Shown in pieces: positions 1-64,000 of a stretch of DNA of 64,000 nt. The notes beneath the pieces were generated by a model. It saw nothing but the letters and a program-made list of their open reading frames with translations, did no database searches and was not told the origin of the DNA. The stretch lies in NCBI RefSeq assembly GCF_026802175.1, contig NZ_CP113797.1, forward strand, positions 3,449,026 through 3,513,025, given 5' to 3'. A program made the translations under genes and the position numbers. This DNA is from Thermocoleostomius sinensis A174. GTDB taxonomy: Bacteria; Cyanobacteriota; Cyanobacteriia; Elainellales; Elainellaceae. Every line of letters starts with the position of its first letter. Within the stretch, counting starts at the first letter, position 1.

Positions 1-1499
1 ACTTCATTGGGTGAACGAGAAAGGCTATTTTTATGAGTTATGACAAGTTGCCAAACTCGCTGCAAAAATCGTCGCACCCCAACAATGCCACGATCGGAAA
101 AGACGCCGCCCTGATCAAAGGGGCCCAAAAACATCAAGTAGGTACGCAAGGTATCTGCCCCATAATCTTCGATATAGCGATCGGGATTTACTACATTCCC
201 CTTAGATTTGCTCATTTTGATTCCATCTTTGGTGAGCAAGCCATGGGCATAGAAACGCTGAAACGGCTCTTCAAAAGAAATGTAACCCAAATCATGCAAT
301 ACCATAGTGATAAACCGACTGTACAAAAGATGAAGTACAGAATGCTCAGCACCACCAATGTACATAGCGACAGGCAGCCATTTTGCTGTAATTTGTGAAT
401 CGAACGGAACATCGTGTCGATTGCTTGACGGATAACGAAGAAAATACCAAGCAGAATCCAAGAAGTTATCAAATACATCCGTTTCTCGCCGTGCCGAATT
501 ACCACACTGAGGACATGTAGTATGCACAAATTCTGAAATATCTGCCAATGGAGAATTTCCGGTTCCCTGGGGCAACCAATTGTCTGTTGCTGGTAAGAGC
601 ACTGGTAACTGATCGTCAGGAACGGGCACGATGCCACAGGCGTTACAGTAAACGATCGGAATTGGTGGACCCCAATAGCGTTGCCGTGAGATTAACCAGT
701 CCCGTAAATGGTAATGTACCCCATCCTCCGTTTCAGAGCGACCGATCCAGTTGCGCTGGGCTACTTTTACCCTCTCTGACCAATCTAATCGATCGAGGTT
801 TTCTAATAACCGTTGGGCATAATCAGTGATTTTGAAAAACCATTGCTGCAACTCGCGTTGTATCACTACGGTGTTGCAGCGTTCACATTCCCCCTGAATA
901 ACCTGCTCATCGGCAAGGACAGTTTTGCAGGACGGACACCAGTTCACTGGTGCTGTTTTGCGAATCGCCAATCCAGCTTTAAACAACTGCAAGAAAATCC
1001 ACTGTGTCCACTTGTAGTAAGCAGGATCAGTCGTTTGTACTTCATAACTCCAGCAAAAACGGTTTCCGATGCGTTTTAACTGTGTTTCACGAAACCGTTC
1101 TACATTGCGTATTGTTAATTGGTTGGGATGAATTCCTTGTTTAATGGCAAAATTTTCGCTGTGAATCCCGAAAGCATCAAACCCCATTGGTTCAAATACA
1201 GAGTGCCCCTGCATGGACATGAAACGTCCGTAGATGTCGGCTCCAGTGAACGCATAGACGTTACCAACATGCAGTCCTTCAGCCGAAGGATAGGGAAACA
1301 TCATTAAGTTGTAGAAAGGGTTTTGAGCCGTGGCTACATCTACGTCATAGACTTGATTCTGCTGCCACACTCTTTGCCAGCGGGCTTCTACAGAGCCATG
1401 ATCGTAATTTGGCGGTGGTACAAAATGGTGTGAAATCTTGGCAGTAGCCGGATCACCATGATCCGGCTTTACAGGTCCCAGTGATTCATCTGAGTCTCC
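1..1499 (-). CDS. leuS: Leucyl-tRNA synthetase-like protein lacking the CP1 editing domain (partial, runs off left edge)
   Basis: The minus-strand frame is open from 1499 past the left edge and reads as a class I aminoacyl-tRNA synthetase of the LeuRS type. It shows FPYPS, a HIGH-like GLHVGN, DAFGIHSE in place of the usual DAFGLPAE, NWCPSCKTVLADEQV (zinc/CP core), QRNWIGRSE, LRDWLISRQRYWG, YIGGAEHSVLHLLYSRF and an intact KMSKSKGN near 215. Only about seven residues separate NWIGRSE from LRDW. In ordinary bacterial LeuRS the roughly 190-residue CP1 editing domain sits there. HIGH to KMSKS spans about 340 residues, against about 570 in E. coli. The leucine-specific insertion before KMSKS is also missing. 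The expected role is charging tRNA-Leu without hydrolytic proofreading, or a paralogous or specialised role. The start is unresolved: no in-frame ATG precedes the FPYPS motif, and the well-placed SD/ATG at 1489 is in another frame. The family call is firm; function and start are not. Confidence 0.85.
1446..1468 (-). promoter_or_regulatory. Perfect 10-bp hairpin abutting the stop of a 6-codon ORF at the leuS 5' end
   Basis: The arms AGCCGGATCA and TGATCCGGCT form a perfect 10-bp stem with a 3-nt loop. On the minus strand an AAGGAG Shine-Dalgarno (1502-1497) sits 7 nt before an ATG at 1489. That ATG opens a six-codon ORF (MNHWDL) whose TAA (1471-1469) lies directly against the hairpin. The LeuRS frame runs straight through the region in the -1 frame. 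This may be a leader peptide with attenuator, a frameshift element, or an indel with an inserted palindrome. Confidence 0.5.
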
Positions 1500-1627
1500 T
1501 TAAAATGTAGTATCAGTGTAGCACGAGAGGAGGCAACGTCAACCTTCCCCGATCGAATGACCCCGATTGACTTAAGAGCCGACTAGAGCAGACTCAATCA
1601 ATTAACTGAGTAATTTGGCTGGGTACA

Positions 1628-2539
1628 TTAAGAATGCTGCTGTATAAACGGCACAATCGCCTCAACAAAAGCGGCGGTTGATTCGTAGGGCAATACGTTA
1701 CGTCCAGGAACAAATTTCCCCTCCGCTTGCGGCAGGTGCTTCAGATAGTCTGCCATGCGTTGATCGGGGGGTTCTGTTTTAGCCGATCGACTGATGTTGG
1801 AAGCGGTATTGCCAATCAACACTAAGGTCGGAGTCGTGAGGGACTCGATCGCCGTTTGCCAATCTCGTCGCCAAAAGCCAGCTAAAAAGGAAAACACCGC
1901 ATAACGGCTGTCAAGATGGCGCGAGCCAGCCTCCAAGGCACTCAGCCATTCTGCATCTACCGCGTCGGGATCGGCAAAAAGTTGACGCACCGAGAAAGAG
2001 CGAATGAACTGCTGGCGACGGGCATAGCGATAAAACGCTTTTCCTAAGGGAGAAGCAAACAGGCTCCAACTCACCTGATCCTGCCAGTCTGCGGTTGGTT
2101 CACTCATAATCTTCCAGGCTGGCGGTCCAGCCAAGATCAAGCCTTGGATGAACACAGGTGCCTTTTGCCACAATGAGATAGCGATCGGAAAGGATGCACC
2201 CTGCACAATTAGAATGACGGGTCGTTGAATCACCGTTTGCAGCAAGACCAGGAGTTGATCAGCCCAGTCCTCTGGGCTGTAGGGACGTTGCGGCATGTCA
2301 CTCTCGCCACAACCTGCCAGATCAGGATTGTAAATTTGATTTGGTTGTCTGGATTGCAACCAAGCACGGCAAAACCGATCCCAAAATCGGCGCGAAAGCC
2401 CCACTCCGATCGGCTGAATTAACAACAAGGGAGGTTTGTTGGCATCGGCACAGTCGTTGGACTGCACTTCATAGGCACAGTGCAGATGGTTCCAGGTGTA
2501 GAATTGAGTCTCGGACTTTGCAGGGGATTGGCTTTGCAT
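1628..2539 (-). CDS. Alpha/beta-hydrolase fold protein, possibly lacking the catalytic His
   Basis: This 303-residue protein has the alpha/beta-hydrolase layout. There is an oxyanion-type LIQPIGVGLS segment near residues 40-49, the NPDLAGCGESD loop near 71-81, and a nucleophile elbow VQGASFP with Ser116. It ends with a cap region and the helix FVEAIVPF. The elbow is GASFP rather than GxSxG. Where the catalytic His usually lies, the C-terminus reads PGRNVLPYEST, with Asn instead of His. It may therefore be a non-classical or catalytically impaired member; I recall GRNVLP-type proteins as common in cyanobacteria, which is memory and not checked. It lies 128 bp upstream of the LeuRS-like frame on the same strand, so co-transcription is possible. 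The substrate is unknown. Confidence 0.75.
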   Translation of the reverse strand: MQSQSPAKSETQFYTWNHLHCAYEVQSNDCADANKPPLLLIQPIGVGLSRRFWDRFCRAWLQSRQPNQIYNPDLAGCGESDMPQRPYSPEDWADQLLVLLQTVIQRPVILIVQGASFPIAISLWQKAPVFIQGLILAGPPAWKIMSEPTADWQDQVSWSLFASPLGKAFYRYARRQQFIRSFSVRQLFADPDAVDAEWLSALEAGSRHLDSRYAVFSFLAGFWRRDWQTAIESLTTPTLVLIGNTASNISRSAKTEPPDQRMADYLKHLPQAEGKFVPGRNVLPYESTAAFVEAIVPFIQQHS

Positions 2540-3125
2540 CGGTGATACCAGTGGGCGTTAGGCTTCCATAGCAAACGATCAACTGTGGCTGGTCAACCGT
2601 GGATATTACTGTGGATATGATTTACTGGACAACATTCTATAGCTCATTCTAGTGTTCTCACTCTAGCGCTGATTCACCCTGTATTTATGCAGGCGTTGCT
2701 GACTGCACCTGTGAATAATCTAGATATGCTTGCTGTGTGTTGACAGCTTAGGGGCAGGAACAGGGAGGAGCGATCGCTGGGTAAAATAATGCTTCGCTTT
2801 CATCAAGTAGTTCATGCCAAAGCCCATCACTAAGTTACTGGTGCCTGTCTTCATCAATTAAAAAATTGTAAAAAAATTGGTACCAATGAAGTATAAAATT
2901 GGTGCTTTAGATGACAAACTCTGTGGCAAGGAAAAATAAACTTTGCCCTGAAGAGCTTTAATAGCAACACTTTCACACCTCTGGCTTGATCTGTTTTCGT
3001 TGCGAAAAACCCGATTGAAATAGTCACATTGTGATCACTTTGCGCTGCAAATATTTTGCCGGGATAATTCCATGCATTCTTATCCTTGCTTGATCCGGGT
3101 AAATAATCTCAGAGGAGAACTTAAC
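2540..3125. other. Divergent intergenic region between the hydrolase and phoX, with palindromes
   Basis: No gene is evident in this 586-bp AT-rich stretch. It holds one GCGATCGC octamer near 2770, a 12-bp palindrome ATTGGTACCAAT (2876-2887) among several AATTG runs, and overlapping small palindromes TCACATTGTGA (3024-3034) and GTGATCAC (3031-3038) about 90 bp before the phoX start. I looked for tandem PHO-box repeats (YTTAAYYW) and found none convincing. The palindromes are candidate operators only. Confidence 0.4.
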
Positions 3126-5213
3126 GTGAATAGTAAACGGAGCCTACGTCAGAAATATTCTCGCCTTGTTCGAGGAGAAGGCAATTGGGAGCATACCTCT
3201 TCGGCACGATCGTTTGACAATGATGGTGAACCAATCTGCAATCGTTCTAATAATCGTCCCTTCTCATCGATCCTCAGTACCCGCTTGCAACGACGTCAAG
3301 TTCTACGTGGAACGCTGGCCGCTGCTGTGACATCAATGTTTGCTGGGCCTGTGCTAGATGGGCTAAAAGCTCGTCCTGCTCAGGCTAGTAGCCCGCTGCT
3401 AGGCTTTCGTGCCATTCCAGTCAGTGAGGCAGATGTGATCACTGTCCCAGAAGGCTACACGGCGCGTGTTCTGATTCCCTATGGTGAACCCATCACTGGT
3501 GATTTTCCCCGCTACAGCCTCAACAATACGGGGGAAGAACAGGGCATGCAGATTGGTCATCACCATGACGGAATGCATTTCTTCCCGATCGAAGGTGCTT
3601 CACCTTATGAAGGTAGTTCAACCGATGGGCTGCTAGTGGTCAACCATGAGTACATCGAGCCACGCTATACCCATGCGGCGGCGGTGGGGCAGCCCCTCAG
3701 TCCTGATGATTTTCCCAGGAAAGCCGATGGCACTCGTGAAGCCGATCAGGTGCTAAAGGAAATGAACGCGCATGGGGTCAGCGTTGTTCGGATTGCGCGC
3801 CAGAATGATGGCAGTTGGAGCGTTGTGCCCGATGAGCGCAACCGTCGCATTACTGCCTTGACTCCGATGGAAATTCAAGGCCCAGTGCGAGGATCTGAGT
3901 TGGTTAAAACAAAGTACAGTCCAGATGGAACGAGAACTCGCGGTACGATCAACAACTGCGCCCACGGGGTGACGCCCTGGAATACCTATCTCACCTGCGA
4001 GGAAAACTGGGCAAGATATTTCCTCAACAGTGATGAAGTAGTGCCTCGTGAGCTAGAGCGGTATGGCACCTCGACAGATGGCACGTCCCGCTATGGCTGG
4101 GAATTGGCAGATAGTGGTGCAGATGAATATGCTCGCTTTACCGCCTCTGCACTGGCTGGCAGTGCTACAGAAGACTATCGCAATGAGCCAAATAATTTTG
4201 GGTGGGTGGTTGAAATTGATCCGTTTGATCCTACCAGTACGCCCCAAAAGCGCACCGCCTTGGGACGATTTGCCCATGAAAATGTAATCTTTCAACCTCC
4301 TGTTGAAGGACAGCCGATCGTCTGCTATTCCGGCGATGATGCGCGATCAGAATACATTTACAAATATGTCTCGGCGCAACCCTACTTCCAGGCAACCGCT
4401 AGCGGCGCGCTACTGGATGACGGCACGTTGTATGTCGCTCGCTATCACGAAGACGGAACCGGAGAATGGCTGGCGCTGAAGTTTGGCGAAAATGGGTTAA
4501 CGCCTGAAAACGGATTCCGCAATCAGGCTGATATTCTGGTGAATACTCGCACAGCCGCTGACTTTGTAGGAGCGACGCCGATGGATCGCCCAGAATGGGG
4601 AGCCGTTGATCCGCGTAATGGCATGGTGTACTTTACGTTGACCAATAATACCCGGCGCACTCCAGAGGAAGTTGATGCTGCCAATCCTCGGCCGGAGAAC
4701 AATTGGGGGCACATCATTCGCTGGGACGAGGGAGCCGATTTGGCTGCGCCATCCTTCCGATGGGATTTGTTTGTGTTAGCTGGCCCAAAGGACGATAGCC
4801 GCAAGCTGTCCGGTCGTGCACTTAACGAAGACAACATTTTTGCTTGTCCCGATGGATTGGGGTTTGATGCGGATGGTCGCTTGTGGATTCAGACCGATAT
4901 TGGTGAGTCGGTGATGAATCAGGGTGAGTTTGCTCAGTTTGGCAATAACCAGATGTTGGCAGCCGACCCAAATACGGGCGAGATTCGCCGCTTCTTGACA
5001 GGGCCGATCGGTCAAGAAATTACAGGCGTGACGTGGACACCGGATCAGCGCACGATGTTTATCAATGTGCAACATCCAGGTGCAACTACATCTGAAGAGG
5101 AATTTGCAGCGGGCAATGTTAACTCACGTTGGCCCGATCAAAACCCAGAGATCTATCCTCGATCGGCCACGGTGGTGATCACAAAAGACGACGGTGGCAT
5201 CATCGGAACCTAA
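3126..5213 (+). CDS. phoX: PhoX-type alkaline phosphatase (DUF839), Tat-exported
   Basis: PhoX family enzymes are Ca/Fe-dependent phosphomonoesterases exported by the Tat system to recover phosphate from organic esters. I chose the GTG at 3126 because a GGAG Shine-Dalgarno sits 8 nt before it; this gives 695 residues. An upstream in-frame ATG at 3072 would add 18. A long n-region precedes a twin-arginine motif (LQRRQVLRG) and a hydrophobic Ala-rich stretch ending near AQASS. The mature part has DUF839 features such as LLVVNHEYIEPRYTH, NCAHGVTPWNTYLTCEENW, HENVIF and the C-terminal GVTWTPDQRTMFINVQHPG. No transporter or two-component gene is adjacent. The family call is strong; phosphatase activity is inferred. 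Confidence 0.85.
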   Translation: MNSKRSLRQKYSRLVRGEGNWEHTSSARSFDNDGEPICNRSNNRPFSSILSTRLQRRQVLRGTLAAAVTSMFAGPVLDGLKARPAQASSPLLGFRAIPVSEADVITVPEGYTARVLIPYGEPITGDFPRYSLNNTGEEQGMQIGHHHDGMHFFPIEGASPYEGSSTDGLLVVNHEYIEPRYTHAAAVGQPLSPDDFPRKADGTREADQVLKEMNAHGVSVVRIARQNDGSWSVVPDERNRRITALTPMEIQGPVRGSELVKTKYSPDGTRTRGTINNCAHGVTPWNTYLTCEENWARYFLNSDEVVPRELERYGTSTDGTSRYGWELADSGADEYARFTASALAGSATEDYRNEPNNFGWVVEIDPFDPTSTPQKRTALGRFAHENVIFQPPVEGQPIVCYSGDDARSEYIYKYVSAQPYFQATASGALLDDGTLYVARYHEDGTGEWLALKFGENGLTPENGFRNQADILVNTRTAADFVGATPMDRPEWGAVDPRNGMVYFTLTNNTRRTPEEVDAANPRPENNWGHIIRWDEGADLAAPSFRWDLFVLAGPKDDSRKLSGRALNEDNIFACPDGLGFDADGRLWIQTDIGESVMNQGEFAQFGNNQMLAADPNTGEIRRFLTGPIGQEITGVTWTPDQRTMFINVQHPGATTSEEEFAAGNVNSRWPDQNPEIYPRSATVVITKDDGGIIGT

Positions 5214-5261
5214 TTCGTTGACGCTTGCGTTTACGCGATAGACTTTACGCGATGAACTAAG

Positions 5262-5335
5262 CCTGCCTATGTTTACTATTTGAGTGGTTGCTATTTGAGT
5301 GCACTCATGCCTATCAAGTAGTAAATATGGGCAGG
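5262..5335 (+). terminator. 22-bp stem-loop downstream of phoX
   Basis: The arms at 5262-5283 and 5314-5335 pair along all 22 positions. There are 19 Watson-Crick pairs and three G-U wobbles when read as plus-strand RNA; on the minus strand the same three would be A-C mismatches. The 30-nt loop holds the palindrome GAGTGCACTC, and CTATTTGAGTG occurs twice (5276 and 5291). Only a weak T tract (TTTCT) follows, so this is a 3'-end or stability structure and perhaps not a classical terminator. Confidence 0.6.
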
Positions 5336-6452
5336 TTTCTACAATTGCCCTTCAAGTGACTACGGTCAAATTCAGTTTGACGCAGTTGAACGTACCAGTC
5401 CAGGTACCGATCACAGCCCAACTGAGTAGAGTTGGTTCGGCTCCAAGACTAAATTAAACGCTGGGCTGCCGCTGCTCTAAAGTGTGTCGATCGTCAGTTC
5501 TATCCTAGATTTCTGTTTTCAGGCGAGTAATGCACTGAGCCTTCACCTCCCCAAAAATAGTCCCCAAACATAGTATTTATGTAATTTATTAGGACGTAGC
5601 TGTGCCACAAAATTTCCTAATTGGTTATCGCAATAATTCTCAATAAAGGTAGGGGTGTGGGTGACCATCCTTTGTTCGTCAGCTTGTTGCTATGCCAAAA
5701 CGGGGCGAATGCGAGTCATCACAAGGTTATCTTTGGGCCGATGCCTCTGACAGGAATCATGAAATGAAACTCTTTGTTCACCAAAATGAGCGATCGACGT
5801 AACGAGCGACATCGGGCATAAGCAAGACTGAATCTGGCCACCACGTCATCCGATCTGAGTTTCTGTTACAAAACTTAAAATATACAAGCGCGAATTAATT
5901 TATATTTTGTTACATTTCTTGTAGAGCCACAGCTACTTGGCAAAACGCTTAGGTCAAAATTAGTAGGCATCCTGAGCAATTCTTAAAAAAATCTAAAATT
6001 TACAAATGGAAAAATCATCAACAAGAAATTCAAAGAAATATAACAAGCTGTGTATGCTTTTTGCGCTCAACCCATTGATTTCTAAAGGTTTCGTTGAATC
6101 TTCTATAGTCGTTGATACAACTAAACAACTCGTAACAAATAATGCTCCGACCACGTTGTATAAGAGTACCTGGAGGGTAAAAACAACAGACAAAAGTTAT
6201 CCAAACGACTGGTATATCAAGACTTTTTGTTCTCTCATACAAATGTGAAATTTTCTCAGATTTCTCTAGATGTCAGTACTCCGCCTCAGGGGCACGCATC
6301 AGAGAGAGCGTCTTGAGCCAGGATGCGGATGTTTGTTGGTTGCTCCTTCAGGTTGCACCGAAGTATTTCTGAGCAGCTTGAATTTGGATCGTTAAAGTCT
6401 CAAGGTTTGAACCGAAACCGAACTTAACCAAAACAATTAGGAGATTGAGTCC
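5336..6452. other. 1.1-kb leader/promoter region upstream of cpcB
   Basis: No convincing gene lies here. Short ORFs around 6000-6250 occur on both strands in AT-rich sequence and look random. The stretch ends with an AGGAG Shine-Dalgarno ahead of cpcB, and part of it is probably the operon promoter and a long 5' leader. Candidate light-response sites near 5865-5916 are listed separately. The rest shows nothing I can name. Confidence 0.5.
5865..5916 (+). promoter_or_regulatory. Possible RpaB (HLR1-like) half sites upstream of cpcB
   Basis: GTTACAAA (5865-5872) and GTTACATT (5909-5916) match the single-repeat consensus (G/T)TTACA(A/T)(A/T) of the HLR1 element bound by the high-light regulator RpaB. 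A true HLR1 has two such repeats 2 nt apart. Here each second repeat is poor, so this is a weak candidate. Phycobilisome promoters are a plausible place for such control. Confidence 0.25.
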
Positions 6453-6971
6453 ATGCTAGACGCATTCGCTAAAGTTGTTTCTCAAGCCGATGCCAAGGGT
6501 GAATTTCTGAGCAATGCTCAACTGGATGCCCTCAGCAACATGGTGAAGGATGGCAGCAAGCGTTTGGATACGGTTAACCGCATCACCAGCAACGCTTCCA
6601 CAATTGTTGCTAATGCCGCTCGTTCTTTGTTTGAGGAGCAGCCTCAGCTAATCTCTCCGGGTGGAAATGCTTACACCAACCGCCGTATGGCTGCTTGCTT
6701 GCGCGACATGGAAATCATCTTGCGCTATGTCACCTACGCTACTTTGGCAGGCGACCCCAGCGTTCTTGACGATCGTTGCTTGAATGGTCTGCGCGAAACC
6801 TACCAGGCTCTTGGTGTTCCCGGCGGCTCTGTGGCGGCTGGCGTTCAAAAGATGAAGGAAGCAGCGATTTCGATTGCCAATGATCCCAATGGTATTACCC
6901 AAGGCGATTGCAGCCAGTTGATGTCTGAAGTGGCTAGCTACTTCGATCGGGCTGCTTCTGCGGTTGGTTAA
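6453..6971 (+). CDS. cpcB: C-phycocyanin beta subunit
   Basis: This is the beta chain of phycocyanin, the main rod pigment of the phycobilisome, which pairs with CpcA into hexameric discs on the thylakoid surface. The 172-residue length is exactly that of the family. Both phycocyanobilin attachment cysteines are at their standard numbers: Cys82 in RRMAACLRD and Cys153 in TQGDCSQ. Asn72 (GGNAYTNRR), the residue methylated in beta subunits, is kept. The absence of a phycoerythrocyanin-type insertion and the close match to CpcB motifs exclude PecB. It is the first gene of the cpc operon, with AGGAG upstream, and lies 164 bp before cpcA. Confidence 0.98.
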
Positions 6972-7135
6972 TTTGTTTTCCACGTCTTTTGTTCTTTAGT
7001 AGTTGGTGATTGAGCCGCAGGTTATTATTCTGTAGCCGTTGGGTTCAATGACCTATAGCAAGTGACAAAGGGCAAACGAAGATTCCTTTTCAACGCAAAC
7101 TTTTGAACGACAAAATTTAGGGAGATAACTCAACT

Positions 7136-7624
7136 ATGAAGACCCCCATTACTGAAGCGATCGCTGCTGCTGATACCCAAGGTCGTTTTCTCAGCAACAC
7201 CGAGTTGCAGGCTGTTAATGGTCGGTTTGAGCGTGCCGTTGCCAGCATGGAAGCTGCTCGCGCATTGACCAACAAGGCTCAGCAGTTGATTGATGGTGCG
7301 GCAAATGCTGTATATCAAAAGTTCCCCTACACCACTCAAATGCAGGGTGCTCAGTATGCAGCAGATTCTCGCGGTAAGTCCAAGTGTGCTCGTGACATCG
7401 GCTACTACCTCCGCATGGTAACTTACTGCTTGGTTGCCGGCGGAACTGGCCCGATGGATGAGTACTTGATTGCTGGTTTGGATGAGATCAATCGGACGTT
7501 TGATCTGTCTCCAAGCTGGTACGTGGAAGCTCTGAAGCACATCAAAGCAAACCACGGTTTGTCTGGTCAGGCTGCTAACGAAGCCAATACCTATATCGAC
7601 TACGCGATCAACGCGCTTAGCTAA
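7136..7624 (+). CDS. cpcA: C-phycocyanin alpha subunit
   Basis: This is the alpha chain of phycocyanin, forming the alpha-beta monomer with CpcB. The protein is 162 residues, the standard CpcA length, starting [13 protein letters not shown]. The single bilin-attachment Cys84 lies in [12 protein letters not shown]; attachment there is carried out by the CpcE/CpcF lyase encoded further down the operon. GGGAGATAAC precedes the ATG. A strong stem-loop follows the stop codon and probably explains higher cpcBA than linker mRNA, as described in other cyanobacteria. Confidence 0.98.
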
Positions 7625-7635
7625 TTGATCGTGCA

Positions 7636-7690
7636 GCCCGGAAAGGTATGCGGTTGCTGGAGGTTCTGGCAATGGTTTACTTTTCCGGGC
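7636..7690 (+). terminator. Stem-loop after cpcA (partial terminator / mRNA stabiliser)
   Basis: GCCCGGAAA (7636-7644) pairs perfectly with TTTCCGGGC (7682-7690) across a 37-nt loop, followed by ATGTTTTA. In other cpc operons a stem-loop here ends or protects an abundant short cpcBA transcript while some transcription continues into the linkers. The structure is seen; the role is inferred. Confidence 0.65.
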
Positions 7691-7821
7691 ATGTTTTATC
7701 CAAGTGCCCTTGGCGATCGGTGGATAGCAAAATTGCTCTCTGTCTGAGGTTCAGCGCTTGACACTGATTGCTGACTGCTGACCACTTCAAAATATTTTTA
7801 GTAGTCGATGGGGGAAATGCT

Positions 7822-8667
7822 ATGGCTAGTCTAACTACGGCAAGCCGGTTAGGAATTGAGGCTTTCTCTGACTGCGAGCCGATCGAACTTCGCACAAATT
7901 TTACCGAAGAAGAACTTCAGGTTGTGATTCGGGCTGCCTATCGGCAGGTGCTAGGCAATGATCACCTGATGGCGTCTGAGCGCTTAGTAAGTGCCGAGTC
8001 CCTGCTCCGTCAGCAGGAGATTACCGTTCGAGATTTTGTTCGTGCCATTGCTCACTCCGAACTGTATCGAGAGAAGTTTTTCTACTCCAATCCCCAAGTT
8101 CGTTTTATTGAGCTAAATTACAAGCATCTATTGGGACGAGCGCCCTACGACGAAACTGAAATTAGCTTTCACGTCGATCTTTACAACACTCAAGGCTACG
8201 ATGCCGACATTGACTCGTATCTAGACTCTCCAGAATATCGAGAGAGCTTTGGAGACTGGGTTGTGCCCTATTATCGCGGCTTTGAAAGTCAGCGTGGACA
8301 AAAAACTGTTGGCTTCAATCGCATATTCCGGCTCTACCGGGGCTATGCCAATAGCGATCGATCGCAGTTTGGCAAAAACCGGGCCCGCTTAACGCAGGAA
8401 GTGGCGCGCAATCTGCCGATGCCAATTCAGTTTCCAGCGAGTGGTGGTGGAATTGGTTCGTCTGCCATGAGTGCTAGCTTGGTAGGCGCCGTTGGAGGCG
8501 ATCGGGACAAGCTTTACCGAATTTGTGTGGTGCAGCGAGGAACGCCTGGCTCCCCACAAGTACGGTTAAGCAACACCGAATACCTCGTGCCCTATGAGCA
8601 AATGTCTACAACGTTACAAAAAATTAATCGTATGGGCGGCAAAGTCGTGAGTATTACGGCAGCCTAA
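7822..8667 (+). CDS. cpcC: Phycocyanin rod linker polypeptide (first copy)
   Basis: Rod linkers join phycocyanin hexamers into phycobilisome rods and tune their energy. This 281-residue protein has an N-terminal PBS-linker domain (about residues 20-165; [23 protein letters not shown]) and a C-terminal CpcD-like domain (about 220-280; DRDKLYRI ... YLVPYEQM). I chose the ATG at 7822, preceded by GGGGGAAA and giving [11 protein letters not shown], over an ORF start 54 bp upstream. It lies directly after cpcBA with a second paralogue behind it, as in operons with tandem cpcC2/cpcC1 or cpcH/cpcI. Which copy is core-proximal cannot be told from sequence alone. Confidence 0.93.
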
Positions 8668-8923
8668 GCCCATTTGTTAGCTGTCGGCTATCGGCTTTTG
8701 GCTAACGAGATATTTTGGGTTTTAGATTTTAGATTCTAGATATGATTGCGTTGATTGTCGCGATCGAAACAAAGCTTTCCGTCGTGGCTCTGAGCGTGAG
8801 TAAATCCAGGATCTAGGATCACGAACTCTAAGATCACTTGGGGGCTAACTGCTGATAGCGGATGTCTAACTCCTATCTACTTACAATCTGGTTGACTACT
8901 CGTTGTTAGTTGGGAGAATTCAC

Positions 8924-9790
8924 GTGCCTATCACAGCCGCCGCCTCTCGCTTAGGAACATCCGCCTTTAGCGATGCCGCACGAGTTGAGCTACGTCCAAA
9001 CTATACCGAAGCAGACGTTGAAGCCGTTATTCGTGCGGTCTATCGTCAATTGTTGGGGAATGATTATTTGATGGCCTCCGAACGGTTGACCAACGCTGAA
9101 TCGTTATTGCGCAACGGCAAGATTTCAGTGCGGGAATTTGTTCGATGCGTCGCTAAATCTGAGTTGTACAAGAAGAAGTTCCTGTACAACAATTTCCAAA
9201 CTCGCGTCATTGAATTGAACCACAAGCATTTATTGGGGCGTGCCCCCTATGATGAGTCGGAAGTGATTCGTCATTTGGATATCTATGAAACTCAAGGCTT
9301 TGACGCTGATATCGATTCCTATATTGACTCTCAGGAATACCAGTCTGCCTTTGGCGAAAACGTCGTACCTTACTATCGGGACTTTCAATATCACACGGGG
9401 GCCAGAACGATCGGTTTCACTAATATGTTCCGGCTTTATCGCGGCTATGCGAACAGCGATCGGTCTCAAACCGAGGGAAACAGTTCGCGGTTGGCACGGA
9501 ACTTAGCTCAAAACCGTTCCTCGTCAATTCTCAGCCCTTCTGGCAGTTCCGGTAGTTGGGCTCACTTCAGCGCTAGCAACGATGTGGCTCCGACGAAAGC
9601 GTTGGGTGGATCAGTCGCAGGCGAAAGCGATCGGGTGTACCGTATTGAAGTCGCAGGCATCAAGGCAGCAGGCTACCCTAACGTGCGGCGCAGCAGTGTC
9701 GCCTATTTGGTTCCCTACAACCAGTTGTCTTACAAGATGCAACAGATTCAGCGACAGGGCGGTCGAATTGTCAGTGTGTCGCCAGCCTAG
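8924..9790 (+). CDS. cpcC: Phycocyanin rod linker polypeptide (second copy)
   Basis: This is a second rod linker of 288 residues with the same architecture: a PBS-linker domain ([29 protein letters not shown]) and a C-terminal CpcD-like domain ([12 protein letters not shown] ... [13 protein letters not shown]). The start is the GTG at 8924, preceded by GGGAG 7 nt away, giving [11 protein letters not shown], a typical linker start. The upstream ORF start at 8903 has no such support. Between the two domains there is a Ser-rich linker (about 195-225) longer than in the first copy. The pair probably set disc order along the rod. Confidence 0.93.
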
Positions 9791-9926
9791 CTGAAGTGGG
9801 CACTAGGTAATGGGTAATAGGTGATGGGCTTGATGGGCTATCTGGCAATCAGTCTCGATTACCAATCACCCATTCCCGCTGCTCCTGTCTAAGTGATTCA
9901 CCCGTTGATTTAGGAGGCAATATCTA
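9791..9926. repeat. Short degenerate repeats between cpcC and cpcD
   Basis: The spacer holds near-repeats of GGTAATGGGTAATAGG and GGTGATGGG, then a roughly complementary stretch ATTACCAATCACCCATTCCC (9860-9879). The two could fold into an imperfect hairpin within the cpc transcript. It looks like the short tandem repeat families scattered in cyanobacterial spacers. The cpcD Shine-Dalgarno AGGAGG ends the region. Confidence 0.4.
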
Positions 9927-10166
9927 ATGTTTGGACAAACAACTGTCGGCGGTGCGGCCAATTCTCCTTCCGGTAGCCGGATGTTTCGCTATGAGGTGGT
10001 TGGACTGCGCCAAAATCAGGAGACCGATCGCAACAACTATGACATTCGGCGGAGCGGCAGTGTTTTCATCACTGTACCCTACAACCGCATGAATGAAGAA
10101 ATGCAGCGGATTCTGCGCATGGGTGGCAAGATTGTCAACATTGAACCGCTCAGCAGCGAAGACTAA
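9927..10166 (+). CDS. cpcD: Small rod-capping linker CpcD
   Basis: CpcD caps the core-distal end of phycocyanin rods and limits rod length. The 79-residue protein is the usual size and consists of one CpcD domain: SRMFRYEVVGLRQNQ at the N-terminal side, VFITVPYNRMNEEMQRI in the middle and GGKIVNIEPL at the end. AGGAGG precedes the ATG. It resembles the C-terminal domains of the two upstream rod linkers, as expected for this family. Confidence 0.96.
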   Translation: MFGQTTVGGAANSPSGSRMFRYEVVGLRQNQETDRNNYDIRRSGSVFITVPYNRMNEEMQRILRMGGKIVNIEPLSSED

Positions 10167-10180
10167 CAATATCTGCTCAA

Positions 10181-10220
10181 TTCAGCCGTTGAGGGTGCCT
10201 TGTGCGAATCTACGGCTGAA
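10181..10220 (+). terminator. Stem-loop between cpcD and cpcE
   Basis: TTCAGCCGT (10181-10189) pairs perfectly with ACGGCTGAA (10212-10220), followed by a smaller GCAC...GTGC inverted repeat and TTT. Its place between structural and lyase genes suits partial termination, or processing that lowers cpcE/cpcF expression relative to linkers. The role is inferred. Confidence 0.5.
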
Positions 10221-10299
10221 GCACTGTGTTTAGACTGTGCTTTGTCGGTGCGTTGTCAAAGGTTACTTTTGTTGCTTTGGATACCTGTTTATTCTCTCA

Positions 10300-11145
10300 A
10301 TGGAGTCATTTGAACCCCAGGACCGATCGCCATCGGATGAAGCCGCTGCTGCCCTAACCGTTGAACAAGCAGTGGCCAATTTAACTCATTCTGATTTGAG
10401 TTTGCGATATTATGCCGCCTGGTGGTTAGGCAAGTTTCGGGTGAAAGACTCAGCGGCTGTGGCTGCTCTGGTTGCGGCACTCGAGGATGAATCCGATCGC
10501 ACTGAGTTGGGTGGGTATCCACTGCGGCGCAATGCGGCTCGAGCATTAGGTAAATTGGGCGATCGACGGGCAGTCCCAGGATTGACTCAGTGTCTGATGT
10601 GTGAGGACTTCTACGTTCGTGAAGCCGCTGCCCAGTCCTTGGGAATGTTAGCTGATGCAAGTTGCATTCCTGCCCTGTTGCCCTTGCTGCACGGAGGACT
10701 CGCTGCTGCCCAATCAGTTCCGGGGCGTCCTCATCTTGCTCAACCCTATGAAGCAGTGATGGAAGCCTTGGGGATGCTAGCGGCTGGTACAGATTGGCAG
10801 GCAGAGGCGATCGCCCTGATTCGGCCATTTCTAGAGCACCCAGTCGAACGGGTACAATATGCTGCCTCTCGAGCCATGTATCAATTGACCAATGAGCCAC
10901 AGTACGGCGATCGATTAATACAAGCGCTGTCTGCCGATGATATCAATCTTCGACGGGTGGCGCTGTCAGATTTGGGAGCCGTAGGCTATTTGCCCGCTGC
11001 TGATGCCATTGCCACTGCGGCGGCTGAAAACAGCTTCAAGTTGTTTTCCCTCAAGGGCTTGCTCGAACGGCAAGTCGATCCGTCTCGGTCCGACCTGTCC
11101 GCCGATGCTGTGCGGCTAATGGATCTTATGGACCGTCTCCTGTGA
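10300..11145 (+). CDS. cpcE: Phycocyanobilin lyase subunit CpcE
   Basis: With CpcF it forms the heterodimeric lyase that attaches phycocyanobilin to Cys84 of the alpha phycocyanin subunit. The 281-residue protein is built of HEAT-like/PBS-lyase repeats: LSLRYYAAWWLGKF, PLRRNAARALGKLGD, FYVREAAAQSLG, VQYAASRAMYQL. I prefer the ATG at 10300 (MESFEPQDRS), because the extra 21 residues of the upstream start look unlike CpcE. Its stop overlaps the next gene's GTG by 4 nt (GTGA), which suggests translational coupling. Confidence 0.94.
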   Translation: MESFEPQDRSPSDEAAAALTVEQAVANLTHSDLSLRYYAAWWLGKFRVKDSAAVAALVAALEDESDRTELGGYPLRRNAARALGKLGDRRAVPGLTQCLMCEDFYVREAAAQSLGMLADASCIPALLPLLHGGLAAAQSVPGRPHLAQPYEAVMEALGMLAAGTDWQAEAIALIRPFLEHPVERVQYAASRAMYQLTNEPQYGDRLIQALSADDINLRRVALSDLGAVGYLPAADAIATAAAENSFKLFSLKGLLERQVDPSRSDLSADAVRLMDLMDRLL

Positions 11146-11885
11146 TCTCGAATGGTAATGACCCTGAGCCAACCCACTTTCCCCCTTTTGCTGTTTTGAT
11201 GATGCCTGTGACCGACCTCTCTGTCTCCTCTCTCATTGATGCGGTTGAGCAAGCAGACTCGCCGGAACGACTGATTCAAGCGGTTCAGTCGTTGGCGGCG
11301 GCTCGATCGGAATTAAGCATTCCAACGTTAATTCGGGCGTTGGGGTTCAATAATCCTGCTGCTGCTGCTGCTGCTGTACAGGGGCTTATAGAGATGGGAT
11401 CTCCAGCCGTTCGACCGTTGTTGGATTCCCTCGATGATTACAACTATGGAGCCAGGGCATGGTCAATTCGCGCCTTGGTGACAATTGCTGATCCAGAGGC
11501 ACTGGCAGTCTTACAGGCAGCGGCGGCTCACGATTTTGCACCTAGTGTGCGGCGTGCAGCAACGAAAGGGTTAGGGGCACTGCGATGGTCGCTGTTACCC
11601 CTCTCCCAGCAAGTGGCGGCCCAACGCTCAGCAGCGGATATTTTGTTGACTGTGACTCAGGATACCGATTGGTCACTGCGATATGCGGCTGTCGTTGGGT
11701 TACAAGCGCTGGGTTTGGCCGCCGTTCAGCCCACCCTGCGGACTCAAATTGTTGATGCCCTTCAGCAGTTGGCTGAAACTGAATCAGACTTGGCGGTGCA
11801 CGCCAGGGTTCGCAGGGCGATGGTGCAACTCGCGGACGTTCTTTCTCGCGATCGGGATCTAGACAATCTACCCCTGTTACCTTAA
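11142..11885 (+). CDS. cpcF: Phycocyanobilin lyase subunit CpcF
   Basis: CpcF is the partner of CpcE in alpha-phycocyanin chromophorylation. The protein has HEAT-like repeats: PTLIRALGFNNPAAAAAAVQ, DDYNYGARAWSIRALVTI, SVRRAATKGLGAL, SLRYAAVVGLQAL. The GTG at 11142 overlaps the cpcE stop and gives 247 residues. The ATG pair at 11199/11202 (MPVTDLSVSSLID) would give about 228, closer to usual CpcF length, so the true start may be there. A run of GCT codons encodes AAAAAA near residue 70. Confidence 0.92.
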   Translation: MISNGNDPEPTHFPPFAVLMMPVTDLSVSSLIDAVEQADSPERLIQAVQSLAAARSELSIPTLIRALGFNNPAAAAAAVQGLIEMGSPAVRPLLDSLDDYNYGARAWSIRALVTIADPEALAVLQAAAAHDFAPSVRRAATKGLGALRWSLLPLSQQVAAQRSAADILLTVTQDTDWSLRYAAVVGLQALGLAAVQPTLRTQIVDALQQLAETESDLAVHARVRRAMVQLADVLSRDRDLDNLPLLP

Positions 11886-11927
11886 CCGCTCCGATCTCTA
11901 CTCATCCATCTAGATAGGTACCTACTG

Positions 11928-12767
11928 ATGTCGATTCCCATTCTTGAAGTTAAGCCCAAAACTCAGAATCAACGAGTCGCTGGCTATGATGTGCTCGATG
12001 AAGATGATCCCCAGATTTATCGGTTGACAGACGCGATCGATGAGACGGATGTCACTGCGATTATTTGGGCAGCCTATCGCCAAATCTTTAGCGAACACTT
12101 AATCCTACAGAGCTATCGTCAGCCGCATTTGGAATCCCAGTTGCGTAATCGGGCCATCTCTGTCCGGGAATTTGTGCGCGGACTGGGTAAAACCGAGGTG
12201 TTTTGGGAGCAAATTGCTGAACTGAACTCTAATTACCGAGTCGTAGATCTGGTGTACAAGCGGTTTTTGGGACGCGCAACTTATGGAAAAGATGAGCAAA
12301 TTGCCCAATCAATCGTCATTGCCACCAAGGGGCTGCACGGATTCATTGACTCAGTGGTAGATAGTGACGAGTACACTCGCAACTTCAGCGACGATATCGT
12401 GCCCTATCAGCGCCGCCGCATGGAAGGCCGTCCCTTTAACTTGGTGAACCCGCGCTACAGTGACTACTGGCGCAACCGTCAAATGGAACTGGGCTTATCA
12501 AGCCGATCGTACTATCAGGTGCGACAATATCAGGCAGGCGATCTCGATAAGAAAGTGATTCGCCAGGCGATTCCCAGCGCCTTTCTCAACATGGCGCAAA
12601 GCATGTTGATTCCGCAGCTAAACTCGCAACGAGATGTGGCGCGATCGACCTCAAGCAGCATCAAAATTCCTGACATGACCCGCGACGCCAGCACGGTCAA
12701 ACCAACCGTCAAGCCTGTAGCTGTGGCACTGCCCTATCGCTATTTGCCATCCGATCCCAGGAAATAA
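11928..12767 (+). CDS. cpcG: Phycobilisome rod-core linker CpcG (copy 1)
   Basis: CpcG linkers attach phycocyanin rods to the allophycocyanin core. This 279-residue copy starts MSIPILEVKPKTQNQRVAGY and contains the PBS-linker domain ([57 protein letters not shown]). The C-terminal tail (about 190-279) is soluble and ends YRYLPSDPRK. It is the longest of the four paralogues and lies 42 bp after cpcF. The presence of several CpcGs implies rods attached at distinct core positions. Confidence 0.94.
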   Translation: MSIPILEVKPKTQNQRVAGYDVLDEDDPQIYRLTDAIDETDVTAIIWAAYRQIFSEHLILQSYRQPHLESQLRNRAISVREFVRGLGKTEVFWEQIAELNSNYRVVDLVYKRFLGRATYGKDEQIAQSIVIATKGLHGFIDSVVDSDEYTRNFSDDIVPYQRRRMEGRPFNLVNPRYSDYWRNRQMELGLSSRSYYQVRQYQAGDLDKKVIRQAIPSAFLNMAQSMLIPQLNSQRDVARSTSSSIKIPDMTRDASTVKPTVKPVAVALPYRYLPSDPRK

Positions 12768-12891
12768 TTTCGATTCTAGTTTGGGTAGCTTTCCATATTA
12801 GCCTCGTCCAAGGCAGACCTACACACCTGCACCTGCGATCGAACAGTTCAACCAGCCCGATTGCCTTTAATCTCCATTTCGGATACCAATT

Positions 12892-13632
12892 ATGTCTATT
12901 CCTCTACTCACCTACCGTCCATCCTCCCAAAACCATCGGGTAGCGGGGTATGAAGTTCCCAACGAAGATACTCCCTATATTTATCGCCTAGAAGACTGCA
13001 CTGATAACAACGATCTCGAAGCGTTGATCTGGGCAGCCTATCGGCAGGTATTCAGTGAGCATGTGATTCTTAAGAGCAGCCGTCAACCAGACTTAGAGTC
13101 GCAACTGAAGAACCGATCGATTACCGTGCGCGATTTCATTCGGGGATTGGCCAAAACCGACACCTATCGCAAGCTGGTGATTGAAACCAACTCCAACTAT
13201 CGGATTGTCGATTTGACCCTAAAGCGGCTGTTGGGCCGTTCTTCCTACAACGAAGACGAGCGCATTGCTTGGTCGATCAAAATCGCGACGGAAGGATTTG
13301 ATGGCTTTGTCGATCAACTACTGGACAGTGAAGAATACAGCATCAACTTTGGCGACTTCACTGTGCCCTATCAACGTCGTCGCTTTAAAGATCGCCCCTT
13401 TAACCTAGTGACGCCACGCTATGGTAACTATTGGCGCGATCGGCTGGAAGAACAGCGCTATAAGCCAGGGAAAGTCAGCAACTTCCTGGATATGGCCCGA
13501 TCGATCCAGATTAAACCCGTGGAATATCAGCCAGTCCAGACTGCCAACATTCAAATTCCCGATATGACCCAAACCGGCAAAACGGGAATTCCAGTTTCCA
13601 TCAATCCAGTCGCCAGCTTTCCCGTGCGCTAA
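12892..13632 (+). CDS. cpcG: Phycobilisome rod-core linker CpcG (copy 2)
   Basis: This is the second rod-core linker, 246 residues, starting MSIPLLTYRPSSQNHRVAGY. The PBS-linker domain is complete ([65 protein letters not shown]). The C-terminus shares the IKIPDMT-like motif of copy 1 (IQIPDMTQ) and carries no membrane helix. It is closest to copy 1, which suggests a local tandem duplication. Confidence 0.94.
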   Translation: MSIPLLTYRPSSQNHRVAGYEVPNEDTPYIYRLEDCTDNNDLEALIWAAYRQVFSEHVILKSSRQPDLESQLKNRSITVRDFIRGLAKTDTYRKLVIETNSNYRIVDLTLKRLLGRSSYNEDERIAWSIKIATEGFDGFVDQLLDSEEYSINFGDFTVPYQRRRFKDRPFNLVTPRYGNYWRDRLEEQRYKPGKVSNFLDMARSIQIKPVEYQPVQTANIQIPDMTQTGKTGIPVSINPVASFPVR

Positions 13633-13702
13633 GTCGCTGAACGGTTGGCGATCGTTGCCTCACTGAAGCGACCAAATTACCTAACCCAAAGGGAGGTTTA
13701 GT

Positions 13703-14443
13703 ATGACGTTGCCCTTACTGGAATACAAACCCACCACGCAAAATCAGCGGGTGCCAAGCTTCGGGATTGCTGATTTCAATGATGATACGCCCTATGTCTA
13801 TCGCCTAGAAGATGCAACCTCCGCAGCAGATATGGACGAGTTAATTCAAGCTGCCTATCGCCAGGTGTTTAATGAGCAAGAAATGTTGCAATTTAATCGC
13901 CAGGTTGCGCTAGAAACTCAGCTAAAAAACCGCAGTATTTCGGTGCGCGATTTTATTCGCGGTTTAGCCAAGTCAGAGCGATTTTATCGCTTGGTGGTGG
14001 AACCCAACAACAACTATCGTCTTGTGGAGCTATCTCTAAAGCGCTTGCTGGGTCGATCGCCCTATAACCAGGATGAGGAGATTGCGTGGTCGGTTCAAAT
14101 TGCTACTAAAGGCTGGAGCGCGTTTGTCGATGCGCTGATTGATAGTGCTGAATATGGACAAATGTTTGGAGACAACATTGTTCCTTACCAGCGCAAACGC
14201 ATGAATGATCGCCCCTTTAGCTTTACGCCGCGCTATGGAGCCGACTATCGCGACAAGTTGCCTGTCGCTAAGCCCTATGTGCCTGAAGGTCGGTTTAACC
14301 TGAATTTCGATCAGCCGTTCCACCTACAAACCTTCCTTAAAACCACCCATTGGGGACGAGTGGCAGGCGTGTTGGTGTTGCTGACACTGGTATGCAGTTT
14401 CATGCTGACGATCGCCGCTTTCTCATCAAACGCTGGTGGTTAA
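13703..14443 (+). CDS. cpcL: CpcL-type linker with C-terminal membrane helix
   Basis: CpcL (once CpcG2 or CpcG3) organises a core-less phycobilisome made of a phycocyanin rod anchored to the membrane and feeding photosystem I. The 246-residue protein has the common linker domain ([43 protein letters not shown]). It ends differently from its neighbours: [15 protein letters not shown] begins a hydrophobic span of about 23 residues (218-240), followed by a short polar tail SSNAGG. That C-terminal helix is the defining CpcL feature. GGGAGG precedes the ATG. It is the third of four cpcG-type genes, the place CpcL also holds in Nostoc-type operons. Confidence 0.95.
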
Positions 14444-14566
14444 ACCGAGCCATGAAGTTGGATAAGTAAATGTAATTACCCGTCCCAATCCTTGAGATAA
14501 TAAACCTTAAAGGATTTTTGCAACTATTAATCTGCCAATTCAACCAATAACAAGGGAGAAATTTGC

Positions 14567-15328
14567 ATGGCACTGCCGTTGCTTGACTACAAACTATCAA
14601 CTCAAAATCAAAGGGTTGCCAGCTTTGGTAAAGCGGATGAAGACGAAGATACGCCTTACATTTATCGCCTTGAAGACGCCGCTTCCAATCCCGAGATGGA
14701 AGAAGTCATCTGGGCTTGCTACCGGCAGGTGTTTAGTGAACACCAAACACTGAAATTTAACCGCCAGGCAGCGCTAGAGTCGCAGTTGAAAAACCGGGCT
14801 GTGACCGTGCGCGATTTCATTCGCGGTTTGGCCAAGTCTGAGCGCTTCTATAGCCAAGTTGTAGAAGTGAATGATAATTATCGTCTCGTGGAAATCTGCT
14901 TGAAGCGTCTTTTGGGTCGCGCCCCCTATAACCAAGATGAGAAGATTGCCTGGTCGATTAAAGTGGCGACGCTGGGCTACTATGGCTTCATCGATGCCCT
15001 ATTGGACAGTGAAGAATACACCAATGCCTTTGGCGACTTCACGGTTCCCTATCAACGCAAGCGCATGGAAGGTCGTCCGTTTAACTTGGTGACGCCGCGC
15101 TACGGTGAAGATTTTCAAGAGAAAGTGGGTACGGTCAAGACCGATTGGCGATTTGTGGTGGAGAAGTTCTACTCGCGCAAATTCCAGGAACGTCAGCTTC
15201 CCGAAGGCGATCCCCGCAAGTTCCGCGAGATTGCTGCGTCGATCGCTCCCAAAGGCAATTATGCGCAAAGCATCCGTTCCTCTGAGATCGATTACCTCAA
15301 CAAAGTGCCGTATCGAGGTAGACGGTAA
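14567..15328 (+). CDS. cpcG: Phycobilisome rod-core linker CpcG (copy 4)
   Basis: This is the last gene of the cpc operon, a 253-residue soluble rod-core linker starting [20 protein letters not shown]. The linker domain is complete ([65 protein letters not shown]). The basic C-terminal tail ([20 protein letters not shown]) resembles core-binding tails of classical CpcG. In linker-domain wording it is nearest to the CpcL copy. AAGGGAGAA precedes the ATG. Confidence 0.94.
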
Positions 15329-15462
15329 TAGAGAGTAGGGAATCGAGAATAGGAAATCGGGAGTAAGGTAGAGTCTCAAGCTAGTGGTTTGCTTCAATGC
15401 TTGGTGTATTGCTCCCTAAGACCTGACAACTGGCCCTAGAGCTTAGTTTCTCCACTCCCTAG

Positions 15463-15555
15463 ACTGGATCTTGTGGCTGTTTCATCTGGCGTTTGCGATC
15501 GCTTCGCAATTTGTTAGTTGGGGCAGGGACAAGATCCAGTTGTTTTTGTTTTGTA
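15463..15555 (+). terminator. Terminator of the cpc operon
   Basis: ACTGGATCTTGT (15463-15474) pairs perfectly with ACAAGATCCAGT (15529-15540), followed at once by the T-rich TGTTTTTGTTTTG. The 54-nt loop contains an inner hairpin around a GCGATCGC octamer (TTGCGA...TCGCAA). It lies 134 bp after the last cpcG stop and most likely ends the whole operon. Confidence 0.75.
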
Positions 15556-15710
15556 CTTTTTCTCCCATCATTTTGTTCACTCATTGGCGAAATGACACTT
15601 AGAACTTCACGGAGTTGAGATGAACGACTTGCTGAAACCCGACCCCGACATGCAATTCTGACTCATCATTATTGATAGCGTAATCTGTTAGTTTTCCATT
15701 CAGCTAAACC

Positions 15711-16706
15711 ATGTCTGCTCCCCTCCCGACTTCCGACTTCCGACTTCCGACTCCCCGCACCTACGCCATTCTCGGTACGGGCGCACTCGGCGGCTTCTAT
15801 GGCGCACGCTTGCAGCAGGCTGGCTGTGAGGTGCATTTTCTGTTGCGCAGTGACTATGAGCAGGTACAACAGCATGGATTAGTGGTGGAGTCGATCGACG
15901 GTGATTTCACGTTACCGCAAGTGAAGGCATACCGGACTGTGCAGGAGATGCCTACCTGCGATGTGGTCGTTGTGGCACTAAAAACCACTCAGAATCACCT
16001 GTTGCCAGAACTGTTGCCGCCGATCGTCAAACCAACCGGTGTGGTGCTAGTGCTGCAAAACGGCTGGGGCATTGAAACTCAGGTGGCAGAGCTTGTCGGA
16101 AGCGATCGCGTTATGGGTGGGTTGTGTTTTCTCTGTTCCAATAAAGTAGGACCGGGTCACATTCGTCACTTGGACTATGGGCAAATTACCCTAGCAGATT
16201 ATGCGGCTGACTATGCGCCCTGTGGTATTACCGATCGCCTAAAACAAATTGCCAGCGATTTTGAGCAAGCAGGAATTGCGATCGAACTGGCGGAGGATCT
16301 ATTGATTGCGCGCTGGAAAAAATTGATGTGGAATATTCCCTTTAATGGCTTGTCGGTGGTGCTGAATGCCACAACCGATGCTATGATGGCTCATCCGCAA
16401 ACCCGCAGTTTGGCAAAATCGCTGATGCAGGAAGTTCAAGCAGGCTGTACGGCCTGTGCACGGTTTTTATCTGGCAGCGATCGATCGATCTCCTCAGACT
16501 TTATTGACACCATGTTGGACTACACGGCTAAGATGAAACCCTATCGAACGAGCATGAAGATCGATTACGATGCAGGGCAACCGCTAGAAGTAGAGGCCAT
16601 TGTAGGTAATCCGCTGCGTATGGCTCAGCAAGCGGGCTTGGAACTGCCGCAAATGACTATGCTCTATCAGCAGTTAACATTTCTTGCTGCGCAGCAATCA
16701 AGCTAG
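15711..16706 (+). CDS. 2-dehydropantoate 2-reductase family protein (ApbA/PanE-like)
   Basis: Members reduce ketopantoate to pantoate with NADPH for pantothenate/CoA synthesis; many paralogues have other substrates. The 331-residue protein has an N-terminal Rossmann motif (ILGTGALGGFYGARL), the VVVALKTTQN and VLVLQNGWG segments, and the C-terminal helical domain with KKLMWNIPFNGLSVV, whose Lys-x4-Asn pattern matches the catalytic region. The first about 15 residues are encoded by heptanucleotide repeats, so the natural N-terminus may be shorter or repeat-extended. It stands alone between the cpc operon and the convergent kaiC. Pantoate synthesis is not proven. Confidence 0.85.
   Translation: MSAPLPTSDFRLPTPRTYAILGTGALGGFYGARLQQAGCEVHFLLRSDYEQVQQHGLVVESIDGDFTLPQVKAYRTVQEMPTCDVVVVALKTTQNHLLPELLPPIVKPTGVVLVLQNGWGIETQVAELVGSDRVMGGLCFLCSNKVGPGHIRHLDYGQITLADYAADYAPCGITDRLKQIASDFEQAGIAIELAEDLLIARWKKLMWNIPFNGLSVVLNATTDAMMAHPQTRSLAKSLMQEVQAGCTACARFLSGSDRSISSDFIDTMLDYTAKMKPYRTSMKIDYDAGQPLEVEAIVGNPLRMAQQAGLELPQMTMLYQQLTFLAAQQSS
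15724..15751 (+). repeat. Heptanucleotide tandem repeat (STRR type)
   Basis: Four adjoining heptamers, TCCCGAC then three TTCCGAC, resemble the short tandemly repeated repetitive sequences of cyanobacteria. They lie inside the first codons of the PanE-like gene. Similar degenerate GGGAATCGAGA-type units occur at about 15330-15370. Confidence 0.7.
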
Positions 16707-16736
16707 TGGCGCATCTCCGTCCCTTTACAATTTGTC

Positions 16737-18302
16737 TTAGGATTTGTCATCTAGGGTTTTATCTTGGAAACCGCGCACAATCCGCGACAGTTCGTTCTTT
16801 TCATCTACCGAGACACGAGAGGGTGAACCACTGATAATCCGCTCGAAGTTGCGGAACGAGTCTCTGATTTCAGGTCCTTGATCGCTAATGACATACTCAC
16901 GAATGCCCTTGTCATGCCAAGAGCCGCGCATTTTGAAGACGTTGATAGCCCGGGCCATTTCACCGCGAATTTCCACGTATTGCAGCAAAATGATAGTGTC
17001 GGTGATAGTGGAAATGTGAGAGTCGGTGATGGAGTGCGACCCCATGAACTGATCGGTAGTGTTGGTGAAGAATCCGGTAATTTCTTCCTGCTTAGCAAAG
17101 CCCGTCACGCCAATGACAAACTGCCGGAAGGCATTGTTACTGACCCCTCTGGCGAGGGCAGACAACGAGTCGATCGCAATCCGAGATGGCTTAAACTCAG
17201 AGATCTCAGACTTGATAATCTGTAAGTGATCTTCAAGTCCTGCCGATTCGGGATAAGCACAAATGATTTTGAGTAGGCCCTTTTGCTCCATATCTTCAAA
17301 ATCAATGCCCCATGAGTAGGCATTGCGCGATAGCTGCGCCCGCGATTCTTCATAGGCAAACAGCAGGGCTCGTTCATTGATGATACAGCCGTCTTGCAGA
17401 AACTTGCTCACCAACAAGGTTTTGCCGGTTCCCGTTGCTCCGGTCGCCAAGATAATTGAATCTTTGAAGAAGCCACCGCCACACATTTCGTCCAAAGTTT
17501 TGACCCCAGACGACACCCGCACATTCGACGATCGCTGGGTGAGGCGCATGGCTCCCAACGGAAAAATATTCACACCCTGATTGGTGATAGTAAAGGGGTA
17601 TTCGCCCTTCATGTGAGTGGTGCCGCGCAATTTCAAAATTTCGATTGTGCGGCGGCGGCGCTCCCCTTCTAGAACATTGCGAACAATCACGACATTATCC
17701 GAGACAAACTCTTCAACGCCAAACCGAGCCACTGGCCCATATTCTTCAACCCGCTCGGTGGTCATAATCGTAGTTGCCCCAACTTGCTTTAAGCGAGCCA
17801 CTAGCCGAAAAATTTCTCGCCGCACCACCGACACCGCATCATACTGCTGAAACACCGCCGTCACCGAGTCGATCGACACGCGCTTGGCTTTATATTTGCG
17901 AATGGCGTACTGAATGCGTTCAATCAAGGCCGACAGATCAAAATTGCCGATGACATCCTGTCCTTCGGGATCAGGAGACGCATCTAAAATGAACAGCTTG
18001 CCTTCATCAACGAGTTTCTGAAGGTCCCAACCAAAGCTATAGGCATTCTTGATAATATCAGCGGGGGATTCTTCAAAGGTGACGAAGATCCCGGCTTCAT
18101 CAAACTGAGTGATACCGTTATATAAAAATTGAACCGCAATGAGGGTTTTCCCTGTGCCCGATGTCCCACTCACCAGGGTGGTTCTGCCGACGGGTAATCC
18201 ACCATGACTGATGTCGTCAAATCCTTCGATCAAAGTGCGGATTTTTTGGACACCTACTACCGTAAGACTTCGTTGCTGTCCATCCTGGTTTGCTTGGGTC
18301 AT
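16737..18302 (-). CDS. kaiC: Circadian clock ATPase/autokinase KaiC
   Basis: KaiC is the core oscillator of the cyanobacterial clock, a double-ring hexamer whose phosphorylation cycles under KaiA and KaiB. The 521-residue protein has two RecA-like domains. CI carries Walker A SGTSGTGKT (Lys52) and Glu77/78; CII carries GATGTGKT (Lys294) and Glu318/319. The phosphorylation sites Ser431 and Thr432 (DSHIST), with Thr426, keep the numbering of the S. elongatus protein. The C-terminal A-loop/tail region (about 486-521) that binds KaiA is present. It is separated from kaiB by 447 bp, so it may have its own promoter. Confidence 0.98.
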   Translation of the reverse strand: MTQANQDGQQRSLTVVGVQKIRTLIEGFDDISHGGLPVGRTTLVSGTSGTGKTLIAVQFLYNGITQFDEAGIFVTFEESPADIIKNAYSFGWDLQKLVDEGKLFILDASPDPEGQDVIGNFDLSALIERIQYAIRKYKAKRVSIDSVTAVFQQYDAVSVVRREIFRLVARLKQVGATTIMTTERVEEYGPVARFGVEEFVSDNVVIVRNVLEGERRRRTIEILKLRGTTHMKGEYPFTITNQGVNIFPLGAMRLTQRSSNVRVSSGVKTLDEMCGGGFFKDSIILATGATGTGKTLLVSKFLQDGCIINERALLFAYEESRAQLSRNAYSWGIDFEDMEQKGLLKIICAYPESAGLEDHLQIIKSEISEFKPSRIAIDSLSALARGVSNNAFRQFVIGVTGFAKQEEITGFFTNTTDQFMGSHSITDSHISTITDTIILLQYVEIRGEMARAINVFKMRGSWHDKGIREYVISDQGPEIRDSFRNFERIISGSPSRVSVDEKNELSRIVRGFQDKTLDDKS

Positions 18303-18749
18303 TTGTCGTAGCCTTTTCTGGAGAAGTGTTTAGATAGAAGTGTGCGATAGAATACAAATTGTGGATGCAAAGGTTGCTATAAGGCTGTAACAATTAAAGA
18401 GGGATGGTTGCTCGAAATGCTGAGAAAGGCTTGAACAAAGTTGCTTCATAGACTAAGTAGGGTCTGTCATCTAGTAGAGTTTTCAATAGGATGAATTAGC
18501 GTTGCTGGGGCATTTCTCGCCAATTGCACAGCCAAGCCATCATCTGCTCAACCAAGCGGGTTCATCCGTCAACGGAACGACTGCGATTGCCCATTCACCG
18601 GAACCAGAAGATTGGATAATTTACAAAAGGCTAGTTTAGCAGATGATTATGCCAATCAGATTCTTCTTAAATAACCAGGGCACTGGCTCTGGTTAACATA
18701 GCCAACACTAATGGGATTCAGTCATCAGAACCGAGCAAATCGCAAAATT
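18303..18749. other. kaiB-kaiC spacer with a hairpin after kaiB
   Basis: This 447-bp stretch holds no gene I can support. AACCAGGGC (18673-18681) and GCTCTGGTT (18686-18694) form a 9-bp stem (one G-U) with a 4-nt loop, 56 bp past the kaiB stop on the minus strand. It is followed by TATTTAAG, a possible weak terminator. The remainder would be a kaiC promoter or leader. Confidence 0.45.
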
Positions 18750-19076
18750 TTATTGGTCTTGAAGTTCTTCTAATTCTTCCTCCTGTAACTCATCATAAAG
18801 AAGATCTAGACCAATTAAGACTCTTTCGCGATCGGAGAGATCCCCAATGATTTTGCGGACTGGCGGCGGTAGAATTTTAGCTAACGTGGGGGTTGCTAAA
18901 ATCTTGTCTTCCTCTGCCAATTGCGGGTTTTTTAAAACATCAATAACCTTTAGCGCGTATACGCCTTGAAACTCTTTCTCCAAGATATTATTCAGCGTCT
19001 TAAGTGCCCGCACTGAGTTGGGTGTATTGCCAGCGACATAGAGCTTGAGAATGTAAGTTTTTTTTAATGGACTCAT
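18750..19076 (-). CDS. kaiB: Circadian clock protein KaiB
   Basis: KaiB is a fold-switching thioredoxin-like protein that binds the CI ring of KaiC and sequesters KaiA, driving dephosphorylation. The 108-residue length fits. It starts [20 protein letters not shown] and contains [38 protein letters not shown] and an acidic C-terminal tail ([15 protein letters not shown]) typical of KaiB1. It lies 183 bp downstream of kaiA and upstream of kaiC, all on the minus strand. Confidence 0.97.
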
Positions 19077-19259
19077 GGGTTTGGCGTAGACACCTTAGGT
19101 TGAGGATAAAGAATAAGCAGCGTCTTGGGGCATCATAATACTGTTTTATCGAGATCGCCGAATCACCACACTTTTTTGTAATACTTAGATGTGTAATTTC
19201 TTTGCTGGTAAGACGTAGTTGGATTGAACCGGCGAGTTATTGCTTAGAAGGTTTCCCTC

Positions 19260-20153
19260 TTATGATTCTCGAGGAATTGAACGTCGATACATTTCACACA
19301 GGTGGGCAATAGTATCAATAAGGGTTAGACGATAATCAAGAAGGATTTCTTCGCTACGCCCTTCTAGCTTGAGTTGCTTAGCAAATTCGTCCATCAAATC
19401 CATGTGAATTTCGACAATCTGTGAAACTGGAACATCGGCAAAAAACGCAACATTAACAAAGTTATCAATTTTTTGGTTTAGATCTGGTTCATCAGAGAAG
19501 TATGTCAGGATAATTTCGCGATACTCCTGTCTCAATTGCTGCAACAGTTCTTCTCGTTGAGGCTGAGCCATATGGCGAAGAAAGTTTTGCGGGTTTCTTT
19601 TGTAGTACACGCCAAGGTATCCGAGCCGTTCTTTTAGTTTTTCAGCTAGGCGTATTTGTTGAGCCTTTAAAGAAAGAGATTGTTGAGTAATCGATCGCTC
19701 TACCGAATCGGCAGCCGGGAAGGCAGCGACGGGTTGTTGGGTGGAGGAAAGCTGAATGAATTGACCAATGGCATGATTGATCGCCCAGCCTAGTTGATGC
19801 AGTTGAGTCTTGGAAAGATAGACCAGCGCGGAATGATATGTGGCTTGCAGCTTAGCCAAGAGTTCAGCATGAGATGAACCCGTCTCTGCTACCACCACCA
19901 CTGGAAATAACAAAGCCTGATGTTGCAGATCAGCCAACAACTGGATTAGCTCAGCAGAGTCTTGTAGAATCAGACAGTCAATATGACGTGTGTCCCGTCC
20001 AATGAAGCGATAAAACTCCTGTGCCGATCGAAAAGACGTGATATGATAGCGCCCATCGTCTTGGTGCCCAGACGCCACACTCAAGAACTGAGGAAGGGAT
20101 TGAACCAAGTCATCGGACGTATAGAAAATGCAAATTGACAGAGGAGAGCGCAA
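19260..20153 (-). CDS. kaiA: Circadian clock protein KaiA
   Basis: KaiA stimulates KaiC autophosphorylation by binding its C-terminal tail. This is a full-length form of 297 residues. It has an N-terminal pseudo-receiver domain (about 1-135; SICIFYTSDDL, CLILQDSAEL, VVVVAETG), a linker, and a C-terminal four-helix dimer domain (about 180-297; RLGYLGVYYKRNPQNFLRHM, VNVAFFADVPVSQIVEIHMD, LDYRLTLIDTIAHLCEMYRR). It is the first of the kaiA-kaiB-kaiC series. Its promoter region is shared with a divergent hybrid histidine kinase gene. Confidence 0.97.
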   Translation of the reverse strand: MRSPLSICIFYTSDDLVQSLPQFLSVASGHQDDGRYHITSFRSAQEFYRFIGRDTRHIDCLILQDSAELIQLLADLQHQALLFPVVVVAETGSSHAELLAKLQATYHSALVYLSKTQLHQLGWAINHAIGQFIQLSSTQQPVAAFPAADSVERSITQQSLSLKAQQIRLAEKLKERLGYLGVYYKRNPQNFLRHMAQPQREELLQQLRQEYREIILTYFSDEPDLNQKIDNFVNVAFFADVPVSQIVEIHMDLMDEFAKQLKLEGRSEEILLDYRLTLIDTIAHLCEMYRRSIPRES

Positions 20154-20565
20154 AGTCTTGACTTAGAAATGAACAGCAAACTAGACAACATGGAGACACA
20201 AGGTTGCACCGCACAACCCAGTTACAAATCTTTGCTATTTTAGAATACTTAACAACTATTGTAGTTGAAAAGTTACGGTTCTCTAGCGGAGATAGCCATA
20301 ATTAAAGTAGCTCTCTACAATGAGGATCTACGCGATTGAAAGGAGATGAATCGAGAGCGGCTGATTCTATTGAGTGATGCTGTTGAATGGCAGTGTATCG
20401 GCACTGTACTTATATTGCACTGTTCTTGGGAGTTTGGGCTGGGCGCTAGAGCATTGAGTTTAAAAAAATTCTTCTACTCATTGGGTCAGGGTTGAGCATC
20501 GATCGGGTTATCGTCGATGGTCGCCATCCCAACGGCAACGTAGGGTGATTTCGCATTAATTTTGG
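20154..20565. other. Divergent promoter region between kaiA and the hybrid kinase
   Basis: This 412-bp stretch must hold the promoters for both genes. I see no clear sigma-70 pair or palindromic operator. An AAGGAG directly touching an ATG at 20346 opens a 49-codon frame, but the spacing is wrong for initiation and the peptide resembles nothing I know. Confidence 0.35.
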
Positions 20566-23500
20566 ATGCAATATTGGCTCCTGTACGAGCAACCACACAC
20601 CATGAACACGGTCTCACTGCGGGAATTTGTTCTTTCTGTCTCAGCTTGTGTTGAGACGACATCTCTGATTGACGTGTGGCAGTTGTTTCAGGCTGGGCAC
20701 CATCAGCTTGTGGTTGTTAATACCCAACAGCACCCTCTAGGAGTCTTCACGCTGCAACATTGGCTGCATTTTTGTTTGTCCGATCGGCCATCAAAGACCC
20801 TCCATCTTCAAGACACTGGGCTTCAAAACAGTCGAACTCGAAGAGTTGAACGCGCTGAACAGCTTACTAGGGACAGCAGGTTAACGGGTGTGCAGTCTGA
20901 AGTGGAATTATTTCGCTGTGTGCTTGATCCTAGCAGTACACTTGCCCTTGTTTTAGACTACTTAGATCCCGTCGTGGTGTTGCCGATGGACTGGCAACTC
21001 GAGCAACTTCAACCCTACTTTGCTGCCATCGATCAGCCTTGGGTGTTGATTGATGCCATTGGACAGTATGTTGGAATGGTCGATCGGCTGCGGCTTTTAC
21101 AACGTTTGACGAGTCCTACATTATCACCTGGGTTTTCTTCAAAGTTAAGCCCAACCTCCCCCACTCCGATTGCGAGGGAGATGACCGTATCCCCATCGGC
21201 GATCGATCCTCCTGAAGCCCTTCACCCTTGTGGTTCAACAATGCCAGCGATCGATCCATTAATCGATCTACTAGAGCGCATTCCAGTTCCCCTCATGCTG
21301 CAAACGAGTAATGGGCGAATCATTACCCAAAATTTGGTCTGGCGGCAACAGGTGAGTAGTTTACAAGATCCCACCCACCTAGGGCGAGAGGTGGCGGTTG
21401 TGTTAGAGTCTACCCACTGGGAACAGTCTGATGCGCCTACCGATTCAATGGCTCATCCCCTTACCCATCTTCAGGATGCTGCCGTTGCGTCGGATTTGGA
21501 CATGTTACAGCCGAGTAGTTGGCAAAAGCCGAGAGGGACTGCCGCTTCTCGTCATGTTGGGGTTTGTCGGCTGAGCAGCGAACCAAACGGCTGTGTCTGT
21601 GTGTGTCCGCTTAAAAATGGTCAAGAGCGTATCTGGAAATTCTTGAAAGTGCCGATGGGGTTGACCTCAGCCCGCACAACGGAGCATTCACTCGATCCTC
21701 AAGCGAGGGGCACTCAGACTGACAGCACCAATAACCTGACCCAATTTAAGCTGGCAACTTTAGGCTTTAATCCTGATCCGGAGTGGCGATCGCTGGCGCA
21801 GACTGAATTTTTGTGGCTAATTTTGGCGCATGACATTACTGAACAACATCAAATTGCTAGGGAACTGGCTGCCAAGAATGCCGATTTGGTACAACTGAAT
21901 CGCCTCAAGGATGAATTTTTGTCGTGTATTAGCCATGAACTTAAGACCCCCTTAACGGCTGTGTTGGGGCTATCAAGTTTGTTAAAAGACCAGGCCTTGG
22001 GGAAACTGAATGAGCGCCAGTCTCGCTATGCCCGCCTCATTCACCAAAGCGGCCGTCACCTGATTTCGATCGTCAATGACATTTTGGATTTGACACGCAT
22101 TGAAACCGGACAGATGGAGTTGACGCTGGAACCTGTGCGCATTGAAACCATTTGTCGCAGTGCTTATCAACAAGCTCGGCAACTTCATTCCGCCGGAAAC
22201 AGCACCGATCCAGCCAATCCTACTGATACTGTCAGTCGGTTCCATTTGGAAATTTGCGATCAACTGGAAACATTAGTAGCCGATGAACTGCGCTTGCGAC
22301 AAATGCTGTGCCATCTGTTGTCAAATGCCCTGAAATTTACGGCTCCAGAGGGAGAAATTGGGCTGCGTATTGAGAAATGGGAAGGTTGGATTGCCTTCAC
22401 TGTTTGGGATACAGGTATTGGCATTCCAGTCGATAAACAGCATTTAATTTTTCAGAAGTTTCAGCAACTTGAAAGCCCCATGACACGCCAGTTTGAGGGA
22501 ACTGGCTTGGGGCTAGTTTTGACGCAACGGTTGGCTCGCTTGCACGGTGGCGATATCACCTTTACTTCAATCGAAGGTCAAGGCAGTGAATTTACGCTGT
22601 TGCTGCCGCCTAGCCCCCCTCAAGCTACGGCAGAACAGAAGGAAGACGCCAAGCGCCACACGCCTTCTCCAAATCTCATCACTTCTCAAAATCGCTTAAT
22701 GCTGGTTGTCGAAGCTGATCCATCGCTCATTGAATCAACCTCCCATCAAATTTTAGAGTTGGGCTATCGGGTGGCCATTGCCCGATCGGGAACGGAAGCT
22801 TTGGAGAAAATTCGTCGTTTACAGCCTGCAATTGTGTTTCTCAATCCATTGTTGCCGCTGCTGTCGGGTTGGGATGTGCTGACGCTGCTGAAAGCGGATG
22901 AAGAAACTCGCCATATTCCGGTCGTTATTACCGCAACACGAGCCGATCGTGAGCAAGCCTCTCAAAACGGAGCCAATGCGTTTTTAAGCTTACCCATCCG
23001 CGCCGAGGCATTGCAGCGATGCACAAATCGTCTAGTGGAACAGTTTACGGCTGAGCCGTCTGCTAACTCCCCCAGTTTGACCGTGTTGTATCTCAATGGC
23101 AATACCCTGCCGTCTTCAGAGGTATCTACGGTAGAGATCACCCCGGCGGCGTCTGATGATTCGCTTTCAGACTTGCAAGATCTAACCAGTTTGCTACATC
23201 CCTATCAATGTCGGGTTCTGGAAGTAGAAGATCTAGATCAGGCCGATCTGCTTGCCCAGGTTTGGAATCCTAATGTGATAGTGATTGGAGGTACGTTCGC
23301 TGAACCGCTGTTGTATATGCGACAACTGGTTAACTATCCCGAACTGGCAGCCTTGCCGATCGTCACCTTAACCGTCGAAATTACCCATGCAGCTAACGTT
23401 ACTCCAGGGTTATCGGTATTCCCCTGCTTAGTCTCTGCTGAACGATCCGATCCGCCTACCCAACCCCAACCGATTCAACAACCTACCAGTTCAGCCTTGT

Positions 23501-24012
23501 GGCAAGTGATTCAGATGGCGGCTGGAATTCATTGGACACCGCACATTTTAATTGCTGATGTCTCAGCCTTAGAAGATGCGTGGGCCAGCGCCGCCCCTTC
23601 CGATTTGTACCCGCAGGCCCACTACAGTCCCAATCCACCTAGGTCTTTGAATTCAACCCAGGCGTTGGTGCACTATATGCAAATGGCTGGATTTCGCAGT
23701 TCCGTAGGGCATTCTTGGCAACAGGTCGTCCAACAGTTAGAACATCACAGTGTTGATTTGCTACTGCTTTGCGTCCATTCTTCCAGTAACTTGCATCCTC
23801 TGTTTCTCGACATCATTGAGACGATCGAACGTCTCAATCCGAAACCGCCAATTTTGGTTTGGAACTGCCGTTCGGATGCTGATCCTGCTAGCCGTGAAGA
23901 CATGCAACAGTTTCAACAGCGTTGGAGTACGATCGCCACCGACATTTTGCCTGCGTCGCTGCCTGTTCCAGAGTTGCTTACCCGAATTAATCAAGTGCTC
24001 ACCGAGCGGTAG
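20566..24012 (+). CDS. Hybrid histidine kinase with three degenerate receiver domains
   Basis: This 1148-residue cytoplasmic protein has no clear membrane segment. In order it has a CBS-like pair (about 15-190), a PAS-like segment (about 230-280 onward), HisKA with His457 in CISHELKTPLTAVLG, and HATPase_c (NALKFTAPEG, DTGIGIPVD, GTGLGLVLTQRLARLHGG). Three receiver-like domains then follow at about 711-825, 845-965 and 985-1148. In each the phospho-acceptor position is altered: Asn760 in VFLNPLLPLLSG, Gly908 in VIVIGGTF, Cys1069 in LLLLCVHS. The first also loses the conserved Lys (FLSLPI). They look like pseudo-receivers, a domain type also found in the clock kinase CikA, and the gene is divergent from kaiA. 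A clock role is inference. An alternative start is the ATG at 20602. Confidence 0.85.
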   Translation: MQYWLLYEQPHTMNTVSLREFVLSVSACVETTSLIDVWQLFQAGHHQLVVVNTQQHPLGVFTLQHWLHFCLSDRPSKTLHLQDTGLQNSRTRRVERAEQLTRDSRLTGVQSEVELFRCVLDPSSTLALVLDYLDPVVVLPMDWQLEQLQPYFAAIDQPWVLIDAIGQYVGMVDRLRLLQRLTSPTLSPGFSSKLSPTSPTPIAREMTVSPSAIDPPEALHPCGSTMPAIDPLIDLLERIPVPLMLQTSNGRIITQNLVWRQQVSSLQDPTHLGREVAVVLESTHWEQSDAPTDSMAHPLTHLQDAAVASDLDMLQPSSWQKPRGTAASRHVGVCRLSSEPNGCVCVCPLKNGQERIWKFLKVPMGLTSARTTEHSLDPQARGTQTDSTNNLTQFKLATLGFNPDPEWRSLAQTEFLWLILAHDITEQHQIARELAAKNADLVQLNRLKDEFLSCISHELKTPLTAVLGLSSLLKDQALGKLNERQSRYARLIHQSGRHLISIVNDILDLTRIETGQMELTLEPVRIETICRSAYQQARQLHSAGNSTDPANPTDTVSRFHLEICDQLETLVADELRLRQMLCHLLSNALKFTAPEGEIGLRIEKWEGWIAFTVWDTGIGIPVDKQHLIFQKFQQLESPMTRQFEGTGLGLVLTQRLARLHGGDITFTSIEGQGSEFTLLLPPSPPQATAEQKEDAKRHTPSPNLITSQNRLMLVVEADPSLIESTSHQILELGYRVAIARSGTEALEKIRRLQPAIVFLNPLLPLLSGWDVLTLLKADEETRHIPVVITATRADREQASQNGANAFLSLPIRAEALQRCTNRLVEQFTAEPSANSPSLTVLYLNGNTLPSSEVSTVEITPAASDDSLSDLQDLTSLLHPYQCRVLEVEDLDQADLLAQVWNPNVIVIGGTFAEPLLYMRQLVNYPELAALPIVTLTVEITHAANVTPGLSVFPCLVSAERSDPPTQPQPIQQPTSSALWQVIQMAAGIHWTPHILIADVSALEDAWASAAPSDLYPQAHYSPNPPRSLNSTQALVHYMQMAGFRSSVGHSWQQVVQQLEHHSVDLLLLCVHSSSNLHPLFLDIIETIERLNPKPPILVWNCRSDADPASREDMQQFQQRWSTIATDILPASLPVPELLTRINQVLTER

Positions 24013-24051
24013 GATGAGGGGAGGGAAATAGGGAACAGGGGAGATGAGGAA

Positions 24052-25890
24052 TTAAAATCTATCCATTCCGCTACTACGTTGCTGGCTTTGTTTCAAGCTC
24101 ACTTTTTCCACCACAATCCAGTTACCCGATCGATTCAGTCTACCCTGAAGTTGGAGGTGGTCTCCGGTGCGGTAGTGCTGTAGCTGCTGATTGATGTCAT
24201 GCCATAGGGTGACTAAGCAAAAGGTATGCCCTGACCACTCGATTGGCTCCGAGAGCAGAATTGTATAGGACTGGAATGCTTGTTGTCGGAACACTCCGAT
24301 GAAAGTTTGGACAGAAGCACTGAGGGGCAAGGTAGGGGCAGGAACGGCTGCTGGACACAGACCATCGGCTGGATAGCGATCGGGATGGGTAAGATAATAC
24401 TGCTGCCACTGCAACCAGTCTGGATGATGGGGCGGTAAGTTAAACAAGGGTACGATCGCGGCCGGAGCAACTGGATCATGAAGCAGGGCCATTTGGAGGT
24501 CTTCCACGGGTAACGATCGCGGTTGGCATCGTCGTTCGACACATAGGGCGGCTGCCATACCAGCCGCTTGCCCGATCCCTAACACAACAGGCTGCAAGCG
24601 CGTTGCACCGTTGGCAATATGAGACACCGAAATATTCTTTTCGCCAACCAACAAGCCATCTATAGTGGCTGGAATCAGGCAACGGTAGGGCAGGGTAAAC
24701 GGTGTGCCTGTCCAACGCCCTCCCCAACGAACGGATTTTGCGGTCAAGGAAAACTCATAGCCCGGATAGTGATGATCGTTAGCATAATTACCGAGGGCGA
24801 TCGGCTCGGCTCGTCCTGAAGCGTCGATGGGTAATTCAGCAACGTGGCCGTTAGGCAAAGGCAAAATATTCTGTTCACATACTGTCACCAATCCTTGCAC
24901 TCGTCGGCTTTCTCGGTAGTAGGGGTGCAGCGCAAAGGCTCCCCCTCCAATTCCGGTTGCCAATCTGGGGAAGGTGGTTTCCGCCAACCCATAGCGTCGC
25001 CCCAGTTGAGCTTGCAAAAACTGAGCATAGCGCTGGCTGTGCCAGTGGGCCTCTTGCAAAAAGTCTGCGCGGGCGGCTGTTGATTCGACTAACCGATCGA
25101 GCTTCACTCCATAGTCATTGCCGTGCTGCGGCCAGTTGATCATGAATCGATCGCTCGGCAACCGACCGTAATTGAGGAACTGCTCGGTTCCGTAGCCGTC
25201 CCAGGTCTGAGTAAACGATTGCAGTCCGAATGATTGCAACTCTGGCGGCATAGCGGGATCAAGAACTATAGCTGGAGCCTTATCCGTACTGCCAAAATCT
25301 TGTAGCACAAACACCCACGTTGGAGCTTGCACAGAATACTGTTGCGTTAAGTTGTTAGGTCCTGAAGGGGCACTGGGTTCTTGCCATTGCGATTGCCACT
25401 CCCATCCCCAACGATAGGGCACATCAGCCAGTGCCAGCACATCCCCCAGTTCTGTCGCATCGATCGTTAGTTTCGAGCGCACGACATAATCGGCAAACCG
25501 AACACCGACAATGCGATTGCCCGATGTCAAGACCTCTAGGGGAACTTGTCCTGAAATCCAATGTAAATTAGGTAATGCCTGTACCCAATCGGCAAAAATA
25601 GCCGCGCCAATCTGAGGCTCGTAGGTGAAGAAGCTCACCCATGCATGATCTAGTCCATGAGGCTGTCGCTGCTGTAATGCTTGTAAAAACGCTCCCCACA
25701 GTCCCGTTTGAAAGGCAGCTAGTTCATTGCCATCGGGAGCCGCTACGCCCGCCGCTGTTAACATTCCTCCCAACCAGGAAAATTCACTGACTAATATTGT
25801 GGTTGCTCCCCGACGCGCCGCTTGAATGGCTGCCGTCGTTCCTCCCGTTCCTCCACCCACAATCAGAACATCGGCTTCCAGTGCATTCAT
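24052..25890 (-). CDS. FAD-dependent oxidoreductase
   Basis: The 612-residue protein begins with a dinucleotide-binding motif DVLIVGGGTGGTTAAIQAARRG (residues about 7-28) and a Glu-type second-strand end (SEFSWLGGMLTAAG), typical of FAD-dependent oxidoreductases of the PF12831-like group. A TIDATELGDVLALADVPYRW segment (about 165) and a C-terminal GLLVGEKNISVSHIANGATRLQPVVLGIGQ region (about 415-445; shown here as the usual FAD-closing segment) complete the fold. The C-terminal about 110 residues form an added domain of unknown role. There is no signal peptide. Substrate and pathway are not evident from neighbours. Confidence 0.8.
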   Translation of the reverse strand: MNALEADVLIVGGGTGGTTAAIQAARRGATTILVSEFSWLGGMLTAAGVAAPDGNELAAFQTGLWGAFLQALQQRQPHGLDHAWVSFFTYEPQIGAAIFADWVQALPNLHWISGQVPLEVLTSGNRIVGVRFADYVVRSKLTIDATELGDVLALADVPYRWGWEWQSQWQEPSAPSGPNNLTQQYSVQAPTWVFVLQDFGSTDKAPAIVLDPAMPPELQSFGLQSFTQTWDGYGTEQFLNYGRLPSDRFMINWPQHGNDYGVKLDRLVESTAARADFLQEAHWHSQRYAQFLQAQLGRRYGLAETTFPRLATGIGGGAFALHPYYRESRRVQGLVTVCEQNILPLPNGHVAELPIDASGRAEPIALGNYANDHHYPGYEFSLTAKSVRWGGRWTGTPFTLPYRCLIPATIDGLLVGEKNISVSHIANGATRLQPVVLGIGQAAGMAAALCVERRCQPRSLPVEDLQMALLHDPVAPAAIVPLFNLPPHHPDWLQWQQYYLTHPDRYPADGLCPAAVPAPTLPLSASVQTFIGVFRQQAFQSYTILLSEPIEWSGHTFCLVTLWHDINQQLQHYRTGDHLQLQGRLNRSGNWIVVEKVSLKQSQQRSSGMDRF

Positions 25891-26440
25891 CTTGAGTCTG
25901 TGTTTTCAAACTTGTTGCGCTAAGCACGGCACACTGCTTTCTGAAGCAATGTAAAGCGCCAGAACCAAATTGGTGGCCCCAGCGCTCTACAGTTAGGTAT
26001 TCACAGGGATTTATAATTAGGGTCTTTATATCGGCTGACCCCATTTGAACACTTTTAAGTGTGACAGAAACTTCGAGATTTCTTCGTTTTTTTAATGTTT
26101 CCTTAATTCGGGGCGATCGCTATCTAAACATAAGCTAAAACACCAGGGATCAAAGCAGAATGAGACAGCGACGATCGTTGTCAATCCCCAAAAAATCTCT
26201 CAAAGCGCAAGAATCCAAACCAGTTCTGGTTGATATGTTCTGCCTCGATCGGACAACAGAAACAACTAAACTAGAACAACAGCTAAACTAGTACCAACGC
26301 GGCAGGTTGCTTAGTTTCGCTGTCGATAGGAGTTGTTACTAACACGATGGGTCTCTGAGTGAAGAGCAGAGGGTTGGGGAGGTGAGGGCCAGAGCGTCGC
26401 ACATCGTGGTAGGCGAGTTTTGATTGGATGGTTCATATTG
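25891..26440. other. Intergenic region upstream of the FAD oxidoreductase
   Basis: No supported gene lies in these 550 bp. There is a GCGATCGC octamer near 26115, a short direct repeat CTAAACTAG (about 26265 and 26283) and a 43-codon frame (26160-26291) without a clear Shine-Dalgarno. The oxidoreductase promoter is probably in the AT-rich part near 25990-26100. Confidence 0.35.
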
Positions 26441-27148
26441 CTAGGGTAGTTGGTTCTGAGCCAAGGGCTTGTGCAATAAAAGTTGTCGGGGACGCCCCAG
26501 CACCCAGCCCAACGGGTTCGCGTCGATTGACTTCAGTCGATAGCCCGCCTTCCAATACAGCCGTCGCGCTCGATGGTTATTTTCCAACACATGCAAATAT
26601 AAATCGTGAAAGCCCCAGTCTGATGCGACCCGTTCTGAGGTCTGCAAAAGTTGTTGAGCCACTCCTTGACGCCGATACTCTTCTTGCACCGCCAAATTAG
26701 AAAGATACAGATAGCGATTACGACAAAATGGATTCAACGATGGGCGTCGCAGCGAAATTTCGACTGTGCCAATAATACGATCGCTTGCCTCTTTCACAAT
26801 CTGGTGCGTCTCGGTCAGATCAGCGCTAGTCGAATACGTTCCATTCAAACTAGCTCCAATAGGCAACACTGCGACCAAGCAAGTGTAGTATCGCTTGGGT
26901 GCTTGCAAGCGAGTCCGCAAGTCTTCATAAATACCCACTCGCAGCACTGGATATAACCATCCCAGCACACCCTCTTGACGGTGAAAACTTTGCGCCAACA
27001 GTTCTGCCAAATGGAATAGGTCGGTATGGCGAACAGTTCGGACAAAAAAGGGTAACTTGAGAGGAGGCAACGGCTCCCACCTCTGGGGTAAGGGGAAAAG
27101 TGACAAGGCTTTGATAAAGGTGATGATCTGGCGATCGTGGGAAAACAT
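26441..27148 (-). CDS. GNAT family N-acetyltransferase
   Basis: Enzymes of this family move an acetyl group from acetyl-CoA to an amine. The 235-residue protein has an N-terminal region with a FFVRTVRHTDLFHLAEL start-of-fold segment (about 33). The acetyl-CoA binding motif A follows as YLSNLAVQEEYRRQGVAQQL (about 155-175; Q/RxxGxA pattern), and motif B as YLHVLENNHRARRLYWKAGY (about 190-210). The first about 30 residues precede the fold, so the real start may be later. The substrate is unknown and the gene is monocistronic. Confidence 0.85.
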   Translation of the reverse strand: MFSHDRQIITFIKALSLFPLPQRWEPLPPLKLPFFVRTVRHTDLFHLAELLAQSFHRQEGVLGWLYPVLRVGIYEDLRTRLQAPKRYYTCLVAVLPIGASLNGTYSTSADLTETHQIVKEASDRIIGTVEISLRRPSLNPFCRNRYLYLSNLAVQEEYRRQGVAQQLLQTSERVASDWGFHDLYLHVLENNHRARRLYWKAGYRLKSIDANPLGWVLGRPRQLLLHKPLAQNQLP

Positions 27149-27981
27149 AACCCTATTTTAATACTGACACTTCTCAGGTGGGGACGGGTTACTCGTTGCT
27201 TGAACATGGGTACTCTAACGTCAGAGAACCTCATGAACAGCATAGTCTACATGGGGAAATCCGCGGCTGTTCTTTAAAGATGCTGTTTTAGAGCTAAATC
27301 ATCCAGTAACCCTAGGTGAAATCATTGGCGTGGCTTTATCCCTCCACCTCTTTGCCCAAGGAGGGCATTTGATTCCGGTGCTGCAATCTTGCTTGCTAGT
27401 GCAGTTTCAACGCACCTGCTTCGCGATCACCAAACTGCTCTTACCCTAAATCTCTCAGGTTTGGGAGAGACTTCAAACCTATTTGGCTCCCCTTTTCCAA
27501 AACTTAGGAGTAGGGGGTGGAGGATGAGGGAAAAATGCAGCTTGCACAACCGCTTTCCTGAAGTTTCACTAGGGGGGTGAAAGAAATCAAACCGATCGTT
27601 GACAACTTGGCTCTTAATAAAGCGCGGTTACTGGGGCGCAATGGTCATCCCTACTAGCTATTTCTGTTCGCTGTTTTTAGTTAGTTTCTGGTCGGTTGCA
27701 CAGTTTTATCCCAGGTCATGAATCACTGGGCGTTGCTGCTACTCATGACCAATGCTTGGGTTGTCCCTCGGGTTGCATCACAATCAACTGTTCAAACCGT
27801 TATTTCAAGCGTAGTTGTGTCTTTGCTCAAACAATGGATAGATTGCATGACATGCCTGTCACCTCGTCCGAGCGAATTCAATCCTTCTATTTCCCCTCAG
27901 CCATTATCCTAACCCTCCCAGGGATGGCTTGCCTGAGACACACTTGTCTTGTCATTTGCCTGCCCCCAAGGAGAACGGTGC
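27149..27981. other. Long intergenic region upstream of cyaC-like gene, with repeat-like tract
   Basis: These 833 bp contain no supported gene. Around 27450-27560 is a C/G-rich tract (TCTCAGGTTTGGGAGAG, TTAGGAGTAGGGGGTGG) of the kind dispersed between cyanobacterial genes. The final part carries the AAGGAG Shine-Dalgarno for the following gene. Several 60-100 codon frames here show no protein-like features. Confidence 0.4.
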
Positions 27982-30900
27982 ATGAAGCCATCAGATGACG
28001 AAAAACCAAAGATTTTAGTTGTAGACGATGAACCAGATAATCTCGATTTGCTCTATCGCACCTTCCACCGAGAGTTTAAAGTGTTGCGAGCCGAGAGTGG
28101 GCCCGTTGCCCTAGAAATTTTAAAAAATCAAGGTGAGGTGGCCGCCATCATTTCCGATCAGCGGATGCCCTACATGAGTGGGACAGAGTTTCTCAGCCTT
28201 ACAGCCACGCAATACCCCGATACCATTCGCATTATTTTAACGGGCTATACCGATGTAGAAGATTTGGTCGATGCCATCAACGCTGGCAAAGTGTTTAAGT
28301 ATGTCACCAAGCCTTGGGACGATAATGAACTGAAAGCTGTAGTACGGCAGGCCGTTGACACCCACAATGTTTTAAAAACTCGTACACAAGAGCTACGCCG
28401 CACTTTACGGCAAGAATCGCTGCTCAATGCTGTCACGAATACCATTCGCAGTGCCCCCAATTATCGGCAAATTTTGCAGACGATCGTCGAAACCGTTGGG
28501 CACATGTTTGAAGTCGATCGCTGTATTCTCCGTCCGTTTCAAGATGGACAGTTGGTTGATGAATGGTTTGTGTACACAGCCCGATCCACAACATCCTCTC
28601 CGCTATTGAAGCTAGACCCGGCGATCGACAGCGCAGCCTGCGCACCCGTGGACTCTCAACCAGATGGCGAACTTCATCAACTGATGCAAACGGTTTGGGA
28701 AACCCAGGATGTGCTGGTGATCCATGACGTGCAAACCGATGCCCACATCGATGCTGATCCGACTGGACGCCGTCGCCGCGCTTACGAGCACACACACATT
28801 TCCTCTAGTTTAATTGTGCCGCTATTACAGCAGGAACTTATGGCTGTTTTGGCGCTGCATCAGTGTCACCGACCTCGCCGTTGGCATGATGACGAAGTGC
28901 AACTCGTGGTAATGGTGGCCGATCAAGCCGCCTTGGCGTTATCACAAGCTCGTGCCTACGAACAAGTACGAGCGTTGGCCAAGCGGGAAGCGCTGGTTAA
29001 TACCATTACCGCTGCTATTCGTTCTAGTCTAGACCCGCAAGAAATTTTTGCCGCCATCACGCAGCAATTAGGGCAAGCCTTACAAGCAGACGGTTGTGCC
29101 CTCTCGTTGTGGACCGCAGACGACGAGTTTGTTCATTGTGTTGGGCTACACGATGTTACTCCGGCGATCGACAAGCTCACCGAGAGCAGTGATTCCGTAG
29201 CATCGGTGACATCAGCCGCGTCTGTGGATTGGCTCTCTGCAATGCCCCAGCCGTCTAACCCGCAGACAATGGCAACCAATCATCTGCCCCAGTCGTTTGC
29301 TCCGATTGCGGGTAATCCCGTTCTTCAACAAGTGCTGCAAACCCAAGCCCCAGTTATGATTGCTGATTTAAGTCAGCATTCAGAGATGACCCTGCCAGAC
29401 TTGCCCCTACGCTCACCCGCTCGATCGCTGTTGGTTGTGCCTCTGCTCTACGATGGCAAAATTATTGGCAGCATTTCGCTGCGACAAACCCACACGCCCC
29501 GTCACTGGCAACAAGCTGAAATTGAATTGGCCCAAGCGGTGGCCGCCCAAGCTGCTATTGCTGTGCAACAATCTCGTCTTTATCAAACTACTCGACAACA
29601 GGCTGAACAACTGCTGGAACTCGATCGCCAAAAAACTGAATTCTTTCAAAACATCTCTCACGAATTTCGCACCCCCTTAACGCTGACGATGGGCCCGTTA
29701 GAGTCTGCTGTTGCTCAGCAGCAAGGGCTTTCTTATGAACAATCAGTCATTGCGCTGCGCAATTCCCGACGTTTACTGAGATTGGTCAATCAACTGCTCG
29801 ATTTACAGCGACTTGATGCGGGGCGGATGCAGCCCCAGTTTCGCCCTTGTCATCTCTTAGAATTGGTATCTGACATTGTCGATTCGTTTCAGCCCTATTG
29901 CGAGAAGAAACAAATTCAGTTAACGACGGCATTGCAAGAGTGTCCGTTAGTTTACTTAGATGTCGAGAAATTTGACAAAGTTTTGTATAACTTGTTGTCC
30001 AATTCCATTAAATTCACGGCCGCAGGGGGTAGCATTTGCGTGACGCTGACCCCATTTCCCGATCGCTGTTTGATTGAAGTACAAGACACGGGTATCGGGA
30101 TTCGGGCCGATCAACTGCCTTACTTGTTTGAACGCTTTCGGCAGGCAGATGGTTCGGCGAGTCGTAGTCATGAGGGCAGCGGATTAGGCTTGGCGCTGGT
30201 CAAGGAACTGGTCGAGTTGCATGGTGGTAATGTCTGCGTAGAGTCTACCTACGGTTGTGGCACTCGGTTTACAATCGAACTGCGAATAGGCAAAGAGCAT
30301 CTGCCCGTCGATCAAGTCAGCGAGCAGGGGCTTGGGATTGAACCCAATCGTGCCCCGATTGAATTAGCCGATATTGAAACAGACCTCCAGGAACTGACAA
30401 CACACCCATCGCTAGGGTCTGTTGAGCCAATTCAACAAGTGGCTGAGGTAACAAGCCCATCTACTGCAACTGCGACTTCAGCGCTCAGCAAATCCAGTCA
30501 TCAATCAACGAGCAAAATTCTGGTAGTTGAAGACAATGCTGATATGCGCCACTATGTTTCAAGTGTGTTGCAGCGATCGGGGCACGAAGTATATACCGCT
30601 CGACATGGTGCGGAAGGGTTTCAACTGGCTCAAACCTTGGCTCCACATCTAATTGTCACTGATTTAATGATGCCATTGGTATCCGGGTTGGAAATGATTC
30701 AAATGATTCGGCAACACGAAGTTCTTAGAGGAACACCGATCGTACTATTAACCGCCAAAGCTGACGAAGATACTCGCATTGAGGGAGCCGAGACAGGTGC
30801 AGATGCCTACTTGTCCAAACCGTTTAACGATCGCGAGCTGTTGGCCGAAGTGCGAAATTTGCTGGCGCTGAAGGAAAACGAACGCAAGGTGGCAGATTTA

Positions 30901-31602
30901 AACACCTATTTAACTAAATCGGTGCTGCGACGATTTTTGCCCCCGGTGTTGGTAGACAAGGCCAGCCGAGGAGAATTGTCATTGGATTTGCGCCCCGAAC
31001 CTCGCATGATCACGATTCTGTTTAGCGACATTATTGGGTTTACCCAGCTTTCCAACACGTTGCGATCCCGCAAAGTATCAGAACTGCTCAATGAGTACCT
31101 AACAGACATGACCCATGCCATCTTTGAACATGGCGGCACGGTCGATAAATTTATGGGCGATGCGATCCTGGCAATTTTTGGGGCACCCGAAGAAATGAGT
31201 CCTAACGAACAAGTGAAACGCGCCATTGCAGCGGCTCGGCAAATGTATCGTACACTCGCCCAGTTAAACGATCGCTGGCAGGCTCAGGGCATTACTCAAC
31301 GGGTGCAGTTTCGGTGTGGCATTCACCAAGGAACGGCTGTGGTTGGATTGTTTGGTGGAGAGGAACGGGCCGACTATACGGCGATCGGACCTAGTGTCAA
31401 CATTGCGGCCCGCATTCAGGAAGCGGCTGAACCCAGCACGATTCTGGTTTCTGCGGCCGTTGCTGATTACCTGGAACTGGAAAAGGACGCCATTACAAAA
31501 TGCAGTCCACTGAAACTGAAGGGCGTGGATGAGACAGTACTCACCTTTGCTATTCATCCTGACCCATTACAAAAGCAGACCATCGAACGCTCCAAGGCGT
31601 AA
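27982..31602 (+). CDS. cyaC: Multi-domain sensor kinase/adenylate cyclase, CyaC type
   Basis: The ATG at 27982, with AAGGAG 8 nt upstream, gives 1206 residues. Domains in order are: receiver 1 (Asp59 in IISDQRMPYMSG); two GAF domains (about 165-320 and 345-530); HisKA with His560 in NISHEFRTPLTLT; HATPase_c (DTGIGIRADQ, GSGLGLALVKELVELHGG); receiver 2 (Asp894 in VTDLMMPLVSG); and a class III nucleotide cyclase with metal Asp1016 (FSDIIGFT), Asp1060 (FMGDAIL) and substrate-recognition Lys1056. This order is that of CyaC in Spirulina and Anabaena, where phosphotransfer controls cAMP synthesis. The cyclase carries the residues needed for activity. The GAF ligands are unknown. Confidence 0.9.
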   Translation: MKPSDDEKPKILVVDDEPDNLDLLYRTFHREFKVLRAESGPVALEILKNQGEVAAIISDQRMPYMSGTEFLSLTATQYPDTIRIILTGYTDVEDLVDAINAGKVFKYVTKPWDDNELKAVVRQAVDTHNVLKTRTQELRRTLRQESLLNAVTNTIRSAPNYRQILQTIVETVGHMFEVDRCILRPFQDGQLVDEWFVYTARSTTSSPLLKLDPAIDSAACAPVDSQPDGELHQLMQTVWETQDVLVIHDVQTDAHIDADPTGRRRRAYEHTHISSSLIVPLLQQELMAVLALHQCHRPRRWHDDEVQLVVMVADQAALALSQARAYEQVRALAKREALVNTITAAIRSSLDPQEIFAAITQQLGQALQADGCALSLWTADDEFVHCVGLHDVTPAIDKLTESSDSVASVTSAASVDWLSAMPQPSNPQTMATNHLPQSFAPIAGNPVLQQVLQTQAPVMIADLSQHSEMTLPDLPLRSPARSLLVVPLLYDGKIIGSISLRQTHTPRHWQQAEIELAQAVAAQAAIAVQQSRLYQTTRQQAEQLLELDRQKTEFFQNISHEFRTPLTLTMGPLESAVAQQQGLSYEQSVIALRNSRRLLRLVNQLLDLQRLDAGRMQPQFRPCHLLELVSDIVDSFQPYCEKKQIQLTTALQECPLVYLDVEKFDKVLYNLLSNSIKFTAAGGSICVTLTPFPDRCLIEVQDTGIGIRADQLPYLFERFRQADGSASRSHEGSGLGLALVKELVELHGGNVCVESTYGCGTRFTIELRIGKEHLPVDQVSEQGLGIEPNRAPIELADIETDLQELTTHPSLGSVEPIQQVAEVTSPSTATATSALSKSSHQSTSKILVVEDNADMRHYVSSVLQRSGHEVYTARHGAEGFQLAQTLAPHLIVTDLMMPLVSGLEMIQMIRQHEVLRGTPIVLLTAKADEDTRIEGAETGADAYLSKPFNDRELLAEVRNLLALKENERKVADLNTYLTKSVLRRFLPPVLVDKASRGELSLDLRPEPRMITILFSDIIGFTQLSNTLRSRKVSELLNEYLTDMTHAIFEHGGTVDKFMGDAILAIFGAPEEMSPNEQVKRAIAAARQMYRTLAQLNDRWQAQGITQRVQFRCGIHQGTAVVGLFGGEERADYTAIGPSVNIAARIQEAAEPSTILVSAAVADYLELEKDAITKCSPLKLKGVDETVLTFAIHPDPLQKQTIERSKA

Positions 31603-31691
31603 AGTACCCCAAGGTATAAAGTAAATGAGTAGATCTAAGTGGGCGGCGACTGATCTCCAGCAATCGTTTTTTGGCGGGATTTTGGGCGGGA

Positions 31692-32495
31692 TTAGAAGAT
31701 GCCTAGTAGTTGGGCTGCTATGACTTGTAGCAGAATTGCAATCACAATCGCTGCGATCGCCCCTAAAAAGGTATTGACAACATTGACCAATTCATTCGTT
31801 AACCAATCATATTTTGCTTGCAGGGTTGCTCCAATTACACTCTCTAAGTTAGTTGCAATAAAGGCGGCAACGATACAAATTACGATACTGAGATAGCCAA
31901 TCAAACCTACCGCCCAACCCACAGAAGCAATTGCCGCAGACGCCACAATACCGGCAAGCGTGCCTTCTAAACTGACTGCACCTTCTGTACCTCGGGCTAC
32001 TGGTTGCAGGGTCGTAATCAAAAAGGTGCGTTTTCCATAGGCTTTGCCTACTTCACTGGCGCAAGTATCTGACAACTTAGTGCTGAGACTGGCCACATAA
32101 CCCAGCAGCAACAGAATCACTAGTTCGGGTGTCCAAGCAGAAGCGATCGTAGAAGCAAAGTAAGCACCCAAAGCACAGAGCATTGCTGTGAGAGCAGATC
32201 CCCAGACATTTTCTGGTCCTCTGGCTCCCGATCGTTTTTCGGCAATCCCTGCTGCCTCTTTTTCGGCCATGCCAATGCGCGTCACCGCTGACCCCACCAA
32301 GAAGTAAAACATCATGACCGTATACCCTCGCCACCCCAACGTGCCCCAAATCATGATGCCTAAGGCCCAGGCATGAAGTAGACCCGCAGGCGTCAGTAAT
32401 TTTTTGGGTACAAACCAGGCGATCGCCAGCAATACGGAATTTAAACCCACTGCAATCAGCCAGGGCATGAGGACATCGAGAATTTCAATCGACAT
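31692..32495 (-). CDS. DUF92 / VTE6-like integral membrane protein (phytyl-phosphate kinase family)
   Basis: Members include plant VTE6 and its cyanobacterial homologue, which phosphorylate phytyl-phosphate in recycling of phytol from chlorophyll to tocopherol. I prefer the ATG at 32495 (MSIEILDVLMPWL), giving 267 residues; the longer frame to 32708 would run into the divergent kinase gene. There are about six to seven hydrophobic helices. Conserved-looking segments are RGPENVWGSALTAML, SLSTKLSDTCASEVGKAYGK and the GTEGAVSLEGTLAG stretch typical of the family. Its end faces the end of the cyaC-like gene. Confidence 0.82.
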   Translation of the reverse strand: MSIEILDVLMPWLIAVGLNSVLLAIAWFVPKKLLTPAGLLHAWALGIMIWGTLGWRGYTVMMFYFLVGSAVTRIGMAEKEAAGIAEKRSGARGPENVWGSALTAMLCALGAYFASTIASAWTPELVILLLLGYVASLSTKLSDTCASEVGKAYGKRTFLITTLQPVARGTEGAVSLEGTLAGIVASAAIASVGWAVGLIGYLSIVICIVAAFIATNLESVIGATLQAKYDWLTNELVNVVNTFLGAIAAIVIAILLQVIAAQLLGIF

Positions 32496-32580
32496 GAAGG
32501 TAGTCACAGATCTTAACCATAGGACTTGAGTTGTGCTTGTCTTGGTCTCAAGATACCCCTCGATCAGGGTATCTCGCTGA

Positions 32581-35424
32581 ATGTTTATAAATAAGCTTTG
32601 TTGCGTTAGTTCAACTTTGATTGCAAAGTTTAGCGATACATCAAGAATGGGAAACCTAGCAGATACGCAATCAAGTAGCTGCACTATGACCATCTCGCCT
32701 TTGCCCAATTGCCAACTTCAGGTAGAGCAAGAAAATTTACTGCGTCACGTTACCGATCGAATTCGGCAATCTCTGGAATTACAAGAAATTTTGGATGCCA
32801 CGGTTGTTGAAGTTCGGGCATTTTTGCAAACCGATCGCATTTTGATCTATAAGTTCTACCCCAATCACAATGGTCAAGTGGTGGCAGAGTCAGTCGATCG
32901 AACCCGATTGCCGTCCCTTTTAGGGCTAAATTTTCCGGCTGATGATATTCCCCTCCATGCACGAGAATTATTTATACAAGCAAGGGTGCGATCGGTGGTG
33001 GATGTGGAATCTGGTCAAATTGGGCAAAGTTCCGCTAATAACCTGAACGTAGGAGAATCTTCTCTTCAATATCGTTCGCTTGATCCATGCCATGCGGAAT
33101 ATCTCACAGCGATGGGAGTGAAGTCTTCGATGGTTGTGCCTGTGTTTTACCACGAACAACTTTGGGGATTATTAGTGTCCCACCATGCCGACTCAAAAGT
33201 TATCTCTGAAGCCCTGTTGCAAGGTATTCAACTAGTTGTCGATCAACTTTCAGTGGCAATTACTCAATCAATGTTGCTGCAACAGGTACGAGAGAAGGCT
33301 GACCGTGAAGCCACAATCAACCGCATTACTACCCTTCTGCATTCATTGCCGACGATCGAATTACAAAAAGCGTTGGATGAAACCGTGGCAGCCTTACAAG
33401 GCTCTGGTGGGAGATTGTTTGTGCAGGGTGGTTTTTTCAAAGGGCAGTATAACGCTGAGGGAATACTGGCAGGTTCCTCACCCAATTTGTATATCAGTGG
33501 TGCACAACCTACCCTTCCTGATCGAGCCAAGTGGCCATACATCGAGCAATATAGCGGTTGGACAAATCACTTTCAAACCGTTGGTGATTTTCAACCTTGG
33601 GCCATTACCGATCTGTATGAAACGCCTAGTCTGCGTAATCTGCAATCCTTTTTTCAAACGACCCCCATTCGATCGCTCCTCATTGTGCCACTGTGGATAC
33701 GCCAACAATGGGTAGGCTATTTGAGTCTTTTTCGCAATGAAATTGAAACAGAAACCTTGTGGGCTGGACAGTTCGATCCCGATGAACGTCAACGCTATCC
33801 ACGGTTATCGTTTGATGTTTGGCGAGAATCTAAGAGTGGACAGGTACACCCCTGGAGTGATGGAGATATTCAACTTGTAAAGAATTTAGGACATCAGTTT
33901 GCGTCAGCGATCGAACAAAATGAATTATATCAGCGCATTCAATCGCTCAATTTGACTTTAGAAACCCAAGTGCAAGAGCGCACAATAGAATTGCAGCAAG
34001 CAACCGAACAGCAAAAAATTCTGTTTGAAGTTGTCACTGAAATGCGTAAATCTCTTGATCTAAGTACAATTTTTGCAACGGTCACTCGGAGAGTAAGACG
34101 AATCTTACAGGTCGATCGCGTGGGAGTGTATCAGTTTGATTTAGATTCAGACTGTACAGATGGTAAGTTTGTCGCCGAAAAAGTATCATCTAAGTTTTCC
34201 TCAGCATTGGAAATCAGAATTCACGATCATTGCTTCGGTGAACTTTATCAGTCTCTCTATCAACAAGGTCGTTTACTGGTTATTAATGATATTCATCATG
34301 CAAATCTACAAAATTGTCATATCAGCATTCTCAATCGGTTTCAAGTAAAAGCCTTGATCGTTGCTCCGTTGCTGAAAGGAGAGTTCCTTTGGGGATTATT
34401 ATGTATTCACCAATGTGCCCACGTCAGGGAGTGGAAACCCAGCGAAATTCAATTTGTCAGTCAAGTGGCAGAACAGCTAAGTGTAGCCCTTGCGCAAGCC
34501 GATTTGCTAGCTCAAACGCAATCTCAAGCGAACCAGCTAGCTCAAACACTGCGGGAGCTACAGCAAGCCCAAGCGCAACTGATTCAAACCGAGAAAATGT
34601 CGAGCTTGGGGCAGTTGGTGGCAGGTGTAGCCCATGAAATCAATAATCCTGTGAATTTTATTTATGGCAATCTCAACTACATTGCCAGTTATACAGAAGA
34701 TTTACTAAGCCTGACCCAACTGCATCAGCAGCATTACAGTGAGATAGATACAACCATTCGGGAAAAAGCTGAAGCAATCGATCTAGATTTCATTAGCGAA
34801 GATTTGCCTAAAATTATTGCGTCGATGAAAATAGGAGCCGATCGGATTCGACAAATTGTGTTGTCGTTGCGCAATTTCTCTCGTCTTGACCAAGCTGAAA
34901 TGAAATTAGTCAATATTCACGAGGGTATTGATAGCACGCTGTTAATTTTGCAACATCGACTGCGTGGTAAACCAGATGTTGCAGGAATTGAACTCATTAA
35001 AACCTATGGAGACTTGCCGCTGGTTGAGTGTTATGCCGGACAGCTAAATCAAGTATTCATGAATTTGATCAGCAATGCCATCGATTCACTAGAGGAATGG
35101 AATTTGCAGCGATCGCCTCAAAGCATTGCCCAGCAGCCAGCTATTATCCGCATTTGCACCGAGGCATTGAACAATGAGCGCGTTGCCATTCGCATTTCTG
35201 ACAACGGCATGGGAATGTCAGAAGCGGTGCGGAGCCACTTGTTTGATCCATTTTTTACCACAAAACCTGTGGGCAAAGGCACTGGATTAGGACTCTCCAT
35301 TAGCTATCAAATCATCACCGATAAACATGGTGGGCAACTTCGCTGTGTGTCGGCTCCGGGGCAAGGGGCAGAATTTATTATCGAAATTCCAATTAGGCAG
35401 CCGTCCCCCACAACTCTGATATAG
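32581..35424 (+). CDS. Multi-GAF histidine kinase with a phytochrome/CBCR-like first GAF domain
   Basis: The 947-residue frame holds three GAF domains (about 65-225, 240-450, 500-660), a coiled coil ([18 protein letters not shown]), HisKA ([13 protein letters not shown]) and HATPase_c ([32 protein letters not shown]). The first GAF domain has the phytochrome-type LNFPADDIP motif (119-124) and a Cys-His pair at 170-171 ([14 protein letters not shown]), the position of covalent bilin attachment in Cph1-like and CBCR photoreceptors. No DXCF second cysteine is seen. A light-sensing role is likely but unproven. Start codons at 32581, 32647 and 32686 are all possible, none with a good Shine-Dalgarno. 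The 3' end overlaps the convergent gene by 32 bp. Confidence 0.85.
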
Positions 35425-36562
35425 GCAGTTCCCAACCTGGTAGTAATTCGGGGATGGTCAACAATTGGCCGTCCTCTAGCACAGATTCTGCGGCATTCGA
35501 TCGATACACAGTCACAGTGCGCTGGTCTGGATCAATCAACAAGCCAATGCGGATACCTTGGTTCACAAACGACAGCACTTTTTCCCGCACAGGGGCAATT
35601 CGATCGAACGCCGACTTAATTTCCATAATCAAATCTGGCATCAACTCTGGGTAAGTCCGTGGTGCTCGCTTCAGGCGTTCCTTGAGAATAAACGAACAGC
35701 GCGGGGCCACCACTTCACCATTGGTCAAACGGTAGCCAACGCTGGAACTGAGCACATATCCTAACTGACGCGGCTCTACCCAGGCAAACAAGCGGGCACA
35801 AAAGCGGGTATTGATTTCACCAGAGGTAAAATCGGCTGGAGAATCCGTCATTGATTCGTCTGAGAGGATTGGAGCGGGCGTTGAAGAGGTCATCGTAGCG
35901 GAACCGGATGCGATCGGGGATAGTTCATTGAGTACCTGCTGCCTCAAATTCGATACGTTGACGCCTAGAGCCTCTAAAACTCTCACCGCCACTCCATCAG
36001 GAACCCGCAGCGTACCAAGCAGTAAGTGTTCAGTGCCAATGTAGCCTAGCCGCAGCTGCCGAGCTTCTTGTTTAGCGTAGTTCAAAACCATTTTGGCTTT
36101 TGGCGTAAACGGAATTTCAACTCTGTCTTCCTCGTTGCCCCGTCCAATGATTTTCTCGACTTCTCGACGAGCATCTTCTAGTTTGACACCAGCTGCTTTC
36201 AGTACTTTGGCGGCAAGTCCTGTGTTTTCGGCCATCAGCCCCAGCAAAATAAACTCGGTTCCTACAAAGTTATGCCCTAAGCGGCGAGATTCTTCTTGGG
36301 CAAGCGTGATTGACTGAATAGCTTTTTCCGTAAATCGCCTAAACATTGCATGATCCTCTGGAGTTTCAAGGGGGTCTGGAAGAAAAACGGTTTCGATCGA
36401 GCAATCAAACAAATGAGCAATTTTGATCGCTAGCGGCAAACTGGGATCATATCGTCCCACTTCCAGGGCGTTAATGGTTTGCCGACTGACTCCGAGACGT
36501 TTTGCCAGTTCTGCCTGCGACCAATGGCGATCGGCTCTAAGAATTCGTAAGCGATTGTGCAT
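35393..36562 (-). CDS. HTH - ClpC N-domain - Uma2 nuclease-like fusion protein
   Basis: Three parts are joined in 389 residues. Residues 1-63 are an XRE/YozG-type helix-turn-helix ([20 protein letters not shown]). Residues 73-213 are a full double Clp_N domain, very close to the ClpC N-terminus ([57 protein letters not shown]). Glu103 and Glu178 occupy the two GTE positions that bind phosphoarginine in Bacillus ClpC. After a Ser/Pro-rich linker, residues 246-389 are a Uma2 (DUF820) PD-(D/E)XK-like domain with Asp310, Glu314 and Lys316 ([10 protein letters not shown]) and [16 protein letters not shown]. No AAA+ part is present. It may be a self-regulated DNA-binding protein that borrows ClpC substrate recognition; function is unknown. 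It is divergent from a VOC gene across a palindrome. Confidence 0.88.
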
Positions 36563-36671
36563 GGTTAGGGGAACTTTGCATCGATAGAACGGCTCTCCAT
36601 CACCATAGTCGCATGGTAAAGTAAATGAAACAGTGTGTCAATCTTGCTTTACACGCATGTTGTAAACTAAG

Positions 36672-36690
36672 TTTGTCAAATTTTGACAAA
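36672..36690. promoter_or_regulatory. Perfect 9-1-9 palindrome, likely operator in the divergent promoter
   Basis: TTTGTCAAATTTTGACAAA is a perfect inverted repeat (arms 36672-36680 and 36682-36690), extended by AA/TT two bases further out. It carries a TTGACA hexamer in each direction, so it overlaps possible -35 boxes for both the HTH-ClpN-Uma2 gene (start 36562) and the VOC gene (start 36831). I see no convincing -10 on either side. It is a good candidate site for the fusion protein's own XRE domain. Confidence 0.6.
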
Positions 36691-36830
36691 GTTGCGGTGC
36701 CATTTCTGATGCCCGTCTAGCTGCCTACAACTGGTTTGGTTGCCTTGCTAACACAATCAGGCGAGTTCGTTATTCTATAACTACAGTTCTTATTTATAAG
36801 CCTGTCTTAACCAGGTTTTCATCAGTTGCT

Positions 36831-37262
36831 ATGAACCACGTGCTATTTCACCTTGCCTTTCCCGTGACCGACATTGCCGCAGCCAAAGCTTTTTATGCCG
36901 ATGGTTTAGGGTGCAGTGTAGGTCGAGAAAATGCTAATTCGGTCATTTTGAATTTGTATGGGCATCAGTTAGTGGCCCATCTAACGCACGAGACATTGAC
37001 ACCACAAAAAGGCATCTATCCGCGTCATTTTGGACTGATCTTTACCAGTGAATCAGACTGGGAGGATCTGCTAAGTCGAGCGCAACAACGAGGATTGAAA
37101 TTTTATCAATCTCCAAAGTATCGCTTCACGGGTTTACCGTTAGAACATCGCACTTTCTTTCTAGAAGATCCGTTCCATAATTTGATGGAATTTAAGTACT
37201 ACGCCCATGCCTCTGCGATTTTTGGTGAAGCGGAATATACTCAAATTGGCGATCGAGCTTAA
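36831..37262 (+). CDS. VOC superfamily (glyoxalase/dioxygenase-like) protein
   Basis: This 143-residue protein has a paired beta-alpha-beta-beta-beta fold signature: FHLAFPVTDIAAAKAFYADG at the start of module one and HFGLIF at module two. It ends FLEDPFHNLMEFKYY. His7, the His of HFGLIF and the Glu of MEFKYY are at typical metal-ligand positions. Small stand-alone VOC proteins include glyoxalase I, fosfomycin resistance and dioxygenase types; this one cannot be assigned further. It is followed after 30 bp by a potassium channel gene, probably in one transcript. Confidence 0.85.
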   Translation: MNHVLFHLAFPVTDIAAAKAFYADGLGCSVGRENANSVILNLYGHQLVAHLTHETLTPQKGIYPRHFGLIFTSESDWEDLLSRAQQRGLKFYQSPKYRFTGLPLEHRTFFLEDPFHNLMEFKYYAHASAIFGEAEYTQIGDRA

Positions 37263-37292
37263 TGCTGCTATGTTTAAAAAATCTAGCTATTT

Positions 37293-38198
37293 ATGAGTTC
37301 ATTGTGGAATGTTTTTCTTCATGTGCAGGCGTATTTTTTCTATGCAATAAAGCAAAAAATTCAGTTTTATTTAGAGGATATTGAAACGCCAATCGGCCGA
37401 TTGATAAATTTGTCGATCGCAGGTTTAGTATTGCTATCGTCTGCTATTTTTATTGCTGAAACCTATTCCATTCCTGAGACCATCAAAATTTACTTAGATA
37501 CAGGCAATCAAGCAATTTTAGCTATTTTCACGATCGAATATCTTTTGAGGTTTTGGTGCGCTGAAAACAAAATTCGCCACCTTTTCAGCCTTTATTCATT
37601 AATTGATTTATTCGCTATTCTGCCCTTTTTGATTGTCCCACTTCATATTGATGTTGGTTTTTTAAGGATTTTTCGCTGGTTCCGCATTCTGCGACTGTTG
37701 CGCTATGTGGAAGGCAAAACAATTTTTGGATATGTCACTCGCGAAGATAGCGCGATTTTAGTGCGAATTCTGTTCACTTTATTTACGATTATTTTCATCT
37801 TTTCTGGATTAATTTATCAAGCCGAACACCCTAGTAATTCTGGACGTTTCAATACATTCTTGGATGCTATATATTTTTCGATCGCGACAATGACAACGGT
37901 CGGTTTCGGCGATTTGACCCCAACTACACAAGTGGGTCGGCTGCTAACCGTATTGATGATTTTGACTGGAATTGCACTCATTCCTTGGCAAATTGGAGAA
38001 TTAATTAAGCAACTTTTGAAAACATCTAAACAGATCAATCAAGAAATTCTTTGCATCAATTGCGGATTGTCAATTCATGATACCGATGCTCGCTTTTGCA
38101 AAATTTGTGGAAAGCCACTGGTCAAAACAGGAGATGCCTGTGAATTACCAACATTGAATGAGGAATTGACCGTCCAACAAAAACGGCAGCTAGACTGA
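37293..38198 (+). CDS. Voltage-gated potassium channel with C-terminal zinc ribbon
   Basis: This is a six-helix Kv-type channel of 301 residues. The S4 helix carries five arginines at every third position (125, 128, 131, 134, 137; RIFRWFRILRLLRY), a classical voltage sensor. The pore loop has the K+ selectivity filter TTVGFGD (201-207). After S6 and a short basic linker, the cytoplasmic tail holds a four-Cys zinc ribbon (Cys254, 257, 269, 272; CINCG ... CKICGKPL), which is not part of the usual Kv core and could serve assembly or sensing. It forms a tetramer in the membrane. It lies 30 bp after the VOC gene. Confidence 0.9.
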   Translation: MSSLWNVFLHVQAYFFYAIKQKIQFYLEDIETPIGRLINLSIAGLVLLSSAIFIAETYSIPETIKIYLDTGNQAILAIFTIEYLLRFWCAENKIRHLFSLYSLIDLFAILPFLIVPLHIDVGFLRIFRWFRILRLLRYVEGKTIFGYVTREDSAILVRILFTLFTIIFIFSGLIYQAEHPSNSGRFNTFLDAIYFSIATMTTVGFGDLTPTTQVGRLLTVLMILTGIALIPWQIGELIKQLLKTSKQINQEILCINCGLSIHDTDARFCKICGKPLVKTGDACELPTLNEELTVQQKRQLD

Positions 38199-38220
38199 AC
38201 TACCTACCTGCTAGACTGAC

Positions 38221-38345
38221 AATCCTCGCACTGCCCTCACCCTAATCCCTCTCCCAGCGTGGACAAGGAGTGTTCGATCTAGGGTTTGGGGTTGCAGTCC
38301 CTTCGCCCCTGGAAGGAGGGAGTGAGGAATGAGGGGAATGGTTCA
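38221..38345. repeat. Dispersed cyanobacterial intergenic repeat
   Basis: CCCTCACCCTAATCCCTCTC is followed by a partner GGAGGGAGTGAGGAATGAGG, an imperfect inverted pair of the CCCTAACCCCTCTCCC / GGGAGAGGG kind scattered through cyanobacterial spacers. It lies between the channel and permease genes. The rest of the 400-bp gap shows nothing else. Confidence 0.5.
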
Positions 38346-38598
38346 GTCAGCTAGTTAGAACAACTCTTCCAGCCTAAACATGGGGTAGGGGGTTGAGTAA
38401 TTTGGTGGTTTTCAGCAGACTTCCCTTCCCTGCTCTGAATCTATAGCCCACGCAATCTAGCACGTAATCTAGACAGTGGGGAAATTTCTGCCTTTTCAGG
38501 TTTGCAATGCTTTTTTGAACACAGTAGGCTAAAGATAAACCTACATTCATTGTGCGTTATTCAAACTTGGAGTAGCGCCCTCAACGAGGACATTGAAG

Positions 38599-39498
38599 AT
38601 GAGTCAAACTGTTACACCGCCCCAAGCGAATCTGGACGAATCGACCCGATCGTCTGGATCATCTACTGGAGCGATGACGACTTCATCACGCTTCAGCGAA
38701 TTTACCCAAGAAACGTTTGCCCTTACGCGGCGGCTATTTATTCAGCTTCAGCGGCGCCCCTCCACGCTGATTGCGGGAATTATTCAACCTGTGATGTGGT
38801 TAGTGCTTTTTGGAGCTTTGTTCCAGAATGTGCCCCAGGGCTTGTTTGGCAGCAGTCAAAACTACGGACAGTTTTTAGCGGCTGGCGTCATTGTCTTCAC
38901 AGCATTTGGCGGAGCACTCAATGCTGGCTTGCCAGTAATGTTCGATCGCGAGTTTGGGTTTCTAAATCGCTTGCTAGTAGCTCCGCTCACGTCTCGACTT
39001 TCCATTGTGCTTGCGTCTGCTCTGTTTATTGCCACTATGAGTTTGGTGCAAACAGCCGCAATTGTTGCGATGAGTTCTGTTTTGGGAGCCGGACTGCCGG
39101 GCGCTGCTGGTTTGGCGCTGGTGACGGCGATCGTGTTGCTGTTGGTGCTAGGTGTCACGGCTCTAAGTCTGGGGCTAGCGTTTGCCTTACCAGGGCACAT
39201 TGAACTGATTGCGGTCATCTTTGTCACGAACCTGCCTTTGCTGTTTGCGAGTACAGCACTTGCGCCCTTGTCCTTTATGCCAACTTGGTTGCAAGTTGTT
39301 GCTAGCCTTAATCCTTTGAGCTATGCGATCGAGCCAATCCGCCATATTTATACCCATGCTCACTGGTCCCTGGGCGATGTGGTCATGCAGACCCCGTTTG
39401 CAGATATCACGATGGCGACGGCCCTGCTGGTTCTATTCGGTTTCAGTGCGATTGTCTTTTTCAGCATTCGCCCCTTGTTGCGTCGATCGATCGCTTAA
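38599..39498 (+). CDS. ABC-2 type transporter permease
   Basis: This is the membrane subunit of an ABC exporter, 299 residues from the ATG at 38599 with GAGGA 8 nt upstream. A TTG two codons earlier is less likely. A soluble Ser/Thr-rich N-terminus (about 45 residues) is followed by six hydrophobic helices. The family motifs are visible: RRPSTLIAGIIQPVMWLVLF, MFDREFGFLNRLLVAP and LNPLSYAIEPIRHIYT. Such permeases (YadH/DrrB-like) need an ATPase, usually encoded beside them; none is in this neighbourhood, so the partner must be elsewhere. Substrate unknown. Confidence 0.88.
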   Translation: MSQTVTPPQANLDESTRSSGSSTGAMTTSSRFSEFTQETFALTRRLFIQLQRRPSTLIAGIIQPVMWLVLFGALFQNVPQGLFGSSQNYGQFLAAGVIVFTAFGGALNAGLPVMFDREFGFLNRLLVAPLTSRLSIVLASALFIATMSLVQTAAIVAMSSVLGAGLPGAAGLALVTAIVLLLVLGVTALSLGLAFALPGHIELIAVIFVTNLPLLFASTALAPLSFMPTWLQVVASLNPLSYAIEPIRHIYTHAHWSLGDVVMQTPFADITMATALLVLFGFSAIVFFSIRPLLRRSIA

Positions 39499-40068
39499 AA
39501 ATTTGGCAAAGGAATAGCCTAAAAGGTGAAACGTCCCGCCTGACAATGGTGCTGTTACGGAAATAACGCAATGTGCAAATATCTTGTTCTCCGCTCTGTT
39601 TCCTAATCTGCACGAGGAGGGAGCTAGAAGCAGGTTCGGTTCCCTCTTCTCCTATGCGCGGAAATAGGGGTGGGGATGAGGGTGATGCAGGATTCATCCA
39701 CCTTGTTCAAACAATTACACGCCGCGTGAAATAGGTAATTGTGAAATAGGTAATTATTGATCTACTAAATCGTATTCGCACCAAATTATCCCTCACCTGC
39801 CTGCGGCACTTTTCTTAAGTCAGGGAAGGTTAGAGGGAGTCTCATCCATCGCGTTCACAACTGAAACTGGTACGAGTTTAGGCTGTGTCTAAGTTGTTAT
39901 AGAGTAAGCTTGAGGCTTAATATCTCTACCTAACGTTAAAATCGATGTATTTCAGGAGCAAACAGGAGCAAATTGATTTGGTCAGTCGTCTTTAGGCGAA
40001 ATTGCTTTAGTCAAATAAACTGAACTAAGCATCCATGTCACCGAGTGAAAAAATTAAGTGAAGATCAA
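39499..40068. other. Intergenic region with degraded repeat
   Basis: No gene is supported here. Around 39600-39690 is another C/G-rich dispersed tract (GGTTCCCTCTTCTCC ... GGGGTGGGGATGAGGG), and GTGAAATAGGTAATT occurs as a short direct repeat near 39725-39755. The remainder is AT-rich and may hold the promoter of the next operon. Confidence 0.4.
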
Positions 40069-40482
40069 ATGGTAGTTAAGCCCTATTCTATGCAAGCTAT
40101 GATCAAGCAAATTTATCAATCGGCTACTCGCCCTCAATGTATGTTGCGATCGGTTTCTATCCTTCTATCTGCGCTAACAGGAACCCTGTTGCTTTCGACA
40201 ATGCCAGCAATCGCGCAATCTGCCAATAGCGATGCACTTCAACGAACGGGCAGCAGTGACCAAGATCCGAATGCCTTTGGAGACACGGGGCTAGATATGT
40301 TTGACTTGATCCATCGGGCCCAGCAGGGAGCGATTCGCAATCCCTACGAATTTTCGCGAGAACAGCAAACCAATATTAATAGCGAAGCCGAAAATTTTCG
40401 GACAAGGCAGCGAGAAGCGTTAGAGCAGCAGCCTGGAAATATGCCTACTACAGTTCCAGTCACACAACCTCAAGCTGATTAG
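40069..40482 (+). CDS. Small exported hypothetical protein
   Basis: I do not recognise this family. From the ATG at 40069 it has 137 residues; a GTG at 40045 would add eight. A basic start is followed by a hydrophobic signal segment (SILLSALTGTLLLSTMPAIA) with a likely signal peptidase I site after AIAQ. The mature part is about 90 residues, Gln- and Asn-rich, with DMFDLIHRAQQGAIRNPYEF and a helical EQQTNINSEAENFRTRQREA stretch. It is probably periplasmic. It lies 20 bp before the DUF924 gene and is likely co-transcribed. Confidence 0.65.
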   Translation: MVVKPYSMQAMIKQIYQSATRPQCMLRSVSILLSALTGTLLLSTMPAIAQSANSDALQRTGSSDQDPNAFGDTGLDMFDLIHRAQQGAIRNPYEFSREQQTNINSEAENFRTRQREALEQQPGNMPTTVPVTQPQAD

Positions 40483-40502
40483 AGTAGAATCAACTGATTG
40501 TG

Positions 40503-41099
40503 ATGGCTCATTTACCGTCGTCGATCGAGTCCGTCTTGCAGTTTTGGTTTGGCATTCCGAACACGCCAGATGCGCACTACTCGCAACGACGCAGACTTTG
40601 GTTTGGCAAACATCCTGAATTCGATCGAGAAATCCGCGATCGGTTTCATTCTCTTTATGAACAAGCGGCGAATGGAGAATTAGAAGGCTGGCGAGACACG
40701 CCCCAAGGAAATCTAGCCTTGATTTTGCTGTTGGATCAGGTTCCTCGCAATATGTTTCGGAATATGCCTCGGGCGTTTGCGACGGATACTCAGGCTCTCA
40801 TCATTGCAAAGCAGAGTATTGCTCAGCATGTCGATCGGGCGTTGGAGCCAATCCAGCGCATTTTTATCTATCTCCCTCTAGAGCACAGCGAGAACTTGGA
40901 CGATCAACACCAGAGTGTTCAGTTGTTCGAGGCATTAGTTGCTGACACCCCCGACTTGGCAGATTGTCTGGACTATGCCCAACGCCATCAAGCGATAATT
41001 GAACGCTTCGGTCGCTTTCCTCACCGCAATCGCATACTGGGACGCCCTTCGACGCCAGCCGAAATAACCTTTCTGCAACAGCCCGGTTCTTCGTTTTGA
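40503..41099 (+). CDS. DUF924 family protein
   Basis: The 198-residue protein matches DUF924, an all-helical TPR-like family common in bacteria and without a settled function. Family hallmarks are VLQFWFG near the N-terminus, RRRLWFGKHPEFD, LILLLDQVPRNMFR, and the closing FGRFPHRNRILGRPSTPAE, all seen here. A GTG at 40500 directly precedes the chosen ATG. It follows the small exported protein gene by 20 bp. Confidence 0.9.
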   Translation: MAHLPSSIESVLQFWFGIPNTPDAHYSQRRRLWFGKHPEFDREIRDRFHSLYEQAANGELEGWRDTPQGNLALILLLDQVPRNMFRNMPRAFATDTQALIIAKQSIAQHVDRALEPIQRIFIYLPLEHSENLDDQHQSVQLFEALVADTPDLADCLDYAQRHQAIIERFGRFPHRNRILGRPSTPAEITFLQQPGSSF

Positions 41100-41159
41100 G
41101 CTAGCATGTGAACCAAACAGACATACCCCAACGGACAAATACTCAAGACGGATATACAC

Positions 41160-41181
41160 AAAAAAGGGAGGGACCCCTCCC
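41160..41181 (-). terminator. Rho-independent terminator of the VKOR-like gene
   Basis: Read on the minus strand, GGGAGG-GGTC-CCTCCC is followed by TTTTTT (A run at 41160-41165). A 6-bp GC-only stem with a tetraloop and six T is a textbook terminator, 43 bp past the stop of the disulfide-bond gene. Confidence 0.85.
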
Positions 41182-41223
41182 GATGTCGTTTCAGTTTCTT
41201 AAATCGGTCTTTCCAAAATCTTC

Positions 41224-42198
41224 TCAGTTACTAAACTCTCGCGGGCCTTGGTATCCAGATGCATCTGCTAAAGCCTGAAGTGATTGAGTTCCCACTAGAT
41301 ATCGACCATTCACTTCCCAAGTCGGAAATCCAAATTCTCGCCCCGTTGCCGCTTTAATATCAGGGGCAACAGCTTGACAGGTTGAAGCTTGAGAATTTTG
41401 TCCGTCTGGGGCACACTCAATATAGGTAATCAAGGCTGCCGCCTCTTGCCCGAACAACTGCTTCTGGTCGTGACAGTGTGGACACCAGTAAGCTCCATAC
41501 ATTTTGGCACCAATATTGGTAAGATGCTGCGCAAGTGCAATTTCAGAAGCCCCCGATACGGTCGTAATTTGTGGCCCTGTCGCGCCTGCTACATCCGCCG
41601 AGGCAAGCTGTCCACCATTTCCACCAGAATAAACGCCTAATGTGCCAACGATCGTTACCATCGCCACAATGATGCCGGTGAAGAAAAGCTGTCCCCGATC
41701 CTCCCACGCGCGTCCCAGGAGAGTAAGCACAAATAATGCTAAGGCAAAAATTGCCGATGCTAAGCAATAGTAACAAATGCCTCCTGGTCCGTAGTTGGCT
41801 ACAAACTGGGAAAACATAATGTACATGAGATAGGCGCTGAACACTAGCATGGCCGTAGAGCCAGCAAACAGCAGCATCCAAGTCCAATTTTCCAAATTCG
41901 TACGCAGTTGCTTGTTTCTATCTGGATTTACAAACAACGGTGCGAGCGCAAACGCAGCCATACTCAAATAGGCCAACAGCCCAAACAGAGCCAGCGGCAC
42001 ACCAAACACTTCCGCATAAGAGCTAGAGAGCACCTGCTTGCAACCATCTGTAGGGCAAGTGGTTTCTCCGCCAAACAGCTTTGTTGCAGTGAGATAGGCA
42101 GTATTTAGCGCTCCCAGACCTGCAACGCCTGCAATCAAATAACGAGACCGACGATGCATCCAAGGCGCTTGACGGCGACGGCTTCTCATAAACCCCAC
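41224..42198 (-). CDS. VKOR-thioredoxin fusion, disulfide bond-forming enzyme
   Basis: This is a bacterial vitamin K epoxide reductase homologue fused to its thioredoxin-like partner. It makes disulfides in lumenal or periplasmic proteins and passes electrons to quinone. The 324-residue protein has a short basic N-terminus and a four- to five-helix VKOR domain with loop Cys48/Cys53 and active-site CYYC (Cys142, Cys145). A linker leads to the Trx-like domain with CPHC (Cys239, Cys242) and extra Cys262/Cys274. This is the standard cyanobacterial architecture. An alternative start is Met4. A strong terminator follows. Confidence 0.93.
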   Translation of the reverse strand: MGFMRSRRRQAPWMHRRSRYLIAGVAGLGALNTAYLTATKLFGGETTCPTDGCKQVLSSSYAEVFGVPLALFGLLAYLSMAAFALAPLFVNPDRNKQLRTNLENWTWMLLFAGSTAMLVFSAYLMYIMFSQFVANYGPGGICYYCLASAIFALALFVLTLLGRAWEDRGQLFFTGIIVAMVTIVGTLGVYSGGNGGQLASADVAGATGPQITTVSGASEIALAQHLTNIGAKMYGAYWCPHCHDQKQLFGQEAAALITYIECAPDGQNSQASTCQAVAPDIKAATGREFGFPTWEVNGRYLVGTQSLQALADASGYQGPREFSN

Positions 42199-42368
42199 CC
42201 ATAATTAAACTTCAATTGAACTTAAAAGTTCTGACGTTTCTATTCTGTCTCAAAGTGCCCAAAATGGTTGATTTCAAATTCAACAATTTTGATTAATTCC
42301 TTCAGTTTAGCCAACCGAACCGGGCAGCTACCAACTTTGATTGCCCAAGACAGAACTCTTCATGCCAA

Positions 42369-43226
42369 TTAACCCGTTTGTGAAGGCACTGGATGCGACG
42401 TTCGCATAGGCGATGATTCTTTCACAGGTAGACTGCGCCGCATAGCTTCCACAAACTGACTCACGCGAATGGGATCGATCGGCTGCTCAATTTGCCCGCG
42501 ACGTTTCAGAGAACTTGAAACAATTACCCCATCTGCTGCCTGAATTAAGTGAGGAATATTCTCCCAATTAGCCCCGCTGCCAATAAAAACAGGAGTACCA
42601 TTAGCGGCAGCACGGGCAAGCTCTAGATCTTCAAGATTAGGTGGGCTACCAGTGGCCCATCCTGACAAAATGATGCCATCTGCCAAGCCCCGCTCGATCG
42701 TTTCTTGTACAGCGGTGGTCAGATTCGGCGAACCGAGTGGACGGGCATGTTTAACCAATACATCTGCCAGGATTTTGACATCACTGCCCAACTCGCGGCG
42801 ATATCGTAGCAGTTGATGTGCTTGTCCTTCAATCAATCCCTGATCTGTGGCCATGACACCGGTCAGCACATTGACACGAATAAACTGAGCTTGGACACAG
42901 GTAGCGATCGCCATCGCGCTGTGGGCATCATTGCGTAATACATTGATCCCAATAGGTAACGTCACCAAATGCTGTAATCGTTGCACGACGAGACTAATGG
43001 CGCTGACCACCGCTGGATCAACACAGTCTTTCGGAAACGGAGCGTCAAAGAAATTTTCCACAATAATGCCATCAACGCCGCCCGAAGCCAGTGCGGTTGC
43101 TTCTTGTTCAGCCCGATCGATCACTGACTTCAAACTTCCTCCCCAGCGCGGAGAGGTTGGCAGCGGCAATAAATGAACGACTCCAACAATAGGATTAGTA
43201 GTTTTAAAGATTTGGTTTAAGTCCAC
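42369..43226 (-). CDS. btpA: BtpA family photosystem I biogenesis protein
   Basis: BtpA is a TIM-barrel-like thylakoid-associated protein needed to stabilise photosystem I reaction-centre proteins in Synechocystis. The 285-residue protein starts MDLNQIFKTTNPIVGVVHLL and shows family segments GGVDGIIVENFFDAPF, LPIGINVLRNDAHSAMAIA, QFIRVNVLTGVMATDQG, DGIILSGWATG and PVFIGSGANWENI. Other family members in non-phototrophs are of unknown role, but in this host the photosystem I function is the best reading. Confidence 0.93.
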   Translation of the reverse strand: MDLNQIFKTTNPIVGVVHLLPLPTSPRWGGSLKSVIDRAEQEATALASGGVDGIIVENFFDAPFPKDCVDPAVVSAISLVVQRLQHLVTLPIGINVLRNDAHSAMAIATCVQAQFIRVNVLTGVMATDQGLIEGQAHQLLRYRRELGSDVKILADVLVKHARPLGSPNLTTAVQETIERGLADGIILSGWATGSPPNLEDLELARAAANGTPVFIGSGANWENIPHLIQAADGVIVSSSLKRRGQIEQPIDPIRVSQFVEAMRRSLPVKESSPMRTSHPVPSQTG

Positions 43227-43853
43227 GTGTTTAGCTAGGTCAAAACGGACTCACAAATAAACGGTTTCATACAACCGAGTACACAAGTGCAGGAAATTTC
43301 ATGCAAAAACAGAATTTTCCTACCCTACTAAATGTACCTTAACAGCTTGTCGGTTTCCGATCGATCTAAGGCAGATTCCAGTTAGACGGTCTCGCTTTCT
43401 AGCTTAGACTAGAAAACAACCCCCTTTCTTACAGACCCGCGGACTACTTTTTGCCAGTTTGAGTCTTTGAGTCATTTCTATAACAGCACGGTTTTTGCTG
43501 ATCCCAAGCTAGGAATCGCCCATTCTTGTCGAAACAAGTGAACAAAACCCCCCTGTTCCCCTCTAATTTTGCAAAGATGTGTAGGAATGTTACAAGAATT
43601 TGGGTGGGTTGTGTTAAGATAGTTAGCATCTCGTAGGAACGCGATTGCGATTGACGGTATCCGCTGGGCATGCGTCGGGCATACGTCGGGCAACTGTCAG
43701 GATTCGGACATATGTCGAGAAGCGTCGGAAGACGTTGTCGGGCACATTGTCGAAGCGGATGATGAGGCAAAGGTCTAGTCCGTTGATAACAGCGATCGCC
43801 ACGGTTTCGCCAATTGACTACCATTTTGTCTCATTTGTAGAGCGGATATTTGC
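43227..43853. other. Long 5' region upstream of rimO-crhR, with GTCGGGCA repeats
   Basis: No supported gene lies in these 627 bp. GTCGGGCA occurs at 43674, 43685 and 43737, with related GTCGAGA, GTCGGAAG and GTCGAAG between, in the likely 5' leader of rimO. A small inverted repeat TTTCTAG...CTAGAAA lies at 43396-43415. A 126-codon minus-strand frame crosses the region but has no protein-like features. Confidence 0.4.
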
Positions 43854-45236
43854 ATGGGCAACAAGCCAACGATTGCCATCTCTCATTTAGGCTGCGAAAA
43901 GAATCGAGTTGACACTGAACATATGCTAGGACTGCTAGTGCAGGCGGGCTATCAAGTGGACTCGGATGAGGAACTAGCCGATTACGTTATTGTTAATACC
44001 TGTAGTTTTATTCAGGCGGCACGCGAAGAGTCGGTTCGCACTCTGGTTGAGCTAGCAGAAGCTAACAAGAAGATTGTGATTACGGGCTGTATGGCGCAGC
44101 ATTTTCAGCAAGAATTGCTGGACGCTTTGCCCGAAGCAGTGGCCTTGGTTGGAACAGGAGACTATCACAAGATTGTTGAGGTCGTACAACGAGTCGAGGC
44201 TGGAGAACGAGTCCAAGCCATTTCGCAAGAACCAACTTACATCGCTGATGAAACCGTTCCACGCTACCGTACCACAACCGAGGGTGTTGCCTATCTGCGC
44301 GTGGCGGAGGGGTGTGACTATCGCTGTGCTTTCTGTATTATTCCCAAATTGCGTGGGAATCAACGATCGCGCTCGATTGAGTCGATTGTGTCCGAAGCTA
44401 AACAACTAGCGGCCGAGGGCGTACAAGAGATTGTTTTGATTTCACAAATTACTACCAATTACGGCCTGGATCTTTATGGAGAACCGAAACTAGCCGAGCT
44501 ATTGCGGGCGTTGGGTGAAGTCGAAGTTCCTTGGATTCGGATGCATTATGCCTATCCAACCGGATTGACGCCCAACGTCATTGCTGCTATTCGCGAAACT
44601 CCTAATGTCTTGCCTTATCTAGATCTGCCACTGCAACACTCACATCCTGAGATTTTGCGGGCTATGAATCGTCCTTGGCAAGGTCAGGTCAATGACAACA
44701 TCATTGAGCGGATCAAAGCGGCATTGCCCAATGCAGTCTTACGCACAACGTTCATTGTGGGTTTTCCTGGAGAAACAGAGGCACACTTTGAACATTTACA
44801 TCGGTTTGTTCAACGCCATGCTTTTGATCACGTAGGTGTCTTCACCTTTTCTCCCGAAGAAGGAACCCCTGCTTACAATTTGCCCAATTCAGTGCCGCAG
44901 GAACTCATAGACGATCGGCGCGACACCTTGATGCAGGCGCAACAGCCGATCTCGTTGCGGAAGAATCAAGCCGAAATTGGTAAGGTCGTCGATGTGCTGA
45001 TTGAGCAGGAAAATCCAGAAACTGGAGAATTGATCGGTCGTTCTGCTCGATTTGCCCCTGATGTTGATGGTTTGGTATACGTCCACGGAGAAGCCCGTTT
45101 GGGTGCAATGGTTCCAGTTGCGATCGATGATGCCGATGTATATGACCTGTATGGTCACGTTGTAGACTTCACACCTCCAGCCTTAACCTCTCATGTTCAA
45201 GGAGCGCTGAATCGCGTTTCTGTCCACACTCATTAA
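43854..45236 (+). CDS. rimO: Ribosomal protein uS12 methylthiotransferase RimO
   Basis: RimO is a radical-SAM enzyme that adds a methylthio group to an Asp of ribosomal protein S12. The 460-residue protein has the UPF0004 domain ([38 protein letters not shown]) with three cluster cysteines. The radical-SAM domain follows with [15 protein letters not shown] and [17 protein letters not shown], then a TRAM domain (about 385-450). DLPLQH and the S-rich wording favour RimO over MiaB. It precedes crhR by 9 bp; a rimO-crhR transcript is known in Synechocystis. Confidence 0.95.
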
Positions 45237-45245
45237 GGAGCCTCA

Positions 45246-46652
45246 ATGACTCTTTCATTTCATAGCCTTGGTCTATCTGAAGCCAGAGTTCGCCACCTAG
45301 AAAAAGTTGGGTTTACTGTTCCAACCGCGATTCAGACACAGGCGATTCCACATTTGTTGTCCGGACGAGATGTCGTTGGACAAGCTCAAACGGGAACTGG
45401 CAAAACAGCCGCTTTCTCGCTGCCAATTTTAGAGCGCATCAACTTAAATAATGGTGCGGTTCAAGCTTTAATTCTGACTCCGACTCGTGAATTAGCTATT
45501 CAGGTTTATCAATCCATTCGGGCTTTTAATCACGATAAACGGCTGCATGTACTGCCAATTTATGGGGGGCAGTCGATCGATATTCAAATTCGGCGGTTGC
45601 AGCGTGGCTCTCAAATTGTAGTGGGCACACCAGGACGAGTTCTAGATTTACTCAATCGCGGTGATTTACGCCTCGATCAGTTGAACTGGATTGTGTTGGA
45701 TGAAGCCGACGAAATGCTAAACATGGGCTTTATTCAAGACGTAGAAAAAATTCTTAGCCAAGCCCCAGCAGAACGGCAAACTGCGTTCTTCTCGGCCACC
45801 ATGGACCCCTCTATTCGGGAACTGGCCGCTAAGTTTTTGCGATCGCCCGTCACGGTTACAGTTGAGCAACCCAAAGCGGCGCCAGCCCGGATCAACCAAG
45901 TTGCCTATATTGTGCCGCGTGGGTGGACGAAGGCTCGCGCACTTCAACCCATTTTGGAAATGGAAGATCCGGAATCGGCATTGATCTTTGTGCGCACTCG
46001 CAAGGCAGCGGCAGAACTAACGCGTCAACTTCAGGCGGCGGGACACAGCGTTGACGAATATCATGGCGATCTCAGTCAGTCGCAACGAGAGCGGTTGTTG
46101 TTAAGATTCCGGCAACGACAAGTGCGCTGGGTGGTTGCCACCGATATTGCGGCTCGTGGCTTGCATGTGGAAGATTTGACCCATGTGATTAACTACGATC
46201 TGCCTGATAGCGCTGAAAGCTATGTGCACCGCATTGGACGGACTGGACGAGCCGGCAAAGAAGGAACCGCAATCTCGATCATTCATCCATTAGACAAGCG
46301 TAAATTGCGCGATATTGAGCGACACATTCGCCAACGTTTGGAAATTGGTACAATTCCAACCCGGGCTGAAATTGAGGCGCGCCATCTACAGAAATTGCAA
46401 GATCGTTTGCGGGAAACGCTTTCTAGTGAGCGCATTGCCTCCTTTTTGCCGATTGTAGCCCAACTCAGCGAAGAGATCGAGCCTCACATGATTGCGGCAG
46501 CGGCTCTGCAAATGGCCTATGACCAAACACGTCCTACTTGGATGCGGTTGGAACCAAATTACGAAGAAGTGCCCGTCGATGAACCTCGTTCGTCCCGTTC
46601 TTATCCCTCTAAATCCAAGCCAATTAAGCGCAAAGCTCCTGTTTCTTCCTAG
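45246..46652 (+). CDS. crhR: DEAD-box RNA helicase, CrhR type
   Basis: CrhR is the redox- and cold-regulated RNA helicase of cyanobacteria that rearranges RNA duplexes. The 468-residue protein has all motifs: Q-motif (FTVPTAIQTQAIP), motif I AQTGTGKT, TPTRELA, TPGRV, DEAD in VLDEADEMLNMGF, SAT, and ATDIAARGL / HRIGRTGRAGKEG in the second RecA domain. The C-terminal extension (about 330-435; EARHLQKLQDRLRETLSSER, MIAAAALQMAYDQ, WMRLEP) matches CrhR of Synechocystis more than generic DeaD. The Shine-Dalgarno GGAG adjoins the rimO stop codon, so the two genes are translationally close. Confidence 0.92.
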   Translation: MTLSFHSLGLSEARVRHLEKVGFTVPTAIQTQAIPHLLSGRDVVGQAQTGTGKTAAFSLPILERINLNNGAVQALILTPTRELAIQVYQSIRAFNHDKRLHVLPIYGGQSIDIQIRRLQRGSQIVVGTPGRVLDLLNRGDLRLDQLNWIVLDEADEMLNMGFIQDVEKILSQAPAERQTAFFSATMDPSIRELAAKFLRSPVTVTVEQPKAAPARINQVAYIVPRGWTKARALQPILEMEDPESALIFVRTRKAAAELTRQLQAAGHSVDEYHGDLSQSQRERLLLRFRQRQVRWVVATDIAARGLHVEDLTHVINYDLPDSAESYVHRIGRTGRAGKEGTAISIIHPLDKRKLRDIERHIRQRLEIGTIPTRAEIEARHLQKLQDRLRETLSSERIASFLPIVAQLSEEIEPHMIAAAALQMAYDQTRPTWMRLEPNYEEVPVDEPRSSRSYPSKSKPIKRKAPVSS

Positions 46653-46723
46653 TGCAAACTGAAATCGGGATAACGGATAAAACAAGATAGAATTTGATTC
46701 CGAATCCCTCACCTTTCAGTTTC

Positions 46724-47512
46724 ATGTTGTCTACTCAACTTCTAACTCACTACCGCCAGTTAAGTCAGCAACCCTTCACGGTTGTAGATGTGGAAACAAC
46801 GGGTCGATATCCCAGCCACGATCGCGTGATAGAGCTTTCGGTTCTTCGCGCGACGCTGGTTGATGGTATTTTGCAACAACAAACCGATTTGGTTAATCCA
46901 CAAATGCGCATTCCTAGCAATATCATTCAATTCACAGGGATTACGCAAAAAATGGTGGAGTATGTGCCAGCGGCGGCTGAAATCTTTCCCTCCTACTGGC
47001 CGCTGTTGAATGCTGGCGTGCTCACGGCCCACAACTTAGAGTTTGACTACCCCTTTCTGCAAGCAGAGTACGATCGCCTAGGGACTGTTTTTAACCGACC
47101 GGAATCGCAACAACTCTGTACAGTGCAGTTGTCGCGGCTAATGCTGCCCGATCTGCCCTCGCGCCGTTTACCAAAACTCGTCAAACATTTTCGATTCAAC
47201 GTCGATACCTCCCATCGAGCAGAAGCCGATGCCTTGGCCTGCTGGTTACTACTAGAGCGGTTGCTAACCGAAATCTTAAATGAATCCGATGAGGTACTAT
47301 TAGCTCGTTTCGCCAAGCAATGGATGCCGCTGAAATATGCTGCCAAGTTATTGGGTTGCTCACCTCAGGAAGGGCAAATTCGCTTAAATATGGCAGGTAT
47401 CTCTTCTCGGTTTGTGGGGCGTGGCAAAATGGGGACGTTCATGTATCGTCGTGGCGAGGTAGAGCAAGTATTTTACGAACAACTAGGTAATGCTCAATTA
47501 ACGTCTTTCTGA
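46724..47512 (+). CDS. DEDDh 3'-5' exonuclease (DnaQ-like)
   Basis: The protein is 262 residues from the ATG at 46724; an upstream TTG at 46694 would add ten. Exonuclease motifs are clear: Exo I VVDVETTGRYP (Asp, Glu), Exo II TAHNLEFDYPFL (Asp) and Exo III HRAEADALA (His, Asp), the DEDDh pattern of DNA polymerase III epsilon and RNase T. The C-terminal about 80 residues (FAKQWMPLKYAAKLLGCSPQ ... YRRGEVEQVFYEQL) look like a small helix-turn-helix-like module, not part of DnaQ. It lies 16 bp before a NUDIX gene. The role in repair or RNA turnover is unknown. Confidence 0.88.
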   Translation: MLSTQLLTHYRQLSQQPFTVVDVETTGRYPSHDRVIELSVLRATLVDGILQQQTDLVNPQMRIPSNIIQFTGITQKMVEYVPAAAEIFPSYWPLLNAGVLTAHNLEFDYPFLQAEYDRLGTVFNRPESQQLCTVQLSRLMLPDLPSRRLPKLVKHFRFNVDTSHRAEADALACWLLLERLLTEILNESDEVLLARFAKQWMPLKYAAKLLGCSPQEGQIRLNMAGISSRFVGRGKMGTFMYRRGEVEQVFYEQLGNAQLTSF

Positions 47513-47528
47513 AGAAGTTTGAACATTC

Positions 47529-48155
47529 ATGAGTGAACGGTGGTTGGAATGGGCCCAAAAGCTGCAAGCGATTGCCCAAAACGGTTTAACCTATAGCGAA
47601 AATCCTTTTGATATCGATCGCTATCAACAAATTCAAGCATTAGCGGCTGAGATTTTGTCTGCCCATACTGACGCAGACCCTGGTTATTTTTTAGATTTGT
47701 TTGCGCAAGAAACGGGATACGCTACGCCCAAAGTGGATGTACGTGCTGCCGTGTTTCAAGCAGACCAAATTCTGTTGGTGCAGGAACGGTTAGATGGAGG
47801 GCGTTGGACGTTACCGGGTGGTTGGGTAGATGTAGGTGAATCACCTAGCGTGGCTGTGGAGCGGGAAGTCTGGGAAGAAACGGGCTATGAAGTTAAAGCC
47901 TTAAAATTAGCGGCATTGTACGATCGCAGCCATCCCCGCCATGGTCATCCACCGTTTATTCATCACACCTATAAAGTATTTTTCCTCTGTGATCTATGGG
48001 GTGGCACCCCCACCGAAAGCTATGAAACTGGAAAATCAGCCTTTTTTAAGGAGTCCGAGATTCCAGAGCTTTCCTTGACGCGGGTTGTGCCTTCGCAAAT
48101 CGCACGCTTATTTGAACATCATCGTCATCCAGATTGGCCCACTGATTTTGATTAA
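47529..48155 (+). CDS. NUDIX hydrolase
   Basis: Enzymes of this family hydrolyse nucleoside diphosphates linked to another group. The 208-residue protein has an N-terminal helical NUDIX_N-type region (RWLEWAQKLQAIAQNGLTYS, residues 4-23 region) as in several ADP-ribose or CDP-choline hydrolases. The full Nudix box spans about 97-119, with GGWVDVGES and REVWEETGYE carrying the metal-binding glutamates. Substrate specificity cannot be read. The 16-bp gap to the preceding exonuclease suggests an operon. Confidence 0.92.
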   Translation: MSERWLEWAQKLQAIAQNGLTYSENPFDIDRYQQIQALAAEILSAHTDADPGYFLDLFAQETGYATPKVDVRAAVFQADQILLVQERLDGGRWTLPGGWVDVGESPSVAVEREVWEETGYEVKALKLAALYDRSHPRHGHPPFIHHTYKVFFLCDLWGGTPTESYETGKSAFFKESEIPELSLTRVVPSQIARLFEHHRHPDWPTDFD

Positions 48156-48267
48156 CCCTGTATCAGGTGACATAGAAGCAGATTCAACCAGTAGATAGAG
48201 TGTGTCACCGATACAACTCTGATAAGTTGAATAACAACTTACACTTGCATTCATGCCTTAAATCATT

Positions 48268-49155
48268 ATGTTGGGAATTAATCAACTTAAAACGGTTGCA
48301 CTCTTGGGCTTACTGAGTGGTGTAATTGTTTTGGCCGGCTATTATTTGGTCGGTAATGAACAGGGATTAATCCTTGGATTAATTTTTGCCGCCTTCACGT
48401 CGATCGGCTCCTGGTATTATTCCGATCGAGCCGCACTTGCTTCGTTTCAGGCGCAGCCCCTCACTCGTGAACAAGCTCCTGATCTCTATGATATGGTGGC
48501 AAAGTTAAGCGATCGGGCTGGAATTCCCATGCCGAAACTGTTTATTGCACCAAGTAAATCTCCGAATGCTTTTGCAACAGGGCGCGATCCCAATCATGCG
48601 ACGATCGCAGTGACAGAGGGAATTTTAGAACTGCTTTCGCCTGACGAATTGGAAGGCGTGATTGCCCATGAATTAACCCATGTCAAAAATCGCGATACTT
48701 TGATTCAGGCTGTAGCTGGAACTTTGGCGGGTGCGATTACTTTTCTGGGTCGGATTCTCACCTTTGGGGCGCTATATGGGCCAGTTGGGCCAGGCAACCG
48801 TCGGGGTAATAATCCGCTGGGGCTATTGTTTCTAATTATCTTAGCTCCGATTTCTGCAACCTTAATTCAGCTTGCCATTTCTCGGACACGAGAATATGCT
48901 GCTGACCAGGGTTCCGCTGAAATTACGGGTAATCCATTGGCTCTGGTTAGGGCGCTAGAGAAGCTGCAATCCATGGGGCAGAAAGTTCCAATCCACGGTA
49001 ATCCTGCATTTTCGCCTCTATTAATCATCAATCCTCTTTCAGCCGACGGACTGCGATCGCTGTTCTTGACGCACCCGCCCACGGAGGATCGGATTCGCCG
49101 TTTGCAAGAACTAGCTCAGCAATTGCAGCAGCAGCCTCAAACGGCAGCAGCTTAA
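48268..49155 (+). CDS. htpX: Membrane zinc metalloprotease HtpX
   Basis: HtpX is an M48 protease that degrades damaged membrane proteins. The 295-residue protein has two N-terminal helices (VALLGLLSGVIVLAGYYLV, LGLIFAAFTSIGSWYY). The zinc motif is HELTH in VIAHELTHVKNRDT, with the third-ligand Glu in REYAADQGSAEITG. Two more helices flank the active site (GTLAGAITFLGRILTF, GLLFLIILAPISATLI), and the terminal FLTHPPTEDRI is typical of HtpX. It ends in a Gln-rich tail. Length and order match the family. Confidence 0.95.
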   Translation: MLGINQLKTVALLGLLSGVIVLAGYYLVGNEQGLILGLIFAAFTSIGSWYYSDRAALASFQAQPLTREQAPDLYDMVAKLSDRAGIPMPKLFIAPSKSPNAFATGRDPNHATIAVTEGILELLSPDELEGVIAHELTHVKNRDTLIQAVAGTLAGAITFLGRILTFGALYGPVGPGNRRGNNPLGLLFLIILAPISATLIQLAISRTREYAADQGSAEITGNPLALVRALEKLQSMGQKVPIHGNPAFSPLLIINPLSADGLRSLFLTHPPTEDRIRRLQELAQQLQQQPQTAAA

Positions 49156-49276
49156 GTGTACTTGAGGTTAGTATGATTGAGGCTATTTATCAATTAAGCC
49201 TTGATGGGGCGGGATCATCTCGCCCTTCGCTGTTAGGATCAGATGACTGCCTTTTACCTATCTCTACGCTGAGGCA

Positions 49277-50110
49277 ATGCCAGAAGGACCTGAAATTAAA
49301 CGAGCCGCAGACGACATTACTGACGCGATCGGTCACGAAATTGTCACTGATATCTTCTTTGCGTTTGATCACCTTAAAGTCTATGAATCTGTTTTACAAG
49401 GTCAAACGATCGTTTCTGTAAAATCTAAAGGAAAGGCACTTTTAATTCGCTTCGATAATCAACTCAGCATCTATAGTCATAATCAACTGTATGGTAAATG
49501 GATCATCCGCAAAGCCCACTCCTATCCGAAAACCAATCGCCAGTTGCGGCTAGCCATTCACAATACTAAAAAATCGGCCCTACTCTATAGCGCCTCAGAG
49601 ATTGCTGTGCTCACTGAGGCTGAAGTGGCTACCTATCCGTTTCTAAGCCAACTTGGATTAGACGTGCTAGATGATGCAACCACGGTAGACCAAGTGATTC
49701 AACGTTTTACCCTTAAACCGTTTTCGCGACGCCGCTTAAGTGGGCTTTTGCTCGATCAACGATTTCTCTGCGGACTAGGAAACTATTTGCGCAGCGAAGT
49801 GTTGTTCGTTGCTAAAGTGCCACCCATCCACCGCCCACTCGATTGTTCCTCTGAACAGATTGCTCAACTTGCTGCCGCCGCGATCGCCCTACCCCATCAG
49901 TCCTATAATCATCGTGGTATCACCACGGATTTGCAGCTAGCTCAATACTTGAAGGAACAGGGACACCCCCGCAAAGCCTATCGTCACTGGGTATTTAATC
50001 GTTGGGGCAAACCGTGCTACGTCTGTGGAACAGCGATCGTTAAGGAAGTCCTAAGTGGACGACGATTGTATTATTGTCCTTACTGTCAACGATCGGATGA
50101 TGAGGGGTAA
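49277..50110 (+). CDS. nei: Endonuclease VIII (Nei), base-excision repair glycosylase
   Basis: Nei removes oxidised pyrimidines and cuts the abasic site. The 277-residue protein starts MPEGPEIKRAADDI, with catalytic Pro2 and Glu3. It has the conserved SHNQLYGKW, LLLDQRFLCGLGNYLRSE (helix-two-turn-helix) and a C-terminal zinc finger CYVCG ... YYCPYCQ. Wording such as RAADDI, SHNQLYG and LLYSASEIAVLTE is that of E. coli Nei, not MutM/Fpg. It is preceded by htpX 121 bp upstream. Confidence 0.93.
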   Translation: MPEGPEIKRAADDITDAIGHEIVTDIFFAFDHLKVYESVLQGQTIVSVKSKGKALLIRFDNQLSIYSHNQLYGKWIIRKAHSYPKTNRQLRLAIHNTKKSALLYSASEIAVLTEAEVATYPFLSQLGLDVLDDATTVDQVIQRFTLKPFSRRRLSGLLLDQRFLCGLGNYLRSEVLFVAKVPPIHRPLDCSSEQIAQLAAAAIALPHQSYNHRGITTDLQLAQYLKEQGHPRKAYRHWVFNRWGKPCYVCGTAIVKEVLSGRRLYYCPYCQRSDDEG

Positions 50111-50139
50111 TTATTAGTAGATCGTTTTAGTAGATCGTT

Positions 50140-51249
50140 TTAGTAAATCGTTAACCGGTAGCGCCCCCGTCCAGTAGCGTTGCGTGAGTTCACAATCACA
50201 TAATATTGACCATCCTCAGGGAGTTCTATCGAAATGCGAGCGTTTAAATTACCGCCGCTGTTGTCGTCTTCGGCAATTACCTCTCCCTCTGCATTGACCA
50301 AGAAGATATAGGGGTCAAAGTCAGGGCTAGTGAGATTAATATGAACTGTTTGTCCACGATTACCAGAAAACTGAGCCGTACTGAAGGGGCTATTATCGAT
50401 GTCAAGGGTCGCATTTTCGTCCGAAAGGACACCTGCGGTATCAACAAAGTAGCGCGTTCGATCGCGGCTGACTTGAAGTCCATAGCGTCCTTCCATGCCA
50501 GGGTCTGTATAAACCACAATGCCATACTCGCCCGTTTCTGGTAGCCGCAGGAAAAGCTGATTGTCTACTGGAATGAGGGGATTCTCAGTAGGAATGCGAG
50601 CCTCCCCAGGGGTGATTGTCCCACCAAGATACTGTTGGTCTTCAGGCGCAGACAGATTGAGCACTCGCATATAGGGGTTGAGGCTTAAGCCATTGGGACG
50701 CGGATCATTACTGTTCGTCAAGGTGATGACGATCGATTCGTTAGCACGACCGGTGAACTGATATACTTCGACGCGGCGATTTTGTTCATCCAGATAATCG
50801 GCTCGTCCCAACACTCCCGGCACCACGTCTCCAATGCTGATTTTGGTAAGAACTGGCTGACTGGGCGGGCCAGCAACAGGTCGCGGAGGAGGCTCTGGTG
50901 CAGGGGCAGCTTGAACAGGGGGCTGAACTGGTGCAACAGGCCCCGGATCAACGGGCGCTGGCTCAACAAACGCTGGCTCAATGGGGGCTGGTTCTGGAGG
51001 GAAATCAAACGTTTCAGCCGGTTGAATCGCTGGCGGTTCTGGGGGAATAATTTCTGGTTGGGGCGCGACTTCGGCGGGTGCTCGATCGATTTCATTGAAT
51101 TCGCCGCCAAAGTCTTGAGCGATAACCCTGGGACTTGAAAGCCCTTGAATTAAAAGAACACTGACTGTCAGCCAAGATTGAAGTGTTGCATTCTTTAAGA
51201 GAAAGCCGTGAAGTTTGCAATTTTTATTTGGTTTTGGCATCGGCAACAT
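50140..51249 (-). CDS. Exported protein with PPC (pre-peptidase C-terminal) domains
   Basis: The 369-residue protein has a long signal peptide (hydrophobic SWLTVSVLLIQGL, cleavage near VIAQ). A Pro/Ala/Glu-rich low-complexity linker (about 55-130) follows, then two PPC-type beta domains (about 140-265 and 270-369). The second shows the usual DFDPYIFLVNAEGEVIAEDD and YYVIVNSRNATGRGRYRLTIY. PPC domains often follow proteases; here there is no enzyme part, so it may be an adhesion or scaffold protein in the periplasm or outside. It lies just downstream of the Ser/Thr kinase on the same strand. Confidence 0.82.
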   Translation of the reverse strand: MLPMPKPNKNCKLHGFLLKNATLQSWLTVSVLLIQGLSSPRVIAQDFGGEFNEIDRAPAEVAPQPEIIPPEPPAIQPAETFDFPPEPAPIEPAFVEPAPVDPGPVAPVQPPVQAAPAPEPPPRPVAGPPSQPVLTKISIGDVVPGVLGRADYLDEQNRRVEVYQFTGRANESIVITLTNSNDPRPNGLSLNPYMRVLNLSAPEDQQYLGGTITPGEARIPTENPLIPVDNQLFLRLPETGEYGIVVYTDPGMEGRYGLQVSRDRTRYFVDTAGVLSDENATLDIDNSPFSTAQFSGNRGQTVHINLTSPDFDPYIFLVNAEGEVIAEDDNSGGNLNARISIELPEDGQYYVIVNSRNATGRGRYRLTIY

Positions 51250-51306
51250 CGAATTCTCCGCTATGGGTTTTTAGATCTGTTTCTGACTCTACAACACTCG
51301 ATTGCA

Positions 51307-53160
51307 TCATCGGTTGGCGACTTGAATCTGGGCCTTTAGCCGGTCTTGCAATTCAGCTAACGACCGTCCTGCTCCTTTCTCGGTGAGATAGGTTTGCCAG
51401 TAATCCGAGCGCAGGATTCCTTGTTGATCCCCTTGCCGAGGATAAATGACCAATTGAGTGAAATCTGTGTAGACAGGAGCTACCTCTTCCCCATTTCCTC
51501 TCAATAATTCCATCAATAGAGCGGTAGTTCGCCGAATTGATTCTGGTTCCGCCCGACGAGGGTTAGAAGCACTGTCATAGCTGACGGTTACTTGTTCAGA
51601 TGTCACCTCTTCTACAGCCAACTTAAATGAAGGCAAGGTTTCTGAAAGCCTAGGATACCGTTGAGGAACCTCATTCTGTAAATAATTTTGCAGCACGTTT
51701 TTCTGCCAGCCGTGAATAAATTTCTCGGCATCTGGGTAAATCACAGAAGTCTCAGGAATTTCTCGGGCTTTGTCGATTGCCTGCTGCCAGTTTGGGTTGG
51801 CTTGAGAAGCAATATTGACAGCGGCTTGCAGCGTTGCTCGGTCTTGCGCCGACGCACACGTATTTGCAATCGATGTCACCTGAGCACGCAAATCTTCCGA
51901 AAAACCGCTTTGGACAGTACTTTGTAGCGATCGGGCTGCACTGAGACAGGACTGATAATCTCCCTGGGACTGAAACATCTCTAGTTCTTCCAGCTTCGCC
52001 TGCACTTGTTGCTGAGGCCGTATTTGTTGCAAGTAGTAATACAACCCCCCTGTGGAAATAGCAACCAGCGTCGCTGTCATTCCTGCTGCAACCAACGCTC
52101 GGGCAGATCGCTCTGAAGGACGGTCTGAAGCGGGGCGGACTTGGGTAGGTGGGACTGAAGGAGAGACCAGAGAAGTAGGCGGGGTTGATGGCAATGATGG
52201 AGATGGAGCTACGGGAGGCACGGACAAATGGGGATGGGTAGGCGGAATAGAAGCCACAGGAGGAACTGGAGTCACAGTTGCACCCGTTGGGGATACGACA
52301 ACAACTGGAGCCATTACGGTCGCGGGAGCCATTGTTGCTTGTAGGGCTGCCAACATATCTTGGGCAGTCACAAACCGATCGCGGGGATGATATCGAATCG
52401 ATCGGTCTAGAATTTCGGTTAACTGGTCGCTAACAGTAGGAGCATAGGTCCGCCACGCTGCAAACTCACCCGTGTGGTGATTAGTGGGCAACTCTTGCGG
52501 CTGTTTTCCGGTTAATAAGTAAATGCAAGTCAGCCCTAAGCTGTAGAGATCACTCGAGAACAGAGGGCGACCAACGCCTTGCTCGGGCGGCATGTAGCCG
52601 GGAGTGCCAATCACGATCGAGCTAACGGTTTGACCTTGGGAATTTACCATGGTTCCCACCGACTCTTTCACGGCACCAAAATCGATGAGAACAGGCAAGC
52701 CGTCGCTGTGGCGCAAAATCACATTATCCGGCTTGATATCTCGATGAATGATGCCGCGATTGTGAATATGCCCCAGTACGGGTAACGTTTTCTCTAACAG
52801 TTGTTTAACGGCAAACTCACTCACTACCCCTTCACGACGCACCTTGGAAGCAAGGGTTTGTCCTTCAATCCACTCTTGAACCAGATAAAATCGACCGGAC
52901 TCCTCAAAATAAGCATACAATTCTGGAATTTGGCTGCTTGCTCGTCCTAGTTCTTCTAAAATTGCTGCTTCGCGTTGAAATCTTGCCTGAACAATCTCAT
53001 AAACCTGCGAATTATTGCTCAGTAGTTTGAGTTGTTTGATGACACAAAGGCGCTTCGATGGCAAGAAGCTATCCTCAGCCAGAAAGGTGTCACCAAAACC
53101 ACCGCTGGCTAAGACCCGAACAACTCGATATCGATGGTTCAGAATCGTAGGGGGCGTCAT
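51307..53160 (-). CDS. Membrane-anchored Ser/Thr protein kinase
   Basis: This 617-residue Hanks-type kinase starts MTPPTILNHRYRVVRVLASGG. The kinase domain (about 10-275) has a Gly-rich loop ASGGFGDTFLAED, ATP-binding Lys in CVIKQLKLL, the catalytic loop HRDIKPDN, DFG in LIDFGAV and GTPGYMPPEQ, all intact. A Pro/Val-rich linker (about 280-350) leads to one membrane helix (ALVAAGMTATLVAISTGGLY). An extracytoplasmic region of about 240 residues with helical repeats follows, ending in a small domain (VTSEQVTVSYDSASN). The targets are unknown; the PPC protein downstream on the same strand may be co-transcribed. Confidence 0.92.
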   Translation of the reverse strand: MTPPTILNHRYRVVRVLASGGFGDTFLAEDSFLPSKRLCVIKQLKLLSNNSQVYEIVQARFQREAAILEELGRASSQIPELYAYFEESGRFYLVQEWIEGQTLASKVRREGVVSEFAVKQLLEKTLPVLGHIHNRGIIHRDIKPDNVILRHSDGLPVLIDFGAVKESVGTMVNSQGQTVSSIVIGTPGYMPPEQGVGRPLFSSDLYSLGLTCIYLLTGKQPQELPTNHHTGEFAAWRTYAPTVSDQLTEILDRSIRYHPRDRFVTAQDMLAALQATMAPATVMAPVVVVSPTGATVTPVPPVASIPPTHPHLSVPPVAPSPSLPSTPPTSLVSPSVPPTQVRPASDRPSERSARALVAAGMTATLVAISTGGLYYYLQQIRPQQQVQAKLEELEMFQSQGDYQSCLSAARSLQSTVQSGFSEDLRAQVTSIANTCASAQDRATLQAAVNIASQANPNWQQAIDKAREIPETSVIYPDAEKFIHGWQKNVLQNYLQNEVPQRYPRLSETLPSFKLAVEEVTSEQVTVSYDSASNPRRAEPESIRRTTALLMELLRGNGEEVAPVYTDFTQLVIYPRQGDQQGILRSDYWQTYLTEKGAGRSLAELQDRLKAQIQVANR

Positions 53161-53386
53161 GTTAGAAATTCAGAGCATAACAACTAGAACAAGAGAGTGA
53201 AAGAGCGTGTCTTGGAGAGACATGCAGGTTCCATCCAAATATTGCCAGCCACCTCCTTGCTTAATCAAGACAGTTTTCAGACAAGTTGACAAACTATTTT
53301 CTGCCACATTTGGAAAAGTCCTCACAGGCGATCGGGCTACTTTCGTATACAGGCAAAAGAGGTCTAGCTCCAGAATTGACAGAAAA

Positions 53387-53569
53387 TTACCGCTGTTTAT
53401 CAGCCTTCCAAGTCCCGCCGTAGACATAGTACGGGTTATTTTGATACACCGTTGGCCAACAGTGTTTGCAAACAAACACCCATTTTGCCGATGCATCCTG
53501 ACGGACTCGGTAAAGTGTCGAAGCGGGTTGAGCACAGCCATGACAGAGCTTCACACGGTTCGATCGCAC
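53387..53569 (-). CDS. Small zinc-ribbon protein
   Basis: This 60-residue protein has two CxxC pairs, CHGC near residue 9 and CKHC near 34, separated by a short beta-type segment (TLYRVRQDASAKWVFVC). It then closes with NNPYYVYGGTWKADKQR. The pattern of a zinc ribbon followed by NPxYVYGGTWKA is one I recall from conserved short cyanobacterial proteins of unknown role. Longer overlapping frames on both strands look like shadows of it. It lies 31 bp after the PIN/TRAM gene on the same strand, so they may form an operon. Confidence 0.72.
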   Translation of the reverse strand: MRSNRVKLCHGCAQPASTLYRVRQDASAKWVFVCKHCWPTVYQNNPYYVYGGTWKADKQR

Positions 53570-53600
53570 AGCTAGCAGTTCTCCCCTTATCTCTCTGCTG

Positions 53601-54680
53601 CTATGCCATCACCGATGCTTCTGGACGAGCAAAAATCATGCGTCCAGCCGAGGTTTGTAACGCTCCAGTAACAATAACAGAGACTTCGTCGCCAATGTAG
53701 CTGCCGCCTTCCTCGACCACTACCATCGTTCCGTCTTCGAGATACCCCACCCCTTGAGCTGGTTCCTTACCTTGCTTAAGAATCTTGAGATCGATGAGGT
53801 CACCTGGCAAATATGCAGGTCGCATAGACTGGGCTAAATCGTTGATGTTGAGAACATTCACGCGCTGCAAACTCGCCACTTTGTTCAAGTTATAGTCGTT
53901 GGTTAACAAGGTCGCATTAATTTCTTGAGCAAGGCGAATTAGCTTGGCATCAACAGTCGCGACATCGTCGTAGTCTGCCGGATGAATAATAATCCGCTCT
54001 GGGAATGTGCTTTGCATCCGGTTTAAGATATCTAGACCGCGCCGTCCCTTGGCCCGCTTTTGGTCGTTTGAGGCATCGGCCACAGTTTGCAGTTCTTGTA
54101 GGACAAATTGCGGAATCAGAATTTGCCCTTCCAAAAATCCTGTACTCAGCAAGTCCTCAATGCGACCGTCAATAATGCAACTGGTGTCGAGAATTTTTGT
54201 GGTGGCTGGTTTTAAGGTTCCCTCGGCCACCAGCATACTCTCAACGCTATTGGGGTTGATTAAGCGCAGCAGGGTGCGTCCGTGGATGTCTGCCAGGTTA
54301 ATTCCGGAAAAGGCAAACATGACGCTGCCTAAAATGGCAGCTAGCGGCTTGATAAAGGCAAATTCGCGTGGAATGGGAAGCAGAAAAATGGGGGCAAGCA
54401 TCAGATTTGCCACCAGCAAACCCAATACCAAACCAACCGATCGGCTCAATAGAATATCGACTGGCATTTCTCGAACTTGGCGCTCTACTCGACGATAGGC
54501 TGTTTGAGCGACCAACCCCACAGCCAACCCAATTAATGCACCAAATCCCGCTGTCACGAAGCTTAGCCCTTCCAGGCTTGTCACCTGATTTAAAACATCA
54601 CTGGGTAACAGTTCAACGCCATAAAAGCCGATTCCTGCCCCTGTTATGATGAATGACAAAATAATGATGGCATCAAGCAT
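53601..54680 (-). CDS. PIN/TRAM domain membrane protein (YacL-like)
   Basis: The 359-residue protein has four N-terminal membrane helices (IIILSFIITGAGIGFYG; FVTAGFGALIGLAVGLVAQ; GLVLGLLVANLMLAPIF; AILGSVMFAFSGINLAD). A PIN nuclease domain (about 160-280) follows, with acidic residues in KILDTSCIIDGRIEDLL and LLTNDYNLNKVA. A TRAM domain comes last (about 290-350; GDLIDLKILKQGKEP, VVVEEGG). This is the architecture of B. subtilis YacL. The acidic residues needed for metal-dependent RNA cleavage are present; the RNA target is unknown. Confidence 0.92.
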   Translation of the reverse strand: MLDAIIILSFIITGAGIGFYGVELLPSDVLNQVTSLEGLSFVTAGFGALIGLAVGLVAQTAYRRVERQVREMPVDILLSRSVGLVLGLLVANLMLAPIFLLPIPREFAFIKPLAAILGSVMFAFSGINLADIHGRTLLRLINPNSVESMLVAEGTLKPATTKILDTSCIIDGRIEDLLSTGFLEGQILIPQFVLQELQTVADASNDQKRAKGRRGLDILNRMQSTFPERIIIHPADYDDVATVDAKLIRLAQEINATLLTNDYNLNKVASLQRVNVLNINDLAQSMRPAYLPGDLIDLKILKQGKEPAQGVGYLEDGTMVVVEEGGSYIGDEVSVIVTGALQTSAGRMIFARPEASVMA

Positions 54681-54958
54681 GATTCCAATCCAGATTGGAT
54701 AAGGGTGCAGTTCTGGTCAAAAGCAAGACCGAATGTTAAGTTGAATCGATACGATTGAATAGTTCCTAGCAAACTAGTGATTCCTGGTGGACCTGGCGGA
54801 GGCTGGAAACCGATCGGAAAGACCTTAACAGTTGGGCTTGCTCAGCCTCATTATATCGCCCTACTACAAGAAGGATTTTGTAGTGGTTTTTCTACACAAT
54901 TCCTTAAGCAAGAATTTCTTAACGAGCAGTGGATCGGACTGGTGATGAGTGATGGATC

Positions 54959-56311
54959 ATGGATAAAGAGAGGGTTAATGGGGTGGGGCAAATGCTCGAT
55001 CAGTCAATGTCACACCCAATGCAACTGCTGAGTTTTGACCGTTTAGAGCCATGGCAAGTCCCAACGGCTGCTTATGTCCATATTCCCTTTTGTCGGCGGC
55101 GTTGCTATTATTGTGACTTTCCGATTTCGGTGGTAGGCGATCGCCCGCCCCTGTCTCGTCGGCAAGCTCAAGCGGAGCAAGAATTTGGTACGATTGCTGA
55201 ATATGTCGAGATGCTGTGCCGAGAGATTGCAATGGTACAAGCAGATGAACCCCTGGAAACGGTGTTCTTTGGCGGCGGCACGCCTTCGCTGTTGACGGTT
55301 GAGCAACTCGAAAAAATTTTGTCCACCCTTGATCAACATATTGGAATTACACGACAGGCAGAAATTTCGATTGAAATCGATCCTGGCACATTTGATCGAT
55401 CGCGACTGCAAGGTTATAAAGCAGCGGGGGTCAATCGCGTTAGCTTGGGTGTGCAAGCGTTTCAATCAGAACTGTTAGCCGCTTGTGGCCGTACCCACAC
55501 GCTCGATGATATTGAAACGGCGGTGGAGTGGATTCATCAAGTGGGGATAACAAACTTCAGCATCGATCTGATTTCTGGATTACCGCACTTGACCTTAGAG
55601 AACTGGCAGGATTCGCTGCAACGTGCCATTGCATTCGCCCCCACCCATGTTTCAGTTTATGACTTAACGGTGGAACCGGGAACTGCCTTCGATCGCTGGT
55701 ATAAAGCAGGTACGGCTCCGTTACCTACGGATGAACTGACCGCGCAAATGTATCGCATTGCCCAAGCGACCCTTACTTGTGTAGGCTATGAGCATTACGA
55801 AATCTCGAACTATGCCAAACCAGGTTATCAGTGCCGTCACAATCGTGTCTATTGGGAGAATCGATCCTACTACGGCTTTGGCATGGCAGCGGCAAGTTAT
55901 GTTAACGGGCAACGCTTCACCCGTCCGCGTAAACGACGAGAGTATTACGAGTGGGTTCAAGCCTTACAACAGCGCCAAGGGGCGATCGATTGTCCAGTAG
56001 TTTCTCTTGACGAACAACTGCTGGATACATTGATGCTGGGCTTGCGCCTTGCGGATGGATTGGCAATTGATCCGCTAGTGGTACGGTTTGGCAAAGACAC
56101 CATTCAGCAAGTTCTAGATTGTTTGCAACTGTATCTTCAGCAAGGCTGGGTGGAGTTGCTAGACCAAACTGGACAGCCGATCGAGTTCACAAGGCAGAGC
56201 GAAAACCCATCTGGGGAACTACCTGAAATCGATCGAATTCGTCTCAGCGATCCAGAAGGGTTTCTTTTCTCGAACGTGGTGCTAACAGCGCTATTTGAGC
56301 AGAGAACCTAG
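54959..56311 (+). CDS. hemW: HemW-like radical SAM heme chaperone
   Basis: HemW is related to coproporphyrinogen III dehydrogenase HemN but acts as a heme chaperone. The radical-SAM Cys motif is HIPFCRRRCYYCDF (CxxxCxxC). GGGTPSLL, SIEIDPGTFDRSRL, NRVSLGVQAFQ and NFSIDLISGLPHLTLENW follow, and the C-terminal HemN_C region is present. Wording such as YYCDF and the lack of the HemN N-terminal extension support HemW. The 450-residue frame starts at 54959; later in-frame ATGs at 54992, 55007 and 55019 are equally plausible, since the fold begins about residue 35. Confidence 0.87.
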   Translation: MDKERVNGVGQMLDQSMSHPMQLLSFDRLEPWQVPTAAYVHIPFCRRRCYYCDFPISVVGDRPPLSRRQAQAEQEFGTIAEYVEMLCREIAMVQADEPLETVFFGGGTPSLLTVEQLEKILSTLDQHIGITRQAEISIEIDPGTFDRSRLQGYKAAGVNRVSLGVQAFQSELLAACGRTHTLDDIETAVEWIHQVGITNFSIDLISGLPHLTLENWQDSLQRAIAFAPTHVSVYDLTVEPGTAFDRWYKAGTAPLPTDELTAQMYRIAQATLTCVGYEHYEISNYAKPGYQCRHNRVYWENRSYYGFGMAAASYVNGQRFTRPRKRREYYEWVQALQQRQGAIDCPVVSLDEQLLDTLMLGLRLADGLAIDPLVVRFGKDTIQQVLDCLQLYLQQGWVELLDQTGQPIEFTRQSENPSGELPEIDRIRLSDPEGFLFSNVVLTALFEQRT

Positions 56312-56534
56312 GGTTATGACTTGCCGTGGAGTTGCTGTAACAAGTTCAGCAGTTGCGCGACGCACCCCTTCAGTAAACCTCATTGTGAGTTTCATATCGA
56401 GCAAAATAATGTTTGACAGTCCGTCATTTGACACAATTTCTCATCACGTAAATAATTGCTATGCCTCATAGTTCTAGCGTTCGACGCAGTCCGGTGTGAG
56501 TGTAGGTTTTGTGGGGTGTAGGAGTGCGCTTAAA

Positions 56535-59210
56535 ATGAAATATTCAGTTTGTGTTGGCCCAGTAGGCACGGTGTGTTTGCTGCTGATTGCCCCTGCTTAT
56601 GCATTTGAGACTCAGAGATTTAGCGAAGCGGAGATTGTTGGAGAGCAGACAAGAGAGCGTCGGTTTAGTATTGAAGATTCTTTCTTACCTCTAGATGTGT
56701 TCAGTTTTGATATAGATAAAGATACGCTCGATGAAGCAACTCTAGAAATAGGTACATCTGTCTCGCCTAATTTGCAGCTTGAATCAGAATACGCTGACTC
56801 GCCAACTGTTCAGCCAACTCAACTAAGCGAAATTGATCAACCCTACACAACGATCGGTGAATCACTGGAAGCTCAATCGGTGACTGTTATCACGAACGTT
56901 CGAGTCAACCTTTTTGGTGTAGGTGTTGATATTATCTTGGATGCAATTGAACCACTTCCTTCTACTACAACTTTTACCCTGGGCAATGCCCTGATTGTTG
57001 AGATTCCCAATGCGTTGTTAACAAACGAGTTTGAGCAAGTTAATCCAACAGAGGGAATCGCTCGAATCAGCGTCGAGAATTTACCAGGAAATCGTGTCCG
57101 GCTTGCAATCACCGGAACCGAAGCGGCTCCAATGGTAGCAGTGCGATCGGAAGCGCAAGCATTGGTAGTTAGTGTGACTCCTGAATCGGTCCCAACTGAA
57201 TCAATCATTGAGGAGACGATTCGCGTCTTGGTGACAGCCGAGAAGACGCCAGAAGATTCGTTGAATGTGCCAATTAGCTTGACAGTACTACCAGAGCAAC
57301 AGATTGAAGATGCACAAATCAATTCGATTCGTGACGTGGCAGCCAATACGCCTAATTTTTTCACAACTGTGGGCGATCGTGCCTTCAACTTCTATAGTAT
57401 TCGAGGCATTAGCAACAGCAATTTCTTAACGCGAGACAGCGTTGGATTCTACCTCGATGATGTGCCGATCGAATATTTTCACCAGCTTTTTCCTGGTGAA
57501 CTGTTCGATCTTGAACGAGTAGAAATTCTCAGAGGGCCTCAAAACCTCCTCTATGGCCGCAACAGCGTTGCAGGGGTTGTTAACATCATTAGTCGTCCTC
57601 CCAGCGAGTCTCTAGAAGCGCAGCTTGCAGCCGAGTATGGCACCTACAATCAACGCCGCATTCAGGCTTCCATTAGCGATACGCTAATTCCTGAGACGTT
57701 GGGGCTTCGCGTATCGGGGGCTTATAGTGCCCGCGATGGTTTTGCCGAAAATATCTTACTAGATGAATCTGCTAACGATCAGGCAGATATCGCTGGACGA
57801 ATCAACTTAGTCTGGACACCCGCAGAGGATTGGAATATATCGTTGAATGTTCTGGGGGCGGCCTCTCAAGATGGTGGAGTAACTTATGTGGATGTGAACC
57901 AGGACAATCCCTTTGAAGTAGAAGAGAACGAGATTGGTGAACTGGATCTATCGGTTAGTGCTCAATCGCTCAGGGTTGCGTATGATGGTTCCGATTTTCG
58001 ATTTACCTCAATCACTGCCCACAATTTCAGTGATGTCGGCTATCGCTCTGACGGAGATTATACTGCCGCAGATTTGTACAGCTTTAATTCACAAGTGATT
58101 TCCAATATTTGGAGTCAGGAATTCCGTTTCCACTCTCCAGAAGCCGCAGAGCGGTTGAGATGGTTAGTCGGAGCCTACTTTCAAAATCGCACATTTACCA
58201 TCGATCAACAGCAAGTTGAGTACACTCCAGAGGGTGCGGCACTGTTTGGTATCCCCGATATTCGATTTGGTGAAACCTTTGCTGAGTATGAGCAAACCAC
58301 CCTAGCCGCATTCAGTCAAGTTGACTTTAGACCGATCGACCCCTTAACTCTCACGCTCGGATTACGTTATGAATATTCTCGTGATGAACTAGAACGGAGT
58401 GAACGAACGGAAACGTTTGATGGGACCGTGACTACTAGCGGTGAAGTGGAGGATTCAACTAATGGAGATACTCTGCTGCCTCGGTTTGCTATTAACTATC
58501 GGTTTATACCCAATGCCGCTGTCTATGGCAGCATCACGCGCGGCTATCGACCTGCGACGTTGAATTATAGCATTGCTGATCCTACCCTCAACAATGTGCG
58601 GCAGGAAGAGTCCTGGAACTATGAGATTGGATTGAAATCCTCCTGGCTGAACGATCGTCTCTTCCTTACCTTGGCAGGCTTCATCAATGAAATCAATGAC
58701 TATCAAGTGCTGCTGCCCAATGAACAGGGCTTCTTCACCGATATCACCAATGCCGATGTTAGAGTCGTGGGCCTGGAAGCCGAACTGCGAGCCATTCCAG
58801 CAGATGGACTAGAACTGATTGCGGGCTTTGGTTACGCGGATGCTGAATACACTGACTATACCAATCCCTTGACCGGAGAAGACTTCAATGGCAATCAACT
58901 CACTTATGCGCCGGAGTACACCTACAACCTGGCCGCACAATATCGCAGCCCCGGTGGGTTCTTTGGCAGAGTTGAATTGCAAGGAGTCGGATTATACTTC
59001 TTCGATGATGCCAATACAATCGAACAAGCTCCCTTTGCCTTGGTGAATGCTCGCATTGGCTACGAATTTGAAAATACGGGGATTTATCTGTTTGCCAATA
59101 ACTTATTTGATACAGAATACATCACCGTGGCCTTTGTTCCAGCGGGTGTTGTTCGTGGTAATTTTGGCGATCGCCGCACAGTTGGTGTGCAGGTGCGAAC
59201 CCGATTCTAA
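56535..59210 (+). CDS. TonB-dependent outer-membrane receptor with AMIN domain
   Basis: The protein is 891 residues from the ATG at 56535, which begins a signal peptide (KYSVCVGPVGTVCLLLIAPA ... AYA). An earlier GTG at 56496 is less likely. After an acidic N-terminal stretch there is an AMIN-type beta domain (about 100-220; VTVITNVRVNLFGVGVDIIL). A plug domain follows (about 250-360; RDVAANTPNFFTTVGDRAF, VEILRGPQNLLYGRNSVAGV) and then a beta barrel ending GVQVRTRF with a terminal Phe. An AMIN domain before the plug is a known feature of cyanobacterial receptors. The ligand, probably a siderophore or other chelate, cannot be told. No TonB, ExbB or ABC genes adjoin. Confidence 0.92.
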   Translation: MKYSVCVGPVGTVCLLLIAPAYAFETQRFSEAEIVGEQTRERRFSIEDSFLPLDVFSFDIDKDTLDEATLEIGTSVSPNLQLESEYADSPTVQPTQLSEIDQPYTTIGESLEAQSVTVITNVRVNLFGVGVDIILDAIEPLPSTTTFTLGNALIVEIPNALLTNEFEQVNPTEGIARISVENLPGNRVRLAITGTEAAPMVAVRSEAQALVVSVTPESVPTESIIEETIRVLVTAEKTPEDSLNVPISLTVLPEQQIEDAQINSIRDVAANTPNFFTTVGDRAFNFYSIRGISNSNFLTRDSVGFYLDDVPIEYFHQLFPGELFDLERVEILRGPQNLLYGRNSVAGVVNIISRPPSESLEAQLAAEYGTYNQRRIQASISDTLIPETLGLRVSGAYSARDGFAENILLDESANDQADIAGRINLVWTPAEDWNISLNVLGAASQDGGVTYVDVNQDNPFEVEENEIGELDLSVSAQSLRVAYDGSDFRFTSITAHNFSDVGYRSDGDYTAADLYSFNSQVISNIWSQEFRFHSPEAAERLRWLVGAYFQNRTFTIDQQQVEYTPEGAALFGIPDIRFGETFAEYEQTTLAAFSQVDFRPIDPLTLTLGLRYEYSRDELERSERTETFDGTVTTSGEVEDSTNGDTLLPRFAINYRFIPNAAVYGSITRGYRPATLNYSIADPTLNNVRQEESWNYEIGLKSSWLNDRLFLTLAGFINEINDYQVLLPNEQGFFTDITNADVRVVGLEAELRAIPADGLELIAGFGYADAEYTDYTNPLTGEDFNGNQLTYAPEYTYNLAAQYRSPGGFFGRVELQGVGLYFFDDANTIEQAPFALVNARIGYEFENTGIYLFANNLFDTEYITVAFVPAGVVRGNFGDRRTVGVQVRTRF

Positions 59211-59287
59211 GATTTACGCCATCGAATTCTCATCCAATATTCTTCATTGATGGTTTTGGTATTTAGAGACAGCTATTTGCGTTTACC

Positions 59288-61354
59288 TCAGAAACGTACC
59301 AGACTTTGCTGAAGCTGGTTCTGTAACTGTTCGATCGATCGAGCAGGTTCTTGGCAGCTTAATCCTTGACACACGAAGCCAAACGTATCGAGAGGAAGGG
59401 CTGTTTCCAAACGATGCATCATTGTTGGCCAATAGTAGCGACTGAGGGATGCTAATTGTTCAGCCCTCGTTCGCAGTAACGTTGGGTGTTGAAACCAATC
59501 GAGTGCAGCAAATAAGCTGGGGCAGGTTTGAGGTAATTCGTTCATCGTGTGGGTAAATGATTGCAACGCTTGTTCTGCTCGATCGAAATAAGATAACTCT
59601 TCGGTGAGCAAGAATAGGCGCACCAAATTCGCGATCGCCACTCCATTGGCTGAAGGGGTGGCATTGTCATCAGCACTGCGTTCGCGCACAATCAGGTCGG
59701 CTCTGGCATCGGTATTGTAATAGCCACCCAATTCGATACTCCAAAGAAACTCGTCAAACTCCTGCTGCACCCGCACTGCCCAATCCAACCAATTTAACGA
59801 CGGAGTGCTCGCCTCTTCCAAAACTTGTGTAGCTTGTTGGACATCTAACAGTGCTTTGATAAATAAGGCATAATCTTCGGCCTGAGCAATGACGTTCGGT
59901 TGACCATCATAATTAATGCGATGAAAGCGTCCCTTCACCCATTGCTGATTTAAGATGAACTCAGTTGCTTGCACGGCTAATTTAAGGTAGTCCGATCGGT
60001 TAAGCACTACCGCAGCCCGTGTCAACCCAGAAATCATCAAACTGTTCCACGCCACAATCATCTTAGTATCTGTTACAGGAGGAATTCGTCCCGTCCACGA
60101 CTGTTGTCTTGCCTCTTGATTGGTGCGAGCAGGCGGAAACTCGGTGCAGATTTCCGGTGACGCCCCATAGCGAACCCTAAACAGCTTTGCAAGTGCAGCC
60201 TCTAGGGTATTGGAGAGTGCTCCAGGATAGCGGCGCTGTAACACAATTTTGCCTTCGAAGTTGCCAGTTGGTGAGATCATGAACTGTTCGGTCAGTTCAG
60301 CCAGTTCAGCATCGGTTAAATGGGTTTCTAGCTCAGCATAACTCCACACATAAAACGCACCTTCTTCAGGTTCCACATCTTCAGGCGTCACAAAGCTATC
60401 GGCATCTTGAGCCGCATAAAAATAGCCACCTGCTGCCGTCATCTCGCGTACTAACCATTGCACCGTTCCGACGATCGCCCGTTCAAATGCAGGATCAGGG
60501 TCGCCCGCTGCGATTAAATCGGCGAGATATTCCACAATTTGCCCGTTGTCGTAGAGCATTTTTTCAAAATGAGGAACTGTCCAAGTTGGGTCAACGGTGT
60601 AACGATGGAACCCCCCACCCACATGGTCATAAATCCCGCCTAAGGCTAGATCAATGCCTCGTTGTTTGCAAACCATCGCTGCATCAAAGCGAGCCTCTGT
60701 AAAACCAAAGCGCTTGGCTCTTAGAGCCGTCCCAGCATAGGGAATCATCGGAAACCGTGTGCCTGGGCCTTGGGTTGCTAAGATTCCAGTACTGTACTCC
60801 AAGCCTAACCGCAACAGGTGATGATTCAACTCTCCTCCTATTTTGGGAAGCGTCGGTTGTTGCAAGCGTTGCAAAATTTCATCTTTGACGGATTGCAACT
60901 TCTCTATTTCTGTATCGTAAAAGCGGCGAATGGCTTGCAGCACTTGTAGAAAACTTGGGCGACCATATTTCGGCTCTAGGGGGAAATACGTACCGCCATA
61001 AAACGGAACGCGATCGGCGGGGGTGAGAAAGATGTTGAGTGGCCAACCGCCCTGCCCTGTCATTAATTGCAAGGCTTGCATATAAATACTGTCAATATCA
61101 GGGCGTTCTTCGCGATCGACTTTAATTGGCACATAATTTGCGTTCATATAGTTCGCCACTGCCAAATCCGAGAAGGCTTCCCCTTCCATTACCGTGCACC
61201 AGTGGCAGCTAGAGTAACCGATAGAGAGAAAAATAGGTTTATTTTCTTGCTTGGCTTTGTCTAGGGCTTCGTCACACCACGGCCACCAGTCGATCGGATT
61301 TTCAGCGTGTTTGCGAAGATAAAGACTTTGAGAATGGACAAGGCGATTGGTCAT
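59288..61354 (-). CDS. DUF255 thioredoxin-like/glycosidase-fold protein (YyaL/SSP411 family)
   Basis: The 688-residue protein begins with a thioredoxin-like DUF255 domain (about 1-165): [34 protein letters not shown] with Cys50/Cys53, and [20 protein letters not shown]. An (alpha/alpha)6-barrel glycosidase-like region follows (about 200-660; [27 protein letters not shown]; split here for reading as GGGFHRY and [10 protein letters not shown]). Human SPATA20 and bacterial YyaL belong here; the biochemical role is unsettled. Length and domains are complete. Confidence 0.9.
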
Positions 61355-61740
61355 GAGGGATACCTGTCAACGCATAGATACGTTCATCTGCCCTTTGATC
61401 CTAGTCGGTCGTTGCAAAGTACTGAGAAAACCTAGCTTGGATTTTAGATTTCAGCGATCGAGCAACCTTGCCATCTGTTAGAGGATGCAAGCGAGCAGTG
61501 GACGTACTTCGATGGTTTCATAACGATCGACCACCATGAGATGACAGCTACATCACAATTCCAAAAGTGGGAAAAGTAAGTAAGTACTGAACTTTACAAG
61601 CAGCGTTATAAACTTTACATGCTTTTTATAAAGTATAGCAATTTGCCATGTTAAATTTAACAACAACGTCCGGATATGTGTGTGCATCTACTTAGAGTGA
61701 GATATTTTGTGCCTAGCTTGCAGGTATTTTAGGTATTTTT
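61355..61740. other. Divergent intergenic region upstream of the Wzc-like gene
   Basis: No gene is supported in these 386 bp between divergent starts. The right half is AT-rich and carries two ACTTTACAwGC copies, listed separately. TAGGTATTTTTATG leads into the next start without a clear Shine-Dalgarno. Confidence 0.35.
61591..61622 (+). promoter_or_regulatory. Direct repeat ACTTTACAwGC, candidate regulator site
   Basis: ACTTTACAAGC (61591-61601) and ACTTTACATGC (61612-61622) are 21 bp apart, two helical turns, so both face the same side of the DNA. They lie about 120 bp before the tyrosine autokinase gene. Each contains TTTACA, the core of RpaB-type repeats, though the spacing is not that of HLR1. 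Confidence 0.35.
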
Positions 61741-63978
61741 ATGGACTCAGTAGACGGTATATCACATATGGAGTCTAGGGATTTTTCTGAAGAAATCGAT
61801 CTGCAAAAGTATTGGCTGGTTATAAAGCGGCGCTGCTTACCAGCGCTGGGAATTTTTGGAGCAGTCGTCAGTTTAGCTGTACTGTACGGTTTTTCACAAG
61901 AACCAGCTTATCGAGCGGAAGGAAAATTACTGTTTAAGACTAATCGAACCTCAGCGCTGACTGGGCTGGGTGAAGATTTGGGACGGCTAGAAGCACTTGG
62001 ATATCAAAATAACCCATTAGATACACAAGCAGAAATTGTCAAGTCGTTATCAGTCCTAGAAGCAACGATTCAAGCGCTAAATTTGACCGATGAAGAAGGG
62101 GAACCAATCAAGCCTCAGGATTTAGCTGAACAATTGCAAGTGAAAGGAATTCCAGGCACAGACGTTCTGACAATTGCCTACGAATCAAATGATCCGGAAG
62201 AGGCAGCGTTAGTCGTCAACCGCATTATGGAGGTATACCTAAAAGAAAATGTGCAGTCCAATCGGGCGGAGGCAGCCTCTGCCCGTGAGTTTATTGTGTC
62301 GCAGTTGCCGAAAACAGAAGCGGCTGTTTTACAGGCGGATTTAAACCTGCGCCAGTTCAAGGAAGTAAACAATGTCATTGTTTTAGAGGAGGAAGCCCGA
62401 TCGGCTGTTGAAACGATTTCCAAGTTAGAGGATCAAATTGCCCAAGCTCAGGCTCAACTGGCAGATTCAACGGCTCGTGTACAGCAGTTGCAAAGCCGAG
62501 TTGGGCTGGTTCCTCAGCAGGCGGTTGCGCTCTCTGCTCTCAGTCAGTCAACGGGTGTGCAAGATGTGCTGGTGCAGTATCAAGAGGTACAGCGCCAGCT
62601 TGCTGTGGAACAAACTCGCTATCGAGAAGGACATCCAGCGATTGACAATTTGCAGCGGCGCATTGATGCCTTAGAAGCGTTACTCCAAGAGCGCGTAACT
62701 CAGGTGCTTGGCAGCCGCCAGTCAGTCTCATTCGGTGATTTGCAGTTGGGTGATGTCAAACGAGAACTAATCACGGACTTGGTGCAAACTGAGGCAGAAA
62801 GATTAGGCATTGCGGGTCGGTTAAATGCGTTGCAGGGTGCTCAAGCTGTTTATAGAAGTAGAGCCAGTTCTCTCCCTCGCCTAGAGCAGACACAGCGCGA
62901 ATTGGAACGAAAGTTGCAAGCAGCCCAGACCACCTATGAGGCCCTGTTGACACGATTACAGGAAATTCAAGTTGCAGAAAATCAGAATATTGGTAATGCT
63001 CGAATTGTTTCCCCAGCCATTATTCCCGAAGATCCAGTTGGCCCTCGAAAAGCGTTGATCTTAGCAGCAGGGGGAATGGCAGGCTTGCTATTGGCGATCG
63101 CCGCTGCGTTCGCTATTGACTTGGTCGATCGATCTGTGAAGACAGTCAAAGAAGCCAAGGAGCTATTTGGTTATACAGTTCTGGGAATTATTCCGGCATT
63201 AAGATCAACTGATAAAGCTCAACTGTATCAGGGGCAGACCGATTTATCGATTCCAAGCGTGATTACGCGCGATATTCCCAGATCACCCATCAGTGAAGCC
63301 TATCGGATGCTGCAAGCGAATCTGAAGTTTCTCAATTCAGACAAGCCGCTCAAGACGATTGTGGTGACGAGTTCAATTCCTAAAGAAGGAAAATCAGAAG
63401 TTGCTGCCAATTTAGCTACAGCGATTGCTCAGGTAGGGCGGCGAGTGTTACTGGTGGACGCAGATATGCGTCGTCCTGTGCAACATCATGTCTGGAATTT
63501 GACGAATTCAATCGGACTGAGTAATATCATCGTAGATCAAATTGATATTCGCAAAGCTGTACGAGAAGTTGTTCCGAATCTGGATGTACTGTCGGCAGGA
63601 GTAATACCGCCAAATCCTGTAGCTTTGCTAGATTCAAGACGGATGGCAGTTTTAGTATCAGATTTTGCGGAACAGTATGATTTTGTGATTTTTGATACGC
63701 CGCCGCTGTCAGGTACGGCCGATGCGGCTGTGCTAGGCAAAATGTCTGATGGAATGTTACTGGTTGTGCGTCCAGGTGTGATTGACTCAACTAATGCAGA
63801 GTCGGCTAGAGAGTTCTTGGTGCAATCCGGACAACGAGTTTTAGGTATGGTTATCAACGGGGTAGATGCAAAAACTGAACCCGATAGTTATTTCTATTAC
63901 GTTAAAGAATTTGATGCTGCTAGCTTGAATGGTGGAAATACCAATGCGATCGAAGAAGCAGTAGAAGCTCGACGCTAA
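61741..63978 (+). CDS. Polysaccharide co-polymerase / tyrosine autokinase (Wzc-like)
   Basis: The protein controls chain length and export of capsular or released exopolysaccharide. The 745-residue sequence has a Wzz domain with the first membrane helix near residues 32-52 (LPALGIFGAVVSLAVLYG) and a long periplasmic coiled-coil region (about 190-400). A second helix lies near 435-455 (ALILAAGGMAGLLLAIAAAF). The C-terminal BY-kinase domain has Walker A SSIPKEGKSE, Walker A' LLVDADMRRP and Walker B FVIFDTPP. A small tyrosine-containing tail (DSYFYYVKEF) offers phosphorylation sites. An alternative start is Met10. It is near the right edge and probably heads an exopolysaccharide cluster beyond it. 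Confidence 0.92.
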   Translation: MDSVDGISHMESRDFSEEIDLQKYWLVIKRRCLPALGIFGAVVSLAVLYGFSQEPAYRAEGKLLFKTNRTSALTGLGEDLGRLEALGYQNNPLDTQAEIVKSLSVLEATIQALNLTDEEGEPIKPQDLAEQLQVKGIPGTDVLTIAYESNDPEEAALVVNRIMEVYLKENVQSNRAEAASAREFIVSQLPKTEAAVLQADLNLRQFKEVNNVIVLEEEARSAVETISKLEDQIAQAQAQLADSTARVQQLQSRVGLVPQQAVALSALSQSTGVQDVLVQYQEVQRQLAVEQTRYREGHPAIDNLQRRIDALEALLQERVTQVLGSRQSVSFGDLQLGDVKRELITDLVQTEAERLGIAGRLNALQGAQAVYRSRASSLPRLEQTQRELERKLQAAQTTYEALLTRLQEIQVAENQNIGNARIVSPAIIPEDPVGPRKALILAAGGMAGLLLAIAAAFAIDLVDRSVKTVKEAKELFGYTVLGIIPALRSTDKAQLYQGQTDLSIPSVITRDIPRSPISEAYRMLQANLKFLNSDKPLKTIVVTSSIPKEGKSEVAANLATAIAQVGRRVLLVDADMRRPVQHHVWNLTNSIGLSNIIVDQIDIRKAVREVVPNLDVLSAGVIPPNPVALLDSRRMAVLVSDFAEQYDFVIFDTPPLSGTADAAVLGKMSDGMLLVVRPGVIDSTNAESAREFLVQSGQRVLGMVINGVDAKTEPDSYFYYVKEFDAASLNGGNTNAIEEAVEARR

Positions 63979-64000
63979 TACGGTGCAGAACCAATCGTTG

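Follow-up and report, generated by a model that had tools for sequence, protein, structure and literature searches.

The closest described relatives of the regulator analyzed here are small XRE-type proteins. CylR2, the 66-residue repressor of the cytolysin genes of Enterococcus faecalis (PDB 1utx and 2xiu), binds, according to an excerpt of a review, a promoter overlapping that of its own divergent regulatory genes (PMC3709268). For XRE proteins more broadly, the available text of a recent study describes dimers that recognize palindromes preceding their own genes and for which the spacing matters, and it catalogues autoregulatory XRE palindromes in 223 clusters (Wang et al., 2025; PMC12565409). 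As far as that text describes them, its comparative method and idea agree with those used here. The motif strings for which we searched are absent from its running text, the motif letters being placed in figures and tables. The Caulobacter factors RtrA, RtrB, and Cdx and the phage factor TgrL are described, in the excerpted source, as recognizing one strong and one weak half-site (PMC10688885); by the same excerpt, they are XRE proteins of a group including Caulobacter, like the small XRE proteins discussed below. Among open-licence papers, our literature search returned nothing giving the TGTMAAG-N4-CTTKACA operator or the HTH-ClpN-Uma2 fusion reported here.

The window, i.e., the whole analyzed stretch of 64,000 nucleotides from Thermocoleostomius sinensis A174, contains such a fusion gene on the minus strand (35393-36562). 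The encoded protein of 389 residues is composed of a CylR2/XRE-type HTH domain (approximately residues 5-57), two Clp_N repeats (best stretch 88-140), and a Uma2 domain (236-381). Pfam detected HTH_3, Clp_N in two stretches, and Uma2, all above the curated cut-offs, with HTH_3 scoring 59.8 bits against a cut-off of 23. The solved structure nearest to the HTH part is PDB 9k3w, a small XRE regulator annotated as 'PbsX family' (E 1.2e-19), followed by CylR2, whose HTH belongs to the type found in the fusion (E 2.4e-12 and 8.7e-14). Unlike the fusion, 9k3w, with its 65 residues, has no fused domains, and CylR2 has neither Clp_N nor Uma2. The Uma2 part carries residues that are invariant across the clade, including E314 and K316. 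NCBIfam gave nothing above the curated cut-off for the fusion protein or for the products of the two genes on the other side of the intergenic region, and PADLOC returned weak HTH matches only.

Scanning of genome contigs and genome searches yielded, in addition to the window, fusions at 12 distinct loci, along with 21 HTH-ClpN loci that lack Uma2; L037, L039, L040, and L118 were left out of the comparison as coming from the same genome or having an identical upstream region. The two types form the two sides of one branch in the tree, each clade with 100/100 support, and L176 forms a long branch. L170 (64 residues, no Clp_N) was assigned to neither clade, and L120 and L122, both of the short type, are outside the 21, L122 having N5-type sites by eye. 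Of the 36 genomes in the order of the host, 4 have the HTH part: three carry the short type, and the full fusion is confined to G000. A 330-residue ClpN-Uma2 protein without the HTH domain is encoded in G048 (L008 1471-2463, minus strand).

The fusion gene is separated by 268 bp from a divergently oriented gene of the VOC/glyoxalase superfamily (36831-37262, plus strand, 143 residues), which is followed by an Ion_trans/K+ channel-like gene (37293-38198, plus strand, 301 residues). Rfam found no match at gathering thresholds between 34000 and 40000. The intergenic region holds an exact 19-bp palindrome, TTTGTCAAATTTTGACAAA (36672-36690), the arms of which, TTTGTCAAA and TTTGACAAA, are perfect reverse complements flanking a single T. 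It is indeed the perfect 9-1-9 palindrome described in the first-pass annotation, at 110 bp from the fusion start (36562, minus strand) and 141 bp from the VOC start (36831, plus strand), with TTGACA in both directions (36683-36688 on the plus strand and 36679-36674 on the minus strand). These hexamers had been proposed as -35-like elements of the two divergent genes, a role that is not supported, and the conserved promoter of the fusion gene lies elsewhere. This promoter comprises a -35 box TTGACA at 36636-36641 (minus strand, reading 36641-36636) and a -10 box TACCAT at 36613-36618 (minus strand, reading 36618-36613), 17 bp apart and with the -10 box 50 bp before the ATG. The same pair was picked by the promoter scan, and TTGACA-N17/18-TAC---T could be aligned in all 13 fusion loci including the window (N17 in 10, N18 in 3). 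For the TTGACA on the minus strand of the palindrome, no -10 box was found at 15-19 bp, the best -10 candidate for that on the plus strand is TCTGAT at 16 bp, and the scan called no promoter at the palindrome.

The conserved -35 box lies within an inverted repeat, TGTMAAG-N4-CTTKACA, the right half of which contains the TTGACA of the promoter. The candidate operator in the window, TGTAAAGCAAGATTGACA (36636-36653, minus strand), matches this pattern at 13 of 14 positions, deviating by an A in place of a C in one half. It is the highest-scoring N4 site in the 64 kb, about 20 bases away from the palindrome, and it occupies a position homologous to sites in the 12 other fusion loci. N4 sites scoring at least 12/14 were found in 11 of the 12 fusion relatives and at least 11 in all 12, against 1 of 240 shuffles, with the reservation that the loci are related and the operator counts thus not independent. 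Other gaps (0-3 and 5-10) gave sites in at most 2 of the 12 relatives. The N4 pattern was picked after viewing L037-L041, and a near-identical pattern was then viewed on small XRE loci. The test on the small XRE loci is therefore not blind, and the seven fusion loci gathered after the motif was first noticed, together with the later HTH-ClpN loci, provide the cleaner check; all seven score at least 11, and six at least 13. L165 has the lowest N4 score, 11, and the promoter site of L160 scores 12, with a better site (13) at -192. In most fusion relatives, a degenerate copy of the operator approximately 21-22 bp downstream overlaps the -10 box. The nearest relative, Calothrix sp. HK-06 (L160/L037), carries extra operator-like sites, one scoring 11/14 at -212 and the other 13/14 at -192 (L037 2789-2826), which face its divergent membrane-protein gene. 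In the window, we also considered a second N4-spaced site, TGTAAACTAAGTTTGTCA (36661-36678, no strand assigned), which overlaps the palindrome, as a further operator, and rejected it because its weak score of 11/14 falls within the chance range.

Related operators were found beyond the fusion clade. Among the 21 HTH-ClpN loci, 20 possess N5 sites (TGTCAAG-N5-CTTGACA type) scoring at least 13, whereas shuffles reached at least 12 in 3 of 420. These sites are paired at a distance of 34-35 bp in 20 of the 21 loci (L171-L191 except L175, in which no operator site was found). As read from the sequences, the upstream copy holds a -35-like TTGACA, and the downstream copy starts about 16 bp after it. 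The paired sites bracket the apparent promoter in a strikingly constant arrangement. Small XRE relatives from many phyla also carry the N4 operator, with the best site in the 1.5 kb upstream scoring at least 12/14 in 48 of 56 loci, at least 13 in 37, and below 12 in 8. No shuffle of 168 reached 12, and seven control patterns gave 0-2 of 56. This count leaves out L087 and L094 as well as the ClpC-only loci (L096, L098, L099, L101-L108, L110, L111, and L113-L116). The small XRE operons in question (L042-L112) come from, among others, Xanthomonas, Caulobacter, Runella, and one haloarchaeon, and the operator mostly lies 400-850 bp ahead of the XRE gene, seemingly in front of another gene that is co-transcribed with it.

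An inverted-repeat operator at the own promoter, as expected for CylR2-like XRE regulators, was thus found for the fusion, solely by comparison. As far as can be judged from the sequences, the fusion protein is probably an autorepressor acting through TGTMAAG-N4-CTTKACA at 36636-36653, with the palindrome not being its main operator. The first-pass annotation had suggested self-repression via the palindrome; repression through an inverted repeat of the TGTCAA/TTGACA type at the own promoter likely holds, yet the probable site is at 36636-36653 instead. In the mechanism that we infer, the CylR2-like XRE domain of the fusion would bind the inverted repeat as a dimer and cover its own -35 box, thereby blocking RNA polymerase, and release of repression might depend on the Clp_N and Uma2 parts, perhaps through a signal received via Clp_N. 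The palindrome, which repeats these half-sites at N1 spacing and is lineage-specific, would then be a chance or decayed repeat or, at the most, provide an accessory contact. A guessed operator is hereby replaced by one with comparative support and exact coordinates for a probe. Since the Clp_N-fused cyanobacterial XRE regulators have conserved and presumably self-directed operators, sensing by a Clp N-domain on a repressor becomes directly testable.

Unlike the operator, the palindrome is not conserved. The first-pass annotation named conservation beside homologous fusions as a check, and absence there as counting against the palindrome as an operator; it is absent beside the 12 fusion and 21 HTH-ClpN homologues, where the best matches within 300 bp upstream are 10-14 of 19. 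Likewise, it was not found upstream of 29 VOC homologues (best match 9-13 of 19), a set in which L149 and L153 do not start with ATG and L141 offers only 67 bp of upstream sequence. Of the 386 cyanobacterial genomes, the 385 others all lack the exact pattern, and its own genome has a single copy, which rules it out as a genome-wide motif. Near copies in the own genome show no excess over the reversed-pattern control (5 and 3 versus 5 and 2).

Whether the palindrome is a functionless chance repeat is, in our estimation, an even call. Dinucleotide shuffles of the 64 kb contain 0.3 palindromes of the 9-1-9 type on average (at least one in 15 of 60 shuffles), so that a single one somewhere in the window is unremarkable, and this one had been picked out of the whole window and is conserved nowhere. 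However, the probability of finding it in the shuffled 268-bp intergenic region is only 0.0012 for a loop of 1 (0.0036 for loops of 0-3), and its half-sites, TGTCAAA and TTTGACA, are common to the palindrome and the adjacent operator. Such a locally improbable, exact, and intergenic palindrome could also be bound by an unrelated regulator that controls either the VOC gene or both genes, with a TTGACA facing the VOC gene and TCTGAT following 16 bp on. We consider this improbable, as the palindrome is missing upstream of the 29 VOC homologues, and the lack of further copies in the own genome and in the 385 others means that no regulon is visible.

It is also possible, albeit doubtful, that the fusion HTH uses the palindrome as an accessory operator, whose extra half-sites upstream of the main operator would let a protein array stretch across the intergenic region, perhaps as far as the divergent VOC promoter. 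Five TGTMAA/TTKACA half-sites cluster within 53 bp (36636-36688), and the 177 bp on the VOC side hold three of them (shuffle P 0.0064), a number seen in 0 of 1074 window stretches of equal length. This over-representation makes an accessory, lineage-specific role possible; however, two of these three extra half-sites are those of the palindrome itself and thus not independent. The centers of the palindrome and the operator are 36.5 bp apart, near the 34-35 bp that separate the paired sites in HTH-ClpN loci, and the extra upstream sites of Calothrix sp. HK-06 offer a parallel. The available text of the XRE study reports weaker but real binding in EMSA at changed half-site spacing (PMC12565409). 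On the other hand, although the palindrome half-sites match the operator halves at 12 of 14 positions, their N1 spacing places them 3 bp closer than the N4 of the fusion clade and the small XRE proteins, and N1 sites scoring at least 12 were found in none of the 12 other fusion loci and none of the 21 HTH-ClpN loci.

The suggestion in the first-pass annotation that the VOC protein and the K+ channel are linked to the regulation by the fusion found no support. As a core cyanobacterial gene, the VOC gene was found in 58 of the 60 related genomes, whereas the full fusion is confined to one of 36 genomes within the order, and none of the VOC, channel, kinase, or ABC neighbors of the window turned up around the 15 fusion loci whose flanks were examined. 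The pairing of the fusion with the VOC gene is therefore local to this genome, and its neighbors are not conserved.

A wider interpretation, which we offer as rather speculative, is that the HTH-ClpN(-Uma2) proteins constitute undescribed self-repressing switches of cyanobacteria, in which the N-domain of a Clp chaperone, a sensor of substrates or adaptors, is coupled to a CylR2-like operator. The spacing would have changed together with the protein, with N4 in the fusion clade and N5 tandem pairs in the short clade, and the palindrome would extend the array toward the VOC gene at this locus.

A large regulon of N4 sites in the own genome is not supported by the mismatch counts, which show no excess over the control (3 versus 5 with one mismatch and 54 versus 65 with two), a point that also weighs against the proposed autorepression through this site. 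In G708 and nine other fusion-bearing genomes, N4 sites total 95 versus 38 for the reversed control, counted on one strand, a surplus that perhaps reflects a wider regulon or paralogues.
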